A stretch of 64,000 nt of DNA, taken from Promicromonospora sp. AC04 (lineage in GTDB: Bacteria; Actinomycetota; Actinomycetes; Actinomycetales; Cellulomonadaceae). The stretch covers positions 620,001-684,000 of the forward strand of contig NZ_QBUG01000001.1 of the NCBI RefSeq assembly GCF_003058225.1, read 5' to 3'. The number at the start of each line of letters is the position of its first letter. The first letter of the stretch is position 1. Below, piece after piece: positions 1-64,000 of this stretch. Made by a program: the position numbers and the translations under genes. The notes below the pieces were generated by a model. It was given only the letters and a program-made list of their open reading frames with translations. It did no database searches and was not told the origin of the DNA.

Positions 1-594
1 GAGGCCGCGGCCCCGCTGCTCTGCGCCGGCATCACCACGTACTCGCCGCTGGCGCACTGGAACGCCGGCCCCGGCAAGAAGGTCGCCGTCGTCGGCCTGG
101 GCGGCCTCGGCCACCTGGCCGTCAAGATCGCCGCCGCAAAGGGCGCCGAGGTGACCGTGCTGTCGCAGTCGCTGTCCAAGCAGGCCGACGGCCTCGCGTT
201 CGGCGCCAAGGACTACTACGCCACCAGCGACCCGGCCACCTTCACCGAGCTGGCGAACACGTTCGACCTGATCATCAACACGGTCTCCAGCGCCGACCTC
301 GACCTGAACGCCTACCTGTCGCTGCTGCGCCTGGACGGCACCCTGGTGAACGTCGGAGCCCCGGCCCAGCCGCTGCCGGTCTCGGTGTTCGCCCTCTTCG
401 GCAACCGGCGCTCGTTCGCCGGCTCCGGCATCGGCAGCATCGCGGAGACGCAGGAGATGCTCGACTTCTGCGCCGAGCACGGCGTCGCGCCCGAGATCGA
501 GGTGATCGGCGCCGAGCAGATCAACGACGCCTACGAGCGCGTCCTGCGCTCGGACGTCCGGTACCGCTTCGTGATCGACGCCAAGACCTTCTGA
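1..594 (+). CDS. NAD(P)-dependent zinc alcohol dehydrogenase, 3' part only
   Basis: The frame is open from base 1, so the N-terminal part lies outside the window and 197 residues are visible. The visible part starts in the segment [13 protein letters not shown], characteristic of the cinnamyl-alcohol-dehydrogenase/YahK branch of zinc MDR enzymes. The Rossmann nucleotide-binding motif GLGGLGHLA follows at residues 32-40. These enzymes reduce aldehydes to alcohols with NADPH in the cytoplasm; the substrate cannot be read from sequence. The catalytic zinc ligands should lie in the missing half. The gene ends with TGA and is followed by a very strong hairpin, so it is the last gene of its transcript. 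Confidence 0.9.
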
Positions 595-656
595 GGCCTC
601 GCGGCAAGAGAACCGTCGTCGTGGCCTGAGCTCCACAAGGACGACGACGGCGAACG

Positions 657-702
657 GCCCGGTCGGTCCCACGCCTGCTGCCAGGCGTGGGACCGACCGG
701 GC
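657..702. terminator. Perfect 21-bp stem hairpin, terminator
   Basis: Bases 657-677 pair perfectly with 682-702 around a 4-base loop. It lies 63 bases past the alcohol dehydrogenase stop and about 50 bases past the stop of the convergent LysE gene, so it can serve both. There is no clear U tract, which is common in high-GC actinobacteria. Confidence 0.8.
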
Positions 703-750
703 TCACTCCTTGAGGCCGCCGGCGAGCAGGTCGGCGCACCTGGCCACGAA

Positions 751-1365
751 TCACCGCACACCCTGGACGACAAGGGTGAGGATCATGCCGAGACCGAGCA
801 GGACGAGGAACGCACCGGCGATCCTGGTCAGCCACGGGAGGATGCGGGCGAGCTTGGCGGATGCTCGCTCGGAGCCCAGCATGATGGCGACGAAGAGATC
901 CCACGCGAGCACGATCGTGACCATCCACGCCCCGAACAACACCAGCGAGCCCGGCGACGCGTCGGTGAGGGCGGCAGCGAAGCTGACGTAGGCCAGCGCG
1001 TTCTTCGGGTTGAGCAGGCCCGACGCCAGGCCTAGCCCCAGGTTCCTCACCCAGGTCGTGCGCACGACCCGCTGCTCGGCGAGCTCGGCGCTCGGCCGGG
1101 CGCGGAGGAACACGACCCCGACATAGGTCAGGAACACGCCACCTGCCGCCTGGACGACGTCCAGGATCACCGGACTGGAGATCAGCGACAGCCCGGTGAA
1201 CGCTGCCGCGATGATGATGCCGTTCGCGGACGCGATCCCGACGCAGACGCCGCTCGCGTTCCGCCAGCCGCTGGTCATCGCGGTACGGGCAACGAGGAAG
1301 AAGTCCACCCCCGGGATCAGCAGGGCGAGGAAGTGCGCAACCCCGACGGCAAGAAACTGCTCCAT
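751..1365 (-). CDS. LysE/RhtB-family amino-acid exporter
   Basis: This 204-residue membrane protein opens with MEQFLAVGVAHFLALLIPGVDFFLV, matching the LysE/RhtB family whose first segment carries a PGPD-like turn (here PGVD). About six hydrophobic segments are visible, and the length matches the family's usual 200-210 residues. The segment GLLNPKNALAYVSF carries the conserved NPK(N/A) motif. Such proteins export amino acids or related compounds from the cytoplasm; the substrate is unknown. The ATG at 1365 is chosen because a GGGGAG ribosome site lies just upstream; longer in-frame starts run into the neighbouring AraC gene. The AraC regulator directly upstream on the same strand probably controls it, a common pairing. 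Confidence 0.88.
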   Translation of the reverse strand: MEQFLAVGVAHFLALLIPGVDFFLVARTAMTSGWRNASGVCVGIASANGIIIAAAFTGLSLISSPVILDVVQAAGGVFLTYVGVVFLRARPSAELAEQRVVRTTWVRNLGLGLASGLLNPKNALAYVSFAAALTDASPGSLVLFGAWMVTIVLAWDLFVAIMLGSERASAKLARILPWLTRIAGAFLVLLGLGMILTLVVQGVR

Positions 1366-1442
1366 GTCTCCCCAGAAGCGTCGACTGCAGGACGTCGGCA
1401 AGTCTGGGGCGGCGTCGCCCGCGGGTCTTGAACGAAATTGCG

Positions 1443-2228
1443 TCAGCGCCGGTACAAGCCCGGAGAAGCGGCGACATGGGCTCGGAAGACCCGGTGAAAG
1501 TGGCTCTGATCGGCGAAGCCGAGCGCGTGCGTGGTCTCCGTCAGAGATCGTCCGGCGCGGAGCATCGCGCGCGCGGTGATGACGCGGTCGTTCTGCCGCC
1601 ACGCCACCGGCGAGAACCCGGTGGCCCGCTTCATCGTCCGGATGAGCTGGTACCTGCCCATCCCGACCAGCTCCCCCAGCTCTTCGAGCAGCGGGTTCGA
1701 CTCGTCCTGGTGCAGCCGGTCGAGCACCGGGCGCAGTCGGGCCGCGAGAGCTGCGTCAGTGGTTGGCGCGATCCGACGGCGCGGCTCGAGCGTCGTGCAC
1801 TCGCGCAGGACGCCGCGGAACCCGGCCTCGACTCGTTCGATGCTCGTGTCAGCGAAGAGCAGGTCGTTGATCGCACTGAACCGACGGTGCAGGCCCGGGT
1901 GCCGGAGCACGGTGATGCCGGCCAGGAGGCTGCCTGACGCGACGGGAAGGAGCTGAGCGATCCACTGCTGGTCAGCCTGGATCATCTGGTACTGCCAGCG
2001 CCCGTGCTCGGGATTGCAGGCATGGACGTGCCCGGCGGGGATGAGGACCACGTCGCCCGCGATGAGCGGGACGGGTTCGCACGCGGCGCCGGTGAACGTC
2101 GTCGTGCCGGAGTCGACCAGCCCGACCGAGAAGCGGTCATGGGTGTGCGGGCGGTAGCAGGCGATGTCCTGACAGGACCGCCGCGACTCGAGCTGCGGCA
2201 TGAGCGCGCTGTGCCAGAACTCGGACAT
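1443..2228 (-). CDS. AraC-family transcriptional regulator
   Basis: The protein has 261 residues: an N-terminal cupin-like sensor (about 1-100, with PHTHDRFSVGLVDSG and GDVVLIPAGHVHACNP) and a C-terminal double helix-turn-helix (about 165-261, ending in GFADQSHFHRVFRAHVAASPGLYRR). This is the standard AraC layout. It lies upstream of and in the same direction as the LysE exporter, with 77 bases between them, so it most likely senses the exported compound and regulates that gene. The ligand is unknown. The ATG at 2228 precedes the cupin with normal family length. Confidence 0.9.
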   Translation of the reverse strand: MSEFWHSALMPQLESRRSCQDIACYRPHTHDRFSVGLVDSGTTTFTGAACEPVPLIAGDVVLIPAGHVHACNPEHGRWQYQMIQADQQWIAQLLPVASGSLLAGITVLRHPGLHRRFSAINDLLFADTSIERVEAGFRGVLRECTTLEPRRRIAPTTDAALAARLRPVLDRLHQDESNPLLEELGELVGMGRYQLIRTMKRATGFSPVAWRQNDRVITARAMLRAGRSLTETTHALGFADQSHFHRVFRAHVAASPGLYRR

Positions 2229-2416
2229 CGATCGTCATCCACCTCCGTAGCAGCCGCTTCAGCAACGTCTGTCGGGCGGGTCCGCACTCGCGGGCCACTG
2301 TGGTGGGGATCGACCCGCTTCGCAGTACCGAGTCGCACGGTTGCTCGTGGACATTATCCCCTGGCGACTCGGCGCCCTCCCAGCGATCCGTACCGCCTGG
2401 CCGACCGCAGCACCAG

Positions 2417-2454
2417 CCATGCCGGGGCCCTCTGACGTACTGGCCCCGGCATGG
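2417..2454. terminator. Hairpin terminator after SDR gene
   Basis: A 13-bp perfect stem (2417-2429 with 2442-2454) with a 12-base loop lies 12 bases beyond the stop of the leftward SDR gene. It is placed to end the MDR-SDR transcript before the AraC gene. Confidence 0.65.
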
Positions 2455-2466
2455 CGGACCCGTCGA

Positions 2467-3147
2467 TCAGGCGGGCGGCAGCGCCACGTAGTGACGCTCG
2501 GCGTCGGTCCGCTGTTCGTACAGCTCCCAGTAGACGCGGGCGATGGCGTCCGCCTCGGCGTCGGGCGGACCGGAGCCGATCCACGCGCTGATCGCGACGT
2601 GTGCCGCGTACACGCCTCGCTCCGCGGCAGCCTGGTGGAGGTTGAGCACCCAGTTGCGCAGCGCGGCCGCGGCGGCGTTGATGTTGCCCATCATGGGGAT
2701 CGGGGTGACGGACCCTCCACCGGTGGTGAACAGCAGCGTGCCCGCCCCGCGTTCGAGCATCGCGGGCAACACCTGGTGGGCGGCACGCAGCGCTCCGTTC
2801 AGGTAGAAGTCGATCTGCGGCCGCACGGTGTCCGGCGTCGTCTCCAGCACGCCGGACATCTCGAAGCCCGGGACCGCGGCGTGCACGGCCGGGGAGAACT
2901 CGAGGACGTCGACCTGGCCGAACCGCTCGACGATGCCGGCGAACGCGGCCCGCACCGACTCGGCGTCGAGGATGTCCGCGGCGAACCCCGCCGCCTCGAT
3001 CCCCTGCTCGGCAAGCTGTGCGGCGAGGTCGTCCAGCTTCGCCTGGGTGCGCGCGACGAGCGCGACCGAGAAGCCGTGGGAGCCGAACACCTTTGCGATG
3101 GACAGCCCGAGGCCGGGGCCGGCCCCGACGATGGCGATCGTGGGCAT
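2467..3147 (-). CDS. Divergent SDR-family oxidoreductase lacking the usual catalytic residues
   Basis: The protein has 226 residues with a Rossmann fold opening AIVGAGPGLGLSIAKVF, so it should bind NAD(P). Most short-chain dehydrogenases carry NNAG and a YxxxK pair. Here the NAG position reads EFSP, and the region after the TTGGGS strand reads GNINAAAAALRNW, with no tyrosine or lysine. It may be a reductase with a different mechanism or a non-catalytic NAD(P)-binding protein. It starts one base inside the stop of the upstream MDR gene (TGATG), so the two are co-translated, and both probably answer to the divergent TetR regulator. Confidence 0.82.
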   Translation of the reverse strand: MPTIAIVGAGPGLGLSIAKVFGSHGFSVALVARTQAKLDDLAAQLAEQGIEAAGFAADILDAESVRAAFAGIVERFGQVDVLEFSPAVHAAVPGFEMSGVLETTPDTVRPQIDFYLNGALRAAHQVLPAMLERGAGTLLFTTGGGSVTPIPMMGNINAAAAALRNWVLNLHQAAAERGVYAAHVAISAWIGSGPPDAEADAIARVYWELYEQRTDAERHYVALPPA

Positions 3148-4091
3148 CAGGCGACCTCCACCAGGATCTTGCCGACCGTCCCGGCAGCGAACGCGGCCAG
3201 GGCTTCGGGTCCGGACGCGAGCGGGTAGGTCGCCTGCACCACGGTGCGGACCCGGCCGGCGTCGTGCTCCGCGGCAAGCCGCTCGAGCGTCTCGCGCGTC
3301 GGGTTGGCGTACACCGGGACGACGGTCACGTTCTCCGCCGGGACCTGGTCCGGCGTCTGCAGGAGCGTGGAGACGAGCGTGCCCTTGTCGACGAGAGCAC
3401 CGAGCGCTGCGACGGGGTCGCCGGCGAGGTGCAGGACGACGTCGGCGGGCGACCCGGCGACGTCGGACACCTGGGCGGCGAGGTCGGCGGTGTGGTCGAC
3501 GACGGCCGCCGCGCCCAGCGCGGTCACGTGCGCCGTCTCGACGTCCGTGCTCGCGGTCGCGACGACTCGCGCACCGGCGTGCCGGGCGAGCTGGACGGCA
3601 TAGGAGCCGACGCCGCCGGGCGCGCCGACGACCAGGACGGTCTTGCCCTCCAGGCCGCCCGCGGCCTCGGCCGCCGCGTCCAGCGACGTGAGCGCCGCGG
3701 TGCCCGCGAGGCCGAGCGCGCCGCCGTCGGCGAACGAGATGCCCTCGGGCAGAGGAGCTATCCCGACGGCGACCGGAACCGTCACGTAGTCGCCGAACGA
3801 ACCGTCGCCGAGGTACTCCTTGGTGACGACCCCGAAGACCCGGTCGCCGACGGCGTAGTCGGTGACGCCCTCACCCAGGGCGTCCACGACGCCGGCGAAG
3901 TCCTTGCCGACAACCACGGGGAACCGGTGCTCCATGGCGCCCTGCAGGTAGCCGGCGAGGACGGCCAGGTCGAAGCCGTTGACCGACGCGGCGTGCACGC
4001 GGACGCGCACCTCCCCCGGTCGCGGGTCGGGGATCTCGGTCTCGTGGACCGTCGCCGGCGCTCCGTACTCCGGCATGGCGATGACGCGCAC
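3147..4091 (-). CDS. Zinc-independent MDR oxidoreductase (quinone reductase/zeta-crystallin type)
   Basis: This 314-residue protein has the medium-chain reductase layout: an N-terminal GroES-like domain (SVNGFDLAVLAG, VVVGKDFAGVV) and a Rossmann domain with VVGAPGGVGSYAVQLA. The Cys/His ligands of zinc alcohol dehydrogenases are absent, placing it with NADPH:quinone/enone reductases. The GTG at 4091 is chosen because AGGAG lies about seven bases upstream; the open frame to 4319 would overlap the TetR operators. It is the first gene of a two-gene operon with the SDR, and the promoter region carries two operator-like inverted repeats shared with the TetR gene. It probably detoxifies reactive electrophiles, but this is inferred from family and context. 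Confidence 0.88.
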   Translation of the reverse strand: MRVIAMPEYGAPATVHETEIPDPRPGEVRVRVHAASVNGFDLAVLAGYLQGAMEHRFPVVVGKDFAGVVDALGEGVTDYAVGDRVFGVVTKEYLGDGSFGDYVTVPVAVGIAPLPEGISFADGGALGLAGTAALTSLDAAAEAAGGLEGKTVLVVGAPGGVGSYAVQLARHAGARVVATASTDVETAHVTALGAAAVVDHTADLAAQVSDVAGSPADVVLHLAGDPVAALGALVDKGTLVSTLLQTPDQVPAENVTVVPVYANPTRETLERLAAEHDAGRVRTVVQATYPLASGPEALAAFAAGTVGKILVEVA

Positions 4092-4118
4092 CTGCTCTCT
4101 CCTTCTGGAACCAATATA

Positions 4119-4134
4119 TGGAGGGTGTCCTCCA
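4119..4134. promoter_or_regulatory. Candidate TetR operator, copy 1
   Basis: The 16-mer TGGAGGGTGTCCTCCA has perfect 6-bp arms. It lies between the divergent MDR and TetR genes, 28 bases from the MDR start, and shares TGGAG-N-G-N-GT-NN-TCCA with a second copy 35 bases away. Confidence 0.7.
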
Positions 4135-4153
4135 GTTAGCGTAACCGAAGAAG

Positions 4154-4169
4154 TGGAGTGCGTATTCCA
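4154..4169. promoter_or_regulatory. Candidate TetR operator, copy 2
   Basis: The 16-mer TGGAGTGCGTATTCCA has the same spacing and outer arms as the site at 4119. It ends 16 bases before the TetR start codon, where bound repressor would block the regulator's own transcription. A further TGGAA half-site lies at 4106. Confidence 0.7.
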
Positions 4170-4185
4170 GTTGTACGGTGGCTCC

Positions 4186-4851
4186 GTGAGCACGCCGACG
4201 GGAGAGAACCAGCAGGACAGCGCCACGGGCGCCGAACGGCCCGGGCTGCGCGCCGACGCCGAGCGGAACCGGCAGGCGGTGATCGACGCCGCCGCGGCCG
4301 TGTTCGCGGAGCACGGCACCGATGCGGCGCTCGACGCCGTCGCCCGGCGCGCGGGCGTCGGGATCGCAACGCTCTACCGGCGGTTCCCCACGCGCGACCT
4401 GCTGGTCGAGGCCGTACTGGACGACAAGATGCGGCGGTACGCCGATGACACGGAGAAAGCCGCGGAGCGTGCCCTGACCCAGCCGTGGGACGCGTTCGCG
4501 GGTTACGTCGAGAGCGTCCTTGCCCTGCAGGCGGACGACCCCGCCTTTGCCGACACGCTCCTCGCACCGTTCCACGGGTCGCCCGTGTTTGCCGAGGAGC
4601 ATGCCCGCGCCTTCCGCGCGTCGGTGCGGCTCGTCGAGCGCGCGCGGCTGGCCGGCGCGATCCGGCCCGACTTCAGCCACGTCGACCTCTACCTCGCCGT
4701 CCTCGCCGGTGACGGCGTCGCGCGCGCCACACGCGACCACGGCACCCAGCCCTCACTACGACTCGCCGCATACCTCCTGGACGCATTTCGCGCGGACGCC
4801 GGGCACCGCCCCCTCCCGGCGGTGCCCGACGAGCTACGCCCGGGCCAGTAG
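4186..4851 (+). CDS. TetR-family transcriptional repressor
   Basis: The protein has 221 residues. An N-terminal TetR helix-turn-helix (about 25-75) is recognisable from VIDAAAAVFAEHGTDAALDAVARRAGVGIATLYRRFP, followed by an alpha-helical ligand domain. The GTG at 4186 is preferred to longer frames because these would read through the operators and over the divergent MDR gene. It is divergent from the MDR-SDR pair, and two matching 16-bp inverted repeats lie between them, so it very likely represses itself and that operon. The inducer is unknown; electrophiles or aldehydes would fit the target genes. Confidence 0.9.
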   Translation: MSTPTGENQQDSATGAERPGLRADAERNRQAVIDAAAAVFAEHGTDAALDAVARRAGVGIATLYRRFPTRDLLVEAVLDDKMRRYADDTEKAAERALTQPWDAFAGYVESVLALQADDPAFADTLLAPFHGSPVFAEEHARAFRASVRLVERARLAGAIRPDFSHVDLYLAVLAGDGVARATRDHGTQPSLRLAAYLLDAFRADAGHRPLPAVPDELRPGQ

Positions 4852-4864
4852 TCGTCCTTGTACG

Positions 4865-7462
4865 TCAGTTCACGGGACTCCCGGCGTAGGGCACCACGAG
4901 CTGGTGCACGCCGTGGCCGACCTCGCGGCGCCCGTCGCCGGGCAGGTTGACGGTGGCGGTGCAGCCGACGGGCACCCGCAGGCTCACGTGCATGGACCCA
5001 TCGCTCAGCCGCCAGTCGATCGACGCCTCGCCGTACGGCGTCACGTGCGTCGCGCCGGCGCTCGTGAAGGTGCCGCCGGGGCGCGGGGAGAAGTCGATGG
5101 TCCGGTAGCCCGGCTCGGCCGGCGCCAGGCCGGCCACCACCCGGTGCAGCCAGTCGGCGACGGCGCCGAGCGCATAGTGGTTGAAGGACGTCATCGTCGG
5201 CGAGTTGACGGTGCCGTCGGGCATGAGGCTGTCCCAGCGCTCCCACGTCGTGGTGCCGCCCATGAGCACGGTGTACAGCCAAGAGGGGCACTCGGTGTGC
5301 TGGAGCAGCCGGTAGGCCTCGTCCAGGTGACCGCCGATCGTGAGCGCGTCGCACACCACGGGTGTCCCCGCGAAGCCCGTGGCGATCCGCCCCTCGGCGT
5401 CGCGCACGAGCTCGGCGAGGCGCGCGGTGCCACGCGCCCGCGCCGCGTCGTCCGGCCACAGGCCGAAGACCGTGGTCAGCGCGTACGCGGTCTGCGAGTC
5501 GCTCGTCAGGCGGCCGTCGGGGAGCACGTACTCGGCCGCGTAGGCCTTCAGCACGTCGTCGGCGACCGACGACCAGCGGTGCGCCGCCCCGTCCTCGCCG
5601 AGCGTGGCGGCGATCGCCGCGAGGCGTCGCGCGGAGTGTTCGAAGTACGCGGTCGCGACGAGGTAGCGGTCCGTCGCCGACTCGAACGGGTTCTCCGGCG
5701 GCGCCGCGGGATCGAGCCAGTCCCCGAGCTGCTCGGTGTCGTGGCAGATGCGACCCGGGCCGGCCCCGCGTTCGACGTGCTCCATCCACCGGACGGCGCT
5801 GCGGAACTGGGTCCGCAGGAGGCCCTCGTCGGCGGTGGAACGGTGCAGGGCGTCCGGGGTCAGGACGGCCACGTCGCCCCACAGGGCCATCGGGTCCTTG
5901 GGCAGGCTGGTGAACGGCTCGAGGTCGAAGTACGGGACGTACGGCGGGACCCAGTCGAGCTCAGCCTGCTCGGCGGCGAGGTCCTGCAGCCACGATGCCA
6001 GCATCCCGGTGACGTCGTACAGGAACGCCGCCGTGGGCGCGAAGACCTGCAGGTCACCGGTCCACCCGAGCCGCTCGTCCCGCTGCGGGCAGTCGGTCGG
6101 GAGGTCGACGAAGTTGGAGCGCAGGCTCCAGACCACGTTCTCGTGCAGGCGGTCGACCAGTGGTTCGGAGCTCCGGAACCAGCCGAGCCGCCGCATGTCC
6201 GTGTGCAGGACCCGCGAGACGACATGCTCCGGCCGCAGGTCACCGACCCAGCCGGTGATCTCGGCGTAGCGGTAGCCGTGGATGGTGAATCGCGGCTCCC
6301 ACTCCACGGGAGCGCCCGGCAGGACGAGCACGTCGGTCACCTCAGCGGTGCGGAGCGGCGCGAGGCAGAGCTCGCCGCCCTCGAGCACCTCGGCGTGCCG
6401 GACGCGGATCCGCCGCCCGGCGGGCCCGTCGGCCCGGAGGCGCAACCGGCCTGAGTGGTTCTGGCCGAAGTCCAGGAGCCACCGGCCGTCGCCCTTGTCC
6501 GTGATCGTGGTCGGGGCCAGCTCCTCCGTGCAGCGCACGGCGGGGCCCGACGGCGCGACGAGCTCCCCGCGCCTCGGGAGGATCTCCACCGGCCCCCAGC
6601 CCTCGGCCGCGAAGCCGGGGCGCGACCACGACTCGTCGTGCAGCCGCGCGTCGAACGTCTCGCCGTCGTAGAGACCGGCGGCGAGCACCGGGCCCGGTCC
6701 CGCGCTCCACGTCCCGTCCGACGCGATCGTGACGAGGCGCCCGTCCTCGGTGACGACCTCCAGCTGGACCAGGGCCGCGAGCCGGTCACCGTAGATGTCC
6801 GGGACCGCTTCGCCGAACCCGAGTCGTCCGCGCCACCAGCCGTCGGCCAGCCACACGCCGATCGCGTTCGCCCCGGGCCGGACGTGCGCCGTCGCGTCGA
6901 ACGTGGCGTAGCGCAGGCGGTGGTGGTAGCTGGTCCAGCCGGGTGTGAGCTCCTCGTCCCCCACCCGCTCGCCGTTGATCTCGACCTGGGCGAGACCGTG
7001 CGCCGTGACGTAGAGCCGGGCGCGCCGCACCGCCGCGGGCACCTGGAACTCGACCCGGAGGCGGCCTGGCGCACGCCCGCTCACCCCGGGTTCCGCCGGA
7101 CCGACCATCGCGGCGGACCAGTCGGCCGGATCAAGGAGGCCGACCTCTGCCTGACCCGCCTCGCTCCAGGGTCCCCACGCCGTCCCGTCGAAGAGCCGCA
7201 CGCGGACCGCTGCCGACTCCCGCGAGCGCAGCGGCCGCGCGGGCCACGGGACCAGGACCTGGTCCGAGTCGTCGGCGCGATGCGTGCTGACCGTGGTGCC
7301 GCCGTCGGGGGACGTGACCGTGACCTCCAGCTCGGCGGCGTGCTGGCGGTAGCCGGCGGGCGCCTCGGCGACCGTCCACGACAGCCGGGGCTCGGGCTCG
7401 CCGATGCCCAGCCGGGCGGCGCCGTGGTGCTCGAACGTCGGCGCTGTGGCACAAGGGGTCAC
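4865..7462 (-). CDS. GH78 alpha-L-rhamnosidase
   Basis: The 865-residue protein has the multi-domain layout of bacterial GH78 enzymes: an N-terminal beta-sandwich region, a second sandwich (AHGLAQVEINGERVGDEELTPGW), the (alpha/alpha)6 catalytic barrel with DCPQRDERLGWTGDLQVF near residues 455-472, and a C-terminal sandwich. The acidic residues of that motif and the later TTTWERWDSL include the expected catalytic acid and base. It removes terminal L-rhamnose from glycosides. There is no signal peptide, so it acts in the cytoplasm on imported substrate. The GTG at 7462 is chosen because it overlaps the stop of the upstream esterase by four bases (GTGA). It is the last gene of the MFS-esterase-rhamnosidase operon. 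Confidence 0.93.
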   Translation of the reverse strand: MTPCATAPTFEHHGAARLGIGEPEPRLSWTVAEAPAGYRQHAAELEVTVTSPDGGTTVSTHRADDSDQVLVPWPARPLRSRESAAVRVRLFDGTAWGPWSEAGQAEVGLLDPADWSAAMVGPAEPGVSGRAPGRLRVEFQVPAAVRRARLYVTAHGLAQVEINGERVGDEELTPGWTSYHHRLRYATFDATAHVRPGANAIGVWLADGWWRGRLGFGEAVPDIYGDRLAALVQLEVVTEDGRLVTIASDGTWSAGPGPVLAAGLYDGETFDARLHDESWSRPGFAAEGWGPVEILPRRGELVAPSGPAVRCTEELAPTTITDKGDGRWLLDFGQNHSGRLRLRADGPAGRRIRVRHAEVLEGGELCLAPLRTAEVTDVLVLPGAPVEWEPRFTIHGYRYAEITGWVGDLRPEHVVSRVLHTDMRRLGWFRSSEPLVDRLHENVVWSLRSNFVDLPTDCPQRDERLGWTGDLQVFAPTAAFLYDVTGMLASWLQDLAAEQAELDWVPPYVPYFDLEPFTSLPKDPMALWGDVAVLTPDALHRSTADEGLLRTQFRSAVRWMEHVERGAGPGRICHDTEQLGDWLDPAAPPENPFESATDRYLVATAYFEHSARRLAAIAATLGEDGAAHRWSSVADDVLKAYAAEYVLPDGRLTSDSQTAYALTTVFGLWPDDAARARGTARLAELVRDAEGRIATGFAGTPVVCDALTIGGHLDEAYRLLQHTECPSWLYTVLMGGTTTWERWDSLMPDGTVNSPTMTSFNHYALGAVADWLHRVVAGLAPAEPGYRTIDFSPRPGGTFTSAGATHVTPYGEASIDWRLSDGSMHVSLRVPVGCTATVNLPGDGRREVGHGVHQLVVPYAGSPVN

Positions 7463-8355
7463 GACGATCTCCGGGACTCGAGGTGGTGGTTGCCCCACAT
7501 GTCCGTGCTCATCCCTGCCGTGGGTGGTTCGTGCGCCTCGCCGATCAGGTCCGAGTGGGTAAGCCAGGCGACGATGCGGTGCATCGTGCGCTGGGCGCCG
7601 GGCGATCCGATCTGGTTGAGGTGCCCGTGCCCGACGCCGACCTCCCGGACGACCGTGACATCCACGCCCGCCTCCGCGAGGGCTGCGCCATAAGCCTCCC
7701 CCGACGCACGCAGGCCGTCCAGGTCGGAGTTGACGATCAGGGTGGGCGGCAGTCCATCGAGCGCGCCGTTGGCCGGGAACGCATACGGGTGCTTGAGCAG
7801 GGCCTCCTGACCGACATAGTTCAGGTTCAGGTCCCGGCTTGCCTCGGGGGTGAACTGCTCCTCCCGGGGCAGCCGCGCCACCTTCGCCCGGAGCTCGCTC
7901 GATGCCGGGGGCAGCTCGTCGTGCAGCACCGGGTACACGAGCACGTTCGACCGCGGCAGGCGGCCGCTTCCGTCGCGGACCTGCATCGTGACGGAAGCTG
8001 CGAGGTTGCCGCCGGCGCTCCCGCCCCCGAGGTGCCAGCGCTCCGGTGCGACACCGAGCCGATGCTCGCCGGCGGCCCAGGTCCACGCGGCCAGGACGTC
8101 GTCGGTGAGCACGGGGAAGTGCACGCCGTCAAGCGCGAGCCGGTAGTCGACCGAGACCGTGGTGATCCCCGCTTCCGCGAGGCGACGGCCGACCCCGTCC
8201 GCCTCCGGCACGTCCAGGTCGCCCAGGTAGAAGGCCCCGCCGTGCAGCCACACCAGGCCGACACCGATCGGGTCCACGGGCTCGTAGAGGCGGACGGGTA
8301 CGGGGCCGTGCGGGCCCGGGATGCTGTCCTCGCTGACGCGGATGGCAGTGCTCAT
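7459..8355 (-). CDS. HSL-type alpha/beta hydrolase (esterase)
   Basis: The protein has 298 residues with the hormone-sensitive-lipase signatures: the oxyanion motif WLHGGAF, nucleophile elbow GGGSAGG, acid NSDLDGLRASGE and histidine in VGVGHGHLN. It hydrolyses carboxylic esters in the cytoplasm. It lies between a sugar-type MFS transporter and a rhamnosidase, overlapping the latter by four bases. It may therefore remove acyl groups from imported rhamnosides before the glycosidase acts, but that role is inferred from context. The ATG at 8355 has a weak GGAG site upstream and gives normal family length. Confidence 0.9.
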   Translation of the reverse strand: MSTAIRVSEDSIPGPHGPVPVRLYEPVDPIGVGLVWLHGGAFYLGDLDVPEADGVGRRLAEAGITTVSVDYRLALDGVHFPVLTDDVLAAWTWAAGEHRLGVAPERWHLGGGSAGGNLAASVTMQVRDGSGRLPRSNVLVYPVLHDELPPASSELRAKVARLPREEQFTPEASRDLNLNYVGQEALLKHPYAFPANGALDGLPPTLIVNSDLDGLRASGEAYGAALAEAGVDVTVVREVGVGHGHLNQIGSPGAQRTMHRIVAWLTHSDLIGEAHEPPTAGMSTDMWGNHHLESRRSS

Positions 8356-8375
8356 GGTGCTCCTGTTGCGGTGTT

Positions 8376-9647
8376 TCACGACGCCGGCGTGCTCTCTTCG
8401 AGCGGCTCGGTACGGAACTCGTCGCGCCTGGCGCCGCGGAAGGCCAGGCCTGCGACGAGGTATCCCACGCCCGCCAGGACGGCGAGCCCGATGTAGGTGC
8501 CACGTAGGTTGGCCTGCAGGAGCGCGGGAGTCACCGACGCCAGGAGCGCCGCGGTCACCCTGGCGAAGGCCACGATGCCGCCCTGGGCGGTCGACCGCAG
8601 CATCGTCGGGAAGGACTCCTGGGTCCACACCTTCATGATTCCTTCGAAGGCGAAGGCGTTGCCGACGACCGCCAGGAACAGGCTGACGACCATCGTCGTC
8701 AGCGTGAAGCCGACCACGGCCAGGTACAGGTAGCTGGCCGTGGCGAGGACGGCGCCGACGACGAAGAAGGTCATCCGCTTGCGCGTGTCCACGTACTTCA
8801 TGAACAGCAGGCCGGGTACCAGGCCGATCACCAGGGCGATCAGCGCCCACCGGTTGAACGCCTCGACGGTCGTCCCCGCGAAGTTCGCAGCGATGAACGT
8901 GTTGAACGAACCCGTCGTGTTCGCGCCCAGGTTGGTCAGCGTGTAGAAGACCAGCAGCGCCAGGAACGCCATGGCATACGGGGGCTGCAGCAGGTCACGG
9001 ATACGAGCCTTCGGACGCGCCGCATCCGCTGCGGCATCACGGAGCTGACGCCCCTTCAACCAGAGGTCGGACTCCGGGATGGTCAAGCGCGCGGCAAGCA
9101 CCAGGAGCGCGACGACGCCGACCTGGCCGAACATCAGCTGGCCACCGAGGCGACCCAGGTCGCCGGAGACCGATGCGATGGCGATGGAGCTGACGATGCC
9201 GACGACCCACAGCATGTTCGACAGCAGGATGAGCTTGCCGCGGTTCCGATCGCTGGCCGACTCGGCGATGGTCGCGAGCGAGACGGGCAGGTCCGCGCCG
9301 ACGCCCAGACCGATGAGGACGACACCCGGCAGCAGGACCGGGAACGCCGTCCCGAAGGTGGTCAGTACGCTCCCCGCAACGATCAGCACCATGGTCACGA
9401 TGAACACCCGGCGCCGCCCGAGGCGGTCGCCGAGGCGGCCGCCGACCAGTGCGCCGATGGCGACGCAGAAGGTCAGGGCTCCGGACATGATGCCGATCTG
9501 ACCGGGGGTCACGCCGATCGTGAACTGGTAGATCACCAGCGCGATGCCGGTGGCCACGATGGCCGCGGCGTCGATGTAGGACGCCATACCGGCGACAACA
9601 CCGGTCCACCACTCGTTCGGCGCTCTGCGCGCGACGTCAGCAGTCAT
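8376..9647 (-). CDS. MFS sugar-porter-type transporter
   Basis: This 423-residue protein has twelve predicted hydrophobic segments. The major-facilitator signature GGRLGDRLGRRRVFI lies between segments 2 and 3, and the family's second-half counterpart is KYVDTRKRMTF. The layout resembles sugar/organic-acid H+ symporters of the inner membrane. It heads an operon with an esterase and a GH78 rhamnosidase, so an intact (acylated?) rhamnoside is the likely cargo. A perfect palindrome lies 35 bases upstream of its start, facing the divergent LacI gene, so LacI repression is expected. Confidence 0.88.
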   Translation of the reverse strand: MTADVARRAPNEWWTGVVAGMASYIDAAAIVATGIALVIYQFTIGVTPGQIGIMSGALTFCVAIGALVGGRLGDRLGRRRVFIVTMVLIVAGSVLTTFGTAFPVLLPGVVLIGLGVGADLPVSLATIAESASDRNRGKLILLSNMLWVVGIVSSIAIASVSGDLGRLGGQLMFGQVGVVALLVLAARLTIPESDLWLKGRQLRDAAADAARPKARIRDLLQPPYAMAFLALLVFYTLTNLGANTTGSFNTFIAANFAGTTVEAFNRWALIALVIGLVPGLLFMKYVDTRKRMTFFVVGAVLATASYLYLAVVGFTLTTMVVSLFLAVVGNAFAFEGIMKVWTQESFPTMLRSTAQGGIVAFARVTAALLASVTPALLQANLRGTYIGLAVLAGVGYLVAGLAFRGARRDEFRTEPLEESTPAS

Positions 9648-9681
9648 TGTCCTGTTCTCCTTTGAACTCTGGAACGAGGTT

Positions 9682-9713
9682 ACTCACACGTGTGAGTGAA
9701 ACGTGTGAGTACC
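9682..9713. promoter_or_regulatory. LacI operator: 16-bp palindrome plus repeated half-site
   Basis: ACTCACACGTGTGAGT (9682-9697) is a perfect palindrome with the central CG typical of LacI-family operators. A further ACGTGTGAGTACC at 9701-9713 repeats one arm, so two overlapping dimers could bind. It lies between the divergent MFS operon and the LacI gene. Confidence 0.8.
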
Positions 9714-9754
9714 GTAAGGTGCTGCCTGGGCACAATGCAAGGGCTACTTCGAGG

Positions 9755-10768
9755 ATGGTGACGGTGAACGGACGACGGGCAACCGCCGCTGATGTCGCGG
9801 CCGCAGCGGGCGTGTCCCGCTCGACGGTCAGCTACATCCTGAACGGGAGCGACCAGCAGACGTTCTCCCCGCAGACCGTCGCCAGGGTCCGCGCAGTCGC
9901 GGCGGACCTGGCCTACACGCCGCACGCGGCGGCCCGTGCGCTACGCAAGGGACAGTCGGGCATCGTGCTGCTGGCGGTGCCGGACGTGCCGGCCAGCGCG
10001 AACTTCGCCAAGCTCGTCGCAGCCCTCACCGACGCCGTGCGCGCCACCAACCGGTCCCTCGCCACCCTCGCCATCCGCCCCGGCAACCGCCTGCTCGACT
10101 CGCTGCGCGACATCTCGCCACAGGCCCTGCTCGAGGTGCTCCCCCTGCCGGAGGAGGACACGGCCGCCGCCGTCGCGGCGAGCATCCCCGTGATCTCGGT
10201 GGCGTCCCCGATCGAGCGGCTCGACGAGGCCGCAGGGGCCCTGCAGGTCCAGCACCTCGCGGCCCTTGGCCACCGCCGGCTCGGCATCCTCACCGTCAGC
10301 GACCTGCAGGTACGCCCCTTTTCGACGTCGCGCCTCGCCGCCGCACGGACGGCCGCCGCGGACCTGGGCCTCCCGGCACCCGACGTGATGGCCGTCGCCG
10401 GCCCGCCCGACGAGTCCGCCATCACGGCTGTCGCCCGCGCGCTACGCCGACTGACCAAGGGCCCGGACCCGGTCACCGCCTTGTGCTGCTTCAACGACCT
10501 CTTCGCCGCCGTCGCCGTCGCCGCGGCTCGCTCCATCGGGCTCGACGTCCCCCGGGACATCTCGATAGTGGGGATCGACGACGAGCCCCTCGCGGGCCTG
10601 CTGGGCCCGACGCTGACGACCATCCGGTACGACTACACCGGGACGGGCGCCCATATGCGTGACCTCCTGCGCCACGTGCTCGACGGCGGCCCCGCCGCAA
10701 CAGAGACCAGCAGCGACGCCCCACAGGTCATCGAGCGCGAATCCACCCGGCGTCTCGACCACGAGTAG
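9755..10768 (+). CDS. LacI-family transcriptional regulator
   Basis: The protein has about 337 residues. A LacI-type helix-turn-helix (ATAADVAAAAGVSRSTVSYILNG) is followed by the hinge AAARALRKGQS and a periplasmic-binding-protein-like sensor domain ending in IVGIDDEPLAGLLGPTLTTIRYD. Starts at ATG 9755 or GTG 9764 are both possible; GAGG at 9751-9754 is better spaced for the GTG. The in-frame extension to 9647 runs across the operator and is rejected. It is divergent from the rhamnoside operon with a palindromic operator between, so it most likely represses both directions until a rhamnoside-derived inducer binds. Confidence 0.9.
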   Translation: MVTVNGRRATAADVAAAAGVSRSTVSYILNGSDQQTFSPQTVARVRAVAADLAYTPHAAARALRKGQSGIVLLAVPDVPASANFAKLVAALTDAVRATNRSLATLAIRPGNRLLDSLRDISPQALLEVLPLPEEDTAAAVAASIPVISVASPIERLDEAAGALQVQHLAALGHRRLGILTVSDLQVRPFSTSRLAAARTAAADLGLPAPDVMAVAGPPDESAITAVARALRRLTKGPDPVTALCCFNDLFAAVAVAAARSIGLDVPRDISIVGIDDEPLAGLLGPTLTTIRYDYTGTGAHMRDLLRHVLDGGPAATETSSDAPQVIERESTRRLDHE

Positions 10769-10794
10769 CTCCGGTCAGCGACAGGACGCGCACG

Positions 10795-10837
10795 AAGGCT
10801 GTTGAACGGGCCCGCGCGAGGCCCGTTCAACAGTCTT
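10795..10837. terminator. Bidirectional terminator between LacI and sugar-binding genes
   Basis: A 14-bp perfect stem (10799-10812 with 10820-10833, 7-base loop) extends by four more pairs, including one G-U, to 10795/10837. It fills the space between two convergent genes and ends next to the binding-protein stop codon. Confidence 0.85.
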
Positions 10838-12220
10838 CTAGTCGTCGAGCAGCTCGTTCACCCGCCGGTTCGCGGGCCCGAAGCTGTCCGGTTCGCTCTG
10901 GAAGGAGAGCACCGAGTCCATCGTGGGCTGCATGATCGTCTGGAGCTGGGCCCAGCGGTCGGTGACCGGCGAGGGAGTTGTCGTACCGTCGGTCACGTGG
11001 ACCGAGAAGGCGTCGGCGTCCACGCCGAGGTCCTTGAAGGCCGAGACCGCCCGGTCGGACGCCGCCTTGACGGCCGGGAAGACCCGCGCCTCGTCCGCGA
11101 CCCGGAGCTGGCAGTCGGGGCTCGCCAGGTACTCGACCCAGGCCCATGCCTCGTCGGGATGCGGGGTGCCGGCGTAGATCGCATCCGACAGGCCGTTGAA
11201 GACCGTGCCGCGCTCCCCCGACGGTCCGACGGGTGTCGGCGCCACCTGGAAGTCGGCGCCGCCGAGCTCGCTGATCGACCGGGCGTTCCACGAACCCTCG
11301 ATCAGGGTGGCGTACGCGCCCGCGCCGAGCGCCTCCTGGCTGCCCACGCCCGACGTCGCGACCGCCAGCGGCGGCATGTAGCCCTTGTCGATCAGTGAGC
11401 GGTACCAGCCGATCGTCTCGACCAGGGCCGGGTCGTCGTAGCTGAACTCGGTGGGCCACGGGTTGCGGTCGGAGTACGACCAGCCGTTGCTCAGCGCGAA
11501 CGACGCCCACTGGACCTGGCCGTACCCACCGCCGGACTCGTTGTAACCGAGCCCGTAGACCTCGACGTCGTCCTTGTCGAAGCCGGGCTCGTCACCGCGT
11601 ACGCCGTTGCCGTCGACGCTCAGGTGCGCGACGAACTCCTCGAACGTGCCGCCGTCGGCCGGGTTCCACTCGAGGTCCCACAGCTCTTCCTGGGTGTATC
11701 CGGCGTCGGCGAGCATGTCCGCGTTGTAGTACAGGCCGACGGTGTCCCAGTCCTTCGGCAGCCCGTACAGGCCGCCGTCCTGACCGCGCCACAGGTCCAC
11801 CAGGCCGTCCTGGTACTGGTTCAGGTCGATCCCCGACCCGGCGACCCGGTCCGAGACGTCGAGGATCTGGTCGAGCTCGGCGAACTTGCCGAACTGCTGG
11901 GAGTGGTCCACGAAGACGTCGGGTGCGCTCTCGGCCACCATGCGGGCGGTGAGCTGGGTCCAGTAGTCGTCCCAGCCGTACTGCTCGATGTTGATCCGGA
12001 CGCCGGGGTTGGCGGCCTCGAAGTCGGCAGCGCATGCCTGGTATCCGGGGACCTGGTTGGCGTCCCACATCCAGTAGGTCAGCGTCACCACGCCGTCCGT
12101 CGCGGCAGGGGACGTGCCCGCGCAGCCCGCCACACCCAGGGCGACGGCGGCAGCGGCCGCGGCGACGGCGTGCCTCGTCCTGCTCCTGCTTGTCATCGTC
12201 GTCATCGTCGATGTCCTCAC
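10838..12220 (-). CDS. Sugar ABC transporter substrate-binding lipoprotein
   Basis: The 460-residue protein starts with a positively charged N-terminus, an Ala-rich hydrophobic stretch and the lipobox VAGC (Cys33), so it is a lipoprotein on the outside of the membrane. The mature part (VTLTYWMWDANQVPGY...FEAANPGVRINIEQYGWDDYW) is a typical family 1 carbohydrate-binding protein of the MalE/RafE kind. The GTG at 12220 overlaps the stop of the upstream permease by four bases. It is the last gene of the alpha-galactosidase operon, which is unusual, since the binding protein is usually first. An alpha-galactoside such as raffinose or melibiose is the likely ligand, inferred from the GH36 gene. Confidence 0.9.
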   Translation of the reverse strand: MRTSTMTTMTSRSRTRHAVAAAAAAVALGVAGCAGTSPAATDGVVTLTYWMWDANQVPGYQACAADFEAANPGVRINIEQYGWDDYWTQLTARMVAESAPDVFVDHSQQFGKFAELDQILDVSDRVAGSGIDLNQYQDGLVDLWRGQDGGLYGLPKDWDTVGLYYNADMLADAGYTQEELWDLEWNPADGGTFEEFVAHLSVDGNGVRGDEPGFDKDDVEVYGLGYNESGGGYGQVQWASFALSNGWSYSDRNPWPTEFSYDDPALVETIGWYRSLIDKGYMPPLAVATSGVGSQEALGAGAYATLIEGSWNARSISELGGADFQVAPTPVGPSGERGTVFNGLSDAIYAGTPHPDEAWAWVEYLASPDCQLRVADEARVFPAVKAASDRAVSAFKDLGVDADAFSVHVTDGTTTPSPVTDRWAQLQTIMQPTMDSVLSFQSEPDSFGPANRRVNELLDD

Positions 12221-13179
12221 TTGATCCCCGAGAAGCCGATGGAGTTCACGATCCGCCGCCCGAGCACGACGAAGAGCAGCACGATGGGCAGTGCAGCGAC
12301 CAGGGTCGCCGCCATGAGCCCCGACCAGTCCGGGCTGCCCTGCGGCGTCTGGGAGCGGAAGATGCCGAGGGCCACGGTGAGCACCCGTACGCCGTCGGAC
12401 TGCCCGACGAGCAGCGGCCAGAAGTACTCGTTCCAGGCCTGGATGTAGGTGAGCACCGCGAGCGTGGTGATCGGTGCAGCGCTCATCGGCAGGATGATGC
12501 GCAGGAAGGTGCGGGCCCTGCTGGCGCCGTCGATCATCGCGGCCTCCTCGATCTCGTGCGGGATGCCGAGGAAGAACTGCCGCAGGAAGAAGATGGCGAA
12601 CGGCGTCATGAAGAACGTCGGCAGCACGAGCCCGGGGAACGTGTTGAGCAGGCCCAGCTCCTTGATGAGCACGAAGTTCGGGATCGCGGTGAAGATGCCC
12701 GGCACCATGAGCGCGGACAGGAACACCGCGAACACGGCGTCCCGGCCGGGCCAGCGCAGGCGGGCGAACGCGTAGGCGGCCATCGCGGAGAAGAAGACCT
12801 GGCCCAGCGTGATGGCGGTGGACATGATCACGGAGTTGCGCAGGTACAGCCAGAAGTTGATCCGGCCGCCGGCACCGCCCTGGGCGAGCGACTCCTCGAG
12901 CGTGGTGAGCCCGAAGACGCGGCGGAACGCGTCCAGCGTGAAGCCGGCCGGGGCCAGGTTCGCCGCCTGGGCGGCGAGCTCGGAGTTCGTGGAGAACGCC
13001 GTGCGCAGCATCCAGTAGAACGGGAACAGGGTGATCAGCAGGATCACGATCATCGTGGCCCAGCCCAGCACGGTGCCCCAGCGCGGTCGGCGCCTGCCCG
13101 TGTCGGGAGCGGTGGCTGTGCGCGGGGCCTCGGTGGGCGGGGTGGCGGGCGGGCTGGTGGGCGCGGTCGTCGTCGACAT
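12217..13179 (-). CDS. Carbohydrate ABC permease, MalG type
   Basis: This 320-residue inner-membrane protein has six hydrophobic segments and the binding-protein-dependent permease EAA loop EIEEAAMIDGASRARTFLRIILP, which contacts the ATPase. It has a long Pro/Thr-rich cytoplasmic N-terminus (about 30 residues). The ATG at 13179 has a strong GGAGGGGG site. It overlaps the binding-protein start by four bases and follows the MalF-type partner by 26 bases. No ATPase gene is in this operon; an MsiK-type shared ATPase encoded elsewhere is usual for such actinobacterial importers. Confidence 0.93.
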   Translation of the reverse strand: MSTTTAPTSPPATPPTEAPRTATAPDTGRRRPRWGTVLGWATMIVILLITLFPFYWMLRTAFSTNSELAAQAANLAPAGFTLDAFRRVFGLTTLEESLAQGGAGGRINFWLYLRNSVIMSTAITLGQVFFSAMAAYAFARLRWPGRDAVFAVFLSALMVPGIFTAIPNFVLIKELGLLNTFPGLVLPTFFMTPFAIFFLRQFFLGIPHEIEEAAMIDGASRARTFLRIILPMSAAPITTLAVLTYIQAWNEYFWPLLVGQSDGVRVLTVALGIFRSQTPQGSPDWSGLMAATLVAALPIVLLFVVLGRRIVNSIGFSGIK

Positions 13180-13205
13180 GCCCCCTCCTTCGGTTGGTTT
13201 CGGCA

Positions 13206-14138
13206 TCAGTTGGTGTCGGACTCGCTGGCCCGCGTCAGGCGCAGCTGCAGCAGCGCCACACCGAGCAGGACGAGGAACAGAACGACCGAGAGCGCCGAGG
13301 CGTAGCCGAAGTCGAGCTGCCCGAACGCGAGGTCGTAGATGTACAGGTAGATGACCCGGGTCGCGTCGACCGGGCCGCCGCCGGAGGTGACCGCCACGGT
13401 GTCGAAGATCTGGAACGACCCGGTGATGGTGACCACCAGCACGAGCGCCAGCACCGGCCGCAGCAGCGGCAGCGTGACCGACCAGAACTGCCGCAGAGGC
13501 CCGGCGCCGTCGAGCTCGGCGGCCTCGTAGACCTGCTGGTCGATCATCTGCAGCCCCGCAAAGATCAGCAGCGCCGTGTAGCCCATGTGCCGCCACACGT
13601 TGATCAGCGCGATGGTGGGCAGCGCGAGCGCCGGGTCGCCGAAGAACGCCTGCGGATCGAGCCCCACACCTTCCAGCAGCACGTTCACGATGCCCATCTG
13701 GACATCGAGCATGAAGAACCAGACGAGGGCGACGACGACGTTCGCGACGAAGTACGGCAGCAGCACCACGCCACGCACGAGCGCCGAGCGGGTGAGCCGC
13801 TGCATGAGGACCGCTATCGCTATCGCGAGCACCGTCTGGAGCCCGATGTTCATCACCACGTAGTACGCCGTGACCTTCATCGCGTTCCAGAACAGCGGGT
13901 CCTGCACCAGTCGCTCGTAGTTGTCCAGGCCGACGTACCGGGGTGGTGCGAGCACCGAGTAGTCGGTGAGCGAGAACCATGCCCCGCGCACCGCCGGCAC
14001 GAGGTAGAAGGTGACGAAGCCGATCGTCGCCGGGATGAGGAAGATCAGGGCGGTGCGCAGGTCCCCGTATCGGGGGCGGCGCACTCCGTCCCGTCTGCCT
14101 CGGGCGGCCACCGGGGCCGCTGTGGTCATGACTGCCAT
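13206..14138 (-). CDS. Carbohydrate ABC permease, MalF/UgpA type
   Basis: This 310-residue inner-membrane protein opens with a first transmembrane segment (ALIFLIPATIGFVTFYLVPAVRGAWFSLTDYS) and carries the EAA loop YEAAELDGAGPLRQFWSVTLP. It pairs with the MalG-type permease downstream to form the channel of a sugar importer. The ATG at 14138 is preceded by AGGAGA. It follows the GH36 gene by 65 bases on the same strand and is probably co-transcribed with it. Confidence 0.93.
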   Translation of the reverse strand: MAVMTTAAPVAARGRRDGVRRPRYGDLRTALIFLIPATIGFVTFYLVPAVRGAWFSLTDYSVLAPPRYVGLDNYERLVQDPLFWNAMKVTAYYVVMNIGLQTVLAIAIAVLMQRLTRSALVRGVVLLPYFVANVVVALVWFFMLDVQMGIVNVLLEGVGLDPQAFFGDPALALPTIALINVWRHMGYTALLIFAGLQMIDQQVYEAAELDGAGPLRQFWSVTLPLLRPVLALVLVVTITGSFQIFDTVAVTSGGGPVDATRVIYLYIYDLAFGQLDFGYASALSVVLFLVLLGVALLQLRLTRASESDTN

Positions 14139-14203
14139 GTGTCTCTCCTGTCGCGTCGTTGCGATCTTGTTGTTGCCGAGCGGGTGGCGCCTGGTCCGAG
14201 CCC

Positions 14204-16420
14204 TCAGGCGGAGCGGGCGGACCGGACGTGGAGCAGTACCGACCGTTCCGGGAACTGGTTGGGCACCTGCACGCCGACGACGCCGAGGGCGCGTCCGGAC
14301 AGCCGTGTGCCGTCCTTCCACCAGGCGGGCGCCTCGGCCCCGTCCCCCCGCGGCGAGATGTCGTCGCCGGGCGCGAGCGGTCGCACCTCGTAGGTGCGGG
14401 CCGGGTCGAGGCCGGGCAGGCGGACCCGCCCGGGCGGCGCGGAGACGCCGGTCGTGAGCTGCACGATCGCGAAGATCGCCTCGTCGCGGCTCTCGGCGAC
14501 CACCCCGTGCACGCGCAGCGCCGGGTCGGGGTGGTCGGCTCGCACCACTCGGCCGTGGTGCAGCACCTCGCGGTGCTCCCGGTAGGCGCTGATCCAGGCG
14601 GCGAGGTCCGTCAGGTCGTCCTCGCTCGCGCGGGTCAGGTCCCACTCGACGCCGAGGTGCCCGAAGAACGCCGTCGCGCCGCGGAAGCTCAGGTCGTGGC
14701 GGCGGCCCGTGGTGTGGGCCTGCGGCGAGCCGATGTGGGAGCCCATCATCTCGGGCGGGACGATCATGCCGGTGCCCGCCTCGATCGTCTGCCGCTCCAG
14801 GGCGTCTATGCAGTCGGAGGCCCAGATCCGGTCGGTGCGCTCGAGGATGCCCAGGTCGGCCCGTCCGCCGCCCCCGGAGCAGCTCTCGAACTCCACGTCC
14901 GGGTGGGCTGCGCGCAGCGCGTCGATGAGCCGGTAGGCGGCGTGCGTCTGACCGTGCACGCCGGGCCGGCCGGTGGGCTGGTGCCCCGCGTCGATGAGGT
15001 CGCGGTTGTGGTCCCACTTCACGAACGCGATCGGGTACTCGGCGAGGATCGCGTCCATCCGCCCGAACACGTGGTCCCAGGCGCCCTGGTTCGCGAGGTC
15101 CAGCACCTGCTGGTTGCGGGACGACGGCGGCAGGCGGGACCCGGTCCGCAGGATCCACTCGGGGTGCTCACGCGCGAGGTCGGAGTCCGGGTTGACCATC
15201 TCCGGCTCGAACCACAGCCCGAACTCCATGTCGAGCCCGGTGACGTGGTCGGCCAGCGGGTGCAGGCCGCCGGGCCAGACGTCCTCGTCGACGTACCAGT
15301 CGCCGAGCCCCACGGTGTCGTCGCGCCGCCCCCGGAACCACCCGTCGTCGAGCACGTACCGCTCGATCCCGACGGCGGACGCCGCGTCCGCGAGCGCCGT
15401 CAGCCGCGGCAGGTCGTGGTCGAAGTAGACGGCCTCCCAGACGTTGATCAGCGTCTTGCGCGGGCTGGTGGGGTGCTGCGGCCGGGAGCGCAGGTAGGCG
15501 TGGAACCGGTGGGAGAGGTCGTCGAGCCCGTCGCCGTAGGACGCGTACAGCCACGGGGAGGTGTACGACTCGCCGGGTGCGAGGCGCACCTCGCCGGACA
15601 GGAGCAGCTCTCCCCCGCCGAGCACGCGGGCGCCGCTGGGCATCTCCTGCTCGGCGTAGGTGCGGGTGTTGCCCGACCAGGCCACGTGGACGCCCCAGAC
15701 CTCGCCGCTGCCGTGCCCGAATCCCGGCCGGCCCGCGGTGAGCAGCAGGGTGCCGTCGTGGCTGCGGGCGCGGCGAGACTCGCGCAGGTGGGTGCCGGCG
15801 GTGAACTTGTGCCGCTGGGCGGAGCGCTCGCGCAGGTGGCGGCCGGTCCAGTCGAGGATCTCCTCGGCTTCCGGTGGCACGGGCAGCGCGGTGTCGAGGC
15901 CGGCCAGGGTGAAGACGTCGTCGGCCGTGTTGGTCACCGTGGAGCGGGTGCGCACCAGCCCGGACGGGTACTGCTCGACGACGAGGGTGAGCTGGAGGCC
16001 CGCGTCGCCGTCGTCGGCGGTCGCCACGAGGCGGTGGGCGACGGGGGTTCCGTCGTCGCGCGTCAGGGGCCCGGTGGTCGTGACGTCGGTGACGCGGAAC
16101 GCCGTCGACCACGCCCTGCCGTCCCGGGAGCCGGTGACGCCGGGGGTGGCGAGCCATCCCGCCGACTGCTCCGGCAGCAGCGAGAGCGCGTAGGGCGCGT
16201 CGGGGGCGCCAGAGACCACCGGGACCACCGAGGCGAGCACGAGCTGCGCCACCTCCTCGGGGCCGACGTCGCCGAGGTCCGCACCCCAGTGGAGCACGCG
16301 CGGCAGGTGCGGGCCGGACGTGTCGAGCAGCAGGCTCACGCCCCCGGCACGCAGGTGGGCGAACGGCGGCGCTGCGGCGCCGGGCGCGTCGTCGCGCTGG
16401 GTCTGAAGGGAGACAGACAT
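14204..16420 (-). CDS. GH36 alpha-galactosidase
   Basis: This 738-residue protein matches family GH36 in length and motifs. It has an N-terminal beta-supersandwich, then a TIM barrel with the nucleophile motif VKWDHNRD and the acid/base region CSGGGGRADLGILERTDRIWASDCIDALERQ, and a C-terminal beta domain. It hydrolyses terminal alpha-1,6-linked galactose from melibiose, raffinose or galactomannan oligosaccharides. No signal peptide is present, so it works inside the cell on sugars brought in by the permeases and lipoprotein encoded downstream. It is the first gene of that operon. A divergent ROK regulator and AT-rich inverted repeats lie upstream. Confidence 0.94.
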   Translation of the reverse strand: MSVSLQTQRDDAPGAAAPPFAHLRAGGVSLLLDTSGPHLPRVLHWGADLGDVGPEEVAQLVLASVVPVVSGAPDAPYALSLLPEQSAGWLATPGVTGSRDGRAWSTAFRVTDVTTTGPLTRDDGTPVAHRLVATADDGDAGLQLTLVVEQYPSGLVRTRSTVTNTADDVFTLAGLDTALPVPPEAEEILDWTGRHLRERSAQRHKFTAGTHLRESRRARSHDGTLLLTAGRPGFGHGSGEVWGVHVAWSGNTRTYAEQEMPSGARVLGGGELLLSGEVRLAPGESYTSPWLYASYGDGLDDLSHRFHAYLRSRPQHPTSPRKTLINVWEAVYFDHDLPRLTALADAASAVGIERYVLDDGWFRGRRDDTVGLGDWYVDEDVWPGGLHPLADHVTGLDMEFGLWFEPEMVNPDSDLAREHPEWILRTGSRLPPSSRNQQVLDLANQGAWDHVFGRMDAILAEYPIAFVKWDHNRDLIDAGHQPTGRPGVHGQTHAAYRLIDALRAAHPDVEFESCSGGGGRADLGILERTDRIWASDCIDALERQTIEAGTGMIVPPEMMGSHIGSPQAHTTGRRHDLSFRGATAFFGHLGVEWDLTRASEDDLTDLAAWISAYREHREVLHHGRVVRADHPDPALRVHGVVAESRDEAIFAIVQLTTGVSAPPGRVRLPGLDPARTYEVRPLAPGDDISPRGDGAEAPAWWKDGTRLSGRALGVVGVQVPNQFPERSVLLHVRSARSA

Positions 16421-16524
16421 CGGGTGGTCCTCGGGGTCGGCGACATCGGTGTCGGAGTAAGTTTTACTACGAAAGATATTCGAGGGTCAAGAGGCTCAGC
16501 ACCGCGGTGTTTTGGTCATTTTTT

Positions 16525-16543
16525 GTTCTACGATGTAAAGAAC
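16525..16543. promoter_or_regulatory. Candidate ROK operator upstream of alpha-galactosidase
   Basis: The AT-rich segment 16455-16545 stands out from its GC-rich surroundings. GTTCT (16525-16529) and AGAAC (16539-16543) form an inverted repeat around ACGATGTAA, and a related TTTTACTACGAAAG lies at about 16462-16475. The position between the GH36 and ROK genes fits a ROK repressor site. Confidence 0.5.
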
Positions 16544-16585
16544 GTGACGACGCGATGGCGGCGCGGGCACAATGACGTCGAGCAC

Positions 16586-16630
16586 GACAACGACCGACCG
16601 ACGACCGACCAATGACCGACCGATGACCGA
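16586..16630. repeat. Imperfect GACCGACC tandem repeat in ROK leader
   Basis: Seven or so overlapping copies of (A/T)GACCGAC fill this stretch, with spacers of 0-3 bases, ending 18 bases before the ROK start codon. It could be a binding-site array or simple slippage. Confidence 0.6.
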
Positions 16631-16648
16631 CACGGACCCGGAGGAACG

Positions 16649-17800
16649 ATGGTGACCAGCGGCACGGCGCAGCCCTGGGTGCCGCTGGCCGGTCAGTCCC
16701 ACCGGCTCGCCCTCGAGGTGCTGCTGCACGGTCCGCTCTCGCGCGCCGAGCTCGCACGGCGCACCGATCTCAGCGCCGGCAGCCTGACCCGCCTGACCAA
16801 GCCGCTGGTGGAGGCCGGGCTCCTCGTCGAGGCCGGGCCCGGCGCCGGCGACCTGCGTCCCGGCCGCCCGTCCCAGCCGCTCGACATCGTCCCGGACGCC
16901 CACCACTTCGTCGGCGTCAAGATCACCGGGGACGCGGTCCACGGTGTGGTCACCACGCTGCGGGCCGACGTCGTCGCGTCCGCCAGGCGTCCGCTCGATG
17001 CCCGCACCCCGCCCGAGGTCGCCGATGTCGTCGCGGACCTCGTGCACGAGCTGGCCGGCCAGGTCCCGAACGTGACCGCCGTCGGCGTCTCGCTCGGCGG
17101 GCACGTCCTGCCCGACGGGACGGTGCAGCGCGCGCCGTTCCTCGGCTGGACCGACGTCCCGCTGAAACAGCTCCTGGAGGAGCGGACAGTGCGCCCGGTC
17201 GTCGTCGCCAACGACGTCCTCGCGCTGACCGAGGCCACGCACTGGTTCGGCGAGGGCCGTGCGCACAGCCAGTTCGCGCTGGTCACCGTCGGCGCGGGCG
17301 TCGGCGTCGGCGTCGTGGCCCATGACCGCCTGCTCGCCGGGCCCAACGCGGGCCTCGGCCTCCTCGGACACCACGCGCTCGACCCGCTGGGCCCGCCCTG
17401 CCCGCTCGGGCACCGCGGATGCGCCACCGCGATGCTCACCACCGGATCGATCGAGCGTCAGGTCGCCGCGGCGCGCGGCGACCTGCTCTCGTACGGCGAG
17501 GTGCTCGACCTCGCCGACGCGGGCGACGAGCTCGCCCGCCGGGTCGTGGACGACGCCGGACGCGCGCTCGGCCGGCTCGTCGCCGTCGTCAGCAACGTCG
17601 CGCTGCCCGAGGTGGTCGTGCTCGGCGGAGAAGGGGCCCGCCTGGCACACGTCGCTCGCGCGGCGCTCGACGCCGGGCTCGCGGGCGACCTGGACCCGCT
17701 CGCCGAGCCGCCGGCGCTGGCCGTCCAGGCCGCGGGATTCGACGCCTGGGCGCGGGGCGCCGCCGTCATCGCGATCCAGACATATGTCCTGGGGCGCTGA
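16649..17800 (+). CDS. ROK-family transcriptional regulator
   Basis: The protein has 383 residues: an N-terminal winged helix (about 15-75, SRAELARRTDLSAGSLTRLTKPLVEAGLL) followed by a ROK sugar-kinase-like domain. The zinc-binding motif appears as CPLGHRGCATA; a Glu often follows the last Cys. The phosphate-loop motif of true kinases (DxGxT) is not seen at the start of the ROK domain, so it is a regulator and not a kinase. GGAGG precedes the ATG. Being divergent from the alpha-galactosidase operon, it is likely its sugar-responsive repressor. Confidence 0.9.
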   Translation: MVTSGTAQPWVPLAGQSHRLALEVLLHGPLSRAELARRTDLSAGSLTRLTKPLVEAGLLVEAGPGAGDLRPGRPSQPLDIVPDAHHFVGVKITGDAVHGVVTTLRADVVASARRPLDARTPPEVADVVADLVHELAGQVPNVTAVGVSLGGHVLPDGTVQRAPFLGWTDVPLKQLLEERTVRPVVVANDVLALTEATHWFGEGRAHSQFALVTVGAGVGVGVVAHDRLLAGPNAGLGLLGHHALDPLGPPCPLGHRGCATAMLTTGSIERQVAAARGDLLSYGEVLDLADAGDELARRVVDDAGRALGRLVAVVSNVALPEVVVLGGEGARLAHVARAALDAGLAGDLDPLAEPPALAVQAAGFDAWARGAAVIAIQTYVLGR

Positions 17801-17949
17801 GACGCCGCTCTTCCCGCCGACGGCGTGATCCTCGCCGTCACCGGCCCGGCGTCCGTCCCTGACAGCGCCACCAGCCTCCGAGTCGCCGACCCGGGAGAAG
17901 TCGCCGACCCTGGCAAGAAGGATCCGTGACTAGTGTGAGGAAGACCGGC

Positions 17950-18822
17950 ATGAACGTGACCTTGAACAATGGCGTCGAGATGCCCGCACTGGGCTTCGGG
18001 GTCTTCCAGACCCCACCCGAGGTGACCTCGGCATCCGTCACGGCGGCACTCGGTGTCGGTTACCGCCTCATCGACACCGCGGCGTCGTACTTCAACGAGC
18101 GCGAGGTCGGCGAAGGCATCCGCCAGTCCGGGGTCGATCGTTCGGAGGTCTTCATCGAGACGAAGATCTGGATCAGCGACTACGGCTACGACGAGACCCT
18201 CCACGCCTTCGAGAAGAGCGCCGGCAAGCTCGGCGTCGACCAGATCGACCTGCTCCTGCTGCACCAGCCCGTTCCGACGCAGTTCGACACGACCGTCGAC
18301 GCCTACCGCGCCCTGGAAGCACTCCTGAAGGACGGGCGCGTGCGCGCGATCGGTGTCAGCAACTTCATGCCCGACGTCCTCACCGCGCTCCTCGACCGGA
18401 CGAGCGTCGTTCCGGCCGTCAACCAGGTCGAGCTGCACCCGTACTTCACCGAGCCGGACGTCCAGCAGGCGAACGCGGGGCACGGCATCCTCACCCAGGC
18501 ATGGTCCCCGATGGGCGGCATCACCAGCTACCGCGGCGGCGGGCAGAGCACGTTCGACGACCCGGTCATCGGCCGGGTCGCCGCCGACCACGGCAAGACG
18601 CCCGCGCAGGTCATGCTGCGCTGGCACCTCCAGGAGGGGCGCTCGGCGATCCCGAAGTCGGTCAACCCGGAACGCATCGCCGCCAACTTCGACGTCTTCG
18701 ACTTCGACCTGACGGCGGACCAGCTCGCGGCGATCGACGGGCTCGACACCGGGGTTCGCGGCGGCCCCGAGCCGGCTTCCGTCACCCCGGAGGCCTTCGG
18801 CCGCGACATCCCCGAGGCCTGA
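17950..18822 (+). CDS. Aldo/keto reductase
   Basis: The protein has 290 residues in the AKR fold with the full catalytic tetrad: Asp and Tyr in IDTAASYFNE, Lys in IETKIW and His in LLLHQP. The C-terminal cofactor motif IPKSVNPERIAANFDVFDF indicates NADPH. It reduces aldehydes or ketones, as in the AKR5 2,5-diketo-gluconate-reductase-like group. The ATG at 17950 is favoured because GAGGAAG lies six bases upstream; in-frame GTG codons at 17926 and 17935 are less well placed. It stands alone, with a hairpin after its stop. Confidence 0.92.
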   Translation: MNVTLNNGVEMPALGFGVFQTPPEVTSASVTAALGVGYRLIDTAASYFNEREVGEGIRQSGVDRSEVFIETKIWISDYGYDETLHAFEKSAGKLGVDQIDLLLLHQPVPTQFDTTVDAYRALEALLKDGRVRAIGVSNFMPDVLTALLDRTSVVPAVNQVELHPYFTEPDVQQANAGHGILTQAWSPMGGITSYRGGGQSTFDDPVIGRVAADHGKTPAQVMLRWHLQEGRSAIPKSVNPERIAANFDVFDFDLTADQLAAIDGLDTGVRGGPEPASVTPEAFGRDIPEA

Positions 18823-18831
18823 GACCAGACG

Positions 18832-18868
18832 GAAGGGCACGGAGGGGCTCCGGCTCCCCGTGCCCTTC
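18832..18868. terminator. Hairpin between convergent AKR and SDR genes
   Basis: An 11-bp perfect stem pairs 18832-18842 with 18858-18868, ten bases past the AKR stop and 30 before the end of the convergent SDR, so it may act in both directions. Confidence 0.7.
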
Positions 18869-18898
18869 TTGTCCTACCTCGGTGCGCGTCACATCCGG

Positions 18899-19771
18899 TC
18901 ATCGTTCGCGTGCGGTCAGCCTCCCGGGCTCTGCATCGGTGCTGCGGGTCAGCGACTCGAACCGCTCGACCTCGCGCGCAAGCTCGGCCGCCGCCGAGTG
19001 GAAGCCGCCGAGCGCGTCGCTGCCCAGCAGGAGCAGGCGGGGTGGCTCGGCGGCCTCGGCAGCCGTCAGGATCGCCGCCGCGGCCCTGGCCGGCTCGCCG
19101 CGCTGCGGCCCGAGCGCCCGGCCACCGGTGCGGCCCAGTACCTCGTCATAGGCGCCGATCGTGGTGGACGACCGATCGGCCGAGCGTCCACGGAAGTCGG
19201 TGCGGAACGACCCGGGCTCGACGACCATCACCCGTAGCCCGAGCGGTTCGACCTCCTTGCGGAGCGACCCCGACAGCCCCTCCAGGGCGGCTTTGGCGGC
19301 CGAGTAGTAGCCGCCGCCCGGGAGCGTGATGCGCGCCCCGACGGACGAGATGTTGATGATCAGTCCCTTCCCCCGGCGGCGCATCCCGGGCAGGGCTGCC
19401 TTGACGAGGGCGACGGGGCCGAAGAAGTTGGTCGCGAACAGCCGGTCGACGGCGGCTTCCTCGCCCTCCTCGACCGCCGCGGTGTACCCGTAGCCGGCGT
19501 TGTTGACCAGCACGTCGATGCCGCCGAACCGGTCCTCGGCCGCCGCGACGGCGGTCCGGATCGATTCCCGGTCGGTGACGTCCAGTCGGACGGCCGCGGC
19601 GGTCCGCGGATACGCGGTCGTCAGGTCGTCAACGGCCGCGGTGTCGCGGGCCGTGGCGACCACCTGGTGCCCGGCAGCGAGCACGTGCTCGGTCAGCGCC
19701 CGTCCCAGGCCGCCGGAGGAACCGGTGATGAACCATGTCGTCACGTCTTGTCCCTGACCCATGTTCGTCAC
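18899..19771 (-). CDS. SDR-family oxidoreductase
   Basis: This 290-residue classical short-chain dehydrogenase has the cofactor motif TGSSGGLGRAL, NNAG, Ser in NISSVGA and the YYSAAK catalytic pair. An Arg at the end of strand 2 (VATARD) suggests NADPH. Starts at GTG 19771 or ATG 19762 are both possible; neither has a convincing ribosome site. It is divergent from a second SDR gene with a 193-base shared upstream region. Substrate unknown. Confidence 0.9.
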   Translation of the reverse strand: MTNMGQGQDVTTWFITGSSGGLGRALTEHVLAAGHQVVATARDTAAVDDLTTAYPRTAAAVRLDVTDRESIRTAVAAAEDRFGGIDVLVNNAGYGYTAAVEEGEEAAVDRLFATNFFGPVALVKAALPGMRRRGKGLIINISSVGARITLPGGGYYSAAKAALEGLSGSLRKEVEPLGLRVMVVEPGSFRTDFRGRSADRSSTTIGAYDEVLGRTGGRALGPQRGEPARAAAAILTAAEAAEPPRLLLLGSDALGGFHSAAAELAREVERFESLTRSTDAEPGRLTARER

Positions 19772-19964
19772 GATAGGCGCGATCGTGAGCTCGAGTGAGG
19801 TAATGACAGTGCCCCCCGGGCTGGGGGTGACTGCCAGTACCCGGACAGGCAGTGACTCGTCCGCCCGGCGGCACGGTGGTGTCCTTGAGATGTGATCAGG
19901 CGTCCGTGAGACCTGCCTGGTCGACTCGCAACCACGGATCCACTACGGGTAGGGAACACAGCAC

Positions 19965-20699
19965 ATGAGCAGCTCTCAGAACCAGGGCCGCGTCGCGGTC
20001 ATCACCGGCGCCTCGTCCGGGATCGGCGCGGCCACCGCCCGCGCGCTGGCCGCCGACGGGTATCGCGTCGCTCTCCTGGCGCGTCGCCTGGACCGGATCG
20101 AGGCCCTCGCGGCCGAGCTCGGGAACGGGGCGATCGCCGTCCCGGCCGATGTCACCGACCGCGACGCGGTCGTCGCCGCTGCCCAGCGAGTTCAGGACGA
20201 GCTCGGCGGAGCCGACGTCCTGGTCAACAACGCCGGCGTCATGCTCCTCGGGCCGTTCTCCTCCGAGCAGCGCCAGGACTACCGCGCGATGGTCGAGGCC
20301 AACCTGCTCGGGGCGATCACCACCACCGAGGTGTTCCTCGACCAGCTCAAGGACGGCGGTAGCGACCTGATCAACATCTCCTCCGTCGCCGGTCGCACCG
20401 CGCGAGCAGGCAACGGCGTCTACGCCGCCACGAAGTGGGGCCTCAACGGCTGGTCCGAGTCGCTGCGCCAGGAGCTGCTGCCCGACGTCCGGGTCACGCT
20501 CATCGAACCCGGTGTCGTCGACACGGAGCTGCCGACGCACATCACGCACGAGGCCACCCGGCAGGGCGTGCAGCAGGCCTACGACGTCGCCCCGGTCAAG
20601 GCCGAGGAGATCGCCGAGGTCATCGCCTTCGCGCTGGCCCGCCCGCGCCACCTGGCCATCAACGAGATCCTGCTCCGGCCTGCCGACCAGCTCGGCTGA
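19965..20699 (+). CDS. SDR-family oxidoreductase
   Basis: This 244-residue classical SDR carries TGASSGIGAAT, NNAG, Ser in NISSVAG and YAATK, all required for catalysis. ARR at the end of strand 2 (LLARRLDR) predicts NADP(H). The length and the end of the fold (AINEILLRPADQ) resemble the clavulanate-dehydrogenase/YdfG-like group acting on 3-hydroxy or serine-type substrates; the actual substrate is unknown. It starts at ATG with AGGGA upstream. Confidence 0.92.
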   Translation: MSSSQNQGRVAVITGASSGIGAATARALAADGYRVALLARRLDRIEALAAELGNGAIAVPADVTDRDAVVAAAQRVQDELGGADVLVNNAGVMLLGPFSSEQRQDYRAMVEANLLGAITTTEVFLDQLKDGGSDLINISSVAGRTARAGNGVYAATKWGLNGWSESLRQELLPDVRVTLIEPGVVDTELPTHITHEATRQGVQQAYDVAPVKAEEIAEVIAFALARPRHLAINEILLRPADQLG

Positions 20700-20915
20700 C
20701 CTCGCTCCATTCGGGACGACCCTGGCCGCGCCTGCCTGCGGGAACATGCCCAGGAATCACCCCCAGGACCGCGCGCACGGACAACCGCCGGGCGTGGAGG
20801 CACAAGACCCGACGGCGCGGCGCGGTCGACACTGCTCAGGACGAGGTGCCGGCCCGCGCAGCCGCGGGCTCCGGGCAGCTCGTGGATCCTCACCCGTGCC
20901 GAGGGAGACAAGAGC

Positions 20916-22385
20916 ATGCGAATCCGCCGTCGACTCACTCCAGCAGCCCGTCCGCACAGGGTGGCCGCGGCCGTTCTGTCATTGGTCCTGGCGGGGACAC
21001 TCGCCCCGCTCCCCGTGACCTCACTCGCGGCATCACCGGCGCAGCCCGCGACCAGGCCCCTACCCGTGCGCCCCGCGGCCCTCACCGAGATCGACGTCCC
21101 AGGGACGGCGCCGATGTCGGCGGCCGCCGTCGACCTCGCGGCGGCCGGTTACACCGAGCGAGAGTTCTACGCGGACGGCACGGCCGCCCGCTACGCCGGT
21201 GCCGTCTCGACGTCGCTCGAGACGGCGCAGGTCATCGACGAGGGCTGGCCCTACCGCACCCGCGTGATCGTCCGGGCACCGGAGCGCAAGAAGTTCAACG
21301 GCTCGCTCGTCGTCGAATGGGCCAACGTGACCCTCGGCCTGGACGGCGAGTTCGTGTTCAACGAGGCCCACGAGTACCTTCTGCGCGAGGGCTACGCGGT
21401 CGCCGTCGTCTCGGCTCAGCGGGCCGGCGTCGAGCGCCTCAGGACGTGGAGCCCCGAGCGCTACGACAGCCTCTCGGTCGACGCGAACGGATGTGGCACT
21501 GACGGGACAGCCCTGTGCCCGGGCGACCCGCTGTCGTTCGACATTCTCACGCAGGTCTCGAAGGCGCTGAAGGACAACACAGGCCGCCATCGGCCGCTAC
21601 CCGGCCTGAAGGTCGACAACGTGATCGCGACGGGGCAGTCCCAGTCCGGGATCCGCCTGACGACGTACTACAACACGATCCAGCCGCTGTACGACTTCTT
21701 CGACGGGTTCGTCTACTGGGACCGGTCGGACCAGCTCCGTTCGGACTTGCGCGTGCCGGCGATCAGCGTCAACTCCGAGGCGCTCGCGACCGACTGGCCT
21801 CCCGTCACCACGGCGCGGTACACCCGCGCCTGGGACGTCGCCGGCACCACGCACGCGTCGCTGTACGGCGCGCGGTACATCGACGACGTGGTGCTCCGCG
21901 ACCGGTCGATCCCCGGCCCGGACGGGCCGATCTCGTTCACCGAGCTGATCGAACCGTCCTGCGAGGTCCTCCCGGTGTTCAGCACCGTCGACTCCGGCCT
22001 GGTCGTGAACGCCGCTATCGACTCCGTCCGCACGTGGGTCACCCGGGGCAGGCCGGCCGCGCCCTCCGTCTACTTCGAGCGGGACGCCGACGGCGGCCTC
22101 GTCCGGGACGCCGAGGGCAACGTCCGGGGCGGGATCCGGCTCGCACAGTTCACCGCCCCGACGGCATTCCAGGTGGCGAACAACGGGACCGCGTTCCCCT
22201 GCTCGGTCTCCGGCCACCACCGCGACTACACGGCCGACGAGCTGACCGCGCGCTACGTGACCCATCGAAACTACGTGGAGCTCGTCCGCGACACGATGAG
22301 GCAGGCCCGGAGGGACGGGTACGTCCTCAGGTTCGACGAGCAGGAAGCCGTCAGGGCGGCCTGGGCGTCGGACGTCGCTCGCTGA
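20916..22385 (+). CDS. Secreted alpha/beta-hydrolase-domain protein
   Basis: This 489-residue protein begins with an Arg-rich N-terminus and a hydrophobic core ending near Ala36-Ala39, a Sec-type signal peptide. The mature part matches the uncharacterised alpha/beta hydrolase family (Abhydrolase_10 type): it has LVVEWANVT, and the nucleophile elbow reads GQSQSG. Family members are large secreted or periplasmic esterase-like proteins of unknown substrate. GGGAGAC precedes the ATG. It is a single gene, followed 170 bases later by an aldehyde dehydrogenase on the same strand; a functional link is possible but not shown. Confidence 0.83.
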   Translation: MRIRRRLTPAARPHRVAAAVLSLVLAGTLAPLPVTSLAASPAQPATRPLPVRPAALTEIDVPGTAPMSAAAVDLAAAGYTEREFYADGTAARYAGAVSTSLETAQVIDEGWPYRTRVIVRAPERKKFNGSLVVEWANVTLGLDGEFVFNEAHEYLLREGYAVAVVSAQRAGVERLRTWSPERYDSLSVDANGCGTDGTALCPGDPLSFDILTQVSKALKDNTGRHRPLPGLKVDNVIATGQSQSGIRLTTYYNTIQPLYDFFDGFVYWDRSDQLRSDLRVPAISVNSEALATDWPPVTTARYTRAWDVAGTTHASLYGARYIDDVVLRDRSIPGPDGPISFTELIEPSCEVLPVFSTVDSGLVVNAAIDSVRTWVTRGRPAAPSVYFERDADGGLVRDAEGNVRGGIRLAQFTAPTAFQVANNGTAFPCSVSGHHRDYTADELTARYVTHRNYVELVRDTMRQARRDGYVLRFDEQEAVRAAWASDVAR

Positions 22386-22555
22386 CGAGGGCATGTGGAC
22401 CGCCGCACCGGCGGGCCCCTGCGGGCGACCCCACCCCGTCGGGCTCCGGTCCCGGCATGCACGGACTGCACGTCCTCGTGCGCTGACGGTCAATACGGCA
22501 GGTCCCGGCCCTGCCGACAATCGTCGCGAACGCGCGTCACGCTAAGGGAGGCCTG

Positions 22556-23965
22556 ATGTACACCTACGACACACTCCTGGCCAAGGTCACCACCACCGGT
22601 GGCCCGGCCCGGGAGGTCACCGACCCCGCCACGGGTGAGCCGATCGGGTCCGCCCCGGTCAACGACCTCGCCGACCTCGACGGCGCGGTCGCCCAGGCAG
22701 TTGCCGCCCAGCCCGGATGGGCAGCGCTGTCGGACGCCGACCGCCGTCAGACCCTCCTCGAGCTCGCCGACGCCGTCGACGAGTCCGCCGAGGCCCTGGC
22801 CCTGATCCTGTCCCGCGAGCAGGGCAAGCCGCTGAACGGGCCCAACGCGCGGTTCGAGGTCGGCGCGTGCGCGAGCTGGCTGCGCGCCAACGCCGCCATG
22901 GACCTGCCGACCGAGACCGTCCTGGACGACGAGTCCGGGCACGCCGAGATCCGCTACCGGCCGGTGGGCACGGTCGGCGTCATCACGCCCTGGAACTGGC
23001 CGATGATGATCGCGATCTGGCAGATCGCCCCGTCGCTGCGGATGGGCAACACGGTCGTCGCCAAGCCTTCGGAGCACACGACTCTCTCGGGCCTGGCCCT
23101 GGCCGCCGTCCTCAACGACGTCCTGCCCGCCGGCGTGCTCGAGGTCGTCACGGGCGCCGGCGACATCGGCGACGCGCTGGTGCGCCGTCCCGAGATCGGC
23201 AAGGTCATGTTCACCGGCTCCACCGCGACCGGCTCGAAGATCATCACGGCCTCGGCGGACAACATCACCCGCCTCACGCTGGAGCTCGGCGGCAACGACG
23301 CAGGCATCGTGCTGCCCGACGTCGACCCGGCCGCGATCGCCGAGGACCTGTTCTGGGGCGCGTTCATCAATACCGGCCAGACCTGCGCCGCGCTCAAGCG
23401 CCTGTACGTGCACGACGACGTCTACGACGGCGTCGTCACGGCCCTCGCCGAGATCGCCGCCAAGACGCCGATGGGCGTGGGCACCGACGAGGCCAACATG
23501 CTCGGCCCGCTGCAGAACAAGATGCAGTTCGACGTCGTCGACGGCCTCGTCGAGGAGGCCCGGGCACGGGGCGCCCGCGTCGTGCTCGGCGGAGACCCGG
23601 ACCGCGGCCGCCCCGGCTACTTCTACCCCACCACCCTCGTCGCCGACATCGACGACGACGCCGAGCTCGTCCAGCGGGAGCAGTTCGGGCCCGCCCTGCC
23701 GATCGTCCGGTTCAGCGACGTCGACGACATGGTCGCCGCGGCGAACCGGGTAGAGGTCGGTCTGGGCGCCTCGGTGTGGTCGGCCGACCGGGCCGCGGCC
23801 GTTGCCGTCGCGGGCCGCCTCGAAGCCGGGACCGTCTGGATCAACAGCCACGGCGGCGTCCACCCGTTCGTGCCGTTCGGCGGGGCCAAGCGCTCCGGCT
23901 ACGGTCTTGAGTTCGGTGCCGAGGGCCTCAAGTCCGTCGCCGTCCCGCAGGTGATCAGCGGGTGA
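22556..23965 (+). CDS. NAD(P)-dependent aldehyde dehydrogenase
   Basis: This 469-residue protein is a full-length ALDH: the oxyanion Asn in TPWNWP, catalytic Glu in LELGGNDAG, catalytic Cys in NTGQTCAALKR, and a C-terminal PFGGAKRSGYG motif. It oxidises aldehydes to acids in the cytoplasm. AGGGAGG lies just upstream of the ATG. It converges with the NTF2-like gene. The substrate cannot be assigned; alcohol and aldehyde enzymes on both sides could feed it. Confidence 0.93.
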   Translation: MYTYDTLLAKVTTTGGPAREVTDPATGEPIGSAPVNDLADLDGAVAQAVAAQPGWAALSDADRRQTLLELADAVDESAEALALILSREQGKPLNGPNARFEVGACASWLRANAAMDLPTETVLDDESGHAEIRYRPVGTVGVITPWNWPMMIAIWQIAPSLRMGNTVVAKPSEHTTLSGLALAAVLNDVLPAGVLEVVTGAGDIGDALVRRPEIGKVMFTGSTATGSKIITASADNITRLTLELGGNDAGIVLPDVDPAAIAEDLFWGAFINTGQTCAALKRLYVHDDVYDGVVTALAEIAAKTPMGVGTDEANMLGPLQNKMQFDVVDGLVEEARARGARVVLGGDPDRGRPGYFYPTTLVADIDDDAELVQREQFGPALPIVRFSDVDDMVAAANRVEVGLGASVWSADRAAAVAVAGRLEAGTVWINSHGGVHPFVPFGGAKRSGYGLEFGAEGLKSVAVPQVISG

Positions 23966-24002
23966 GCAGCACCCGGGACTCAACGTGCGAGCGATGCCGC
24001 CC

Positions 24003-24392
24003 CTACGCCATCGCGTCCCTTACCACCGCCGAGTCGACGATCTGCTCGAAGGTGACGACCTCGCCGTCCCGCAGGTGCCACACGTGCGCGACCCGGGCCG
24101 TGAACGACTTGCCCGTAGCCCGGTAGGTCCCGGTGTAGGTACCGATCCCGACCTGCACCGGGCCCGCGTCGAGCAGCTCCTCCAGGATGAACCGGTACTC
24201 GTCGAAGTCACGGCCGATCGCCTCGAAGACGTTCTTCCGTACCTCGTCGGGCCCGGTGTAGGTGCCCGCGCGGGGAAAGCCGGCGGCCTCGGTCCAGCGT
24301 GAGGTCTCCGACAGGGGTGCCAGCATCCCGTCGAGGTCGCCGGCGTCGGACGCGGCGTAGTGGGCGGCGACGATGTCGTGGTTGGTCGTCAT
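24003..24392 (-). CDS. NTF2-like (SnoaL-type) protein
   Basis: This 129-residue protein has the cone-shaped NTF2/SnoaL fold signature: MTTNHDIVAAHYAASDAGDLDGMLAPLSE then W-T-E-A-A-GFPRAGTYTGPDEV and ARVAHVWHLRDGEVVTFEQIVDSA. Members are isomerases, cyclases, dehydratases or ligand carriers. It is the last gene of an operon with a MoaF-family protein and a zinc alcohol dehydrogenase (36-base gap), so it probably handles the same small molecule. Exact function unknown. Confidence 0.85.
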   Translation of the reverse strand: MTTNHDIVAAHYAASDAGDLDGMLAPLSETSRWTEAAGFPRAGTYTGPDEVRKNVFEAIGRDFDEYRFILEELLDAGPVQVGIGTYTGTYRATGKSFTARVAHVWHLRDGEVVTFEQIVDSAVVRDAMA

Positions 24393-24428
24393 GGGGCCTC
24401 CTTCGGGTACGGGTCAGGCGAGTACGGG

Positions 24429-25259
24429 TCAGACGGGCTGTACGTCGGGGTAGCGGACGGCGCCGAGCGGGTAGACGTGTCCCCCGGCCCGCCGGTGGTC
24501 CGCCCTCCCTCGGGCGTTGATGCCGAGGAAGATGCCGGTGGTCCGCAGCTCGTACCCGAGGTCGTGCAGCCAGACGCTTGCCACGGGGATGGCGAACTCG
24601 CGGAAGCAGAACAGGTACAGGCCGTCGGCGAACCTCCACAGCGTCGAGAGGTCGACGGCGCCGTGGCCACGCTGCTCACCCTGGAGGCACTGCCACGCGT
24701 AGCGCTCGGTGCTGAGGTAGACGTGCTCGTACAGGTGGTGCGGGCTGTACCGGTAGACGTTGCGTACCCCGATCAGGTCGCGGGTGGGGCCGGGCTTGGC
24801 CCCCGTCACCGCGACCCCTGCCACCTCCCCCGCCGCGAAGGTCTGCCCCACCTGCGGCACGCCCTCGGTCCGCTCAGGGGCGATGACGGAATGGGCGAGC
24901 AGCGCGCGGCCCGTCGCCTCGGACCAGATGACGGTCAGGGCCTCGCCGTCCCGCGAGGCCAACGGCAGGTTGAGGAAGACGACGTCGTCCCGCACGTACA
25001 CCGCGTCGTACGGGTCGACGGTGCCGTCGGGGGCGCTGAGCAGCTCCGCCGACGTCCACCGCACGCTGGCGGCATCGAGGAACTGGAGCCGCAGCCCCGT
25101 CCCGCCGTCGAACGTGAGCTCGACGGTCCGTCCCGTCAGGTCGGCGCCCGGCAGCCGGTAGGTGTCGATCCCGGCCGCGAAGTCGTCATAGGTCTTCCAC
25201 TGCGACTGGTCGGCGGCGTCGATGCGGGTACCGATCTCGACTCGCTGCGTCTGGGTCAT
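24429..25259 (-). CDS. MoaF-family protein
   Basis: This 276-residue protein resembles the MoaF family, named from the monoamine regulon of enteric bacteria. It appears to have two calycin-like beta-barrel halves: an N-terminal one (LTFDGGTGLRLQFLDAASVRWTSAE) and a C-terminal one (HLYEHVYLSTERYAWQCLQG...WRFADGLYLFCFREFAIP). The family's biochemical role is not settled, and despite the name it is not a proven molybdenum-cofactor enzyme. It lies between an alcohol dehydrogenase (46-base gap) and an NTF2-like gene in one operon, which suggests a role in handling an aromatic or amine-derived small molecule; this is inference. Confidence 0.75.
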   Translation of the reverse strand: MTQTQRVEIGTRIDAADQSQWKTYDDFAAGIDTYRLPGADLTGRTVELTFDGGTGLRLQFLDAASVRWTSAELLSAPDGTVDPYDAVYVRDDVVFLNLPLASRDGEALTVIWSEATGRALLAHSVIAPERTEGVPQVGQTFAAGEVAGVAVTGAKPGPTRDLIGVRNVYRYSPHHLYEHVYLSTERYAWQCLQGEQRGHGAVDLSTLWRFADGLYLFCFREFAIPVASVWLHDLGYELRTTGIFLGINARGRADHRRAGGHVYPLGAVRYPDVQPV

Positions 25260-25277
25260 CCTTGCTCCTGACGTTGT

Positions 25278-25317
25278 GGGACACCGGTGCCGGTCACGGT
25301 GCCGGTCACGGTGCCGG
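25278..25317. repeat. 12-bp tandem repeat at the 3' end of the dehydrogenase gene
   Basis: About three copies of the unit CGGTGCCGGTCA lie across the ADH stop codon at 25306. The repeat runs through the last codons and into the gap before the MoaF gene, so slippage here would alter the extreme C-terminus or the intergenic spacing. Confidence 0.7.
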
Positions 25318-26412
25318 TGGGACGAGAACGGCCTTGATCAGGCCTTCGGCACGTTCGTGCACGGCCGCGAACGCCTTCTCGACGTCGGCCAGCGGGTACA
25401 CGTGCGTGACGAGCGAAGCGAACGGGAAGCGCCCCTGCGTGAGCAGGGCGAGCGAGCGTTCGTAGCCGCCCGCGGCGAGGAACGACGGCAGGACGTCGAT
25501 CTCCCGCGTCAGGAGGTACTCGTCGGACGGGATCGACAGGACCGGGCCCGAGCCGCACGCCCCGGCGAGGACCACGCGGCCGCCGCGGCGGACGATCCGG
25601 ATCGCGTCGAGCTGCGCGTCGACCGAGCCGGCCGACTCGATCACGACGTCGGGACCGCCGGGGAGACGCTCGCGGATAGCCGCCACGAGCGGTTCGCCAC
25701 GCCCGGCGACGGTGTCGGTGGCACCAAAGGCGCGCGCGATGGCACGGCGCTCGGTACGCCCGCCGACCACTACGACGTCGCTCGCCCCCGCGGCCGAGGC
25801 CGCTGCCGCCGCAAGGAGGCCGATGGGTCCGGGTCCGATGACGACTACCTTGTCACCGAGACCTACCCGACCGCGCTCGACAGCACGAACCGAGACCGCG
25901 AGGGGTTCGACGAGCACGGCGATCTCCAGGTCGAGCCCTTCGGGGATCCGGTGGACGACGCCCTCGCGGGGCACGACGAGGTGGGTCGCGTACCCGCCGG
26001 AGTACGGGCGGGTCGTGCGGGGGATGTTCACCCCCAGCTGCCGGCCCGGACCGGGATGGCGCACCGGGTCGTCGAGCTCGCACAGGTTGTGGCGGCCCTC
26101 GCGGCATCTGGCGCACCGGTGGCAGGGCACGAGCATCTCGACGGCGACGGGGTCGCCGGCCGCGAGCCCCCGGCCGTCCTCAGGACCGACGGCGACGACG
26201 ACGCCCACGAACTCGTGCCCGGGCACGAGGGGGAAGGGGTCACCGATGTGCCCGTCGAGCAGGTGCAGGTCCGTGGCGCAGACGCCGACGCGCGTGATCC
26301 GCACGACGACCTCGCCCGGTCCGGGTTCGGGGACGGCGGACCGCTCCAGCGTCACGACCCCCTTCTGGGGGAAGACCACCTGGAGGGCGCCGCCCTCATG
26401 CTCGCGCGTCAT
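25306..26412 (-). CDS. Zinc-dependent alcohol dehydrogenase
   Basis: This 368-residue MDR enzyme has catalytic zinc ligands in VGVCATDLH, GHEFVG and VEPLAV, and a complete structural zinc site in CHRCARCREGRHNLC. The cofactor motif is GPGPIGLLAA. It resembles threonine/sorbitol/2,3-butanediol dehydrogenases, oxidising a secondary alcohol with NAD. It heads an operon with MoaF-like and NTF2-like genes. A 15-bp perfect palindrome 71 bases upstream of its start is a likely operator. Substrate unknown. Confidence 0.92.
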   Translation of the reverse strand: MTREHEGGALQVVFPQKGVVTLERSAVPEPGPGEVVVRITRVGVCATDLHLLDGHIGDPFPLVPGHEFVGVVVAVGPEDGRGLAAGDPVAVEMLVPCHRCARCREGRHNLCELDDPVRHPGPGRQLGVNIPRTTRPYSGGYATHLVVPREGVVHRIPEGLDLEIAVLVEPLAVSVRAVERGRVGLGDKVVVIGPGPIGLLAAAAASAAGASDVVVVGGRTERRAIARAFGATDTVAGRGEPLVAAIRERLPGGPDVVIESAGSVDAQLDAIRIVRRGGRVVLAGACGSGPVLSIPSDEYLLTREIDVLPSFLAAGGYERSLALLTQGRFPFASLVTHVYPLADVEKAFAAVHERAEGLIKAVLVPPAP

Positions 26413-26482
26413 CGCGCCTCCTCGACCGTCGTCGGCGTATCGATCCTTGCCGAACCTGCACGGCCGAGGCTTGTTCGTCCGC

Positions 26483-26497
26483 GCGCAACCGTTGCGC
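26483..26497. promoter_or_regulatory. Perfect 15-bp palindrome upstream of the ADH operon
   Basis: GCGCAACCGTTGCGC has perfect 7-bp arms around one base. It sits in the 160-base gap between the ADH start and the end of the upstream DUF222 gene and is a plausible repressor site. No adjacent gene encodes an obvious partner; the nearest regulator is the AraC gene beyond the DUF222 gene. Confidence 0.55.
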
Positions 26498-26572
26498 TCT
26501 CGCGCAGTGGCGCGGCCGAGAGAGGCCGCGCGATCTGCAGAGCTTCCTTGACCTCGAGTAGTGGCGCTGCTC

Positions 26573-28789
26573 TTAAAAGGATGGGTCGTCGGGGCTGGTC
26601 GGGCTGGTCGGGCTTGTCGGGTTGGTGGGGCTGGTGGGGCTGGTGGGTTCGGTCGGTATGGCGCCTGGCTCGGTGGTGGCGTACTGCCGGGGTAGCCGTC
26701 GACCGGTGAGGGCTTGCAGGGTGAGGTCGTGGCTGGTGTCGGGGTCGATCTGGTCGATCTCGATGTGGGTGTCCAGGACGGTGGGTGGTCGGGTGTGGGT
26801 CCGCCCGGTGGGGGTGGTCCAGGTCGTGATCCCGGTGTCGGGGTCGCGGACGACGCCCCAGCCGGCGTGGGTCTTGAGGAGGTGGTGTTTGCGGCACAGG
26901 GCTTGGAGGTTCTGCGCGCGGGTCTGTCCCGGGGTCCCAGGCGGAAGTGCCGTGGGGTCGTGGTCGTGGTCGAAGGGTTCGATGTGGTCCAGGTCGCACC
27001 GGTTCGCGGGGGTGTCGCACGATCCGAACGTGCAGGTCTCGTCTCTTGCTTCGACTGCGGCGCGGAGCACCTTGCCGGGTTGGTAGGTGGTGGTGGAGTA
27101 GTCGGTCAGTACCCCGGTGATGGGGTCGGTGAGCAGGCGTTGCCAGGTCGCGTCGGTGGCGATCAGGCGGGCGGTGTCGGCGGGGATGGGTCCGTACCCG
27201 TCCAGGTTCCCGGGTGTGTCGTCCAGGCCGAGGAGCACGCTGGCCGGGACGGTGACGCGGACGACGGGCCGGGTCGGCGTGATCCGCACGACCTGCACCG
27301 TCTCCTGCACGACCTGCTGAATGATGGGCGCCCGGCCGCCGCACGTGCACACGGGTGCGCCGGGTCCGTCCACGATGTCGATCGCATCCGCCGCATCAGC
27401 GCTGCCGGACCGCCCACCATCGGTGCCGCCGGCGCAAGAGTCGTCCGTGTCCGTGTCCGTGTCCGTGTCCGTGTCCGTGTCCGTGTCCGTGTCCGCTGCC
27501 ATACCCGTGCCCGTGGTCGGGCCCGTGCCCGTGGTCTTGCCAGTCGTTGTGCCCGTGCTTGTGCTCGTGGTCGTGCCCGCCCCTGTCGGTGTGCCCATCG
27601 CCGGGTCCGTGGTCGTACCCGTGGTGGTAGTCGTCGCCGCCGTTCCCGTCGCCGCCGTTCCCGTCGCCGCTGTTCCCGTCGCCGCTGTTCCCGTCGCCGC
27701 TGTTCCCGTCGCCGCTGTTCCCGTCGCCGCTGTTCCCGCCGCGGTGCAGGCGTCGTTGAAGCGGTCGGCGGGTAGGAGGCGGCCGGTGATGATGCCGGTC
27801 AGGGAGTCGGCGCGCAGCTGGCTCAGGGTGCGGTCTTCGCCGGTGGTGTGTCGTAGCTGGTGGGCCATGTCGTCTACGACGCCCCATACTGCTGCGGCGT
27901 CGGTGGCGGGGAGGTAGGCCGTCAGCCAGCCCATGTCGTTCTCGGCCCGGTCCAGCTGTACGGAGCGTCGCTGTGCCTCGGCTTTCGCGGTTTCTCCGGC
28001 GCCGTGGCGGTCCTTGGCGAACGCGAGCATCCGGGCCTGCAACCACCGCCACGTCCGGTGCGGGGCCTGGGGCAGGTACTTCTCGATTGCCTCGGCCCGC
28101 TCGGCCACCGTCAGCTGAGACGCGGACCGCAGCAGGGTGTGCGCCTTACGCACATCGATCCGGCCCGCCAGTAGGGCGCTGATCACGCTCGGGTGCTGGG
28201 CACCGGACTCGGCCCGGACCACGACCTCGGTGGCTTCGGGCTCGGTCACCACGAGCTCGTTGGTGACCTGTCCGACCAGTGAGTTGTGCGCGAGCGGGTG
28301 GGTCTCGCGGGCGGCGCGTTCGGCCACGATCCTCGCCTGGAGACCGGCGGCCCAGGACTGCAGGCGTCCGGACGCGGTCATCAGGTCACCCAACGTGTCA
28401 TCGGACAAGCCAGCCAGCACGCCCGCGTTCCCGCCGTGGTCCAGATCCAGGTTGCCGGCCAGGTCGACGGCCTCGGCCACCACCCGCGCCAGCCCCGGGC
28501 CCGGTGCGCCCGTCAGCGCCTCGCGCAGGATCTCGGTCGGCCACAGCGCGACCGGCACGCCCGTCGGCGGCCAGTCCAGCCCGCCATCCAACGGGTCGGG
28601 CTGCCCGATGCACATCGCGTCCTGGAACCACACGTCATCGAACAACTCCTCCTCGAACGGCTCGCCCGGGGGCACCGCGTCGTCGGGCAGCAGGCGTGCC
28701 GGCATCCCGTCCCGCTCGACCACCTCGCCCACCACGCGGTCGTCGACCAGCGTGTCGGCCGGGCCGCCGTCGGACCGTCCTGTGTGCAT
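26573..28789 (-). CDS. DUF222 / HNH-endonuclease-domain protein with repeat-expanded middle
   Basis: The 738-residue protein has an N-terminal DUF222 (13E12-repeat) domain of about 300 residues and a C-terminal HNH nuclease motif (CTFGSCDTPANRCDLDHIEPFDHD then NLQALCRKHH). It ends in a Ser-Pro-Thr repeat tail. Between the two domains lies a low-complexity insert of about 110 residues made of GTAAT units, Thr/Gly-rich sequence and a Thr-Asp repeat, all encoded by DNA tandem repeats. Such proteins are common, often multi-copy and mobile-looking in actinobacteria; their targets are unknown. GGAGGTG precedes the ATG at 28789. It separates the ADH operon from the AraC regulator and may be a later arrival. 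Confidence 0.88.
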   Translation of the reverse strand: MHTGRSDGGPADTLVDDRVVGEVVERDGMPARLLPDDAVPPGEPFEEELFDDVWFQDAMCIGQPDPLDGGLDWPPTGVPVALWPTEILREALTGAPGPGLARVVAEAVDLAGNLDLDHGGNAGVLAGLSDDTLGDLMTASGRLQSWAAGLQARIVAERAARETHPLAHNSLVGQVTNELVVTEPEATEVVVRAESGAQHPSVISALLAGRIDVRKAHTLLRSASQLTVAERAEAIEKYLPQAPHRTWRWLQARMLAFAKDRHGAGETAKAEAQRRSVQLDRAENDMGWLTAYLPATDAAAVWGVVDDMAHQLRHTTGEDRTLSQLRADSLTGIITGRLLPADRFNDACTAAGTAATGTAATGTAATGTAATGTAATGTAATGTAATTTTTGTTTDPAMGTPTGAGTTTSTSTGTTTGKTTGTGPTTGTGMAADTDTDTDTDTDTDTDTDDSCAGGTDGGRSGSADAADAIDIVDGPGAPVCTCGGRAPIIQQVVQETVQVVRITPTRPVVRVTVPASVLLGLDDTPGNLDGYGPIPADTARLIATDATWQRLLTDPITGVLTDYSTTTYQPGKVLRAAVEARDETCTFGSCDTPANRCDLDHIEPFDHDHDPTALPPGTPGQTRAQNLQALCRKHHLLKTHAGWGVVRDPDTGITTWTTPTGRTHTRPPTVLDTHIEIDQIDPDTSHDLTLQALTGRRLPRQYATTEPGAIPTEPTSPTSPTNPTSPTSPTSPDDPSF
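27443..27490. repeat. Hexanucleotide repeat, 8 perfect units
   Basis: GTCCGT is repeated eight times without error inside the DUF222/HNH gene, encoding an alternating Thr-Asp tract on the minus strand. Six-base units keep the frame, so copy number can change without breaking the gene. Confidence 0.95.
27642..27731. repeat. 15-bp tandem repeat, 6 units
   Basis: Six units of GTTCCCGTCGCCGC(C/T) follow each other, then a degenerate seventh. They encode the pentapeptide GTAAT on the minus strand, in the linker of the DUF222/HNH protein. Confidence 0.95.
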
Positions 28790-28946
28790 GTCAGCACCTC
28801 CCCCTACCCGCAATAAACAAGTTAGAACAGTCCCATGACTGCGGACGTCTGTTCGACCATACTCGACCACACCGACACCGGCACGTCCTTCTGCCACCCG
28901 CGTAAGAACAGGCCAGCGCAACCGCTCACCGGTAGCGGTACATGTC

Positions 28947-29906
28947 CTAAGCGACGCGCGCGCGGAACTCCGACGGCGTCTCGCCGTAGGCCGCCTTGAA
29001 GGTGCGGGAGAAGTGCGGGGCGTCCGCGAACGACCAGCGCGACGCGATGGCCGTCACCGTCGCGCCCGCGAGCGCCGGGTCGGCGAGGTCGGTGCGGCAG
29101 CGTTCGAGGCGTCGCGTGCGGATGTAGGCGGAGACCGAGATCCCGACGTGCTGGAACAGGGCGTGCAGGTAGCGCACGGAGATGTAGTGCGCCTCGGCGA
29201 TCGTGGTCGGCGAGAGCGCCGGGTCGGCGAGGCTCTCCTCGATATGGGCGTAGACGGCGTCGAGCAGCTGCTCCGCGGGCACCGCCCGTTCCTCGCCGAT
29301 CTGGTCGCGCAGCAGGATCGTGACGAGGTCGACGGCGTTGCGGGCGAGCCGCCAGCCGGTCGCCGCGTTGACGAGGTGCAGGCGGCCGGCGAGCTGCTCC
29401 AGCACCGAGCTGACCATCTCACCCAGCGAGTCGTCGCGGCCGAGGCTCGTGGCGGTGAGGCGGGCGACGCGCTCGTCGGACAGGTCGACGAGCCGCTTCG
29501 GGAACATGGCCACGATGGTGCGCATGCGGTCGTCGAAGACGAGGGTGTAGGGCCGGGTCGTGTCGTAGACGGCGACGTCGCCTGGGCGCAGCACGACGTC
29601 GCGGCCGTCCTGGCAGATGTAGCCGGTGCCCTCGAGCATGAGGCTCACCTTGTACGCGGGCTCGTTCGAGCACTCGCCGATGAGGTTGCGTGTGCGCTCC
29701 ACGACGTGCGGCACCGAGGCGATCTCCACGAGGTTGAAGTCCCGCAGGGACGCGGCGCGGACCGCGGCGCCGAAGTCGTGCGCCCGCTGGCTCGACACCT
29801 TGAGCGGCACGAACGACCGGTCGACGATGTCGCGGAAGTCGGACAGCGACTCGATGCGCTGGAGCTGGGAGACCGTGCCGAGCGACGGCGCAGACGTGGA
29901 AGACAT
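28947..29906 (-). CDS. AraC-family regulator (FeaR/NphR-like)
   Basis: The protein has 319 residues: an N-terminal AraC_binding_2-type sensor domain of about 200 residues (VSLMLEGTGYICQDGRDVVLRPGDVAVYDTTRPYTL) and a C-terminal AraC helix-turn-helix pair ending SFADAPHFSRTFKAAYGETPSEFRARVA. Regulators of this layout, such as FeaR and NphR, activate aromatic-amine or phenol catabolism. GGAGGTGAG precedes the ATG. It is divergent from the ABC-transporter/GMC operon starting at 30134, which is its most likely target. The ADH-MoaF-NTF2 operon on its other side is a second candidate. Confidence 0.9.
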   Translation of the reverse strand: MSSTSAPSLGTVSQLQRIESLSDFRDIVDRSFVPLKVSSQRAHDFGAAVRAASLRDFNLVEIASVPHVVERTRNLIGECSNEPAYKVSLMLEGTGYICQDGRDVVLRPGDVAVYDTTRPYTLVFDDRMRTIVAMFPKRLVDLSDERVARLTATSLGRDDSLGEMVSSVLEQLAGRLHLVNAATGWRLARNAVDLVTILLRDQIGEERAVPAEQLLDAVYAHIEESLADPALSPTTIAEAHYISVRYLHALFQHVGISVSAYIRTRRLERCRTDLADPALAGATVTAIASRWSFADAPHFSRTFKAAYGETPSEFRARVA

Positions 29907-30133
29907 CTCTCACCTCCGGTGGGGCCCATCCACGACGATGCGACCCGGGGTCATTGGCGATGGTAGTCCGGAACCTCGCGCGTCGGTACCCGCACCTGGT
30001 GCTTCACCCGCGCCGTGCACGGAACGACAACCGCTCTTCGCCCCGGTTCAATCCGCGGCCGTGCGGCGTCCGCTTGCCTTGCACCTGGCGGGACGTGCGT
30101 CCAGGCCTGCCCCCGGTACGAAGGAGTACTGCC
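29907..30133. promoter_or_regulatory. Divergent promoter region between AraC and ABC/GMC operon
   Basis: This 227-base gap lies between divergent starts and should hold both promoters and the activator sites. No clear repeats or hairpins were found by eye. The only firm element is the AAGGAG ribosome site at 30121. Confidence 0.5.
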
Positions 30134-31441
30134 ATGAATCGGATCCTCAGGGCGACGGCCGCCCTCGGCGTCGGAGCGCTGGTCGTCGCGTTGTCCGCCT
30201 GCGTCCCGGAGGACGACGGCGGCCCCGTCCAGGGCGCACCCTCCGCCGACGCGGCCGACCTCAGCTGCGGCCTCGGCACCGGCGAGGAGGCCACCGGCGA
30301 GCCCATCAAGGTTGCGGCGGTCGCCACCGCGTCGGGGGGTGTGGACTTCTCGTCGTCGCCCGGCTCCGCGCAGGCCTACTTCGACTGCGTCAACGACAAC
30401 GGCGGCATCAACGGGCGGCCCATCGAGTACGAGGTCGGCGACGACGCCCTCGACCCGACCAGGACCGCGCAGCTCGCCGCCGGGTACGCCGCCGACACCT
30501 CCGTCGTCGCGCTGGTCGGCGACGCGACGTTCGTCGGCTGCGACGTCGCCAACGTCGAGTACCAGAAGGCCGGCCTGTACTCGATCACCGGTGTCGGCGT
30601 GCCGCAGGCCTGCTTCGAGTCCTCGAACATCGCGCCGGTCAACGCCGGCCCGCGCACCTCGGCGCTGGCCACCATGCAGTACTTCGAGCGGCAGGACCAG
30701 GCCGACCCGTTCTTCGCCATCGGCCTGAACACCCGCGGCAACGGTGACTGGGTGGCCGACGGCATAGAGAAGTACGCCGCGGAGGCCGGCATCGAGCTGG
30801 CCGGCAACGTCCTGTCCGACCCGGCGGAGAGCAACTTCCTGCCGCTGATCAGCCAGGTGACGCAGGCCGACCCGGCGAGCCTCGTCATCGTCGACCCGGC
30901 GCCGATCGCGGCGTCGATCCTGGCCACCGCCGAGCAGCAGGACGCAAGGGGCGACATCCAGTGGTCCTGCACGGCCTCCTGCTACGACGCCCAGTTCGGC
31001 GAGCAGATCGGCGACTACTGGGAGGGCTTCGTCGCCAACTCCGAGCTCGCGCTCGTGGCGGCCGACGGCGACGACGCCAACCAGTGGCGGGCGGTCATGG
31101 ACGAGTACGCCGACGCCGACGCCCCGCGCGACACGTTCAGCCAGGCCGGGTTCCTCTCCGCGAAGATCTTCGTCGACGCCCTGCTGCCGCTCGACGCCGA
31201 GACCCTGGACCGCGAGACCGTGTCGCAGGCCGTCCTCGGGGTGAAGGGCTACGAGTCCGACCTGCTCTGCGCCCCCTGGTACTACGGCGAGGCCGACGAG
31301 CACCACGCCAACCACGCGACGCGCATGGCGGTGATCGAGGACGGCGCCTACGTCGAGCTCGAGGGCTGCCAGGACGTCGCGGACCCCGACATGGCCGACA
31401 TCCTCGAGCGTGAGCAGTCCGAGGGACTGCTCACCGAGTAG
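30134..31441 (+). CDS. Branched-chain-type ABC substrate-binding lipoprotein
   Basis: This 435-residue protein begins with a lipoprotein signal ending in LSAC (Cys23). The mature part is a family 4 (LivJ-type) Leu/Ile/Val-binding protein: IKVAAVATASGGVDF, then FDCVNDNGGINGRPIEYEVGDDALDPTRTAQ. Family 4 proteins also bind aromatic acids and amides, so the ligand need not be an amino acid. The ATG at 30134 has AAGGAG seven bases upstream; the longer frame from 29954 lacks a signal at its end. It is the first gene of a six-gene operon with permeases, ATPases and a GMC flavoenzyme. Confidence 0.92.
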   Translation: MNRILRATAALGVGALVVALSACVPEDDGGPVQGAPSADAADLSCGLGTGEEATGEPIKVAAVATASGGVDFSSSPGSAQAYFDCVNDNGGINGRPIEYEVGDDALDPTRTAQLAAGYAADTSVVALVGDATFVGCDVANVEYQKAGLYSITGVGVPQACFESSNIAPVNAGPRTSALATMQYFERQDQADPFFAIGLNTRGNGDWVADGIEKYAAEAGIELAGNVLSDPAESNFLPLISQVTQADPASLVIVDPAPIAASILATAEQQDARGDIQWSCTASCYDAQFGEQIGDYWEGFVANSELALVAADGDDANQWRAVMDEYADADAPRDTFSQAGFLSAKIFVDALLPLDAETLDRETVSQAVLGVKGYESDLLCAPWYYGEADEHHANHATRMAVIEDGAYVELEGCQDVADPDMADILEREQSEGLLTE

Positions 31442-31453
31442 GACGGACGCCAC

Positions 31454-32326
31454 GTGAACCTGCTCCCCTTTGTCGTCGCCGGCCTCGTCATCGGCTCCGT
31501 GTACGCCCTGTCCGGGGTCGGGGTGCTCGTGCTGTACCGCACGACCGGCGTCCTGAACTTCGCCCACGGCGCGGTCGGCGGTCTGGCCGCGCTGCTGGTG
31601 TGGCAGACGGTCGAGCTGCGGCTGCAGCCCGCGGTCGCGATCGCCCTGGGCATCGCGGCCGGGGCCGCGGTCGCCCTCCTCTTCGGGCTGGTCGCCGGGC
31701 CGTACCTGGCCCGGGTCGACCAGCTTCGCAAGGCGATCGCGACGCTCGGGCTCGCCCTCGTCCTGCTCGGCGTGATGCTGTTCGTCTGGAACGACAAGGC
31801 CCGGACGATCAGGCTCGAGACGAGCCGCATCTCCTTCGACGTCGGCGGGGCGCGGGTCAACGTCACCCAGCTCGTCTGCCTCGGCCTCGCGCTGCTCGTC
31901 GTCGTCGGCACGCTGCTCGCGCTGCGCTACACGTCGATGGGGACGTCCATGCGTGCGCTCGCGAGCGACCGCGAGCTCGCCGCCGTCGTCGGCACCAACG
32001 TGCGGCTCGTCGAGAACACGGCGTGGGCGACCTCGGGTGCGATCGCGGGCGTGTCCGGCATCCTGCTGGCCGACCAGACGCGCCTGGAGCCCGCCTTCCT
32101 CACCTTCCTCATCATCCCGGTGCTCGCTGCCGTGGTCATCGGCCGGTTCGTCTCGCTCTGGCTCACGCTCGTCGGCGGCCTCGCGATCGGCGTCGGGCAG
32201 TCGCTCGTGTCCGCCTGGCCGACGGTCAGCGCCTTCAGCACGGCGGTACCGTTCGTCGTCGCGACCGTCGTCATCCTCGTCGCGACCCGGCGGCGGGTCG
32301 TCACGGTGGGGGTGGTGCGCGCATGA
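31454..32326 (+). CDS. Branched-chain-type ABC permease, LivH type
   Basis: This 290-residue inner-membrane protein has about eight hydrophobic segments and LivH signatures: GLVIGSVYALSGVGVLVLYRTTGVLNFAHG at the start, and the cytoplasmic loop RALASDRELAAVVGTNV. It forms one half of the importer channel. It starts with GTG 12 bases after the binding-protein stop and overlaps the LivM start by four bases. Confidence 0.93.
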   Translation: MNLLPFVVAGLVIGSVYALSGVGVLVLYRTTGVLNFAHGAVGGLAALLVWQTVELRLQPAVAIALGIAAGAAVALLFGLVAGPYLARVDQLRKAIATLGLALVLLGVMLFVWNDKARTIRLETSRISFDVGGARVNVTQLVCLGLALLVVVGTLLALRYTSMGTSMRALASDRELAAVVGTNVRLVENTAWATSGAIAGVSGILLADQTRLEPAFLTFLIIPVLAAVVIGRFVSLWLTLVGGLAIGVGQSLVSAWPTVSAFSTAVPFVVATVVILVATRRRVVTVGVVRA

Positions 32327-33384
32327 ACCGGGTCCTCCTCGCCGCCTTCCTCGCCCGCGCGGAGGTACGGAGCGCGCTCGTCGGCCTGGCGATCGGGCTC
32401 GTGCTCGCGCTCGTTCTGCCGTCCCTTCCCGGCGTCGGCTCGGGCCTGGCGCTCCGCACGCTCACGGTGTGCGCCATCTATGCGCTCGCCGCCGCGGGCG
32501 TGGGCGTGCTGTACGGCCGGCTGGGCCTCGTGTCGATCATGCAGATCGGCCTCGTCGCCGTCGGCGGCTGGGCCACCCTCCGGATCTATCACGCCACCCA
32601 CCTGCCGTTCGAGGTGGTCATGGTCCTCGCGGCCCTGGTCACCGCGGCCGTCGGCGTGATCGTGGGCCTGCCTGCCCTGCGCCTGTCCGGCCTCAGCCTC
32701 GCGATCGTCACGCTCATGGTCGCCGGCGCGCTCGAGGTGCTCGTCACCTACGCCGGGTTCCCCAACGGTGGCGACGGGTTCCTCGGCAGGGTGTCGGGCG
32801 GCACGCTCGCGGTGATCATGCCGCGGCCGGCGCTGGGGCAGTCCGACGACGAGTTCTTCCGCTACGTCGGTGTCGTGGTCGTCGTCGTGCTCGTGCTGCT
32901 GCGGTGGCTGCTCATGGTCCGGCCGGGCCGTACCTGGGCCGCGATCCGGCAGGGCGAGGCCGGCGCGGTCTCCCTCGGCATCAACACCGTCGCCCATCGC
33001 CTGCTCGCCCTGGCCGTGACGAGCGCGGTCACGGGGGTGGCGGGCGCGCTGCTGGCGGCCAGCTCCGGCATCCTCGACCCCACGTCGTTCAAGGCGCAGC
33101 AGTCGGTCCTGCTCTTCGCGACGGTGCTCATCGGCGGGGCCTTCTCGTTGCTGGGCGCCGTCCTCGGCGGCCTGTTCTTCTACGGCCTGCCGCAGCTGCT
33201 CAACACCGTCGGCCTCGACGGCAACCTCGTGTTCGTCGTCCTCGGTCTCGGGCTGGTCCAGGCGGTCACGACGGCGCCGGCGGGCATCGCCGGTCAGCTC
33301 GGCGCGCTTTGGCGGCGGCTGCGCCCGCCGCGGCCGCCCCGTCCGTCGCGTCCGTCGCGTCCGTCGCGGGAGGTGACCGTATGA
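32323..33384 (+). CDS. Branched-chain-type ABC permease, LivM type
   Basis: The 353-residue inner-membrane protein has LivM features: GRLGLVSIMQIGLVAVGGWATL, LPALRLSGLSLAIVTLM and the loop TWAAIRQGEAGAVSLGINTVAHRLLALA. It ends in an unusual Pro-Arg-Ser tail (repeats of RPS and PRP). It pairs with the LivH-type protein. ATGA overlaps join it to the genes before and after, showing a single translationally coupled operon. Confidence 0.93.
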   Translation: MNRVLLAAFLARAEVRSALVGLAIGLVLALVLPSLPGVGSGLALRTLTVCAIYALAAAGVGVLYGRLGLVSIMQIGLVAVGGWATLRIYHATHLPFEVVMVLAALVTAAVGVIVGLPALRLSGLSLAIVTLMVAGALEVLVTYAGFPNGGDGFLGRVSGGTLAVIMPRPALGQSDDEFFRYVGVVVVVVLVLLRWLLMVRPGRTWAAIRQGEAGAVSLGINTVAHRLLALAVTSAVTGVAGALLAASSGILDPTSFKAQQSVLLFATVLIGGAFSLLGAVLGGLFFYGLPQLLNTVGLDGNLVFVVLGLGLVQAVTTAPAGIAGQLGALWRRLRPPRPPRPSRPSRPSREVTV

Positions 33385-34094
33385 GCCGGCTCACCCTGTC
33401 CGGGATCACCGTCCGCTTCGGCGGCGTGAAGCCGCTGGACGACGTCTCGATGGCCTTCGAGTCAGGCGTGTGCGGGATCATCGGCCCCAACGGCGCCGGC
33501 AAGACGACGGCGTTCAACGTGCTGTCCGGCTTCGCCCTGCCGGTGGCCGGGTCCGTCGACCTCGACGGCGACGACCTGCTGGCGGTCCCGGCGCACCGCC
33601 GCGCCCGCTGGGGCCTGCGGAGGTCGTTCCAGCAGGAGCAGGTCGTCCGCACGCTGACGGCGCGCGAGAACGTGCTGCTCGCCGCCGAGCACAGCGGCTC
33701 CCCCACCGCCGACGTCGACCGCGCGCTCGACTACGTTGAGCTTGCCCGGCCGTACCGGCTGGGCGCGGAGCTGACGATGTTCGAGCGGCGCCTCGTCGAC
33801 ATCGCGTCGTGCGTCGTCGGGACGCCGCGCCTCGTGCTGCTCGACGAGCCCGCGGCGGGCCTGGACCCGGCGGAGTCCGAGCGGCTGCTCGGGCTGATCA
33901 CACGCATTCCCGAGGAGGCGGGCGCGCTGGTGCTGCTCGTGGACCACGACATGGACCTGGTCCGCGCGGCGTGCGGCACGGTGGCCGTGCTCGACTTCGG
34001 CCGCCGCATCGCGGCCGGCCCGACGCTCCAGGTGCTGAGCTCCCCCGAGGTACGCAAGGCGTACCTCGGCATCGACGAGGAGGTGACGACGTGA
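33381..34094 (+). CDS. ABC ATPase, LivG type, with altered signature motif
   Basis: This 237-residue ATPase has Walker A GPNGAGKTT, Q-loop FQQEQ, Walker B LVLLDEPAAGLDP and the switch His in VDHDMD. The signature motif between the Q-loop and Walker B, usually LSYGQQRRLEIA in LivG, here reads LTMFERRLVDIA, so the key glycine and the GQ pair are gone. The LivF partner has a normal LSGGQ, so the heterodimer may have one weakened ATP site. It overlaps both neighbours by four bases. Confidence 0.92.
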   Translation: MSRLTLSGITVRFGGVKPLDDVSMAFESGVCGIIGPNGAGKTTAFNVLSGFALPVAGSVDLDGDDLLAVPAHRRARWGLRRSFQQEQVVRTLTARENVLLAAEHSGSPTADVDRALDYVELARPYRLGAELTMFERRLVDIASCVVGTPRLVLLDEPAAGLDPAESERLLGLITRIPEEAGALVLLVDHDMDLVRAACGTVAVLDFGRRIAAGPTLQVLSSPEVRKAYLGIDEEVTT

Positions 34095-34804
34095 CCGCGC
34101 TGGAGATCAGCGACCTCCGCGTCCGCCGCGGCGGGATCGAGGTCGTGCACGGCATCGACCTGACGGTCAACGCCGGCGAGGTCACGGCCCTGCTCGGCGC
34201 GAACGGAGCCGGCAAGTCGTCGACGGTGCTGGCGGTCGCCGGGATCCTGCGCGACACCAGCGGCTCGATCACCACCGACGGCACGGCCATCCACGGCATC
34301 GCGCCGAACAGGGTGCGCCGCGCGGGCGTCGCGACGATGCAGGAGGGGCACCGCGTCTTCGGCGACATCTCGGTGGCCGACAACCTCACGATCGCCTCGC
34401 TGCTGCTGCCGCGCGGCGAGCGCGCCGCGGCGGTCGAGTCGATGCTGGCCCTGTTCCCGGAGATCCACGGCTTCGCCGACCGGCCCGCCGGCTCCCTCTC
34501 CGGCGGCCAGCAGCAGATGCTCGCCCTGGCCACCGCCCTCGCCGCACGGCCGAAGGTCCTGGTGATCGACGAGATGTCGCTCGGCCTCGCGCCCCTGGTC
34601 GTCGCGCGCCTGGTGCCCGCGCTGCGCGCCGTCGCCGAGCGGGGCGTCGGGGTGCTGCTCATCGAGCAGTTCACTCGCGTCGCACTCGAGCTCGCGACCA
34701 GCGTCACCGTGCTGGCCCAGGGCGTGGTCACGCTGCGCGCGCCGGCAGCGGAACTACAGGACCAGCCCGAGAAGCTCGCCGCGGCGTACCGCCTCACCGA
34801 ATGA
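34091..34804 (+). CDS. ABC ATPase, LivF type
   Basis: The 237-residue ATPase has Walker A GANGAGKSS, signature LSGGQQQ, Walker B VLVIDEMSLGLAP and the typical LivF tail LLIEQFTRVALELA. It starts with a GTG that overlaps the LivG stop. It should pair with the LivG-type ATPase to drive import. A GMC oxidoreductase gene follows about 50 bases downstream. Confidence 0.93.
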   Translation: MTALEISDLRVRRGGIEVVHGIDLTVNAGEVTALLGANGAGKSSTVLAVAGILRDTSGSITTDGTAIHGIAPNRVRRAGVATMQEGHRVFGDISVADNLTIASLLLPRGERAAAVESMLALFPEIHGFADRPAGSLSGGQQQMLALATALAARPKVLVIDEMSLGLAPLVVARLVPALRAVAERGVGVLLIEQFTRVALELATSVTVLAQGVVTLRAPAAELQDQPEKLAAAYRLTE

Positions 34805-34854
34805 CAACGAAGGACCGCGCACCGGTCGCCGTCCGGAAGGAGAAGGAGACAGCC

Positions 34855-36354
34855 ATGGCTGATTACGACGTCGTCGTTGTGGGAGCAGGGACCGCGGGAA
34901 GCGTCGTCGCCCGCCGTCTGGCGGACGCCGGCCGCAGGGTCGCGATCGTCGAGGCGGGCGGGTCGAACCGCGACGACATGATCCAGGACGTGGGCCGCCT
35001 GGGCGAGCTGTGGCACGGCGAGCGCGACTGGGACTACCACACGGTTCCCCAGCCGCATGCTGCCGGGCGCCGGATCCACCTGCCGCGCGGGCGCGTGCTC
35101 GGCGGCTCCCACTCCCTCAACGCCGCGATCTGGGTGCGCTGCGCCCCCGAGGACTTCGACGGCTGGGCGGCCGACGGCTGCCCCGGCTGGTCCTGGGCGG
35201 ACGTCGAGCCGGTGTACCGGCGCATCGAGCAGTGGCACGGCGCCCGTGACCCGCGCCGGGGCACCGCCGGACCTCTGCCGGTCGCGCCCAACGAGCCGCT
35301 CCACCCGGTGCAGCAGGCGATCATCGACGCGGCCGTCCAGGCGGGCCTGACCCGCAACCCGGACTACAACGTGGACGGCCTGGACGGCGTCTCGGTCCAG
35401 CAGGTGACGGTGGCCGACGGCGACCGGGTCACGACATGGGACACCTACGCGCAGCCCGCCGTCGACGAGGGCCGCCTCACCGTGCTCACCGGCGTCGTCG
35501 TGCACCGGGTGCGGATCGAGGACGGCCGCGCGACGGGGGTCGAGCTGGCGGACGGCCGCGTGCTCACCGCCGACCAGGTGGTGCTCTCGGCGGGTGCCGA
35601 GGGCAGCGCCGAGACGCTGCTGCGCAGCGGCGTCGGCCCCGCGGAGCACCTCACCGCCCTCGGCATCGACGTCGTCGCGGACCTGCCGGTCGGCGAGAAC
35701 CTGCACGACCACTACCTCGTCCCGGTCATCTTCACGACCGACCGCGAGGTGGACCCCCCGACCCCGCACCGCAGCGTGACCCAGACCCACTGGTTCTGGC
35801 GCTCCGATCCGGCGCTGCCCGTACCCGACACCCAGCCGATCAACTTCTCCGTGCCGATGCTGGAGCCGGACATGGAGCCGATCCCGTGGGGCTTCTCGCT
35901 CATGGCGGGCATAGTCACCACACGGTCGCGCGGCACGCTGCGCCTCGCGAGCGCCGATCCGGCCGACGGCATCCTCATCGACCCCCACGTCCTGGAGGAC
36001 GAGCGCGACATCTCCTCGATGCTCGCCTCCGTCCGGCAGTGCCTCGACGTCGGGGCGCAGGAAGCCCTCGCCTCGGACTGGAAGGCGCGGCCGCACTACC
36101 CGTCGGGCGACCTGAGCGACGAGGCGCTCGTGGAGTACATCCGGCAGCGCGTGATCACATACCACCACCAGGTCGGCACGTGCCGCATGGGCTCGGACGA
36201 GCGCGCCGTCGTCGACCCCACGCTGCGGGTGCGCGGGATCGACGGGCTCATGGTGGCGGACGCATCCGTCATGCCGACGATCACCACGGGCAACACGAAC
36301 GCGCCGTCCGCGATGATCGGTGAGAAGGCGGCGGAGCTCCTCCTCCGCCACTGA
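34855..36354 (+). CDS. GMC-family FAD oxidoreductase
   Basis: This 499-residue flavoenzyme opens with the FAD motif VVVVGAGTAGSVVARRL, then LPRGRVLGGSHSLNAAIWVR (GMC signature 1) and LSAGAEGSAETLLRSGVG (signature 2). It ends with the catalytic His in YHHQVGTCRMG and a second active-site residue as Asn in TTGNTNAPSAMIGEKAA. It resembles choline dehydrogenase and pyridoxine 4-oxidase and oxidises an alcohol to an aldehyde. GAAGGAG lies six bases before the ATG at 34855; an ATG at 34801 overlaps the LivF stop but gives an odd 18-residue extension. It probably acts on the compound imported by the upstream transporter. Confidence 0.92.
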   Translation: MADYDVVVVGAGTAGSVVARRLADAGRRVAIVEAGGSNRDDMIQDVGRLGELWHGERDWDYHTVPQPHAAGRRIHLPRGRVLGGSHSLNAAIWVRCAPEDFDGWAADGCPGWSWADVEPVYRRIEQWHGARDPRRGTAGPLPVAPNEPLHPVQQAIIDAAVQAGLTRNPDYNVDGLDGVSVQQVTVADGDRVTTWDTYAQPAVDEGRLTVLTGVVVHRVRIEDGRATGVELADGRVLTADQVVLSAGAEGSAETLLRSGVGPAEHLTALGIDVVADLPVGENLHDHYLVPVIFTTDREVDPPTPHRSVTQTHWFWRSDPALPVPDTQPINFSVPMLEPDMEPIPWGFSLMAGIVTTRSRGTLRLASADPADGILIDPHVLEDERDISSMLASVRQCLDVGAQEALASDWKARPHYPSGDLSDEALVEYIRQRVITYHHQVGTCRMGSDERAVVDPTLRVRGIDGLMVADASVMPTITTGNTNAPSAMIGEKAAELLLRH

Positions 36355-36414
36355 GCGCCGCCTCCAGGGAATGGCTGCCGGCTCGGCTGACGCCCGTGGG
36401 CGCCGGCGGCCGGG

Positions 36415-37371
36415 TCAGCCCGTCAGCCGCGCGTCGACCCAGGCCCGGCTCACGTCGGCGCTCACCCGCGGATCCATCGAGGCCCGGTCGACCTCGACGA
36501 TCACCCAGCCGTCCCAGCCGTCCGGCAGGGCCGCGAGCATCGCGTCGAGGTCCATGTCGCCGGCGCCCGGCTCGCGGAAGAGGCCGCGGTCGACGGCCGC
36601 GTTGTACGAGGTCGGTTCCGCGCGGCTGGCGGCGGCCACCGTGAGGTCGAGGTCCTTGATGTGCAGGTCGACCAGCCGGTCGGCGTGCCGCGTCAGCATC
36701 CGCACGGGGTCGATCCCCGCCCACGCGAGGTGCCCGATGTCGAAGGAGACGCCCAGCAGGGACGAGGGGATCGCAGCGAGGGCGCGCTCGATCTCCTCCT
36801 CGGTCTCGATCCACGTGCCCACGTGATTGTGCAGCCCGGCCCGCACACCCTCCTGGCCGAGGACCTCCGCCGCGGTTCCGAGGACGTCGATGACCCGGTC
36901 CAGGCGGGAGCTGTCGAAGTCCGCGCCCACGGCCGTCTGCTCCAGCGTGCGCCGGGTTCCGGGCGCCCAGCTCATCTCGGGCGCGAGGAAGACGGTGCCC
37001 AGCCCGAAGTAGTTCGACTCCTCCGCCTTGCGGCGGATGCCGTCGTACCAGCGCACCTGCTCGGCGCTGCCCGGAGCCAGCAGCACGCCATGGTCCTCCG
37101 GCAGGGCGACGCTCGCGTAGCCGGGCGCGAGCACCAGGCCCGCATCCTGCACCATCCGCTCGTACGACTGCAGCGTCTGGGTGTCGAGCACCTCCATCAT
37201 CACCGCGGCGAAGCCGGCGTCCCGCACCTGGGCCAGGACGCCTGGGTAGTCGGCCCGGAAGGCCGGGTCGGCGAAGAGCCAGAGGTCCTCGCTCTCCGGG
37301 TCCGCCGGATCGGCCTTGATGTTGACCCATTGGATCGGGTTCAGGGCGACCCGGTCGGCGCGCAGCCTCAT
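36415..37371 (-). CDS. TIM-barrel sugar isomerase/epimerase (IolE/CarB-like)
   Basis: This 318-residue protein belongs to the xylose-isomerase-like TIM-barrel superfamily. It opens with ALNPIQW and shows metal-ligand positions in VMMEVL, GLHNHVGTWIE, VSFDIGHLAWAG, VDLHIKD and WVIVEVD. Related proteins isomerise or dehydrate inosose, epimerise 3-keto sugars, or form the catalytic subunit of C-glycoside deglycosidases. It is the last gene of the operon from 43,887 that also encodes a C3-oxidase-like flavoenzyme, which suits action on a 3-keto glycoside. The start overlaps the deaminase stop (ATGA). Exact reaction unproven. Confidence 0.85.
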   Translation of the reverse strand: MRLRADRVALNPIQWVNIKADPADPESEDLWLFADPAFRADYPGVLAQVRDAGFAAVMMEVLDTQTLQSYERMVQDAGLVLAPGYASVALPEDHGVLLAPGSAEQVRWYDGIRRKAEESNYFGLGTVFLAPEMSWAPGTRRTLEQTAVGADFDSSRLDRVIDVLGTAAEVLGQEGVRAGLHNHVGTWIETEEEIERALAAIPSSLLGVSFDIGHLAWAGIDPVRMLTRHADRLVDLHIKDLDLTVAAASRAEPTSYNAAVDRGLFREPGAGDMDLDAMLAALPDGWDGWVIVEVDRASMDPRVSADVSRAWVDARLTG

Positions 37372-37994
37372 GCGATTCCCTCCGGCGCGCCCTGGCGCGC
37401 GTTGTAGACCGTCAGTCCGCCCGAGTCGACCCCCGCGCGGTAGGCGCGGAAGACGCCGAGCGCCTCCTCACGCAGCACGTCCTTGACCACGCGGATGCCG
37501 CGGCGTTCGAACTGCTCGGCCCAGTCGTCGCCGAGCGGGCCCTCGTCGAACGTGGTGATCTCCTCGAGCTCCGGCCCTTCGCCCGCGACGACCAGCGTGC
37601 GCACCCCGGACCACATGGTCGCCCCGTAGCACTGGATGCACGGCCGCCAGTTGACGACGAGCTCGTGGGCGGGCAGGGCGGCGCCGCCGAGGTCCCACGC
37701 TCCCCGCCGTGCCTGGGCGAGCCCCAGCGCGACGACCTCCGCGTGCCCGCTCGACACCCCGCTCGCGAGGACGACGTTCACGCCGACCGAGACGATGCGC
37801 CCGGTCTCGCTCTCGGCGACCAGGGCGGCGAACGGGCCTCCGTTGCCCTCCCGCCAGTTGCGGTCGGCCAGCCGGTGCACGAGCCGCATCCGGTCGTCCC
37901 GGTCCGGGACGAGGTCCGGCACGTCGGCGAGCTCGTCCCGCACCCATGGGGGCAACCCGATGCGGTACTCGGTAGAGATGTGTTCCGCGAGCAT
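37368..37994 (-). CDS. Nucleoside/CMP-deaminase-like zinc enzyme
   Basis: The 208-residue protein has the cytidine/guanine-deaminase zinc motif: HAE (SGHAEVVALG) and PCxxC (RPCIQCYG). The spacing matches the tRNA-adenosine/guanine deaminase branch. The proton-shuttling Glu is present. A deaminase inside a glycoside operon is unexpected. It may act on a nucleoside-like or amino-sugar aglycone, or, as in riboflavin-type deaminases, on a small heterocycle; this is open. The ATG at 37994 has AGGAAGGA upstream, and the stop overlaps the next gene by four bases. Confidence 0.85.
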   Translation of the reverse strand: MLAEHISTEYRIGLPPWVRDELADVPDLVPDRDDRMRLVHRLADRNWREGNGGPFAALVAESETGRIVSVGVNVVLASGVSSGHAEVVALGLAQARRGAWDLGGAALPAHELVVNWRPCIQCYGATMWSGVRTLVVAGEGPELEEITTFDEGPLGDDWAEQFERRGIRVVKDVLREEALGVFRAYRAGVDSGGLTVYNARQGAPEGIA

Positions 37995-38009
37995 GATCGG
38001 CGTCCTTCC

Positions 38010-38040
38010 TGTTGATCGAGACTGTTGATCGAGACTGTTG
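38010..38040. repeat. 13-bp tandem repeat between GMC and deaminase genes
   Basis: TGTTGATCGAGAC occurs twice head to tail, followed by a partial third copy (TGTTG). It fills most of the 56-base gap between two genes of the same operon. Confidence 0.85.
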
Positions 38041-38050
38041 ACTGCGGCCG

Positions 38051-39574
38051 TCAGCCGGCGAGCGCGGCCGATCGCCGCGCGACGGCCCGGGCGGTGCGCA
38101 CGGCGGTCACCGCGCCGGTGAGGGTGGCGTTCGCCACCACGGGTGTCGGCACCGCGCCGGTGCCGGCGACGTAGAGGTTCTCGAAGCCCCACACCCGTCC
38201 GTGGGCGTCCGCGACGCTCGTGCCGTCGTCGTGCTCCCCGATCCGGACGGTGCCGGTGAGGTGCAACGAGGATCCGGGCGCCAGCAGCGCCCGTTCCGCC
38301 TGGGGATCGAAAGGACCGAACAGCTCGGCGAGCTCCTGCACCTGGGCGAGCGCGCGGTCGATGAGGTCGAGGTCCGTCGGGGAGTAGCCGAACTCGATGC
38401 TGATCCGCGGCATGCCCGCCGCGTCCGTCTCGGTCTCGGAGAACACGAGGCGGTTCTCCGGCCGCGACTCGACCGGCGAGTAGAGCGACAGACCCACCGA
38501 GTGGGCGAGGGGGCGCCCGGTCGCGTCGACGTATGTCGTGTTCATGATCTGCCCGTGGAACGGCTGGTCGGGCCCGTTCTGCGGCAGCCAGAGCGAGTCG
38601 GTGCAGAACTCCCCGACCCGCGGCAGCGGGAGCGTGGCGAGGTCGAGCCCGAACCGGTCGACGTCCATGAGGACGCGCCCGGTGACGAACGCGTGCTCGT
38701 TCAGGTAGCGCCCGAGCGCCCACGGCCGGATACCCGAGGCGAAGAGCAGCTGCGGGGTCCGCAGCGCGTCCGCGCACACCACCACGGTGTCCGCGAGCAG
38801 CTCCTGCTCCGTCCCGTCGGCGACCCGCCGGACTCGCGCGCCACGCACCCGGTCGCCCGCGACCAGCAGCTCCGTCACGAGGGCGCCGGTGAGCAGCTCG
38901 AACCGGTCGTCACCGCCGGCGGCGATCGGCGGGAAGACCACCGAGGGACCGGTGCGGGTCATGGGGCCATCGGCGGCCGGGTCGACCGCCATGGGCATCG
39001 GCTGCGGCGCACGCTCGCCCGGGCCGACGCCGGCGAGGTGCTCCCCCAGCACGTCGAGCACCACCTGCCCGGCCTCGGTGGGCCCGATCGGGCCGGGATG
39101 CACGCCGAGCACGCGCCGCGCGGTCCGCAGGTCGTCCGACCAGCCCCGCGGGTCGCCGCCGTCGAACACCTCGTCGCCGGCGGGCCACGGGGTCGCCGCC
39201 GTCCAGTGGACGCCCATGCCGCCCGCGTTCCACGCGATCGCCGCACCCGGCATCGTCTCGGCGTCCTCGCCGAAGGCGAGCGCGTGGAACATCCCCGGCT
39301 GGAGCCCGACGACGTCGCCGACGGGCTCCCGGTCGACGGAGGCCCCGGTGTACATGCCCTGGATGCCGCTCGCGACCCGCTCGTTGTAGCGTTCCCACAG
39401 CTCGGGGTCCGGCACGTCGTGCAGGTGCAGTCCCGGGGTGTCGCCGATCGCGGTCCCCGCGTCGACCATGACGATGCGCACGGTCGGGTCGGCCTCCCGG
39501 ACCAGCCGGGCGACGGTCGAACCCATGATGCCGCCGCCGACGATAAGGACGTCGGCGCTGCGCGGGAAAGTCAC
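38051..39574 (-). CDS. Pyranose/C-glycoside-3-oxidase-like GMC flavoenzyme
   Basis: This 507-residue flavoprotein has the FAD motif VLIVGGGIMGSTVARL, the segment NAGGMGVHWTAATPWP and the ending HLTGTVRIGEHDDGTS...ANATLTG. These match the pyranose-2-oxidase/C-glycoside-3-oxidase subgroup of GMC enzymes, with the His-Asn active pair in HLTGTVR and VANATLT. Known actinobacterial relatives (CarA and glucoside 3-oxidases, about 500-520 residues) oxidise C3 of the sugar of plant glycosides. GTG 39574 has AAGGAG upstream. The operon with a sugar importer and TIM-barrel isomerase supports a 3-keto-glycoside route. There is no signal peptide, so it acts in the cytoplasm. Confidence 0.86.
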   Translation of the reverse strand: MTFPRSADVLIVGGGIMGSTVARLVREADPTVRIVMVDAGTAIGDTPGLHLHDVPDPELWERYNERVASGIQGMYTGASVDREPVGDVVGLQPGMFHALAFGEDAETMPGAAIAWNAGGMGVHWTAATPWPAGDEVFDGGDPRGWSDDLRTARRVLGVHPGPIGPTEAGQVVLDVLGEHLAGVGPGERAPQPMPMAVDPAADGPMTRTGPSVVFPPIAAGGDDRFELLTGALVTELLVAGDRVRGARVRRVADGTEQELLADTVVVCADALRTPQLLFASGIRPWALGRYLNEHAFVTGRVLMDVDRFGLDLATLPLPRVGEFCTDSLWLPQNGPDQPFHGQIMNTTYVDATGRPLAHSVGLSLYSPVESRPENRLVFSETETDAAGMPRISIEFGYSPTDLDLIDRALAQVQELAELFGPFDPQAERALLAPGSSLHLTGTVRIGEHDDGTSVADAHGRVWGFENLYVAGTGAVPTPVVANATLTGAVTAVRTARAVARRSAALAG

Positions 39575-39610
39575 GTTTGTACTCCTTGAGGGTGTGGGGT
39601 GCGGCTGCGG

Positions 39611-40753
39611 TCAGGCTTCGTGCACGACGGGGCCGAACAGCTGGGTGTCCATGCGGTCGAGGGCGAACTTGAGCGCCCCCACGAGCGGGCCGTCCGGGCC
39701 GAGCGACGTGGCCCGGAGCTCGATCTCCGGGGCGCGCGCCGCTCGCATCCGCTCCCGGACGCGGTCCAGGAGCACGTCCGCGGCGTCCTCCAGCCCTCCG
39801 CCGAGCACGATGAGCGACGGCGCGATGGTCCAGGACAGGGTGGTCAGGATCGACACGATGTGCTCGGCGAACTCGTCGACCTCGGCCAGCGCCGCCGGAT
39901 CGCCCGCCCGGGCGGCGTCCACCCGCGAGCGCGCGAGTCGTTGCTGCTGCCGGACCGGGGAGGTCAGCCCCGCGATGGGGTGGTCCTCGATCGACCCGGC
40001 CCGCATCGATACCGCCTCGACGATCTCTCCGGCCGCTCCCTGGAAACCGCGGTGCACGGTGCCGCGGATGAGGATGCCCACGCCCGCGCGGCTGCCCAGC
40101 TGCGCCCAGACGACGTCGTCGTGGTCGCGGGCCGCCCCGCGCCAGCGCTCGGCGAGGGCGCCGAGGTTGGCGTCGTTGTCCGCGAACCAGGGGATGTGGA
40201 TGCGTCTGCCCAGCTCACCGGGCAGGTCGACGCCCGCCCAGTGCTCGGTGTGGACCAGCCGCCGGACGACGCCGTCGGCGTCGATGGCACCACCGCTCGC
40301 GATGGCGCCCGCGCGCAGGCGCTCGATCGTCCCGCCGGCGTCCACCAGCGCCTCCCGCACGAGGTCGGCGGCGTCGTCGAGGGTGGACCGCGGGTCGGGA
40401 TACTCGCGCAGCGCGCGCCGGGCGCGGCCGAGGATGTTCCCGCGCACGTCGGACACCACCGCGGCGCCCTCGAGCGTGTTCACCCGCACCGCGGCGAGCA
40501 GGGCGTGCTGGGCGCGCAGCTCGAACCGCCTCGGCGGCCTGCCCGCCGCGCCCGTGACCGGCACGCGGTCCAGCTCCGCGACCCAGCCGGCCTCGACGAG
40601 CGCGTCGAGGATGAGCTCGATCGTGCGCCGCGACAGGCCGGTCCGCTCGGCGAGCGCCGTCATCGTCACGGCCTCGGCGGAGACCGCGAGCTCGCGGAGC
40701 GCCGCGGAGGTGTTGAGCCGGCGGATGCCGCTCTGGTCCAGCCCCGCCGTCAT
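39611..40753 (-). CDS. ROK-family transcriptional regulator
   Basis: This 380-residue protein has a winged helix-turn-helix (about 20-85: MTALAERTGLSRRTIELILDALVEAGWV) and a degraded ROK domain (GAIASGGAIDADGVVRR, WFADNDANLGALAERW, SRAGVGILIRG). The ROK zinc cysteines are missing. It lies inside the operon, overlapping the upstream permease by four bases, so it probably represses the operon that contains it. The 19-bp palindrome 44 bases before the first gene is the likely site. Confidence 0.9.
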   Translation of the reverse strand: MTAGLDQSGIRRLNTSAALRELAVSAEAVTMTALAERTGLSRRTIELILDALVEAGWVAELDRVPVTGAAGRPPRRFELRAQHALLAAVRVNTLEGAAVVSDVRGNILGRARRALREYPDPRSTLDDAADLVREALVDAGGTIERLRAGAIASGGAIDADGVVRRLVHTEHWAGVDLPGELGRRIHIPWFADNDANLGALAERWRGAARDHDDVVWAQLGSRAGVGILIRGTVHRGFQGAAGEIVEAVSMRAGSIEDHPIAGLTSPVRQQQRLARSRVDAARAGDPAALAEVDEFAEHIVSILTTLSWTIAPSLIVLGGGLEDAADVLLDRVRERMRAARAPEIELRATSLGPDGPLVGALKFALDRMDTQLFGPVVHEA

Positions 40754-41646
40754 CGCAGCCCCGTGGCGGCGACGCCCTGCACGAAGTAGCGCTGCAGGAA
40801 GAGGAACAGCACGAGCACGGGCAGCATCACCACTATGGCGCCGGCGAGCATGAGCCCATAGTCGGTGACGTTGTTCGCGGCCTGGCTGGTCGCGGCCAGC
40901 CCGACCGGCAGGGTGTAGGTCGACGTGCTCTGGGCCACCACGAGCGGCCAGATGAAGTTGTTCCACGCGGCGAGGAAAGACATGATCGTGACCGTAGCGA
41001 GTGCTGGACCGGCCAGCGGCAGGAAGATGCGGGCGAAGATGCGGAGCTCGCCCGCGCCGTCGATGCGCGCGGCCTCGAGCAGCTCGTCCGGGATCGCGGA
41101 CGCGTACTGCCGCATGATGAAGATCGAGATCGGCAGCGCGATGCTCGGCAGGGCGATACCGGCGAGGGTGTCGACGAGGCCGAGGTTCATGGTGACGACG
41201 AACTGCGGGACGAACGTGGCGGTGTACGGCACCATGAGCGCCGCCATGACGGCCCCGAAGGCGAGCCGCTTGCCGGCGAAGTCGAACTTGGCGAGCGCGT
41301 ACCCCGCCGCGGACGCGGCGACGATGTTGCCCGCCACGACAATGACCGCGACGACGACGCTGTTCACGAGGTAGGTGCTGAATCCCTGCGTCGCGAACAG
41401 CCGCACGAAGTTGTCGAGGGTCACCTCGCTCGGCAGCCATGCGCCGGGGGCGGCGCGGATGTCGTCCAGGCTGCGCAGCGAGCCGCTCACCACCCACACG
41501 AAGGGCAGCAACGTGAGGACGGCGACCACGACGAGGGCCGCGTGCAGCAGCACCTGCGGCGGGCGGGGCCCGCGCGGCGCGGGTCGGGGCCCCTGGTCCA
41601 CGACGACGGGCGCGGCGGAGGTCTCGGTCGGCGCGGTGACTGTCAT
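40750..41646 (-). CDS. Carbohydrate ABC permease, MalG type
   Basis: The 298-residue inner-membrane protein has six hydrophobic segments and the EAA loop LLEAARIDGAGELRIFARIFLP. It pairs with the MalF-type permease encoded just upstream. ATGA overlaps connect it to that permease and to the ROK gene, so production should be stoichiometric. No ATPase gene lies in the operon; a shared MsiK-type ATPase is expected. Confidence 0.93.
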   Translation of the reverse strand: MTVTAPTETSAAPVVVDQGPRPAPRGPRPPQVLLHAALVVVAVLTLLPFVWVVSGSLRSLDDIRAAPGAWLPSEVTLDNFVRLFATQGFSTYLVNSVVVAVIVVAGNIVAASAAGYALAKFDFAGKRLAFGAVMAALMVPYTATFVPQFVVTMNLGLVDTLAGIALPSIALPISIFIMRQYASAIPDELLEAARIDGAGELRIFARIFLPLAGPALATVTIMSFLAAWNNFIWPLVVAQSTSTYTLPVGLAATSQAANNVTDYGLMLAGAIVVMLPVLVLFLFLQRYFVQGVAATGLR

Positions 41647-42581
41647 GCGCGGGGCCTCAGCAATCTGAACTGGATGATGCTCACCACTGCCACCATGACG
41701 AGGATCACGAAGGAGGCGGCGGAGGAGAGCCCGAACTGGCCGAAGCCGAACTGGTGGTACGTGTACAGCGCCACCGACTCGGTGGAGCCCAGCGGGCCGC
41801 CGTCGGTGAGCAGGTAGGGCTCGTCGAACACCTGCAGGTAGAACACCGTGAGCAGCACGGAGACGAGCAGGATCGTCGGCATGAGCAGCGGCGTCGTGAT
41901 GTGCCACAGGCGGCGCCACCACCCCGCGCCGTCCAGGGCGGCCGCCTCGTGCACGTCCTCCGGCACGGCCTGCAGCCCCGCCAGGAACAGCACCATGGCG
42001 GTGCCGAAGTTGCGCCACACGCCGAGCAGGATCACCACCGGCATCGCCAGGTTCGGGTCGCCGAGCCAGTTCGGCCCCGCGAAGCCGAGGTTCGCGGCCA
42101 CCTCGTTGACGGTGCCGTTCGTGTTGAACGCGTACTGCCAGATGAGCGCGACGGCCACGATGTTGGTCACCACCGGGGCGAAGAAGATCGTCCGGAACAC
42201 GCCGCGCAGACGGCGGATACCCGCGTTCAGCGCGAGTGCGAGGGCGAACCCGAGCAGCATGGTGAGCGGGACCCCGACCAGTACGAAGATCGCCGTGTTC
42301 CCGAGGTCGCGGACGAACCGGTCGTCGGAGAACAGCCAGGCGTAGTTGCCGAGGCCGACGAACTCGACGGCGAACGGGTTGCGCAGGTCGGTCCCGCGCA
42401 GGTCCGTGAGACTGAAGCCGAGCGCCGCGACGGTCGGGATCGCCGTGTAGACGAGGAAGACCAGGAGGAACGGCGTCAGGAACAGCCAGGCGATCAGCGA
42501 GCGGCGCCGGGCCCCGGAGCTTCGCGAACGTCGGGGCGGCTGCACGCTCAGCGGCCGCCCCGACGTGCTGGTTGCGGTCAT
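41643..42581 (-). CDS. Carbohydrate ABC permease, MalF type
   Basis: The 312-residue inner-membrane protein has a first segment IAWLFLTPFLLVFLVYTAIPTVAALGFSL and the EAA loop VHEAAALDGAGWWRRLWHITTP. It forms the importer channel with the MalG-type protein. The ATG at 42581 lies just four bases after the binding-protein stop; the longer frame to 42938 overlaps the binding-protein gene and is rejected. Confidence 0.93.
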   Translation of the reverse strand: MTATSTSGRPLSVQPPRRSRSSGARRRSLIAWLFLTPFLLVFLVYTAIPTVAALGFSLTDLRGTDLRNPFAVEFVGLGNYAWLFSDDRFVRDLGNTAIFVLVGVPLTMLLGFALALALNAGIRRLRGVFRTIFFAPVVTNIVAVALIWQYAFNTNGTVNEVAANLGFAGPNWLGDPNLAMPVVILLGVWRNFGTAMVLFLAGLQAVPEDVHEAAALDGAGWWRRLWHITTPLLMPTILLVSVLLTVFYLQVFDEPYLLTDGGPLGSTESVALYTYHQFGFGQFGLSSAASFVILVMVAVVSIIQFRLLRPRA

Positions 42582-42585
42582 CGCC

Positions 42586-43887
42586 CTACTGCTCCGCCCC
42601 GGTGCCCAGGCTCTCGGCGAAGGACTGGATGGCCGCCGCGGCCTGCTCGGGCGTCTGGCTTCCCTTGGCGACCGCCTCCATCTCGACGCCGAGCTGCGTC
42701 GCGATCTGCGCCCAGGTCTGCGCCTGCGGATACGTCTCGGCGCTCTGGAGCTGCTCGAAGAACGCGTCGAGGAGCGGCTGGTCCGCGATCGCGGGGTCGT
42801 CCCACGCGGAACGGACCGCGGGGAGCGAGGCCATCGCCTCGTACTGCGCGACCTGCGTCTCGGGCACCGCCAGCTCGCGCACCACCTTCCAGGAGGCGTC
42901 CGCGTTGTCGCTGTTCGCCAGGACGCCCCAGCTACCACCCGCGACCGCGCCGACGCTGCCGCCCGCGTCGCCCGGCAGCGGGGCGGTCGCGACGTGCTCC
43001 TGCGTCCAGCCCTCCTCGCCGGCGACGTCGTCCAGCTGCCCGATCACCCAGGGGCCGGTCATCATGGCGCCCGTCTTGCCCTGGACGAAGTACGGCTGGG
43101 AGTCGAGGAAGCCGGGCGCGTCGGGGTCGGCGACCCCGGAGGTGAAGAAGGACTGGTTGTAGGTCAGCGCGTCGACCATCTCGGGGGTGTCGAGGGTCCA
43201 CTCGGCGCCGTCGTCCGACGTCGGGCTGCCCCCGGCCTGCCACAGGTACTGCGTGACGTCCTGGCCGTTGTAGACGTCCCAGCCGACGTCCGCGCCCAGG
43301 CCCTTCTCGGCCCCGCCGTCCTGCAGGGCCTCGAAGAACGGGATGGCGTCGTCCCAGGTGGTCGGCGCCGCCACGCCGGCGGCCTCGGCGAAGTCGGAGC
43401 GGTAGACCAGCGCGTAGGTGTAGGCGTACCACGGGACGGAGTAGGCGACGCCGTCGACGACCCCGGACTCCCACGAGCCGGGGAAGAACGAGGCGCTGTC
43501 GACCAGCCCCTCGGGCACGGGCGCAAACGCGCCGCCCACTGTGAACTGGGCCTGGGACTCGGTGTAGAGCTGCGCGACGTCGGGCCCGGCGCCCGAGGCG
43601 ACCGCCGACTGCAGCTTGGTCGTGTACTCGTCCGCCGGGACCAGGGTGACCTGCAGATCGAGGTCCGGGTTGTCCTTCTTGAAGGAGGCGAGGACGTCGT
43701 CGAGAGCTGTCGCGTCGCCGTCCGGGGCCCACAGCTCGACGGTGCCGGTGGCGGGTCCGTCGTCGACGCGTGCGGACGCGGCCGCCGAGGCGGGCTCGTC
43801 GCTGCGGCCGCAGCCGGACAGGGCAAGGAGGGAGATGACGGCGGCACCGGCAGTCAGCCGGGCCGTCAGGTGTCGGGAGAGGGGCAC
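42586..43887 (-). CDS. Sugar ABC transporter substrate-binding lipoprotein
   Basis: The 433-residue protein carries a lipoprotein signal with LSGC (Cys26). The mature part (GTVELWAPDGDATALDDVLASFKKDNPDLDLQVTLV) is a family 1 sugar-binding protein. It starts with GTG and heads the seven-gene operon with permeases, ROK, GMC oxidase, deaminase and isomerase. Its ligand is probably the glycoside oxidised by the GMC enzyme. Confidence 0.92.
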   Translation of the reverse strand: MPLSRHLTARLTAGAAVISLLALSGCGRSDEPASAAASARVDDGPATGTVELWAPDGDATALDDVLASFKKDNPDLDLQVTLVPADEYTTKLQSAVASGAGPDVAQLYTESQAQFTVGGAFAPVPEGLVDSASFFPGSWESGVVDGVAYSVPWYAYTYALVYRSDFAEAAGVAAPTTWDDAIPFFEALQDGGAEKGLGADVGWDVYNGQDVTQYLWQAGGSPTSDDGAEWTLDTPEMVDALTYNQSFFTSGVADPDAPGFLDSQPYFVQGKTGAMMTGPWVIGQLDDVAGEEGWTQEHVATAPLPGDAGGSVGAVAGGSWGVLANSDNADASWKVVRELAVPETQVAQYEAMASLPAVRSAWDDPAIADQPLLDAFFEQLQSAETYPQAQTWAQIATQLGVEMEAVAKGSQTPEQAAAAIQSFAESLGTGAEQ

Positions 43888-43930
43888 GGGGGGACTCCTA
43901 TCGCGAGAGTCGGTGGGAGCCGACGCAAGC

Positions 43931-43949
43931 AGGCAGCATTATGCTGCCT
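43931..43949. promoter_or_regulatory. Perfect 19-bp palindromic operator of the glycoside operon
   Basis: AGGCAGCATTATGCTGCCT has perfect 9-bp arms around one T, 44 bases upstream of the binding-protein start. It is the obvious site for the ROK regulator encoded within the operon. Confidence 0.8.
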
Positions 43950-44058
43950 AGTAGCGATTTTGAACCCACTCGTTGCGGGTCCGTTTATCAAGGTAGGGAC
44001 GGCCCGTTTCGACGGCATAACGCGAGAGTGACGAATAATTTCGGCGTAGGTAGCAAAA

Positions 44059-44936
44059 TCAGGAGCCGGATTCGCCGGTGAGATCCTTGATGCGGATGTT
44101 CCGCCACCGGCACTGGGCGCCCCGCCCCCATCGGGCCTCGCCGAAGACAGAGTCGTTGTCGTGCACCTCGAAGGCGATGTGCCCGCGCGGGCCGAGGGCG
44201 TCCAGGACGGCCTGCGGGTCGTAGTCCGGCGAGTCGAGGGCGGCCGTGTCCAGCTCGGCGATCTTCAGGCCGTTCACCCAGGTGGTGATCACCGGGAGGG
44301 CGCCGACGCACCGGATCCGCAGCTCGTTCCAGCCGCCCAGCGCCAGACCTTCAGGAAGTCCTCGACGTCGGCCGCGTAGCTCAGCCGCCCGACCTTCTCG
44401 GGCGTCACCGGCTCGGTCGAGGTGGCCGGGTCGTCGGCGGCCAGCCCGACCGGCGTGCCGTCGTCGTCCCGGACGGAGACGACGGCGAACGGGACCGCCG
44501 AGAAGCTGGCCAGGCCGTTGCCGAAGAACCCGCCGATGCCGCCGGACTCGCGGTGGTCCAGCAGCACCTGGAAGCCCTCCCAGGTGTCGGGCCGACGCCG
44601 GACCATGACGCCCGTGTCGGCCGGCCAGTCCGGGCGGGCCTCGACCACGAGCTCGAAGTCGCCGTACGCGTCGTCGCTGACGAGGTAGCCGCCGTAGCCG
44701 GCGCCCGGCGTCTCCTGCTCGCCGACGACGTAGCCGTCCTCGACCCGCCACACGGCGGGATGCTCCTCCGGCGCCGCGGGCACCTCGACCCCGAGCCGCG
44801 CCAGCTCGTCGTTCACGTCGGGGCCGCCGGGATACATGGTGCCGTAGACGCGGGGCACCGCGTGCCAGCCGTCCAGGGTCACTCCGTCGAACAGCGGGAC
44901 GAACCCGTCGTCGTCGAACGTCTCGATGGTGGTCAT
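44059..44936 (-). pseudogene. 3-keto-disaccharide-hydrolase-like (DUF1080) gene with a one-base frameshift
   Basis: Two frames together encode one DUF1080-type protein of about 292 residues. The first (from ATG 44936) gives FVPLFDGVTLDGWHAVPRVYG through EDFLKVWR and then goes out of frame, stopping at 44289. The second continues the family sequence from GGWNELRIRCVGALPVITTWVNGLKIAELD to the stop at 44059. The break lies near 44338-44344, where one base appears to be missing. DUF1080 (jelly-roll) proteins include enzymes that cleave 3-keto-glycosides. The start overlaps the beta-propeller stop (ATGA), so it is the last gene of its operon. A sequencing error is as likely as a real inactivation. 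Confidence 0.85.
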
Positions 44937-45868
44937 GGCCGCTCCTGCTCGTTGCCGGAGGCGTCGCCGGACACCGTGTCGACGGGGTAGTCGACGAACG
45001 CGAACGCCGATCCGTCGGGTGACCAGCTGGGCACGTTGATGGTGCCCTGGCCGCCGTCGAGCGCGACCAGGGTGGTGGGCCGCTGCCAGTCGCCGACGGA
45101 GACGAGCCGGAGCTCGACGGGCAGGTCCGCGGGGTGCCCCGTGGTGCCGGGCGGGTAGCTGAGGTAGACGACGACGTCGCCGGTCGGCGCGACGTGCGGG
45201 AACCAGTTGACGCGCTCGTCGAAGGTGAGCTGCTCCAGCCCGGCGCCGTCGGGCCGGACCCGGGCCAGCTGCGCGTGGCCGGGCTCGGCGGAGAACTGCT
45301 CGGTGTTGAAGAGGATCCACTCGCCGTCGGGCGTCCACTCGCAGCCGTCCGCGGGGCCGGGGTCGGTAGTGACTGCGACGTCGCCGGATCCGTCGATCCG
45401 GACGGTGTGGATGGTGGCCGACGCCCACCAGTTGTCGCCCTCGGGCTCCAGGCGCACGTAGCCGAGCAGGGTGCCGCCCGGGCTGATGCCGTGGAGGAAG
45501 TGCATCCCGCCGTCGTCGTTCGTCACCCGGCGGGCGTCGCCGCCGGCCAGAGGGACCGCCCAGATGTGCCAGTCGTTCGCTGACGCGAAGACCGTCACGC
45601 CGTCCGGGGAGAGGACGTGGTCGTTGTTGACGTCGGGCAGGCCGTTCGCGGCGATCGCCCGCGGCGGCGCCGACCCGTCGGCCGGGAGGGTCCACAGCAG
45701 CCCGTCCCCGTTCACGACGAGGCGGCCGTCCGCAGTCCAGTTCGGGGCCTCGTAGAGCCGCTCGCGGGACTCGTGCACGTCGCGGATCGCTCCGCTCGCG
45801 CGGTCCCAGACGCGGATCCGGGCTCGCTGCCCGCTCCGCAGGCGGCGGGCGGGAATCTCCTCGGTCAT
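44933..45868 (-). CDS. Cytoplasmic TolB-like beta-propeller protein
   Basis: This 311-residue protein is built of repeated PD40/WD40-like blades, seen as recurring ...PNWTADGRLV, HVLSPDGVTVF, EWTPDGEWILF, NVPSWSPDGSAFAF. It lacks a signal peptide, unlike true TolB, so it should be cytoplasmic. It shares four-base overlaps with the UPF0303 gene before it and the DUF1080 gene after it. The family often accompanies sugar oxidoreductase operons in actinobacteria; whether it binds sugar or acts as a lyase or epimerase is not known. Confidence 0.82.
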   Translation of the reverse strand: MTEEIPARRLRSGQRARIRVWDRASGAIRDVHESRERLYEAPNWTADGRLVVNGDGLLWTLPADGSAPPRAIAANGLPDVNNDHVLSPDGVTVFASANDWHIWAVPLAGGDARRVTNDDGGMHFLHGISPGGTLLGYVRLEPEGDNWWASATIHTVRIDGSGDVAVTTDPGPADGCEWTPDGEWILFNTEQFSAEPGHAQLARVRPDGAGLEQLTFDERVNWFPHVAPTGDVVVYLSYPPGTTGHPADLPVELRLVSVGDWQRPTTLVALDGGQGTINVPSWSPDGSAFAFVDYPVDTVSGDASGNEQERP

Positions 45869-46425
45869 CGGTTCGCTCCTTCGGCGAGGTGGGCGCGCAG
45901 TCCTTCGACGATGAGGTCATGGTCCTCCTGCGAGGACAGGCCCGAGGCAGTGGCGGCGGCAACGACGCCGACGCCGCGCACCCGGATGGGGAACGAGCCG
46001 CCCGTCACGGCGTAGTCCGCGCCCAGCCACCCGACGGCGGCGGCGTCGATCCCAGCGGCGGAGAGCCGCGCGTCGACGAGCGCGCTGCTGTTCTCCATCC
46101 GCAGCACGACGGCGGCCTTGCGGGCGATCCAGGTGTCCTGGTCGGGGGTGATCCCCGGCAGCGCGGCACGGAACAGGACCAGGCCGGGGCGCCGGATGTC
46201 GATGCCGACGGCGTGGCCCGCTTCCTGGGCGATAGCGGTGATCCGCGAGCCGAGGCGCCAGGCGTCGGCGTGGTCGAACGAGTCGAGGACCAGCTCGTGC
46301 TCCTGGCGCTCCAGCTCGGCGATGGCGTCGGTCAAGGTGGCTCCCCCGTGCGTCGTGGCTGCTTGAGTCGTGGCGGCTTCGACCGCGGCCGCTTCGGTAG
46401 TGGCCGCTTCGGTAGTGCCGGTCAT
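45865..46425 (-). CDS. UPF0303 / heme-degrading-domain-like (GlcG/HbpS-type) protein
   Basis: The 186-residue protein has a UPF0303 core: LVLDSFDHADAWRLGSRITAIAQEAGHAVGIDIRRPGLVLFRAALPGITPDQDTWIARKAAVV. The core is preceded by about 25 Ala/Thr/Glu residues with internal repeats (TTEAA, TTQAA). Members fold like GlcG/HbpS and are sometimes labelled heme-degrading, without firm biochemical proof. It is joined by four-base overlaps to the Gfo/Idh/MocA gene and the beta-propeller gene. Its role in sugar metabolism is unknown. Confidence 0.82.
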   Translation of the reverse strand: MTGTTEAATTEAAAVEAATTQAATTHGGATLTDAIAELERQEHELVLDSFDHADAWRLGSRITAIAQEAGHAVGIDIRRPGLVLFRAALPGITPDQDTWIARKAAVVLRMENSSALVDARLSAAGIDAAAVGWLGADYAVTGGSFPIRVRGVGVVAAATASGLSSQEDHDLIVEGLRAHLAEGANR

Positions 46426-47456
46426 GAGGCGGCGATCTGGGCTCGGGCCTCGTCGATGGTGGCGAGGATCGACACGGTCTCCTCCAGCGTGTGCACGGGC
46501 GACTCGGTACGGCCCTCGCCGACGAACCGCGCCAGCGCCGTCGCCTCCCACGACAGCCCGTCGAACAGCGTCAGGCCGGTCGGGTCGCTCCACGTGAGGG
46601 TCGGGGCCGCGTGGTCCGTGCCGGTCAGCGTGAAGGACGTCGGGGTGTAGAAGTAGGCGTCGACGAAGATCGACGCCTCCGACCCGGCGACCGCCGCCGT
46701 CGTGGGCGTGCGGGCCAGCATCGACGTCGTCAGCGTGGACTGCGCGCCCTGCCCGTGGGTGAGCACGAGCGTCGAGTACGCGTCCACCCCGGTCTGCGTC
46801 ATCCCGCCGACGGCGACGACGCCGGTCGGGGCGCCGAGGATCATCGAGTCGAGCTGCACCGGGTAGATCCCGAGGTCCAGGAGCGCTCCCCCGCCCAGCT
46901 CGGGCCGGTAGAGCCGGTGCTCGGGGTTCGCCGGGATCGCCTGGCCGTGGTCGGCGTGGACCGACCGGATCTCCCCGAGCACGCCGTCGGCGACAAGCCG
47001 GCGGAGGACCGACGCCTGGGGCAGGTAGCGGCTCCACATCGCTTCCATCACGAGCACGCCGGCGGCGCGGGCGGCGTCGGCCAGGGTCTGCGCCTCGGCG
47101 GCGTTCACCGCAATGGGCTTCTCGATCAGCACATGCTTCCCCGCGGCGATGGCCGCGAGGCCGGCCGCGAGATGCTCGCTCTGCGGGGTCGCGACGTAGA
47201 CGACGTCGACGTCGGGATGCGTGACGAGCTGGTCGACAGAGCCGAAGGCCTGCTCGATGCCGTGGGCCGCCGCGAACGCCGCGGCGCGATCGATCGAGCG
47301 GGACGCCACCGCGACAAGACGCTGCTTGGTGTGCGCCCGGAGGGCGTTCGCGAGCTCCCCGGCGATCCAGCCCGGTCCGACGATTCCCCAGCGCAGTGCC
47401 GGCTCCCCCGTGCCGGGGAGGTAGAGCTCGGGTTCGGGAAGGTGAGAAGGCAGCAT
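46422..47456 (-). CDS. Gfo/Idh/MocA-family sugar oxidoreductase
   Basis: The 344-residue protein has a Rossmann domain (LRWGIVGPGWIAGELANAL) and the catalytic EKP motif (GKHVLIEKPIAV), then the C-terminal alpha/beta domain (GGGALLDLGIYPVQL, where Asp and Tyr/His complete the site). Such enzymes oxidise or reduce sugars and inositols with NAD(P), including 3-keto sugars. The ATG at 47456 has TGGAG upstream; a GTG at 47501 would start within the operator. It is the first gene of an operon with UPF0303, beta-propeller and DUF1080 genes, and it is divergent from an MFS sugar transporter. Confidence 0.9.
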   Translation of the reverse strand: MLPSHLPEPELYLPGTGEPALRWGIVGPGWIAGELANALRAHTKQRLVAVASRSIDRAAAFAAAHGIEQAFGSVDQLVTHPDVDVVYVATPQSEHLAAGLAAIAAGKHVLIEKPIAVNAAEAQTLADAARAAGVLVMEAMWSRYLPQASVLRRLVADGVLGEIRSVHADHGQAIPANPEHRLYRPELGGGALLDLGIYPVQLDSMILGAPTGVVAVGGMTQTGVDAYSTLVLTHGQGAQSTLTTSMLARTPTTAAVAGSEASIFVDAYFYTPTSFTLTGTDHAAPTLTWSDPTGLTLFDGLSWEATALARFVGEGRTESPVHTLEETVSILATIDEARAQIAAS

Positions 47457-47494
47457 GTCCACGCTCCAGATCGACGTCGTTGTAGACGAACCAG

Positions 47495-47508
47495 TTGGCA
47501 CGAGCTAA
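47495..47508. promoter_or_regulatory. LacI-type operator copy 1 (shared 14-bp site)
   Basis: TTGGCACGAGCTAA lies in the divergent promoter between the Gfo/Idh/MocA and MFS genes. It differs by one base from the site at 47528 and resembles the site before the LacI gene. Confidence 0.75.
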
Positions 47509-47527
47509 GGTGAGCTCGGCGCACAGG

Positions 47528-47541
47528 TTAGCACGAGCTAA
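47528..47541. promoter_or_regulatory. LacI-type operator copy 2 (shared 14-bp site)
   Basis: TTAGCACGAGCTAA has inverted 5-base arms (TTAGC/GCTAA). It lies 33 bases, about three helix turns, from copy 1, so two dimers would bind the same face. Confidence 0.75.
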
Positions 47542-47599
47542 ATCGGGTCACCGAGGACCCGGCAGCTGACCGTTCCGCGCACGACTCGAGGAGGCGTCG

Positions 47600-48862
47600 A
47601 TGGCGACGAGACTGCCCGCACACCCGTTCACGAACCCGGACCCCACCCAACCCGTCAGCAAGTGGTACATCACCACCATCGGCATCGCTCAGTTCGGGAT
47701 CTTCCTGGCGATCCTGTCCCCCGTCATGGTGAGCATGCAGCTCAAGGCGCAGGACCTGAACCCCGCCGACCCGGCGTCGGTGATCGCCGTGGTCCTGCCG
47801 ATCGGCTCGATCGGCGCGATCCTCGGCAACCCGCTGTTCGGGGCGCTCAGCGACCGCACACGCACCCGGTGGGGACGACGTCGGCCCTGGCTGCTCGGCG
47901 GCATCGTCGGCCTGCTCGTCGGCCTCGCCGCCGTGGCCTACTCGACGAACGTGCTGATGCTGACGCTGGCCTGGCTGTTCTGCCAGCTCGCGTCGAACGC
48001 GGCGTTCGCCGCGCTCATGGCCAGCTTCGCCGACAATGTGCCCCCGCTCCAGCGCGGGCAGGCCTCCAGCGTCCTGGGCCTCGCGCAGAACGTCTCGATC
48101 CTGGCGGGCACCTACGCCGCCGCGCTCCTGGTCGCCAACCTGCCGCTGCTGTTCATCCTCCCCGGCGTCGTCGGCGTCGCCTTCGTGATCGTCTACGTGC
48201 TGGCCACGCCCGACCGCATGCCGGAGGCCGCGCCCGAGCGCTTCTCCGTCCTGACCATAATTCGCACCTTCTGGGCCAACCCGCTGCAGCACCCCGACTT
48301 CGGCCTGGCCTGGTGGTCGCGGTTCCTGATCGTCCTCGCGACGTTCCTGTTCACGACCTTCCGCCTCTTCTACATGCAGGACCACCTCGGCCTCACCACG
48401 GAGCGGGCGGTATCGGCCGTCGCGACCGGCGTCCTGCTGTACACGATCGCCCTGCTGGTGGCCACCGCTTCGTCCGGCTGGCTGTCCGACCGGCTGCGCC
48501 GCCGCAAGGTCTTCGTCGGCGGGTCGACGCTGCTGTTCGGCATCGGGCTCGTCGTGCTCGTCTACGCCGACGACGTGCTCGTCTTCTACGTCGCCGAGAT
48601 CATCATGGGCCTGGCCTACGGCATCTACGTCGCCGTCGACAACGCACTGGTGGTCGACGTGCTCCCCGACCCCGACCGCCCCGGCAAGGACCTCGGCGTC
48701 ATGAACATCGCCAACTCGCTGCCGCAGTCCTTCGCGCCCGCGCTCGGCGCGTTCCTGCTCGGCGTGGGCGGCGGGGACAACTATCCGGTGCTGCTCTGGG
48801 GCGCCGGCATCGTCGCCCTGGTCGGGGCGGCCGTCGTCATCCCCATCCGCGGGGTCCGCTAG
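47600..48862 (+). CDS. MFS sugar transporter (GPH/SLC45-like)
   Basis: The 420-residue protein has twelve hydrophobic segments and the loop FGALSDRTRTRWGRRRPWLLGG, characteristic of glycoside-type cation symporters and sucrose-like MFS carriers. It should import a glycoside or disaccharide across the inner membrane. GAGGAGG precedes the ATG. Its promoter region is shared with the Gfo/Idh/MocA operon and carries two LacI-type sites, so transport and metabolism are probably induced together. Confidence 0.9.
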   Translation: MATRLPAHPFTNPDPTQPVSKWYITTIGIAQFGIFLAILSPVMVSMQLKAQDLNPADPASVIAVVLPIGSIGAILGNPLFGALSDRTRTRWGRRRPWLLGGIVGLLVGLAAVAYSTNVLMLTLAWLFCQLASNAAFAALMASFADNVPPLQRGQASSVLGLAQNVSILAGTYAAALLVANLPLLFILPGVVGVAFVIVYVLATPDRMPEAAPERFSVLTIIRTFWANPLQHPDFGLAWWSRFLIVLATFLFTTFRLFYMQDHLGLTTERAVSAVATGVLLYTIALLVATASSGWLSDRLRRRKVFVGGSTLLFGIGLVVLVYADDVLVFYVAEIIMGLAYGIYVAVDNALVVDVLPDPDRPGKDLGVMNIANSLPQSFAPALGAFLLGVGGGDNYPVLLWGAGIVALVGAAVVIPIRGVR

Positions 48863-48905
48863 GCAGACGGCGTACGGGCCGGGTGGTGGCCGCGGGAGCG
48901 GACCT

Positions 48906-49967
48906 CTACCCGGTTCGTGCCGGGCCCGTGGAGTCGCGGACCACCAGGGTCGTCGCCGTCGCGACCGAGCGGCGCGGCCCGTCCGCACCCTCGACCCGGT
49001 CGAGCACGGCCTCCAGCGTCGCCTCGACCGTCGCCTCGACGTCCTGGTGGACCGACGTCAGCCGGTGGTACGACAGGGACGCCAGGTAGCTGTCGTCGAA
49101 CCCGACCACGGAGATCTCGTCCGGCACGCGCACGCCCGAGCGGGCGAACACCGCCAGCACTCCCACCGCGCACTGGTCGCCGCAGCACACCACCGCCGTC
49201 GGGCGCCGGTCGCGCGCGACGATCTTCCGCGCGGCCGCGGCGCCGTCCTCCTCGGAGAACCCGCTCGGCAGCACCTCGATCCGGTCGGCCAGGCCGGACC
49301 CCGTCATCGCGGCGCGGTACGCGTCGGCGCGATCCCGCCCCACCCCGCCGTCCAGGCCGCCGACGTAGACGATGTCCCGGTGCCCCAGCGCCGTGAGGTG
49401 CTCGATCGCGAGGCGCAGCCCCTCGACCTCGTCGACGTGCACGTTGTCCACCTCTGGCTCCTGGACCCACTCGCCGAGCCAGGCCACCGGGACGAGTCGC
49501 CGCGCCTCGGCGAGCGCCGCCGAACCGGGGTCCGGGTTGAAGGCGACGAGCGCCTCCACCCGCTCCTCCATCAGCTCGGCGACGACGACGTCCGTGGAGC
49601 GCTCGTCGGTCATCGGCCCGAGCGCCAGGCCGAAGCCGCGCTCCGCCGCCCGCACGAAGAGCCGCTCCACGACCCGCGCCTGGAACGGGTGGTGGATCTG
49701 GAACATCATCCCGATCAGGTGCGTGCGGTTCTGGCGCAGCAGGCGCGCCGACGCGTTCGGGCGATACCCGAGCTCGTTGGCGGCGGCAAGGATCCGGTCC
49801 CGTGACTCGGCGCTCGGACCGGGTACGCCCCGCATCACCAGCGAGACAAGCTGGCGGGACACCCCGAGATGGTCGGCGACGTCCTTCATCGTCGGACGGC
49901 GCTGTGGGTCCCGGTCCTTCCGCCGCACCGGCGGCGTTGCCGGCGAGTCGTCCACGCTGGTCGTCAT
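48906..49967 (-). CDS. LacI-family transcriptional regulator
   Basis: The 353-residue protein has a 30-residue N-terminal extension, then a LacI helix-turn-helix (TMKDVADHLGVSRQLVSLVMRG), hinge NASARLLRQNRT, and sensor domain ending ISVVGFDDSYLASLSYHRLTSV. The ATG at 49967 is preferred to the frame start at 49991, since that lies within the operator. A 14-bp site similar to those at 47495 and 47528 lies 11 bases upstream, suggesting self-repression and control of both divergent operons. Confidence 0.9.
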   Translation of the reverse strand: MTTSVDDSPATPPVRRKDRDPQRRPTMKDVADHLGVSRQLVSLVMRGVPGPSAESRDRILAAANELGYRPNASARLLRQNRTHLIGMMFQIHHPFQARVVERLFVRAAERGFGLALGPMTDERSTDVVVAELMEERVEALVAFNPDPGSAALAEARRLVPVAWLGEWVQEPEVDNVHVDEVEGLRLAIEHLTALGHRDIVYVGGLDGGVGRDRADAYRAAMTGSGLADRIEVLPSGFSEEDGAAAARKIVARDRRPTAVVCCGDQCAVGVLAVFARSGVRVPDEISVVGFDDSYLASLSYHRLTSVHQDVEATVEATLEAVLDRVEGADGPRRSVATATTLVVRDSTGPARTG

Positions 49968-49977
49968 GCGCACCAGT

Positions 49978-49991
49978 CTTGCACGTGCCAA
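49978..49991. promoter_or_regulatory. LacI-type operator copy 3, in front of the LacI gene
   Basis: CTTGCACGTGCCAA (reverse complement TTGGCACGTGCAAG) matches the two sites at 47.5 kb in 11 of 14 positions compared with copy 1. Confidence 0.65.
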
Positions 49992-50149
49992 TAGAGGGGC
50001 ATCTCACACCTGCGGATGCACGTCCCGCAGGCGGTTTAGGCTGAGCGGACCAACTCCGAGCACGGGCCCCGGCCCGTGCTTCCTTGCGCGCAACCGCCAC
50101 CTTCGGCCGGCCCTCTGAGACGGCGTCGCTGGGATGCGGGGGCACACGC

Positions 50150-50230
50150 ATGCCCGTCCCATGGGCATAGATTTACGCGACGGCAACACAATGACCTGCA
50201 ATGGCTCTTTCTTCTGACCGGTATGTACCG
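50150..50230. promoter_or_regulatory. Upstream region of the P450-hydratase fusion with two inverted repeats
   Basis: The 299-base gap 49992-50290 separates divergent genes. ATGCCC (50150-50155) pairs with GGGCAT (50163-50168). Further down, CGGTATGTACCG (50219-50230) is a perfect 12-bp inverted repeat 61 bases before the start codon. The segment 50165-50235 is clearly less GC-rich than its surroundings, as expected for a promoter. No other elements are clear. Confidence 0.5.
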
Positions 50231-50290
50231 TATGTTCAATGACGTTCTCGGACGACGAGACCACGTCCCGGCCCAGGGGGAGTATTCGTT

Positions 50291-52405
50291 GTGCCCGATC
50301 GCACCGTCACGCCTGATATGACGACCGACGCCGAAGGCCCGGACACGTCCCGACGACACGTGCGCTCGCTGATCAAGCGGCTGGCCACACCCGAGGGGCG
50401 CGCCGACCCTCACGCCGTCTATGACGAGCTGCGGGCCATGGGCCCCGCGGTACGCATGCCGTGGGGAGCCTGGATGGTCACCTCGCACGGCGCGACCCAC
50501 GAGGTGCTCAGCGGATCCGGCTGGCGCACGGTGGACGCCCCCTGGCGCACCGAGCGCCAGCCGACGTGGGTACGGCACCCGGGACTGAAGTTCCTGCACG
50601 ACTCCGCGCTCGGCACCAACCCGCCCGGGCACGCCGGGCTGCGCCGCAGCCTCGGCTCGTTCGTCTCGCCGCAGTCGATAACCGACCTCACGCCGCAGAT
50701 CGTCCGGACCGTCCACGACTACATCGACGAGTTCGAGGCGGTGCTGCGCACCGACGGCGAGGCGGACTTCGGGGCCCTGGTCGGCGACCGGCTGCCGATG
50801 GCGGTGCTCTGCACCGTGCTCGGGCTGCCGCGCGACGACATCCCGCTGCTGTGCGAGATGAGCCGCATGCTCTCGAACGTGCACGACCTGGCGCCGAGCA
50901 AGGCGCGGATGGCGCAGGCCGACCGCGCCGGCAAGCTGTGGAACGCGTACTGGGAGCAGCTCGTGACCGAGCCCCGGCCACGGCTCGGGGAGGACTCGCC
51001 GCTGGGGCGCTGGCTCGACACCGAGTCCGACCCGGCGGTGCGCGCGGTGGCCGGATCCCAGCTCAACGTCATGATCGAGGCGGGCCTCGAGACGACGACG
51101 TCCCTGCTCTCCGAGGGCCTGGTCCAGCTCATCCGCCGACCCGACCAGGCCAGGTGGCTGCTCGACCACCCCGAGGCGGTGCACGGGGGCATCGAGGAGC
51201 TGGTCCGCGTCGTGTCGCCCGTACAGCTCATGACCCGGTACGCGGCGGAGGACACGGAGCTGCCGGGCGGCGTCCCGGTGGCGGCCGGACAGGTGGTGCA
51301 CGTGGTGGTCGCCGCGGCCAACCGCGACCCGGAGACCTACGACTCGCCGCACGACCTGGACCTCTCGCGCCCGCCACGCCGCAACCTCGCGTTCGGCGTG
51401 GGCATGCACTACTGCCTCGGCGCGCCGCTGGCCCGGCTGGAGGCGACGACGCTGTTCCCCGAGGTGCTGCAGCGGCTCGACCTCGAGCTCGCCGGGCCGG
51501 TGGGCTACGACGAGACCCTCGCCTTCCGCGGGACGCGGTCGGTGCCGGTGCGGCGGCGCCCGCGTCGTGCCGCGACGGCGGCCACCGGTGCGGCTGCCGT
51601 CAGAGCCGCTGCGCTCAGCGCGGCAGCGGTCGGCGCCGGTGCGGTGACGGCGCCAGCCGTCGAACCCGTGCTGGTCAACCGCGAGGACGCGGTACTGGTG
51701 GTGACCCTCACGCGGCCCGACGGCGACAACCGGCTCGACCGGGCGACGCTGACGGCCCTCGGCAGCGTGCTGACGACGCTGCCCGACGACGTCGACGCCG
51801 TCGTGCTGCGCGCCGAGGGGCGCCACTTCTGCGTGGGCGGCGACCTGGACGAGCTCGGCCGGCTCGCCACCGACGACCCCGACGGCTACCGGAACCTCGT
51901 CGAGCTCAGCGACGAGGTGCTGCACGCCTGGCGCACCTGCCCGGCGGTAACGGTCGCGGCGCTGCACGGCAGCGTCTCCGGGGCCGGGCTCGGGCTGGCG
52001 GTCGCGAGCGACCTGCGCGTGGCCGCACAGGACGCACGCTTCCGCGCGCCCGAGACGATCGTCAGCATCCCGGTGGGCCCGAGCGAGATGCTGGACCGGC
52101 TGACCACCGAGATCGGCGCCGGGCGGACCCGCGCGATGCTGCTGCTCGGCGACGCCGTGAGCGCCGAGCAGGCGCTGGAGAGCGGGCTGGTGCACGCCGT
52201 CGTCCCGACCGAGAACGTCTGGGCCGAGGCCAAGCGCCAGGCGCGGCGCATCGCCCGGCGCGACCGGGACGCCGTCCGCATCACCAAGCAGACGATGGCG
52301 CGGCTGCCGCACGACGGTCCCGATCCGGCGGAACGGTCCGACGCATGGGAGGCGCCCCTGGCCCAGGCCCTGCGCCGCCGGGTCGCCGCGGCTGACGCGC
52401 GGTAG
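50291..52405 (+). CDS. Cytochrome P450 - enoyl-CoA hydratase/isomerase fusion
   Basis: One uninterrupted frame of 704 residues encodes two complete enzymes. Residues 1-418 are a bacterial P450: oxygen-activating I-helix AGLETTT (264-270), ExxR (E303, R306) and heme motif FGVGMHYCLG with Cys375. An Ala-rich linker (about 419-455) follows. Residues 456-704 are a crotonase-fold domain with the oxyanion motif RHFCVGGDL and GSVSGAGLGLA. Of the two hydratase glutamates, the second is kept (E588 in PE) but the first is Gly568, suggesting isomerase, hydrolase or another crotonase reaction. GTG 50291 has GGGGGAG eight bases upstream. No ferredoxin or reductase gene lies nearby, so redox partners must come from elsewhere. 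The enzyme pair suggests oxidation of an acyl-CoA-linked substrate and further processing without release; this is inference. Confidence 0.92.
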   Translation: MPDRTVTPDMTTDAEGPDTSRRHVRSLIKRLATPEGRADPHAVYDELRAMGPAVRMPWGAWMVTSHGATHEVLSGSGWRTVDAPWRTERQPTWVRHPGLKFLHDSALGTNPPGHAGLRRSLGSFVSPQSITDLTPQIVRTVHDYIDEFEAVLRTDGEADFGALVGDRLPMAVLCTVLGLPRDDIPLLCEMSRMLSNVHDLAPSKARMAQADRAGKLWNAYWEQLVTEPRPRLGEDSPLGRWLDTESDPAVRAVAGSQLNVMIEAGLETTTSLLSEGLVQLIRRPDQARWLLDHPEAVHGGIEELVRVVSPVQLMTRYAAEDTELPGGVPVAAGQVVHVVVAAANRDPETYDSPHDLDLSRPPRRNLAFGVGMHYCLGAPLARLEATTLFPEVLQRLDLELAGPVGYDETLAFRGTRSVPVRRRPRRAATAATGAAAVRAAALSAAAVGAGAVTAPAVEPVLVNREDAVLVVTLTRPDGDNRLDRATLTALGSVLTTLPDDVDAVVLRAEGRHFCVGGDLDELGRLATDDPDGYRNLVELSDEVLHAWRTCPAVTVAALHGSVSGAGLGLAVASDLRVAAQDARFRAPETIVSIPVGPSEMLDRLTTEIGAGRTRAMLLLGDAVSAEQALESGLVHAVVPTENVWAEAKRQARRIARRDRDAVRITKQTMARLPHDGPDPAERSDAWEAPLAQALRRRVAAADAR

Positions 52406-52432
52406 GCCCCGGGCCTGCGTCCGGCGTCGGCC

Positions 52433-53044
52433 TCAATGGGCCGGGTCGAGGCCCGCGGCCTGGCGGGCCGCGCCGACGAAGGCCACGCGGACGTTGTCCC
52501 AGCCGTCGAGGTAGCCGCCCACGAGGGCCGCGTCGCGGAGCAGGACCAGCTGCCCGGCCCGGGTCACCGGGTCGTCCGAGCCCAGCGCGCTCACCACGCG
52601 CTCGAGCGAGCCACGGAACCAGGCACGGTGCTTGCCGACGGCGCGTCGCACCCCGCTGTCGGCGTCGGGGTACTCCGCGGCGGCGTTGATGAAGGGGCAG
52701 CCACGGGTGTGGTGGCGGGCGACGTCCTCGGCGATGCCGTCGATCAGGAGCCCTGCGAGCTCGACCGGGTCGTCGGTGGCCACCTGCGCCGCGTCGAACA
52801 TGCCGCGGAGGTTCGCGTCCTCCACCCCGAGGTAGGCCTCGACCAGGTCTTCCTTGCTCGGGAAGTGCCGGTAGAAGGTGGCGCGCGTGACCCCGGCCGC
52901 GGCGACGATGCGATCGACGCCGACCACGTGGATGCCCTCGGCGTAGAACAGCTCGGACGCGGTCCGCAGCAGCCGCTCGCGCGCCTCCGAGCCCCCGTCG
53001 GCCGTCTTTCGCGGAGCGCGGGAGGCGGTTGTCCTGGGTGCCAT
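52433..53044 (-). CDS. TetR-family transcriptional regulator
   Basis: The 203-residue protein has a TetR helix-turn-helix (about 20-70: RLLRTASELFYAEGIHVVGVDRIVAAAGVTRATFYRHFPSKEDLV). A ligand domain follows with RGCPFINAAAEYPD, typical of the LmrA/YxaF-like TetR group. Starts at ATG 53044 or 53056 are both possible. It is divergent from an alpha/beta hydrolase gene, with an operator pair in between. It converges on the P450 fusion gene but probably does not control it. Confidence 0.9.
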   Translation of the reverse strand: MAPRTTASRAPRKTADGGSEARERLLRTASELFYAEGIHVVGVDRIVAAAGVTRATFYRHFPSKEDLVEAYLGVEDANLRGMFDAAQVATDDPVELAGLLIDGIAEDVARHHTRGCPFINAAAEYPDADSGVRRAVGKHRAWFRGSLERVVSALGSDDPVTRAGQLVLLRDAALVGGYLDGWDNVRVAFVGAARQAAGLDPAH

Positions 53045-53056
53045 GTCACTCAGCAT

Positions 53057-53070
53057 AGAACGATCTTTCT
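53057..53070. promoter_or_regulatory. Imperfect TetR operator at the regulator start
   Basis: AGAACGATCTTTCT overlaps the TetR start region and repeats the core of the palindrome at 53124 with two mismatches, as expected for an autoregulatory site. Confidence 0.6.
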
Positions 53071-53123
53071 CTTTGATGTTGACGCCCGCCGGGTGCGGGG
53101 CGTACCTTCGGGAACAACAGAGA

Positions 53124-53139
53124 AAGAACGATCGTTCTT
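53124..53139. promoter_or_regulatory. Perfect 16-bp TetR operator before the alpha/beta hydrolase
   Basis: AAGAACGATCGTTCTT is a perfect palindrome 48 bases before the hydrolase start. ACGATCGT-type cores are typical of LmrA/YxaF-like TetR regulators. Confidence 0.8.
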
Positions 53140-53186
53140 CCTGACGACGGACCGGGACCCGGTCCACCGAAACCAAGGAGCCCGCT

Positions 53187-54047
53187 ATGAACGCCACCCC
53201 CGACGCCACGACCGGTACCCCCGCCGCCGGCACCGGCAAGCTGCCGATCGTCCTCATCCACGGCCTCTGGATGACGCCCGCGAGCTGGGAGACCTGGGCC
53301 GAGCGCTTCCGCGCCGCGGGCCACGAGGTGATCGTCCCGGGCTGGCCCGGCATCGACGACCGCAGCGTCCAGGACGTCCGCTCCAACCCCGAGCCGCTCA
53401 AGGGCATCGGCCTCAAGCAGATCGCCGACCACTACGAGCGCATCATCCGCACCCTGCCCGTCAAGCCGATCATCATGGGCCACTCCTTCGGCGGCGTCCT
53501 CACCCAGATGCTCGCCGACCGCGGCCTCGGCGCCGCCTACGTGGCGGTCGCCCCCGGCCAGACCGCCGGCATCACCACGCTCCCCGCCTCCACCCTCCGC
53601 ACCGGCTTCCCGATCCTGTCCAACCCGTTCGGCCGCAACGGCGCCAAGCCCATCTCGAAGGCCCACTTCCACTTCACCTTCGGCAACGACCTCCCCCGCG
53701 CCGCCTCCGACGCCCTCTGGGAGCAGTTCGCCGTCCCGTCCTACAACCGGGTCTTCTTCGAGGGCGTGGCCTCGGTCCCGAACGAGAAGGGCGGCGTCAC
53801 CCACGTCGACTACGCCCGCGCCGACCGCGCCCCGCTCCTGGTGATCACCGGCGGCATCGACCACGTCGTCCCGCCGGCCATCGGCAAGGCGATCGTGAAG
53901 AAGTACACCGCGTCAGGCAGCCCCGCCGTGGTCGAGTACAAGGAGTACGACGGCCGCACCCACCGCCTCGTCTCCCAGCCCGGCTGGGAAGAGATCGCGG
54001 ACCACGCCCTCACCTGGGCCACGACCCACGCCACGATCGCGGCGTGA
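53187..54047 (+). CDS. Alpha/beta hydrolase
   Basis: The 286-residue protein has the fold's first strand PIVLIHGLWMTPASW, nucleophile elbow GHSFGG, acid in TGGIDHVVPP and catalytic His in DGRTHRLVSQPGWEEI. It is a cytoplasmic hydrolase of the non-heme peroxidase/epoxide-hydrolase-like group. The preceding TetR gene and the 16-bp operator indicate an inducible detoxification enzyme. A purine-rich site (AAGGAG) lies just before the ATG. Substrate unknown. Confidence 0.92.
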   Translation: MNATPDATTGTPAAGTGKLPIVLIHGLWMTPASWETWAERFRAAGHEVIVPGWPGIDDRSVQDVRSNPEPLKGIGLKQIADHYERIIRTLPVKPIIMGHSFGGVLTQMLADRGLGAAYVAVAPGQTAGITTLPASTLRTGFPILSNPFGRNGAKPISKAHFHFTFGNDLPRAASDALWEQFAVPSYNRVFFEGVASVPNEKGGVTHVDYARADRAPLLVITGGIDHVVPPAIGKAIVKKYTASGSPAVVEYKEYDGRTHRLVSQPGWEEIADHALTWATTHATIAA

Positions 54048-54061
54048 TGCCTGGCCCCGGC

Positions 54062-54127
54062 GGCGTCGAACGTAGGCCTGGTCGCTCTCTCGGCGCACAT
54101 GACGCGACCAGGCCTACGTTCGACGCC
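54062..54127. terminator. Perfect 24-bp inverted repeat, terminator-like
   Basis: Bases 54062-54085 pair perfectly with 54104-54127 around an 18-base loop, starting 14 bases after the hydrolase stop. It is longer than most terminators, lacks a U tract and ends 50 bases before the aminotransferase start. Confidence 0.7.
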
Positions 54128-54176
54128 CGCCCGCTCGGCGCGGCAGCGCCGCGGGCGACTCACTAGGGTCATCAGG

Positions 54177-54905
54177 GTGCGTATCGAGACCGACGGCCGC
54201 CCCGCGGCGCCAGCCGACCTGTTCAGCACCTACGGCCACTTCACGGCTATGCAGGTGCGCGACGGCGGGGTGCAGGGGCTGGAGAACCACCTCACCCGGC
54301 TCGACGCCGCGCACCGCGAGCTGTTCGGGCAGCCGCTGGCCGGAGAGCGGGTCCGCGACCTCGTGCGGCACGCCCTGGACGGGACGGCCGACGCCTCGGT
54401 GCGGGTGGTGCTCCGCCATGCCGAGCACGTAGTGGTGACGGTCGACGAGCCGCACTTCCCGCCCGCCACGCCGCAGCGGCTGCGGTCGGTCCCCTACCTG
54501 CGCCCGTTCGCCCACGTCAAACACCTGGGCGGCTTCGCGCAGGCCGAGTGGGCGCGGCGGGTCCGGCTGGATGGGTACGACGACGCCCTGCTCACCGCAC
54601 CCGACGGCGCGGTCGCCGAGTCGTCGATCGCGAACATCGGGTTCCTGGAGGCCGACGGCGACGTCCTTTGGCCGGACGCACCCCAGCTGCACGGCATCGC
54701 CATGCAGCTGGTCGAGGCCACCACGCCGTCGGCCCAGCGGCCCGTCCCGCTCGCCGACGTCACGGCGTTCGCCGGCGCGTTCCTGGTCAACTCGATCGGC
54801 GTCGTCGCCGTCGCCTCGATCGACGACGTCACGCTGCCCGACGCCGGGGCCCTGCTCGCCGGCGTCGTCGACCGCCTCGCCTCCGTTCCGTGGGACCGGG
54901 TCTGA
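54177..54905 (+). CDS. Class IV aminotransferase
   Basis: The 242-residue protein has the fold-type IV PLP pattern: Lys in FAHVKHLGG, substrate and cofactor contacts in DALLTAPDGAVAESSIANIGFLEADG. Relatives include 4-amino-4-deoxychorismate lyase and branched-chain or D-amino-acid transaminases; at 242 residues it is shorter than branched-chain transaminases (about 300), closer to the lyase. GTG 54177 gives a start just before strand 1. A monocistronic unit is likely, flanked by hairpin and iron operon. Confidence 0.87.
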   Translation: MRIETDGRPAAPADLFSTYGHFTAMQVRDGGVQGLENHLTRLDAAHRELFGQPLAGERVRDLVRHALDGTADASVRVVLRHAEHVVVTVDEPHFPPATPQRLRSVPYLRPFAHVKHLGGFAQAEWARRVRLDGYDDALLTAPDGAVAESSIANIGFLEADGDVLWPDAPQLHGIAMQLVEATTPSAQRPVPLADVTAFAGAFLVNSIGVVAVASIDDVTLPDAGALLAGVVDRLASVPWDRV

Positions 54906-54991
54906 CGCGGTCCCGCGGGAGTTACCGTCCGGCGCCGCGAGGCGGACCGGGGCCGTCGCAAAGGGTGGCAGATCCGACCATGTCGCCAAGG

Positions 54992-55010
54992 TAAGGTAAG
55001 GCTTGCTTTA
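54992..55010. promoter_or_regulatory. Iron box (IdeR/DmdR-type) before the siderophore importer
   Basis: TAAGGTAAGGCTTGCTTTA matches the 19-base IdeR/DmdR1 consensus (TTAGGTTAGGCTAACCTAA) at 13 of 19 positions, with both halves recognisable. It lies 26 bases before the GTG start of the binding protein. Confidence 0.8.
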
Positions 55011-55035
55011 TCCCGATTCCTCAGGAGGCCTTGCC

Positions 55036-56028
55036 GTGCGCGCACTTCGTCTTGTCCCCATCGCGCTCGCCGCCGGTGTGGCGCTGCTGGCCGGGTGCGC
55101 GAGCACCGCGCCCGAGGAGGCGGCACCCGAGGGTGGGGCCTGGAGCTACACCTCGGGCGACGGCAAGACGTACACCGCGGACGAGGTACCCACTCGCATC
55201 ATCGCGCACGCCTACGCGGCGAAGGTGCTCATGGAGTTCGGGATCGTCCCGGTCGGGATCTACGCGGACGGCGACATCGAGAGCGACGTCGGCCTCCAGG
55301 GAGCCGACTTCGAGGGCGTCGAGGTCATCGGCGAGGAGTGGGGCAAGATCGACGTCGAGAAGGCGGCAGCGCTCGCACCCGACCTCATCGTCGGTGACTG
55401 GTGGCCGGCCGAGGACGCGTACTCGGGCCTCGAAGGCGGGGTCGAGGAGTCGAGCAAGAAGATCGGGGAGCTCGCGCCCGTCGTCGGCGCGGCGCAGGGC
55501 GACTCGATAGTCGAGCTGATCGAGGGCTACGCCGAGCTGGCCGAGTCGCTCGGGGCGGACACCTCGGTGATCGAAGCGCAGCGGGCCGACTTCGACGCAG
55601 CGCTCGAGGAGTTCAAGACCGCGGTCGCCGCGAAGCCCGACCTGACGGCACTGGCGATCAGCCCGTATGAGGACACGTACGCGGTGGCCGTGCCCGAGTA
55701 CGCACCCGAGCTGCTCGACCTGCAGTCATGGGGCCTTGACGTGATCGACCCGACGACGCCCGACCCCGAGTTCCCCTACTGGGAGAGCCTCAGCTTCGAG
55801 AACGCGGACACGTACCAGCCGGACGTGCTGCTCTTCGACGACCGCAGCTACCCGGCCAACGAGGAGACGCTCGCCGCCCAGCCGATCGCCAAGGACATCG
55901 CCGCCCACGCGGCCGGCGCGTACACGACCTGGCCGGCCTACTGGCTGCACACCTACCCCGACTACGCCGAGCAGCTGCGCGACCTCACAAAGTTCGTCAA
56001 CGGGGCTGACGAGAACCTCACGGACTGA
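55036..56028 (+). CDS. Iron-siderophore ABC substrate-binding lipoprotein
   Basis: The 330-residue protein starts with a lipoprotein signal ending in LLAGC (Cys21). The mature part has the FecB/FepB-type cleft with PTRIIAHAYAAKVLMEFGIVPVGIY and LAPDLIVGDWW. It captures a ferric siderophore outside the cell. AGGAGG precedes the GTG at 55036; the frame start at 55003 lies within the iron box. It heads a four-gene importer operon and should be repressed by iron. Confidence 0.92.
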   Translation: MRALRLVPIALAAGVALLAGCASTAPEEAAPEGGAWSYTSGDGKTYTADEVPTRIIAHAYAAKVLMEFGIVPVGIYADGDIESDVGLQGADFEGVEVIGEEWGKIDVEKAAALAPDLIVGDWWPAEDAYSGLEGGVEESSKKIGELAPVVGAAQGDSIVELIEGYAELAESLGADTSVIEAQRADFDAALEEFKTAVAAKPDLTALAISPYEDTYAVAVPEYAPELLDLQSWGLDVIDPTTPDPEFPYWESLSFENADTYQPDVLLFDDRSYPANEETLAAQPIAKDIAAHAAGAYTTWPAYWLHTYPDYAEQLRDLTKFVNGADENLTD

Positions 56029-57029
56029 TGGCGGCAGTCGCCACCCGCCCCAGGCGCAGCAACACACGCATCGCAGGCGGGCTGATCCTGTCCGCCCTCG
56101 CGCTGCTCGCCGTGTGCGCCGCGTCGATCCTGCTCGGCTCGCGCACCATCAACCTCGCGGCGCTGGCGCAGACCGACCTGACGGTCATCCTCGACATGCG
56201 GGTGCCGCGCACGGTGCTCGGGCTGCTCGCCGGAGCCGCCCTCGCCGTGAGCGGCACCCTCCTGCAGGGCGTCGCCCGCAACCCGCTCGCCGACCCCGGG
56301 ATCATGGGCATCAACGCGGGGGCTGCCGTCGCCGTCGTCACCGGCATCCTCGTTCTCGGCAGGCAGGCGACCGGCGCGAGCGTCTGGCTCGCGTTCCTCG
56401 GGGCGGGAGCGGCGATCGCGGCCGTGTACACGACAGCGTCCTTCGGCCGAGAGGGAGCCACGCCGGTCAAGCTGGCCCTCGCGGGTGTGGTGGTCACCGC
56501 GGTGTGCTCGTCGGTCACCTCGGCGATCGTGCTCGCCGACGCCGACGCGCTCGAGGAGCTGCGCGTGTGGCAGGTCGGGGCGCTCGCCGGGCGGTACTGG
56601 CCCGTCGTCCTGCAGGTCGGGCCCTACGTCCTGGTCGGGCTGGTCGCGGCGATGTTCCTGGCTCGTCCGCTGAACCTGCTGGCCCTCGGTGATGCTCTCG
56701 CGATCTCGCTCGGGCAGCACGTACGCCGCAACCGCACCATCACGTTCGTCGTCGTGGCCGTGCTGTGCGGGGCCGCGACCGCGGCGTGCGGGCCCATCGC
56801 GTTCCTCGGGCTCATGGTGCCGCATCTCGTCCGCCTCGTCACCGGGCCGGACTACCGGTGGATCCTCGCCTACAGCTTCGTGCTCGGGCCCCTCGTGCTG
56901 CTGCTCTGCGACATCGTGGGGCGGCTCGTGTCGGCGCCGGGTGAGCTGCAGGTCGGCGTCGTGCTCGGCGTCGTCGGAGCGCCGGTCTTCATCACCATCG
57001 TGCGCCTGCGGCGCGGTGTGGAGCTGTAG
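56028..57029 (+). CDS. FecCD-family iron-siderophore permease
   Basis: The 333-residue inner-membrane protein has about nine hydrophobic segments and the FecCD signatures MRVPRTVLGLLAGAALAVSGTLLQGVARNPLADPGIMG and CGPIAFLGLMVPHLVRL. It begins one base inside the preceding stop (TGATG). It forms the channel with the next gene product. Confidence 0.93.
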   Translation: MAAVATRPRRSNTRIAGGLILSALALLAVCAASILLGSRTINLAALAQTDLTVILDMRVPRTVLGLLAGAALAVSGTLLQGVARNPLADPGIMGINAGAAVAVVTGILVLGRQATGASVWLAFLGAGAAIAAVYTTASFGREGATPVKLALAGVVVTAVCSSVTSAIVLADADALEELRVWQVGALAGRYWPVVLQVGPYVLVGLVAAMFLARPLNLLALGDALAISLGQHVRRNRTITFVVVAVLCGAATAACGPIAFLGLMVPHLVRLVTGPDYRWILAYSFVLGPLVLLLCDIVGRLVSAPGELQVGVVLGVVGAPVFITIVRLRRGVEL

Positions 57030-58046
57030 GTGTTCCGACTCGAACGCCGCGCCCGCACGCGCCGGGCCCTTGCCGTCACCGCCGCACTGGCGGTCGGCGC
57101 CGTTTGCGCTTTCGTCGTGTCGATGATGCTCGGCAGCTACGTGCTCGGGCCGGGCGAGGTCCTGCGGTCCGTGCTCGGCCTGTCCTCGGACCCGGCCGAC
57201 GACTTCGTCGTGCGGGAGCTGCGGCTGCCGCGTGCGGCCACGGCGGTGCTCGTCGGGCTTGCGCTCGGGGCGGCGGGCAGCGTCTTCCAGCGCGTCCTGC
57301 GCAACCCGCTCGCGGCCCCCGACATCATCGGGATCTCGGCAGGAGCGAGCACTGCCACCGTCGCAGGGCTCGTGCTCTTCGGCGCGGGCGGCCTCGGGCT
57401 GTCGGTCGCGGGCCTCGCCGGGGCCCTCGCCACAGCGGCGGCCGTCTACCTGCTCGCCTGGCGCGGCGGCATCGCGGACTACCGGTTCGTCCTCGTCGGC
57501 GTGGGGGTGGCCGTGCTGCTGGAGTCGGTGACCGGATACCTCGTCTCCCGCGCCGAGATCTCCGACGCCCGGGCCGCCATGACCTGGCTCGTTGGCTCGG
57601 TGGGCATGGCCGGCGGCGGTGAGATCGCCGGGCTGGCCGCCGGCTGCGCGGTCGTCATCCCCGTGCTGATGGCGCTCTCGCGGCGGCTCGGCGTGCTGGA
57701 GCTCGGGGCCGAGGGGGCACGGGGGCTCGGCCTGCGCCCCCAGGCGGAGACCGCAGTGCAGCTCGGGTGCGCCGTCGTGCTCGTCGCCCTCGCGACGGCG
57801 GCCGCCGGGCCGATCGCGTTCGTCGCGCTCATGGCCGGGCCGATCGCCGGCCGCCTCCTCGGCCCGGCCGGCGACCGGGTGCTGGCCTCGGCCCTCGTCG
57901 GCTCGATCATCGTGCAGGCCGCCGACCTCGTCGCGCAGCACGTGCTGCCCTACCCCATCTCCACGGGCATCGTCACGGGACTCGTAGGCGCCCCGTACAT
58001 CGCCTGGCTGCTCATCCGAACCGACAGACAGGGAGTGGGCGCGTGA
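57030..58046 (+). CDS. FecCD-family iron-siderophore permease
   Basis: The 338-residue inner-membrane protein carries LRLPRAATAVLVGLALGAAGSVFQRVLRNPLAAPDIIGISAGAS and AAGPIAFVALMAGPIAGRL, the second permease of the pair. GTG 57030 follows the preceding stop directly, and its stop overlaps the ATPase start by four bases (GTGA). Confidence 0.93.
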   Translation: MFRLERRARTRRALAVTAALAVGAVCAFVVSMMLGSYVLGPGEVLRSVLGLSSDPADDFVVRELRLPRAATAVLVGLALGAAGSVFQRVLRNPLAAPDIIGISAGASTATVAGLVLFGAGGLGLSVAGLAGALATAAAVYLLAWRGGIADYRFVLVGVGVAVLLESVTGYLVSRAEISDARAAMTWLVGSVGMAGGGEIAGLAAGCAVVIPVLMALSRRLGVLELGAEGARGLGLRPQAETAVQLGCAVVLVALATAAAGPIAFVALMAGPIAGRLLGPAGDRVLASALVGSIIVQAADLVAQHVLPYPISTGIVTGLVGAPYIAWLLIRTDRQGVGA

Positions 58047-58852
58047 GCGAGCATTCACTCGAGGTCGCCGGGCTCACGCTCGGCTACGACGGCGCCGACA
58101 TCGTGAGCGGGCTGTCCACGGACATACCCGCCGGCGCGATCACAGCGATCATCGGCGCCAACGCCTCGGGCAAGTCGACACTGCTACGTGGCCTCAGCCG
58201 GCTGCTCGCGCCACGGGCCGGCCAGGTGCTGCTCGACGGCGTCCCGGTGCACGGCATGCGGTCAGGTGACCTCGCCCGGCTCCTCGGCCTGCTGCCGCAG
58301 TCGCCGGTCGCGCCGTCGTCGATCACCGTCGGTGATCTCGTCGGCCGTGGCCGGTATCCCCACCAGGGCTGGTTCCGCAGCTGGACCCCCGCCGACGACG
58401 CCGCCGTCGACGAGGCGCTGGAGGCCACGGGAACGGCCGACCTCGTGTCCCGTCGGGTTGCCGACCTCTCCGGTGGCCAGCGCCAGCGGGTGTGGATCGC
58501 CATGGCGCTCGCGCAGGACACCGACATCCTCCTGCTCGACGAGCCGACCACGTTCCTCGACGTCAACTATCAGATCGAGGTGCTCGATCTGCTCGTGGAC
58601 CTCAACCGCGACCGCGGCAAGACGATAGTCATGGTGCTGCACGAGCTGAGCCTCGCCTGCCGCTATGCCGACCACCTCATCGCGATGAAGGACGGCCGCA
58701 TCGTCACCGAAGGGGCGCCCGGCGAGGTGGTGACCGCCGCGACCGTCGAGGAGGTCTTCAGCCTGCGGTGCGACGTGATCGCCGACCCGCGCAGCGGCAC
58801 GCCGCTGGTGATCCCGCTGGGGCGGCACCGCCTGCGGAGCGCCCGCGAGTAG
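58043..58852 (+). CDS. Iron-siderophore ABC ATPase (FecE/FepC type)
   Basis: The 269-residue ATPase has Walker A GANASGKST, Q-loop GLLPQSP, signature LSGGQRQRVWIAMALAQ, Walker B ILLLDEPTTFLD and switch His in VLHELSLACRYAD, all intact. It powers the FecCD-type permeases. The operon has no siderophore synthesis or reductase genes, so it probably takes up a siderophore made elsewhere or by other cells. Confidence 0.94.
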   Translation: MSEHSLEVAGLTLGYDGADIVSGLSTDIPAGAITAIIGANASGKSTLLRGLSRLLAPRAGQVLLDGVPVHGMRSGDLARLLGLLPQSPVAPSSITVGDLVGRGRYPHQGWFRSWTPADDAAVDEALEATGTADLVSRRVADLSGGQRQRVWIAMALAQDTDILLLDEPTTFLDVNYQIEVLDLLVDLNRDRGKTIVMVLHELSLACRYADHLIAMKDGRIVTEGAPGEVVTAATVEEVFSLRCDVIADPRSGTPLVIPLGRHRLRSARE

Positions 58853-58889
58853 GTAGCCCCCTGCGCCGACGCGCGCGCCGTCGTCGGGC

Positions 58890-59525
58890 CTACTGGCGCG
58901 CCGCGGCCGGGTGCGCGTGCGCGACCGAGAGCAGGATCCGGGCCGCGACGTCGCCGACCACTGCCCAGCGGTGCCGGATGTCCGCCGGGTGGCTGATCGC
59001 GTCGCCCGCCCCGAGCCGCCAGGAGCCCTCGTGCTCCAGCGTGACCTCGACCTCGCCGTCGATCACGTAGACCGTCAGCTCGCCGTCGGACTCGAACCAG
59101 CCGCCGAGGTCGGCGTCGGGCTCGACGCGGTACTCGACCACCTCCAGCGTGTGGCCGGCGCCGCCGGACAGGAGGCGCCCGCGCGCCGTCCCCGGGGTGT
59201 CGGAGACCGGCAGCTCGCGGCCCTCGCCCCTGCGCAGCACCGACACGCCGCGCGGCGCGCTCACCGGCGGCATGAGCTGGCTCGGCGGCAGCCCGAGCGC
59301 GTGGGCGAGCCGGTAGAGGCTCGACAGCGACGGGCTCGTCTCGCCCTTCTCCACCTGGCTGAGGAACGGCTGGCTCATCTCGCTCGCGCGCGCGAGGGCC
59401 CGCATCGAGAGCCCCGCCGCCTCGCGCGCCCGCCGGATGGCCCGGCCCACGACCACGCGGACGTCGGATGCCGCCTCCGGATCCTGTAACACGGCCTTAA
59501 CCCCTCCGGCTCGATCCTGGTCCAT
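58890..59525 (-). CDS. XRE-family regulator with C-terminal cupin
   Basis: The 211-residue protein has an XRE helix-turn-helix (about 25-80: RRAREAAGLSMRALARASEMSQPFLSQVEKGETSPSLSSLYRLA) followed by a cupin sensor (about 110-205: VEYRVEPDADLGGWFESDGELTVYVIDGEVEVTLEHE). The ATG at 59525 is used; a TTG 12 bases upstream is also in frame. It is divergent from the isopenicillin-N-synthase-like gene, its probable target, with 86 bases between. Small-molecule ligand unknown. Confidence 0.9.
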   Translation of the reverse strand: MDQDRAGGVKAVLQDPEAASDVRVVVGRAIRRAREAAGLSMRALARASEMSQPFLSQVEKGETSPSLSSLYRLAHALGLPPSQLMPPVSAPRGVSVLRRGEGRELPVSDTPGTARGRLLSGGAGHTLEVVEYRVEPDADLGGWFESDGELTVYVIDGEVEVTLEHEGSWRLGAGDAISHPADIRHRWAVVGDVAARILLSVAHAHPAAARQ

Positions 59526-59611
59526 GCTGATAACCAATACCTATCACCTCGGCGCCGCCCACGGCCCGCGGAACAGGACCGAAGGTATCCCGAACACCGA
59601 AGGAGACCGGC

Positions 59612-60664
59612 ATGTCAGCTGCATTCCACGTTCCGGCGATCGACATCGCCCCCTACATCGCGGGCGGCACCGACGCCGACCGGGCCGCCGTCGCCCGCCA
59701 GGTCGACGAGGCGGCGCGCACCGTCGGCTTCATGCAGGTCCTCGGGCACGGCATCCCCTTGGAGGCCTGGGCGCGCCTCGGCCGCGCGAGCGACCGCTTC
59801 TTCGAGCTGCCGCTGGAGGTGAAGAAGCAGTACCGGGCGCCCGCCGGCGTCAACCGTGGCTACAGCCCGCCCCGGTCCGAGCGGCTCAGCCTCAGCCTCG
59901 GCGTCGAGAAGGCCGAGCGCATGAACGACTTCTTCGAGGCCTTCAACCTGGGCGCGTCCGCCGCCGACTACCCGCACGCCGACGTCGACCCCGACATGTA
60001 CTCCGAGAACATCTGGCCCGCCGAGAGCGACACCTTCCAGGCCGACGTCGAGCTGTGGATGTCGCACGCCACGTCCGTCGCCCAGGTCATGATGCGGATC
60101 TTCGCCGACGCGCTCGGCCTGCCCGCCGGGTACTTCGACCCCTACACCGACCACTCGCTCGACGTCCTGCGCATGAACAACTACGCCCTCCCCGAGGGCG
60201 AGCGCGTCGAGCTCGACGGCGACCTCATCGGCATGGGCGAGCACACGGACTTCGGTATCGTGACGCTGCTGTGGGCCGACGACGTGAAGGGCCTCCAGGT
60301 GCTCGACGCCGACGGCGGCTGGAACGACGTCTCGCCCCTGCCCGGCGCCCTGCTCGTGAACCTCGGCGACCTGACCGCGCGGTGGACGAACGAGCGCTGG
60401 AAGTCGACGCTGCACCGCGTGAAGCCGCCGGTGATCGACGGCCGGATCAAGCGGCGCCGGTCCGCCGCGTTCTTCTTCGACGGCAACGTCGACGCCGTGA
60501 TCACCACGCTCCCGGGGTGCGTCGCCGAGGGCGAGACGGAGCTCTACGGCCCGATCACGGTCGGCGAGCACATCGAGGCCAAGCTCAACGGCTCCCGCGG
60601 CCTGGTGAACAACACGACCGACACGCAACGCGAGGCCAACCGGGTCCTGACTAGCCGCTACTGA
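59612..60664 (+). CDS. Isopenicillin-N-synthase-type 2-oxoglutarate/Fe(II) oxygenase
   Basis: The 350-residue protein has the N-terminal DIOX_N region (VPAIDIAPYI...GFMQVLGHGIP) and the jelly-roll core with iron ligands H211-x-D213 (GEHTDFG) and H268 (TLHRV). The 2-oxoglutarate-binding Arg lies in RRRSAAFFF. Such enzymes hydroxylate or oxidise small molecules, often in pathways for amino acids or flavonoid-like compounds. The XRE-cupin gene on the other side of the promoter likely senses its substrate. It is a single gene with hairpins following. Exact substrate unknown. Confidence 0.92.
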   Translation: MSAAFHVPAIDIAPYIAGGTDADRAAVARQVDEAARTVGFMQVLGHGIPLEAWARLGRASDRFFELPLEVKKQYRAPAGVNRGYSPPRSERLSLSLGVEKAERMNDFFEAFNLGASAADYPHADVDPDMYSENIWPAESDTFQADVELWMSHATSVAQVMMRIFADALGLPAGYFDPYTDHSLDVLRMNNYALPEGERVELDGDLIGMGEHTDFGIVTLLWADDVKGLQVLDADGGWNDVSPLPGALLVNLGDLTARWTNERWKSTLHRVKPPVIDGRIKRRRSAAFFFDGNVDAVITTLPGCVAEGETELYGPITVGEHIEAKLNGSRGLVNNTTDTQREANRVLTSRY

Positions 60665-60987
60665 CACCGCCCGAGCCCGTCGAGTGCCGGGTGTTCGCCC
60701 GGTCCAGCCCCTCAACAGGGCGAGTACCCAGCACTCGACGATTGGCCGGAGGGGTCGTCTGCACGGCGTTCCAGTTCGGCGCCGCGCTCTGATTCCTCAT
60801 CGCGAAAGCCCAGGTCAGAGGCCGTCTCTCTGGCCTGGGTTTCGGCCAGGGCCGAACTCCTTTGACCCTGCCCTTCCGAGACGGTGAGCCTGGAGACGCA
60901 AGTTCAGCACGGCACGTCACCAACGAGGGTGCCGCCGCATCGAACTCGTCAGCTGCGCGCCCTCACCGCACGAGAGGGGAAAGCACT
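60665..60987. other. 323-bp gap with two imperfect hairpins
   Basis: The gap holds an imperfect 23-bp stem (60678-60700 with 60718-60740, three mismatches) just after the oxygenase stop, a likely terminator. A second hairpin (60804-60820 with 60828-60843) follows. No convincing short gene was found. The last 60 bases lead to a GAGAGGGGA ribosome site for the next gene. Confidence 0.6.
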
Positions 60988-62076
60988 ATGGCATCAAGAC
61001 ATTCGAACCGCCGGGGGCTGGCGGTACTGGCGGCGCTGGCCGCGGTCCTGGGACTCGCCGTCGGCACCCAGGTCGCCCAGGTCGCCCAGGCGCCCCGGGC
61101 AGAGGCGTTCAGCACGCCCTACTGGTTCTCGCAGGCGCACGGGGAGCACGAGAAGATCACGCGGGCCGCGCTGGCCTGCCCGGAGGACCAGCCGTCCGAC
61201 GGTGTGTGCTTCGAGGAGGACTCGATGGACGTCCTGGCGGGCTACCGCAGCTACTGGGGCGGGGTCAACGCACCGGACCTGCCGGCGTGGCTCGGCGGCT
61301 ACGAGGCCGACAACCCCGCCGCACACTGCGACAACGCGGACTACATCCGGCCCGAGGACAACGAGGGGGCCCCGTACCCCCGCACCCGTGCGGAGGCCTC
61401 CGACCAGCTGGTCGCCTGCCTGCAGCACCTGCGCAACCGTTTCCACGGCGCCGCCGACAACGCCGGGCAGGTCTTCGACGACGACGGCGAGCTGTCCAAC
61501 TGGGAGACGCAGTCGGCGTGCACCGACACCGCCCCGCCCGGCGAGGGGGCGCGCGCCAAGTGCCGGTTCGTGGACCTGTTCGGCCGCACGCTGCACGGCG
61601 TCCAGGACTTCTACTCCCATTCCAACTGGGTCGACCGCAACAACGGGAACGACGCGACCGACCTGGAGAACCCGCCCGGCATGTACCGCAGCGAGGTGTT
61701 CCCGCTGATGAGCTTCCGGCTGCCGCTCTCACCGCCGTCCGACGTCCCGGAGCAGCTAGCCACCGGGTGCTTCCCGTCCGACGAGTGCGAGGGCCGCATC
61801 AAGCACGACGAGACGCTCAACAAGGACACCGCCGAGATCGACCCGGTCACCGGCCAGGTCACCCTGGACGGGACCTCCGCCCGAGGGCAGATCCTTGACA
61901 ACCAGCAGCGCGCTGTGACCTGGGCGATCGCCGACACCCGGCGCCAGTGGGCCGCTATGCGCGACGAGATCAGGGCCCGGTACGGCGAGGAGCGGGGCGA
62001 GACCATCATCTGCGCCCTGACCCACGACACCCCGGTGGCCAACTGGCCGTGGACGACCGGCGACTGCGAGGCGTGA
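60988..62076 (+). CDS. Secreted Het-C/zinc-phospholipase-C-like protein
   Basis: The 362-residue protein begins with a Sec-type signal peptide (about 1-40, ending PRAEA). The mature part has HGEHEKITRAAL near its start and FGRTLHGVQDFYSHSNWVD in the middle. This His/Asp-rich pattern resembles Het-C and zinc-dependent phospholipase C-like proteins (LH...DFYAHSNW), suggesting a metal site. Six cysteines may form disulfides. Function unknown; a secreted metal-dependent phospholipase or structural relative is the best guess. GAGAGGGGA precedes the ATG. Confidence 0.7.
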   Translation: MASRHSNRRGLAVLAALAAVLGLAVGTQVAQVAQAPRAEAFSTPYWFSQAHGEHEKITRAALACPEDQPSDGVCFEEDSMDVLAGYRSYWGGVNAPDLPAWLGGYEADNPAAHCDNADYIRPEDNEGAPYPRTRAEASDQLVACLQHLRNRFHGAADNAGQVFDDDGELSNWETQSACTDTAPPGEGARAKCRFVDLFGRTLHGVQDFYSHSNWVDRNNGNDATDLENPPGMYRSEVFPLMSFRLPLSPPSDVPEQLATGCFPSDECEGRIKHDETLNKDTAEIDPVTGQVTLDGTSARGQILDNQQRAVTWAIADTRRQWAAMRDEIRARYGEERGETIICALTHDTPVANWPWTTGDCEA

Positions 62077-62084
62077 CGGACCTC

Positions 62085-62122
62085 GGGGACCGGACCGACG
62101 CTCGTGCGTCGGCCCGGTCCCC
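62085..62122. terminator. Hairpin terminator between convergent genes
   Basis: A 17-bp stem (62085-62101 with 62106-62122, one mismatch) with a 4-base loop lies nine bases past the stop of the secreted protein gene and 18 before the end of the convergent gene. Confidence 0.75.
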
Positions 62123-62140
62123 TGCCCCGTTCCGGGGGGT

Positions 62141-64000
62141 CTAGCCGCAGTACTCGTTCAGCTCGAAGTTGTGCACCACCGTCTGGCCCTTGATGATGCG
62201 CGCGTTCTTCGACTCCGGCGGGTATCCCGTCGCCGAGCTGAGCAGGCTCAGCCGGTTGTTGGACACGCCCATCCAGCGGGCGTACCCGCCGTCGGGCCCG
62301 GTCACGAGCGTGACGTCGTACTCCGACCCGTCGATGACGACGAACGCGCCCTCGAGCGGGACCGTCTCGTCGTCACAGGTGGCGCCCGTCACCGTGCCGG
62401 CGATCTTGCCCCAGCTGGCGGGCGGGGTCACCTTCAGCGACACCTGTACCTTCGGCTCGTCGTACGGCGTGCTGCCGTTGGCGACGACCGCCGAGGTGTA
62501 GGTGCCCGGCTGGTCCACGCGGCTGCTGTCCATGTCGACGGCCACCTTCGCGGACGCGCCGGGTGCCAGCGTGAACGCCGGCGGCTGGACGTCGAGCCAC
62601 GGCACGTCGACAGTGGTCTCGCCGGTCACGTTGAGCACCGTGTGCATGTCCGGGAAGCCGAGGTCCGCCACGGTGGTGGGCTCGGGGGTGCTGCAGTCCT
62701 CGGACGCGATGTACGACGGCGCGGTCTCCGGCTCGGCGTTCGACCCGATGTAGAACCCGGGTTCTCCGATCACCTCGACCACGAGCGTGCTGCCCGCGGA
62801 CGCGGTGCCCGTGACCGGCACGTCGACCATCGTGAGCTCCTGCGGTTCCAGGGCCACGTCGGACGAGCCGAGCAGGGTCATGTTCTCGTAGAGGAAGTCC
62901 CCGTCGAGCTCGTACAGGTTGATCGTCGCGTCGGTGGCCGCCTGGACGATCTCCACGCCGAAGGACACATTCGTGACGGCGAACTCGCCACTGATGTCGA
63001 AGTCCTCCAGCGTGAACGTCCGCAGCCAGCTCGTCGGGCCGCCCCCGCAGGCCACGGAGTTGCCAGCGGTGATGTCCTGCGACGAGGAGTGGGTGATGGT
63101 GGTCCCCTCCGCGAGGAGCGACGGCGGAGCCGACGGCGTCACCGTCTCCCCGGGCTTCCCGTTCCGGGCCAGGCGGTCGTCGCCCTTGGCGGCGGTGCTC
63201 TTCCCGGTCGTGGCCTTGCCCGACGGCGCCGTGCTCACCTCGGTCACGTCACCGGTGGCGCCCTTGATGACGCCGGCGTTGGCCGCCGACCCGAGGATCT
63301 CGAAGTCGGACGATGCCGGGGCCACCTCGACGTTCGCCGGCGCCGTGCCCTCGTTCTTCACGGTGAACGTGCCGGACTTGGTGCCGCCCATGCCGACCTC
63401 GCGGGAGATCGTCTCCGGCGAGACCGTCAGGAGCGGGGCCGCGAGCTTCACGCCCTTCCGGACGACGGCGTCGGCGACGACCGTCACCGATACCTTCGTG
63501 GCCTTGTAGTCCTTGGCCGCATAACCGATCCGCTGCGTACCCACCTTCGGTGAGAACAGCGAGTAGTACCCGCGGCCCACCGCGGGGTTCTCCGGGTCGA
63601 GCGTCTTCGTGCTCTGCTCGCCGGCGGTCACGGTGGCGCCGTTGACGCCGCCACCGGTGTTGCGGTCCTTGACGAACCCGGCCACGAGGCCGCCGTCGAC
63701 CGGCAGGCACTCGCCGATGGAGACGTTGTCGACCTGCCACCACATGGCCCACGCGGCGTCACCGTAGTGGAACCGGACCCGCACGTCGGACTGGCCGCCG
63801 GCGCCCGTGAGGGATACGGACATGCGCCCCTCGGCGTCGGAGGTCTGGTGCAGCGCGGTCGCCCAGGTCGCGCCGCCGTCGAGGCTGACGTCCACGTCGG
63901 CGAAGTCGCCCAGCGCGACGTAGGCCTGGTCGAACGTCAGGAGCGGTGCCCCGACGTCGCTCAGGTCGAAGGCCGGTGAGGTGAGCGTCGTGTCCTGCGT
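62141..64000 (-). CDS. Secreted S8-type serine peptidase, C-terminal part (5' end outside)
   Basis: The frame is open to the window's edge, so only the last 619 residues are visible. They lack a catalytic domain but match the C-terminal half of large actinobacterial S8 peptidases (bacillopeptidase-F-like). This region has a beta-sandwich ending WWQVDNVSIGECLP, then a carboxypeptidase-regulatory-like domain (GGLVAGFVKDRNTGGGVNGATVTAG), an Ig-like stretch (LTVSPETISREVG...SGTFTVKNEGTAPANVEVAP) and a final beta domain (PPASWGKIAGTVTGATCDDE). Such regions help binding to substrate or the cell surface. The catalytic triad should lie upstream of base 64000. Confidence 0.82.
   Translation of the reverse strand, partial: TQDTTLTSPAFDLSDVGAPLLTFDQAYVALGDFADVDVSLDGGATWATALHQTSDAEGRMSVSLTGAGGQSDVRVRFHYGDAAWAMWWQVDNVSIGECLPVDGGLVAGFVKDRNTGGGVNGATVTAGEQSTKTLDPENPAVGRGYYSLFSPKVGTQRIGYAAKDYKATKVSVTVVADAVVRKGVKLAAPLLTVSPETISREVGMGGTKSGTFTVKNEGTAPANVEVAPASSDFEILGSAANAGVIKGATGDVTEVSTAPSGKATTGKSTAAKGDDRLARNGKPGETVTPSAPPSLLAEGTTITHSSSQDITAGNSVACGGGPTSWLRTFTLEDFDISGEFAVTNVSFGVEIVQAATDATINLYELDGDFLYENMTLLGSSDVALEPQELTMVDVPVTGTASAGSTLVVEVIGEPGFYIGSNAEPETAPSYIASEDCSTPEPTTVADLGFPDMHTVLNVTGETTVDVPWLDVQPPAFTLAPGASAKVAVDMDSSRVDQPGTYTSAVVANGSTPYDEPKVQVSLKVTPPASWGKIAGTVTGATCDDETVPLEGAFVVIDGSEYDVTLVTGPDGGYARWMGVSNNRLSLLSSATGYPPESKNARIIKGQTVVHNFELNEYCG

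Follow-up and report, generated by a model that had tools for sequence, protein, structure and literature searches.

A cytochrome P450 fused to a crotonase-fold domain in Promicromonospora and its unfused counterpart in Streptomyces

The window analysed here, a 64,000-nucleotide stretch of the 6.85 Mb genome of Promicromonospora sp. AC04, carries a gene (50291–52405, forward strand, stop included) that begins with a GTG codon and runs through a 704-codon open frame with zero internal stops. A Shine-Dalgarno-like AGGGGGAG (50275–50282, forward strand), read directly from the DNA, ends 8 nt 5' of this GTG, and the ribosome-binding site of the gene is good. GC at the three codon positions (0.77/0.52/0.94) is similar to the values for coding frames called elsewhere in the window, and the high GC most likely accounts for a long frame that lies open opposite the gene (50036–52312, reverse strand). 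Scanning 49990–52700 for promoters and terminators gave no match. Pairwise NG86 comparisons of the window gene with nine relatives placed pN well below pS in both halves, with dN/dS at 0.28–0.34 for the P450 half and 0.34–0.44 for the crotonase half, values that are rough because of the high GC3; by these estimates, selection on the gene is purifying, though not strict. Elsewhere in the window, a class IV aminotransferase of aminodeoxychorismate-lyase-like type is followed by a siderophore-type uptake set consisting of a periplasmic binding protein and two FecCD permeases (54099–58046, forward strand), and a frame with an HbpS-like heme-degrading domain (residues 254–380 of 390), probably called too long, overlaps a GFO/IDH/MocA oxidoreductase frame (45865–47501, reverse strand).

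Pfam domains found along this open frame confirm the original prediction that a complete cytochrome P450 and a complete crotonase are joined in one frame via an Ala-rich linker, and the residues it had singled out (AGLETTT at 264–270, E303/R306, C375, G568 and E588) all proved correct in translation and alignment. The P450 half (residues 1–425; 50291–51565, forward strand, as are all features of the gene given below) was delimited with PF00067, which scores 62.8 bits against a cut-off of 22.8 with its best stretch at residues 301–400, and by alignment to PDB structures, in which residues 31–420 align on the best P450 structure, 3ejb, as befits a full-length P450. The half carries the motifs that define a cytochrome P450, namely the acid and Thr of the I-helix (AGLETTT, residues 264–270; 51080–51100), the K-helix ExxR (E303–R306; 51197–51208) and the heme-ligand cysteine (Cys375; 51413–51415). 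In our residue-count alignments, some rows are near-copies, two species are represented twice and at least one P450 (L094) has no crotonase partner; in the P450 alignment so composed, E267, T268, E303, R306, H373 and C375 are invariant in 61 of the 61 rows with a letter (63 rows in all), and the P450 half looks competent on this pattern.

The linker that follows (about residues 426–457; 51566–51661) is probably flexible, with pLDDT below 50 at residues 427–456 in a full-length model built with a 30-row alignment (mean pLDDT 75, pTM 0.59), which is also of low confidence at three stretches of the crotonase half (residues 516–519, 588–598 and 672–690). Among the fusion-bearing genomes, the linker varies in length, sequence and repeat content, with a short Ala-Gly run at one extreme and a long stretch of ERPT repeats at the other; it is always in frame, and there is no stop in any.

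The remainder of the protein (residues 458–704; 51662–52402) is a crotonase-fold half of the enoyl-CoA hydratase/isomerase family, matched by PDB crotonases and by PF00378 (residues 464–671, 126.6 bits against a cut-off of 27). Its place in the crotonase superfamily is further marked by the conserved glycines G516, G564 and G566, which we take to be those of the oxyanion-hole motif and which, along with D574, P587 and E588, are present in 60 of 60 alignment rows. The two Glu positions of enoyl-CoA hydratases are not both occupied: Glu588 (52052–52054), the retained catalytic Glu of E164 type, is kept in 60/60 rows, whereas the E144-type position, that of the first hydratase Glu, is Gly568 (51992–51994) in the window protein and holds Ala in 41 rows, Gly in 19 and Glu in none. 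Comparison with solved relatives of the same fold family reads the same way, since 3-hydroxypropionyl-CoA dehydratase (5zai) shares the E164-type Glu and has its second Glu at the G568 column, and the crotonase 4k3w has Gly there and thus the same one-Glu pattern as the fusion; the earlier claim that the domain keeps E588 and has Gly568 for the other Glu is accordingly borne out. On these residues, the crotonase clade of the fusion is a one-Glu crotonase. Plain hydration by this half is unlikely because the E144-type Glu, never present in the rows collected, is absent and the E164-type Glu is kept, in line with the chemistry originally predicted; isomerase, elimination or C–C chemistry would fit better.

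Among solved P450s, the acyl-ACP P450 known as P450BioI (PDB 3ejb/3ejd) scores best against the P450 half, both by sequence and in a fold comparison covering this half, at only 26% identity over 379 residues. CYP114 lies only about 1 Z below P450BioI in the fold comparison, and an acyl-ACP-type substrate is therefore not implied. Identities to PDB P450s are 20–29% among the best 50 matches listed; membership of a numbered CYP family takes 40% identity or more with a member already named. A CYP154-like label for the fused P450 was dropped, as no test stood behind it. Known P450 fusions include P450-reductase and P450-ferredoxin proteins and the flavodoxin-P450 XplA, which likewise combine a P450 naturally with another functional domain; in these a redox partner is attached, whereas here the attached domain is a crotonase and an outside electron donor would still be needed. 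No P450–crotonase fusion, and no crotonase in the conservons discussed below, was found described in the accessible text of the open-licence literature, which agrees with the original prediction that such fusions are no established class, and the architecture is apparently undescribed.

We found the intact fused gene in 11 of the genomes searched, comprising 8 of 13 Promicromonospora genomes, two genomes of a second genus of the family and one of a distant family. A first sample of 59 genomes held the fused gene in eight (8/13 within the genus, 0/46 drawn outside it), and a family-wide search recovered the fused frame in 10 of 221 genomes. The eight Promicromonospora fusions are 84–86% identical to the window gene; identity in the second genus is 80% over the whole gene in one genome, and 82% and 70% for two pieces in the other. 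Both halves were matched in the window's own genome only in a sample of the phylum (396 genomes), where two candidates were scored per genome and a lower-ranked fusion could escape. Searching a class sample (394 genomes) with the crotonase half yielded one further fusion, in a genome of another family (G1024), whose 740-residue open frame (L185) has both domains, at 50% (P450) and 55% (crotonase) identity, and a linker unrelated to the other linkers; the other 34 of the 35 genomes searched in the family and order of G1024 held no fusion. The same class-wide search gave 29 fetched loci besides the window's, of which 19 have no such P450 in their flanks, and some of these P450-less crotonase loci score close to the Streptomyces partners described below. 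At E 1e-60 the fusion went unmatched in five of the 13 Promicromonospora genomes and is therefore dispensable.

Assembly error was rejected because independent genomes and assemblies have the open frame in common. The claim that the fusion is real is upheld by this recurrence of the joined frame, and the counter-case named alongside it, that homologues would always be two separate genes, does not apply: the halves are fused in 11 genomes and separate in Streptomyces.

In Streptomyces, the same P450 and crotonase occur unfused as adjoining separate genes, an origin absent from the original prediction. Three of the best four matches to the P450 half outside the family in the phylum sample (L017–L019, which probably belong to Streptomyces) consist of a P450 gene with a crotonase gene immediately after it, and the eight other loci fetched in that sample (L020–L027) have no crotonase in their flanks. 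Across 199 Streptomyces genomes, the crotonase was detected in 60 (E 1e-40) and the P450 in 59 (E 1e-75), with the crotonase directly 3' of the P450 on the same strand at 58 of 61 P450 places; the three exceptions are two second paralogues and a P450 at a contig end (G555), whose crotonase lies on another contig. Among 30 Streptomyces crotonase loci fetched, the P450 is upstream in 29 and the thirtieth is cut by a contig end. The crotonase start codon and the P450 stop form a 4-base overlap in five of nine named loci examined. Two Streptomyces copies of the pair (L133 and L059) have the P450 split over two frames and are either decayed or misread.

Trees of the P450 (51 rows) and the crotonase (45 rows), each sampling 8 of the 11 fusions along with 18 Streptomyces pairs, split the fusions and the Streptomyces pairs from other relatives with support of 100/99 (P450) and 98/94 (crotonase); the outgroups were hand-picked from the best other matches. 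Within both trees, fusions and Streptomyces pairs each fall on one side of a branch, and the fusion clade, in which the G1024 protein is the deepest member, is supported at 100/99 (P450 tree) and 99/95 (crotonase tree). Both trees group the sampled fusions as one clade and support a single fusion event; the simplest account, which a larger set of outgroups could alter, is that an older pair became fused once, and the P450–crotonase pair seems to be older than its tether.

The surroundings of the Streptomyces pair point to conservons, which are actinobacterial G-protein systems (PMC13343842, main text). The same text describes P450 (CvnE) and GAF (CvnF) accessories that go with CvnA proteins lacking sensory domains, presents an AlphaFold2 model in which CvnE11 sits on the ATPase domains of CvnA11, and gives the role of the P450 accessories as unknown; CvnE-type P450 accessories belong to conservons 9–12 of S. 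coelicolor (PMC8510531, available text). P450 and GAF accessories are named in the accessible text of both papers, and crotonases are not: 'enoyl' is absent from the main text of PMC13343842 and 'hydratase' from the available text of PMC8510531. At all 17 named Streptomyces pair loci among the matches listed, conservon genes and another P450 precede the pair, in the order cvnA-cvnB-cvnC-cvnD-CYP157-like P450-P450-crotonase; 16 of the 17 have all of cvnA-D, and the other (L085) starts at cvnC, where its contig ends. Pfam assigned HATPase, Roadblock/LC7, DUF742 and small GTPase domains to representative conservon genes. The P450 upstream of the pair reads xTLW or xVLW with the ExxR Arg absent (28 rows listed of 30, in a set that includes Promicromonospora copies). 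According to the available text of PMC3599690, CYP157 is a family of P450s without ExxR, with which this upstream P450 shares both the missing Arg and the linkage to Streptomyces conservons. The fused P450 differs, as its ExxR is intact, and is not of the CYP157 type.

Unlike the Streptomyces pair, the window gene lies outside any conservon: the window has no cvn match at E 1e-6, and hence no operon with cvnA-B-C-D to which the gene could be an accessory. Conservon linkage was likewise searched for in the window species and found absent, the DUF742 (cvnC) genes of its genome being on contigs C12 and C3, while the CYP157-like P450 has its nearest counterpart there on contig C7. In the stretches read around the fusion in the window genome and the two second-genus genomes, there is no conservon gene and no CYP157-like P450; each of these three genomes has a single such CYP157-like copy at E 1e-120, unlinked to the fusion. 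A signalling role in those three genomes is therefore unsupported. Across stretches of about 20 kb, the seven fusion-bearing relatives yielded a single cvn match, a weak one to cvnB (34%) that lies at the edge of L032.

Seven of the eight fusion-bearing Promicromonospora genomes do have a CYP157-like P450 upstream of the fusion, at a distance of 321–599 bp and on the same strand; it reads ETLW in the copy inspected. We rejected the idea that this P450 was inherited together with the pair from an operon like that of Streptomyces, since a tree places it far from the Streptomyces conservon copies and shows it as a recent copy of a gene that all 15 genomes searched possess. The association of the pair or fusion with a CYP157-like P450 thus seems to have two separate origins. 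This suggests a functional link, although the Promicromonospora duplicate is one event in one clade.

The G1024 fusion has a neighbourhood of its own. Some 220–320 bp upstream of it, on the same strand, lies a type III PKS that matches 1u0m (PDB title 'putative polyketide synthase'), presumably the S. coelicolor THN synthase, with 557.7 bits and E 1.2e-166, and the same stretch contains a GMC oxidoreductase and a thiolase-like gene. This neighbour would point to ordinary natural-product tailoring; queried with the G1024 PKS, the window and all other fetched loci gave no match. Links to DpgA and DpgD were rejected, with NCBIfam scores of 129.8 against a cut-off of 425 for DpgA and 127.6 against 400 for DpgD (Streptomyces partner), the former being also outweighed by the far better match of the G1024 PKS to 1u0m. 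With the PKS just upstream of the fusion, the G1024 stretch (L215:8614-12137) is also a possible new pigment locus.

Taken as a Rosetta stone, the fusion indicates that the same P450 and the same crotonase work together. We consider it somewhat probable that the gene encodes a genuine two-domain enzyme derived from an old, stable pair, with a competent P450 and a single-Glu crotonase catalysing coupled steps, most likely on one thioester-linked substrate. As the chain has no reductase domain, a separate ferredoxin would reduce the P450 half, which would then oxidise a substrate either already in the form of a CoA (or carrier) thioester or turned into one afterwards. We infer such a substrate because crotonases use thioesters and because the acyl-ACP enzyme P450BioI scores best, although this match is a weak hint to an acyl carrier, with other P450s within about 1 Z. 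The crotonase half would act next, its lone Glu promoting a double-bond shift, an elimination or a C–C rearrangement of the enolate, and the tether would hold the two steps together; the channelling of a CoA- or carrier-bound chain, as originally predicted, is likewise putative.

An unlikely alternative, to which we nevertheless give some weight, is that the crotonase half performs no catalysis on the P450 product and serves as an oligomer-forming scaffold or an acyl-CoA-binding module, by which tethered P450s would be presented or regulated. The loss of the E144-type Glu throughout the crotonase alignment would suit such a role, as would the presence among its PDB matches of EchA6, which we take to be a non-catalytic acyl-CoA binder, but the strict retention of E588 and of the three glycines would be unneeded by a pure scaffold, and a pair that seems to predate its tether in both trees also speaks against it. 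Rather less probable is that the fusion tailors an aromatic polyketide from a type III PKS, of the THN/flaviolin type, and that the connection with conservons in Streptomyces is a matter of regulating the pair and nothing more. The PKS next to the G1024 fusion argues for this, but it is found in that one genome, with no counterpart in the window or the other loci fetched, and THN-type products are not known to carry a CoA thioester that would need a crotonase.

It is quite improbable that two unrelated enzymes were merely joined for co-expression, with no common substrate. The poorly conserved linker, its low model confidence and dN/dS values that indicate only moderate constraint are compatible with this, whereas the adjacency of the genes at nearly all Streptomyces places, the persistence of the fusion in 11 genomes and the like branching of the two trees, as judged by eye, are not what such a joining would leave. 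We attach very little credence to a sequencing or assembly artefact, which is countered by the frame being common to independent assemblies, or to the synthesis of two proteins through an internal start. GAGG or GAGGA runs do precede in-frame GTG codons at the point where the first crotonase strand lies, both in the window and in seven relatives, but they were not found in the two second-genus fusions, and starting at those GTG codons would truncate the crotonase domain.

For the two-domain enzyme with coupled steps, the crotonase partner indicates the class of chemistry to seek, that of CoA-thioester enolates, and the fusion offers a natural two-step P450 enzyme for study. Overall, the fused gene is a conserved architecture with an informative origin that hints at a link to conservon signalling. 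The position of the Streptomyces pair at the 3' end of a G-protein operon hints in turn that it handles the chemical signal of the system, and the fusion gives a concrete starting point in the search for the small molecule of such an actinobacterial G-protein system. As a further step, the small molecule of the P450 and crotonase could be part of conservon signalling chemistry, with the ExxR-less P450 of the conservon as a sensor instead of an oxygenase and, speculatively, with the product or substrate of the pair as its ligand. A sensor role would fit the placement of CvnE11 on CvnA11 and the CvnA proteins without sensory domains (PMC13343842, main text). Tentatively, and with low expectation, we propose that the P450 and crotonase make or erase the signal of P450-type conservons: the product of a CoA-linked molecule would bind CvnE, which would contact CvnA and set the G-protein switch, and in Promicromonospora the two enzymes would have become one polypeptide, with a CYP157-like neighbour re-acquired independently.

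CYP157-like P450s are numerous in the window genome, where at least ten are scattered over contigs C1, C5, C6, C7, C9, C12 and C15 (L042–L050). The ExxR Arg is absent in nine of the ten aligned, and the set would represent an expansion of presumably non-oxygenase P450s. Their neighbours include CoaE, a GTPase, a 2-hydroxyacid dehydrogenase and a DUF1963 protein. The P450 beside CoaE (L042:9507-10811), itself without ExxR, has a close relative in every one of the 15 genomes searched in two genera, at 82–89% to the query. At two loci (L048:5625-8362 and L049:7472-10111), a Sulfotransfer_3 gene directly adjoins the CYP157-like P450, a possible repeated partnership. Finally, one locus (L045, G000:C12:25972 region) is a conservon of the window genome whose P450 keeps ExxR (EVSR), unlike the other nine aligned.
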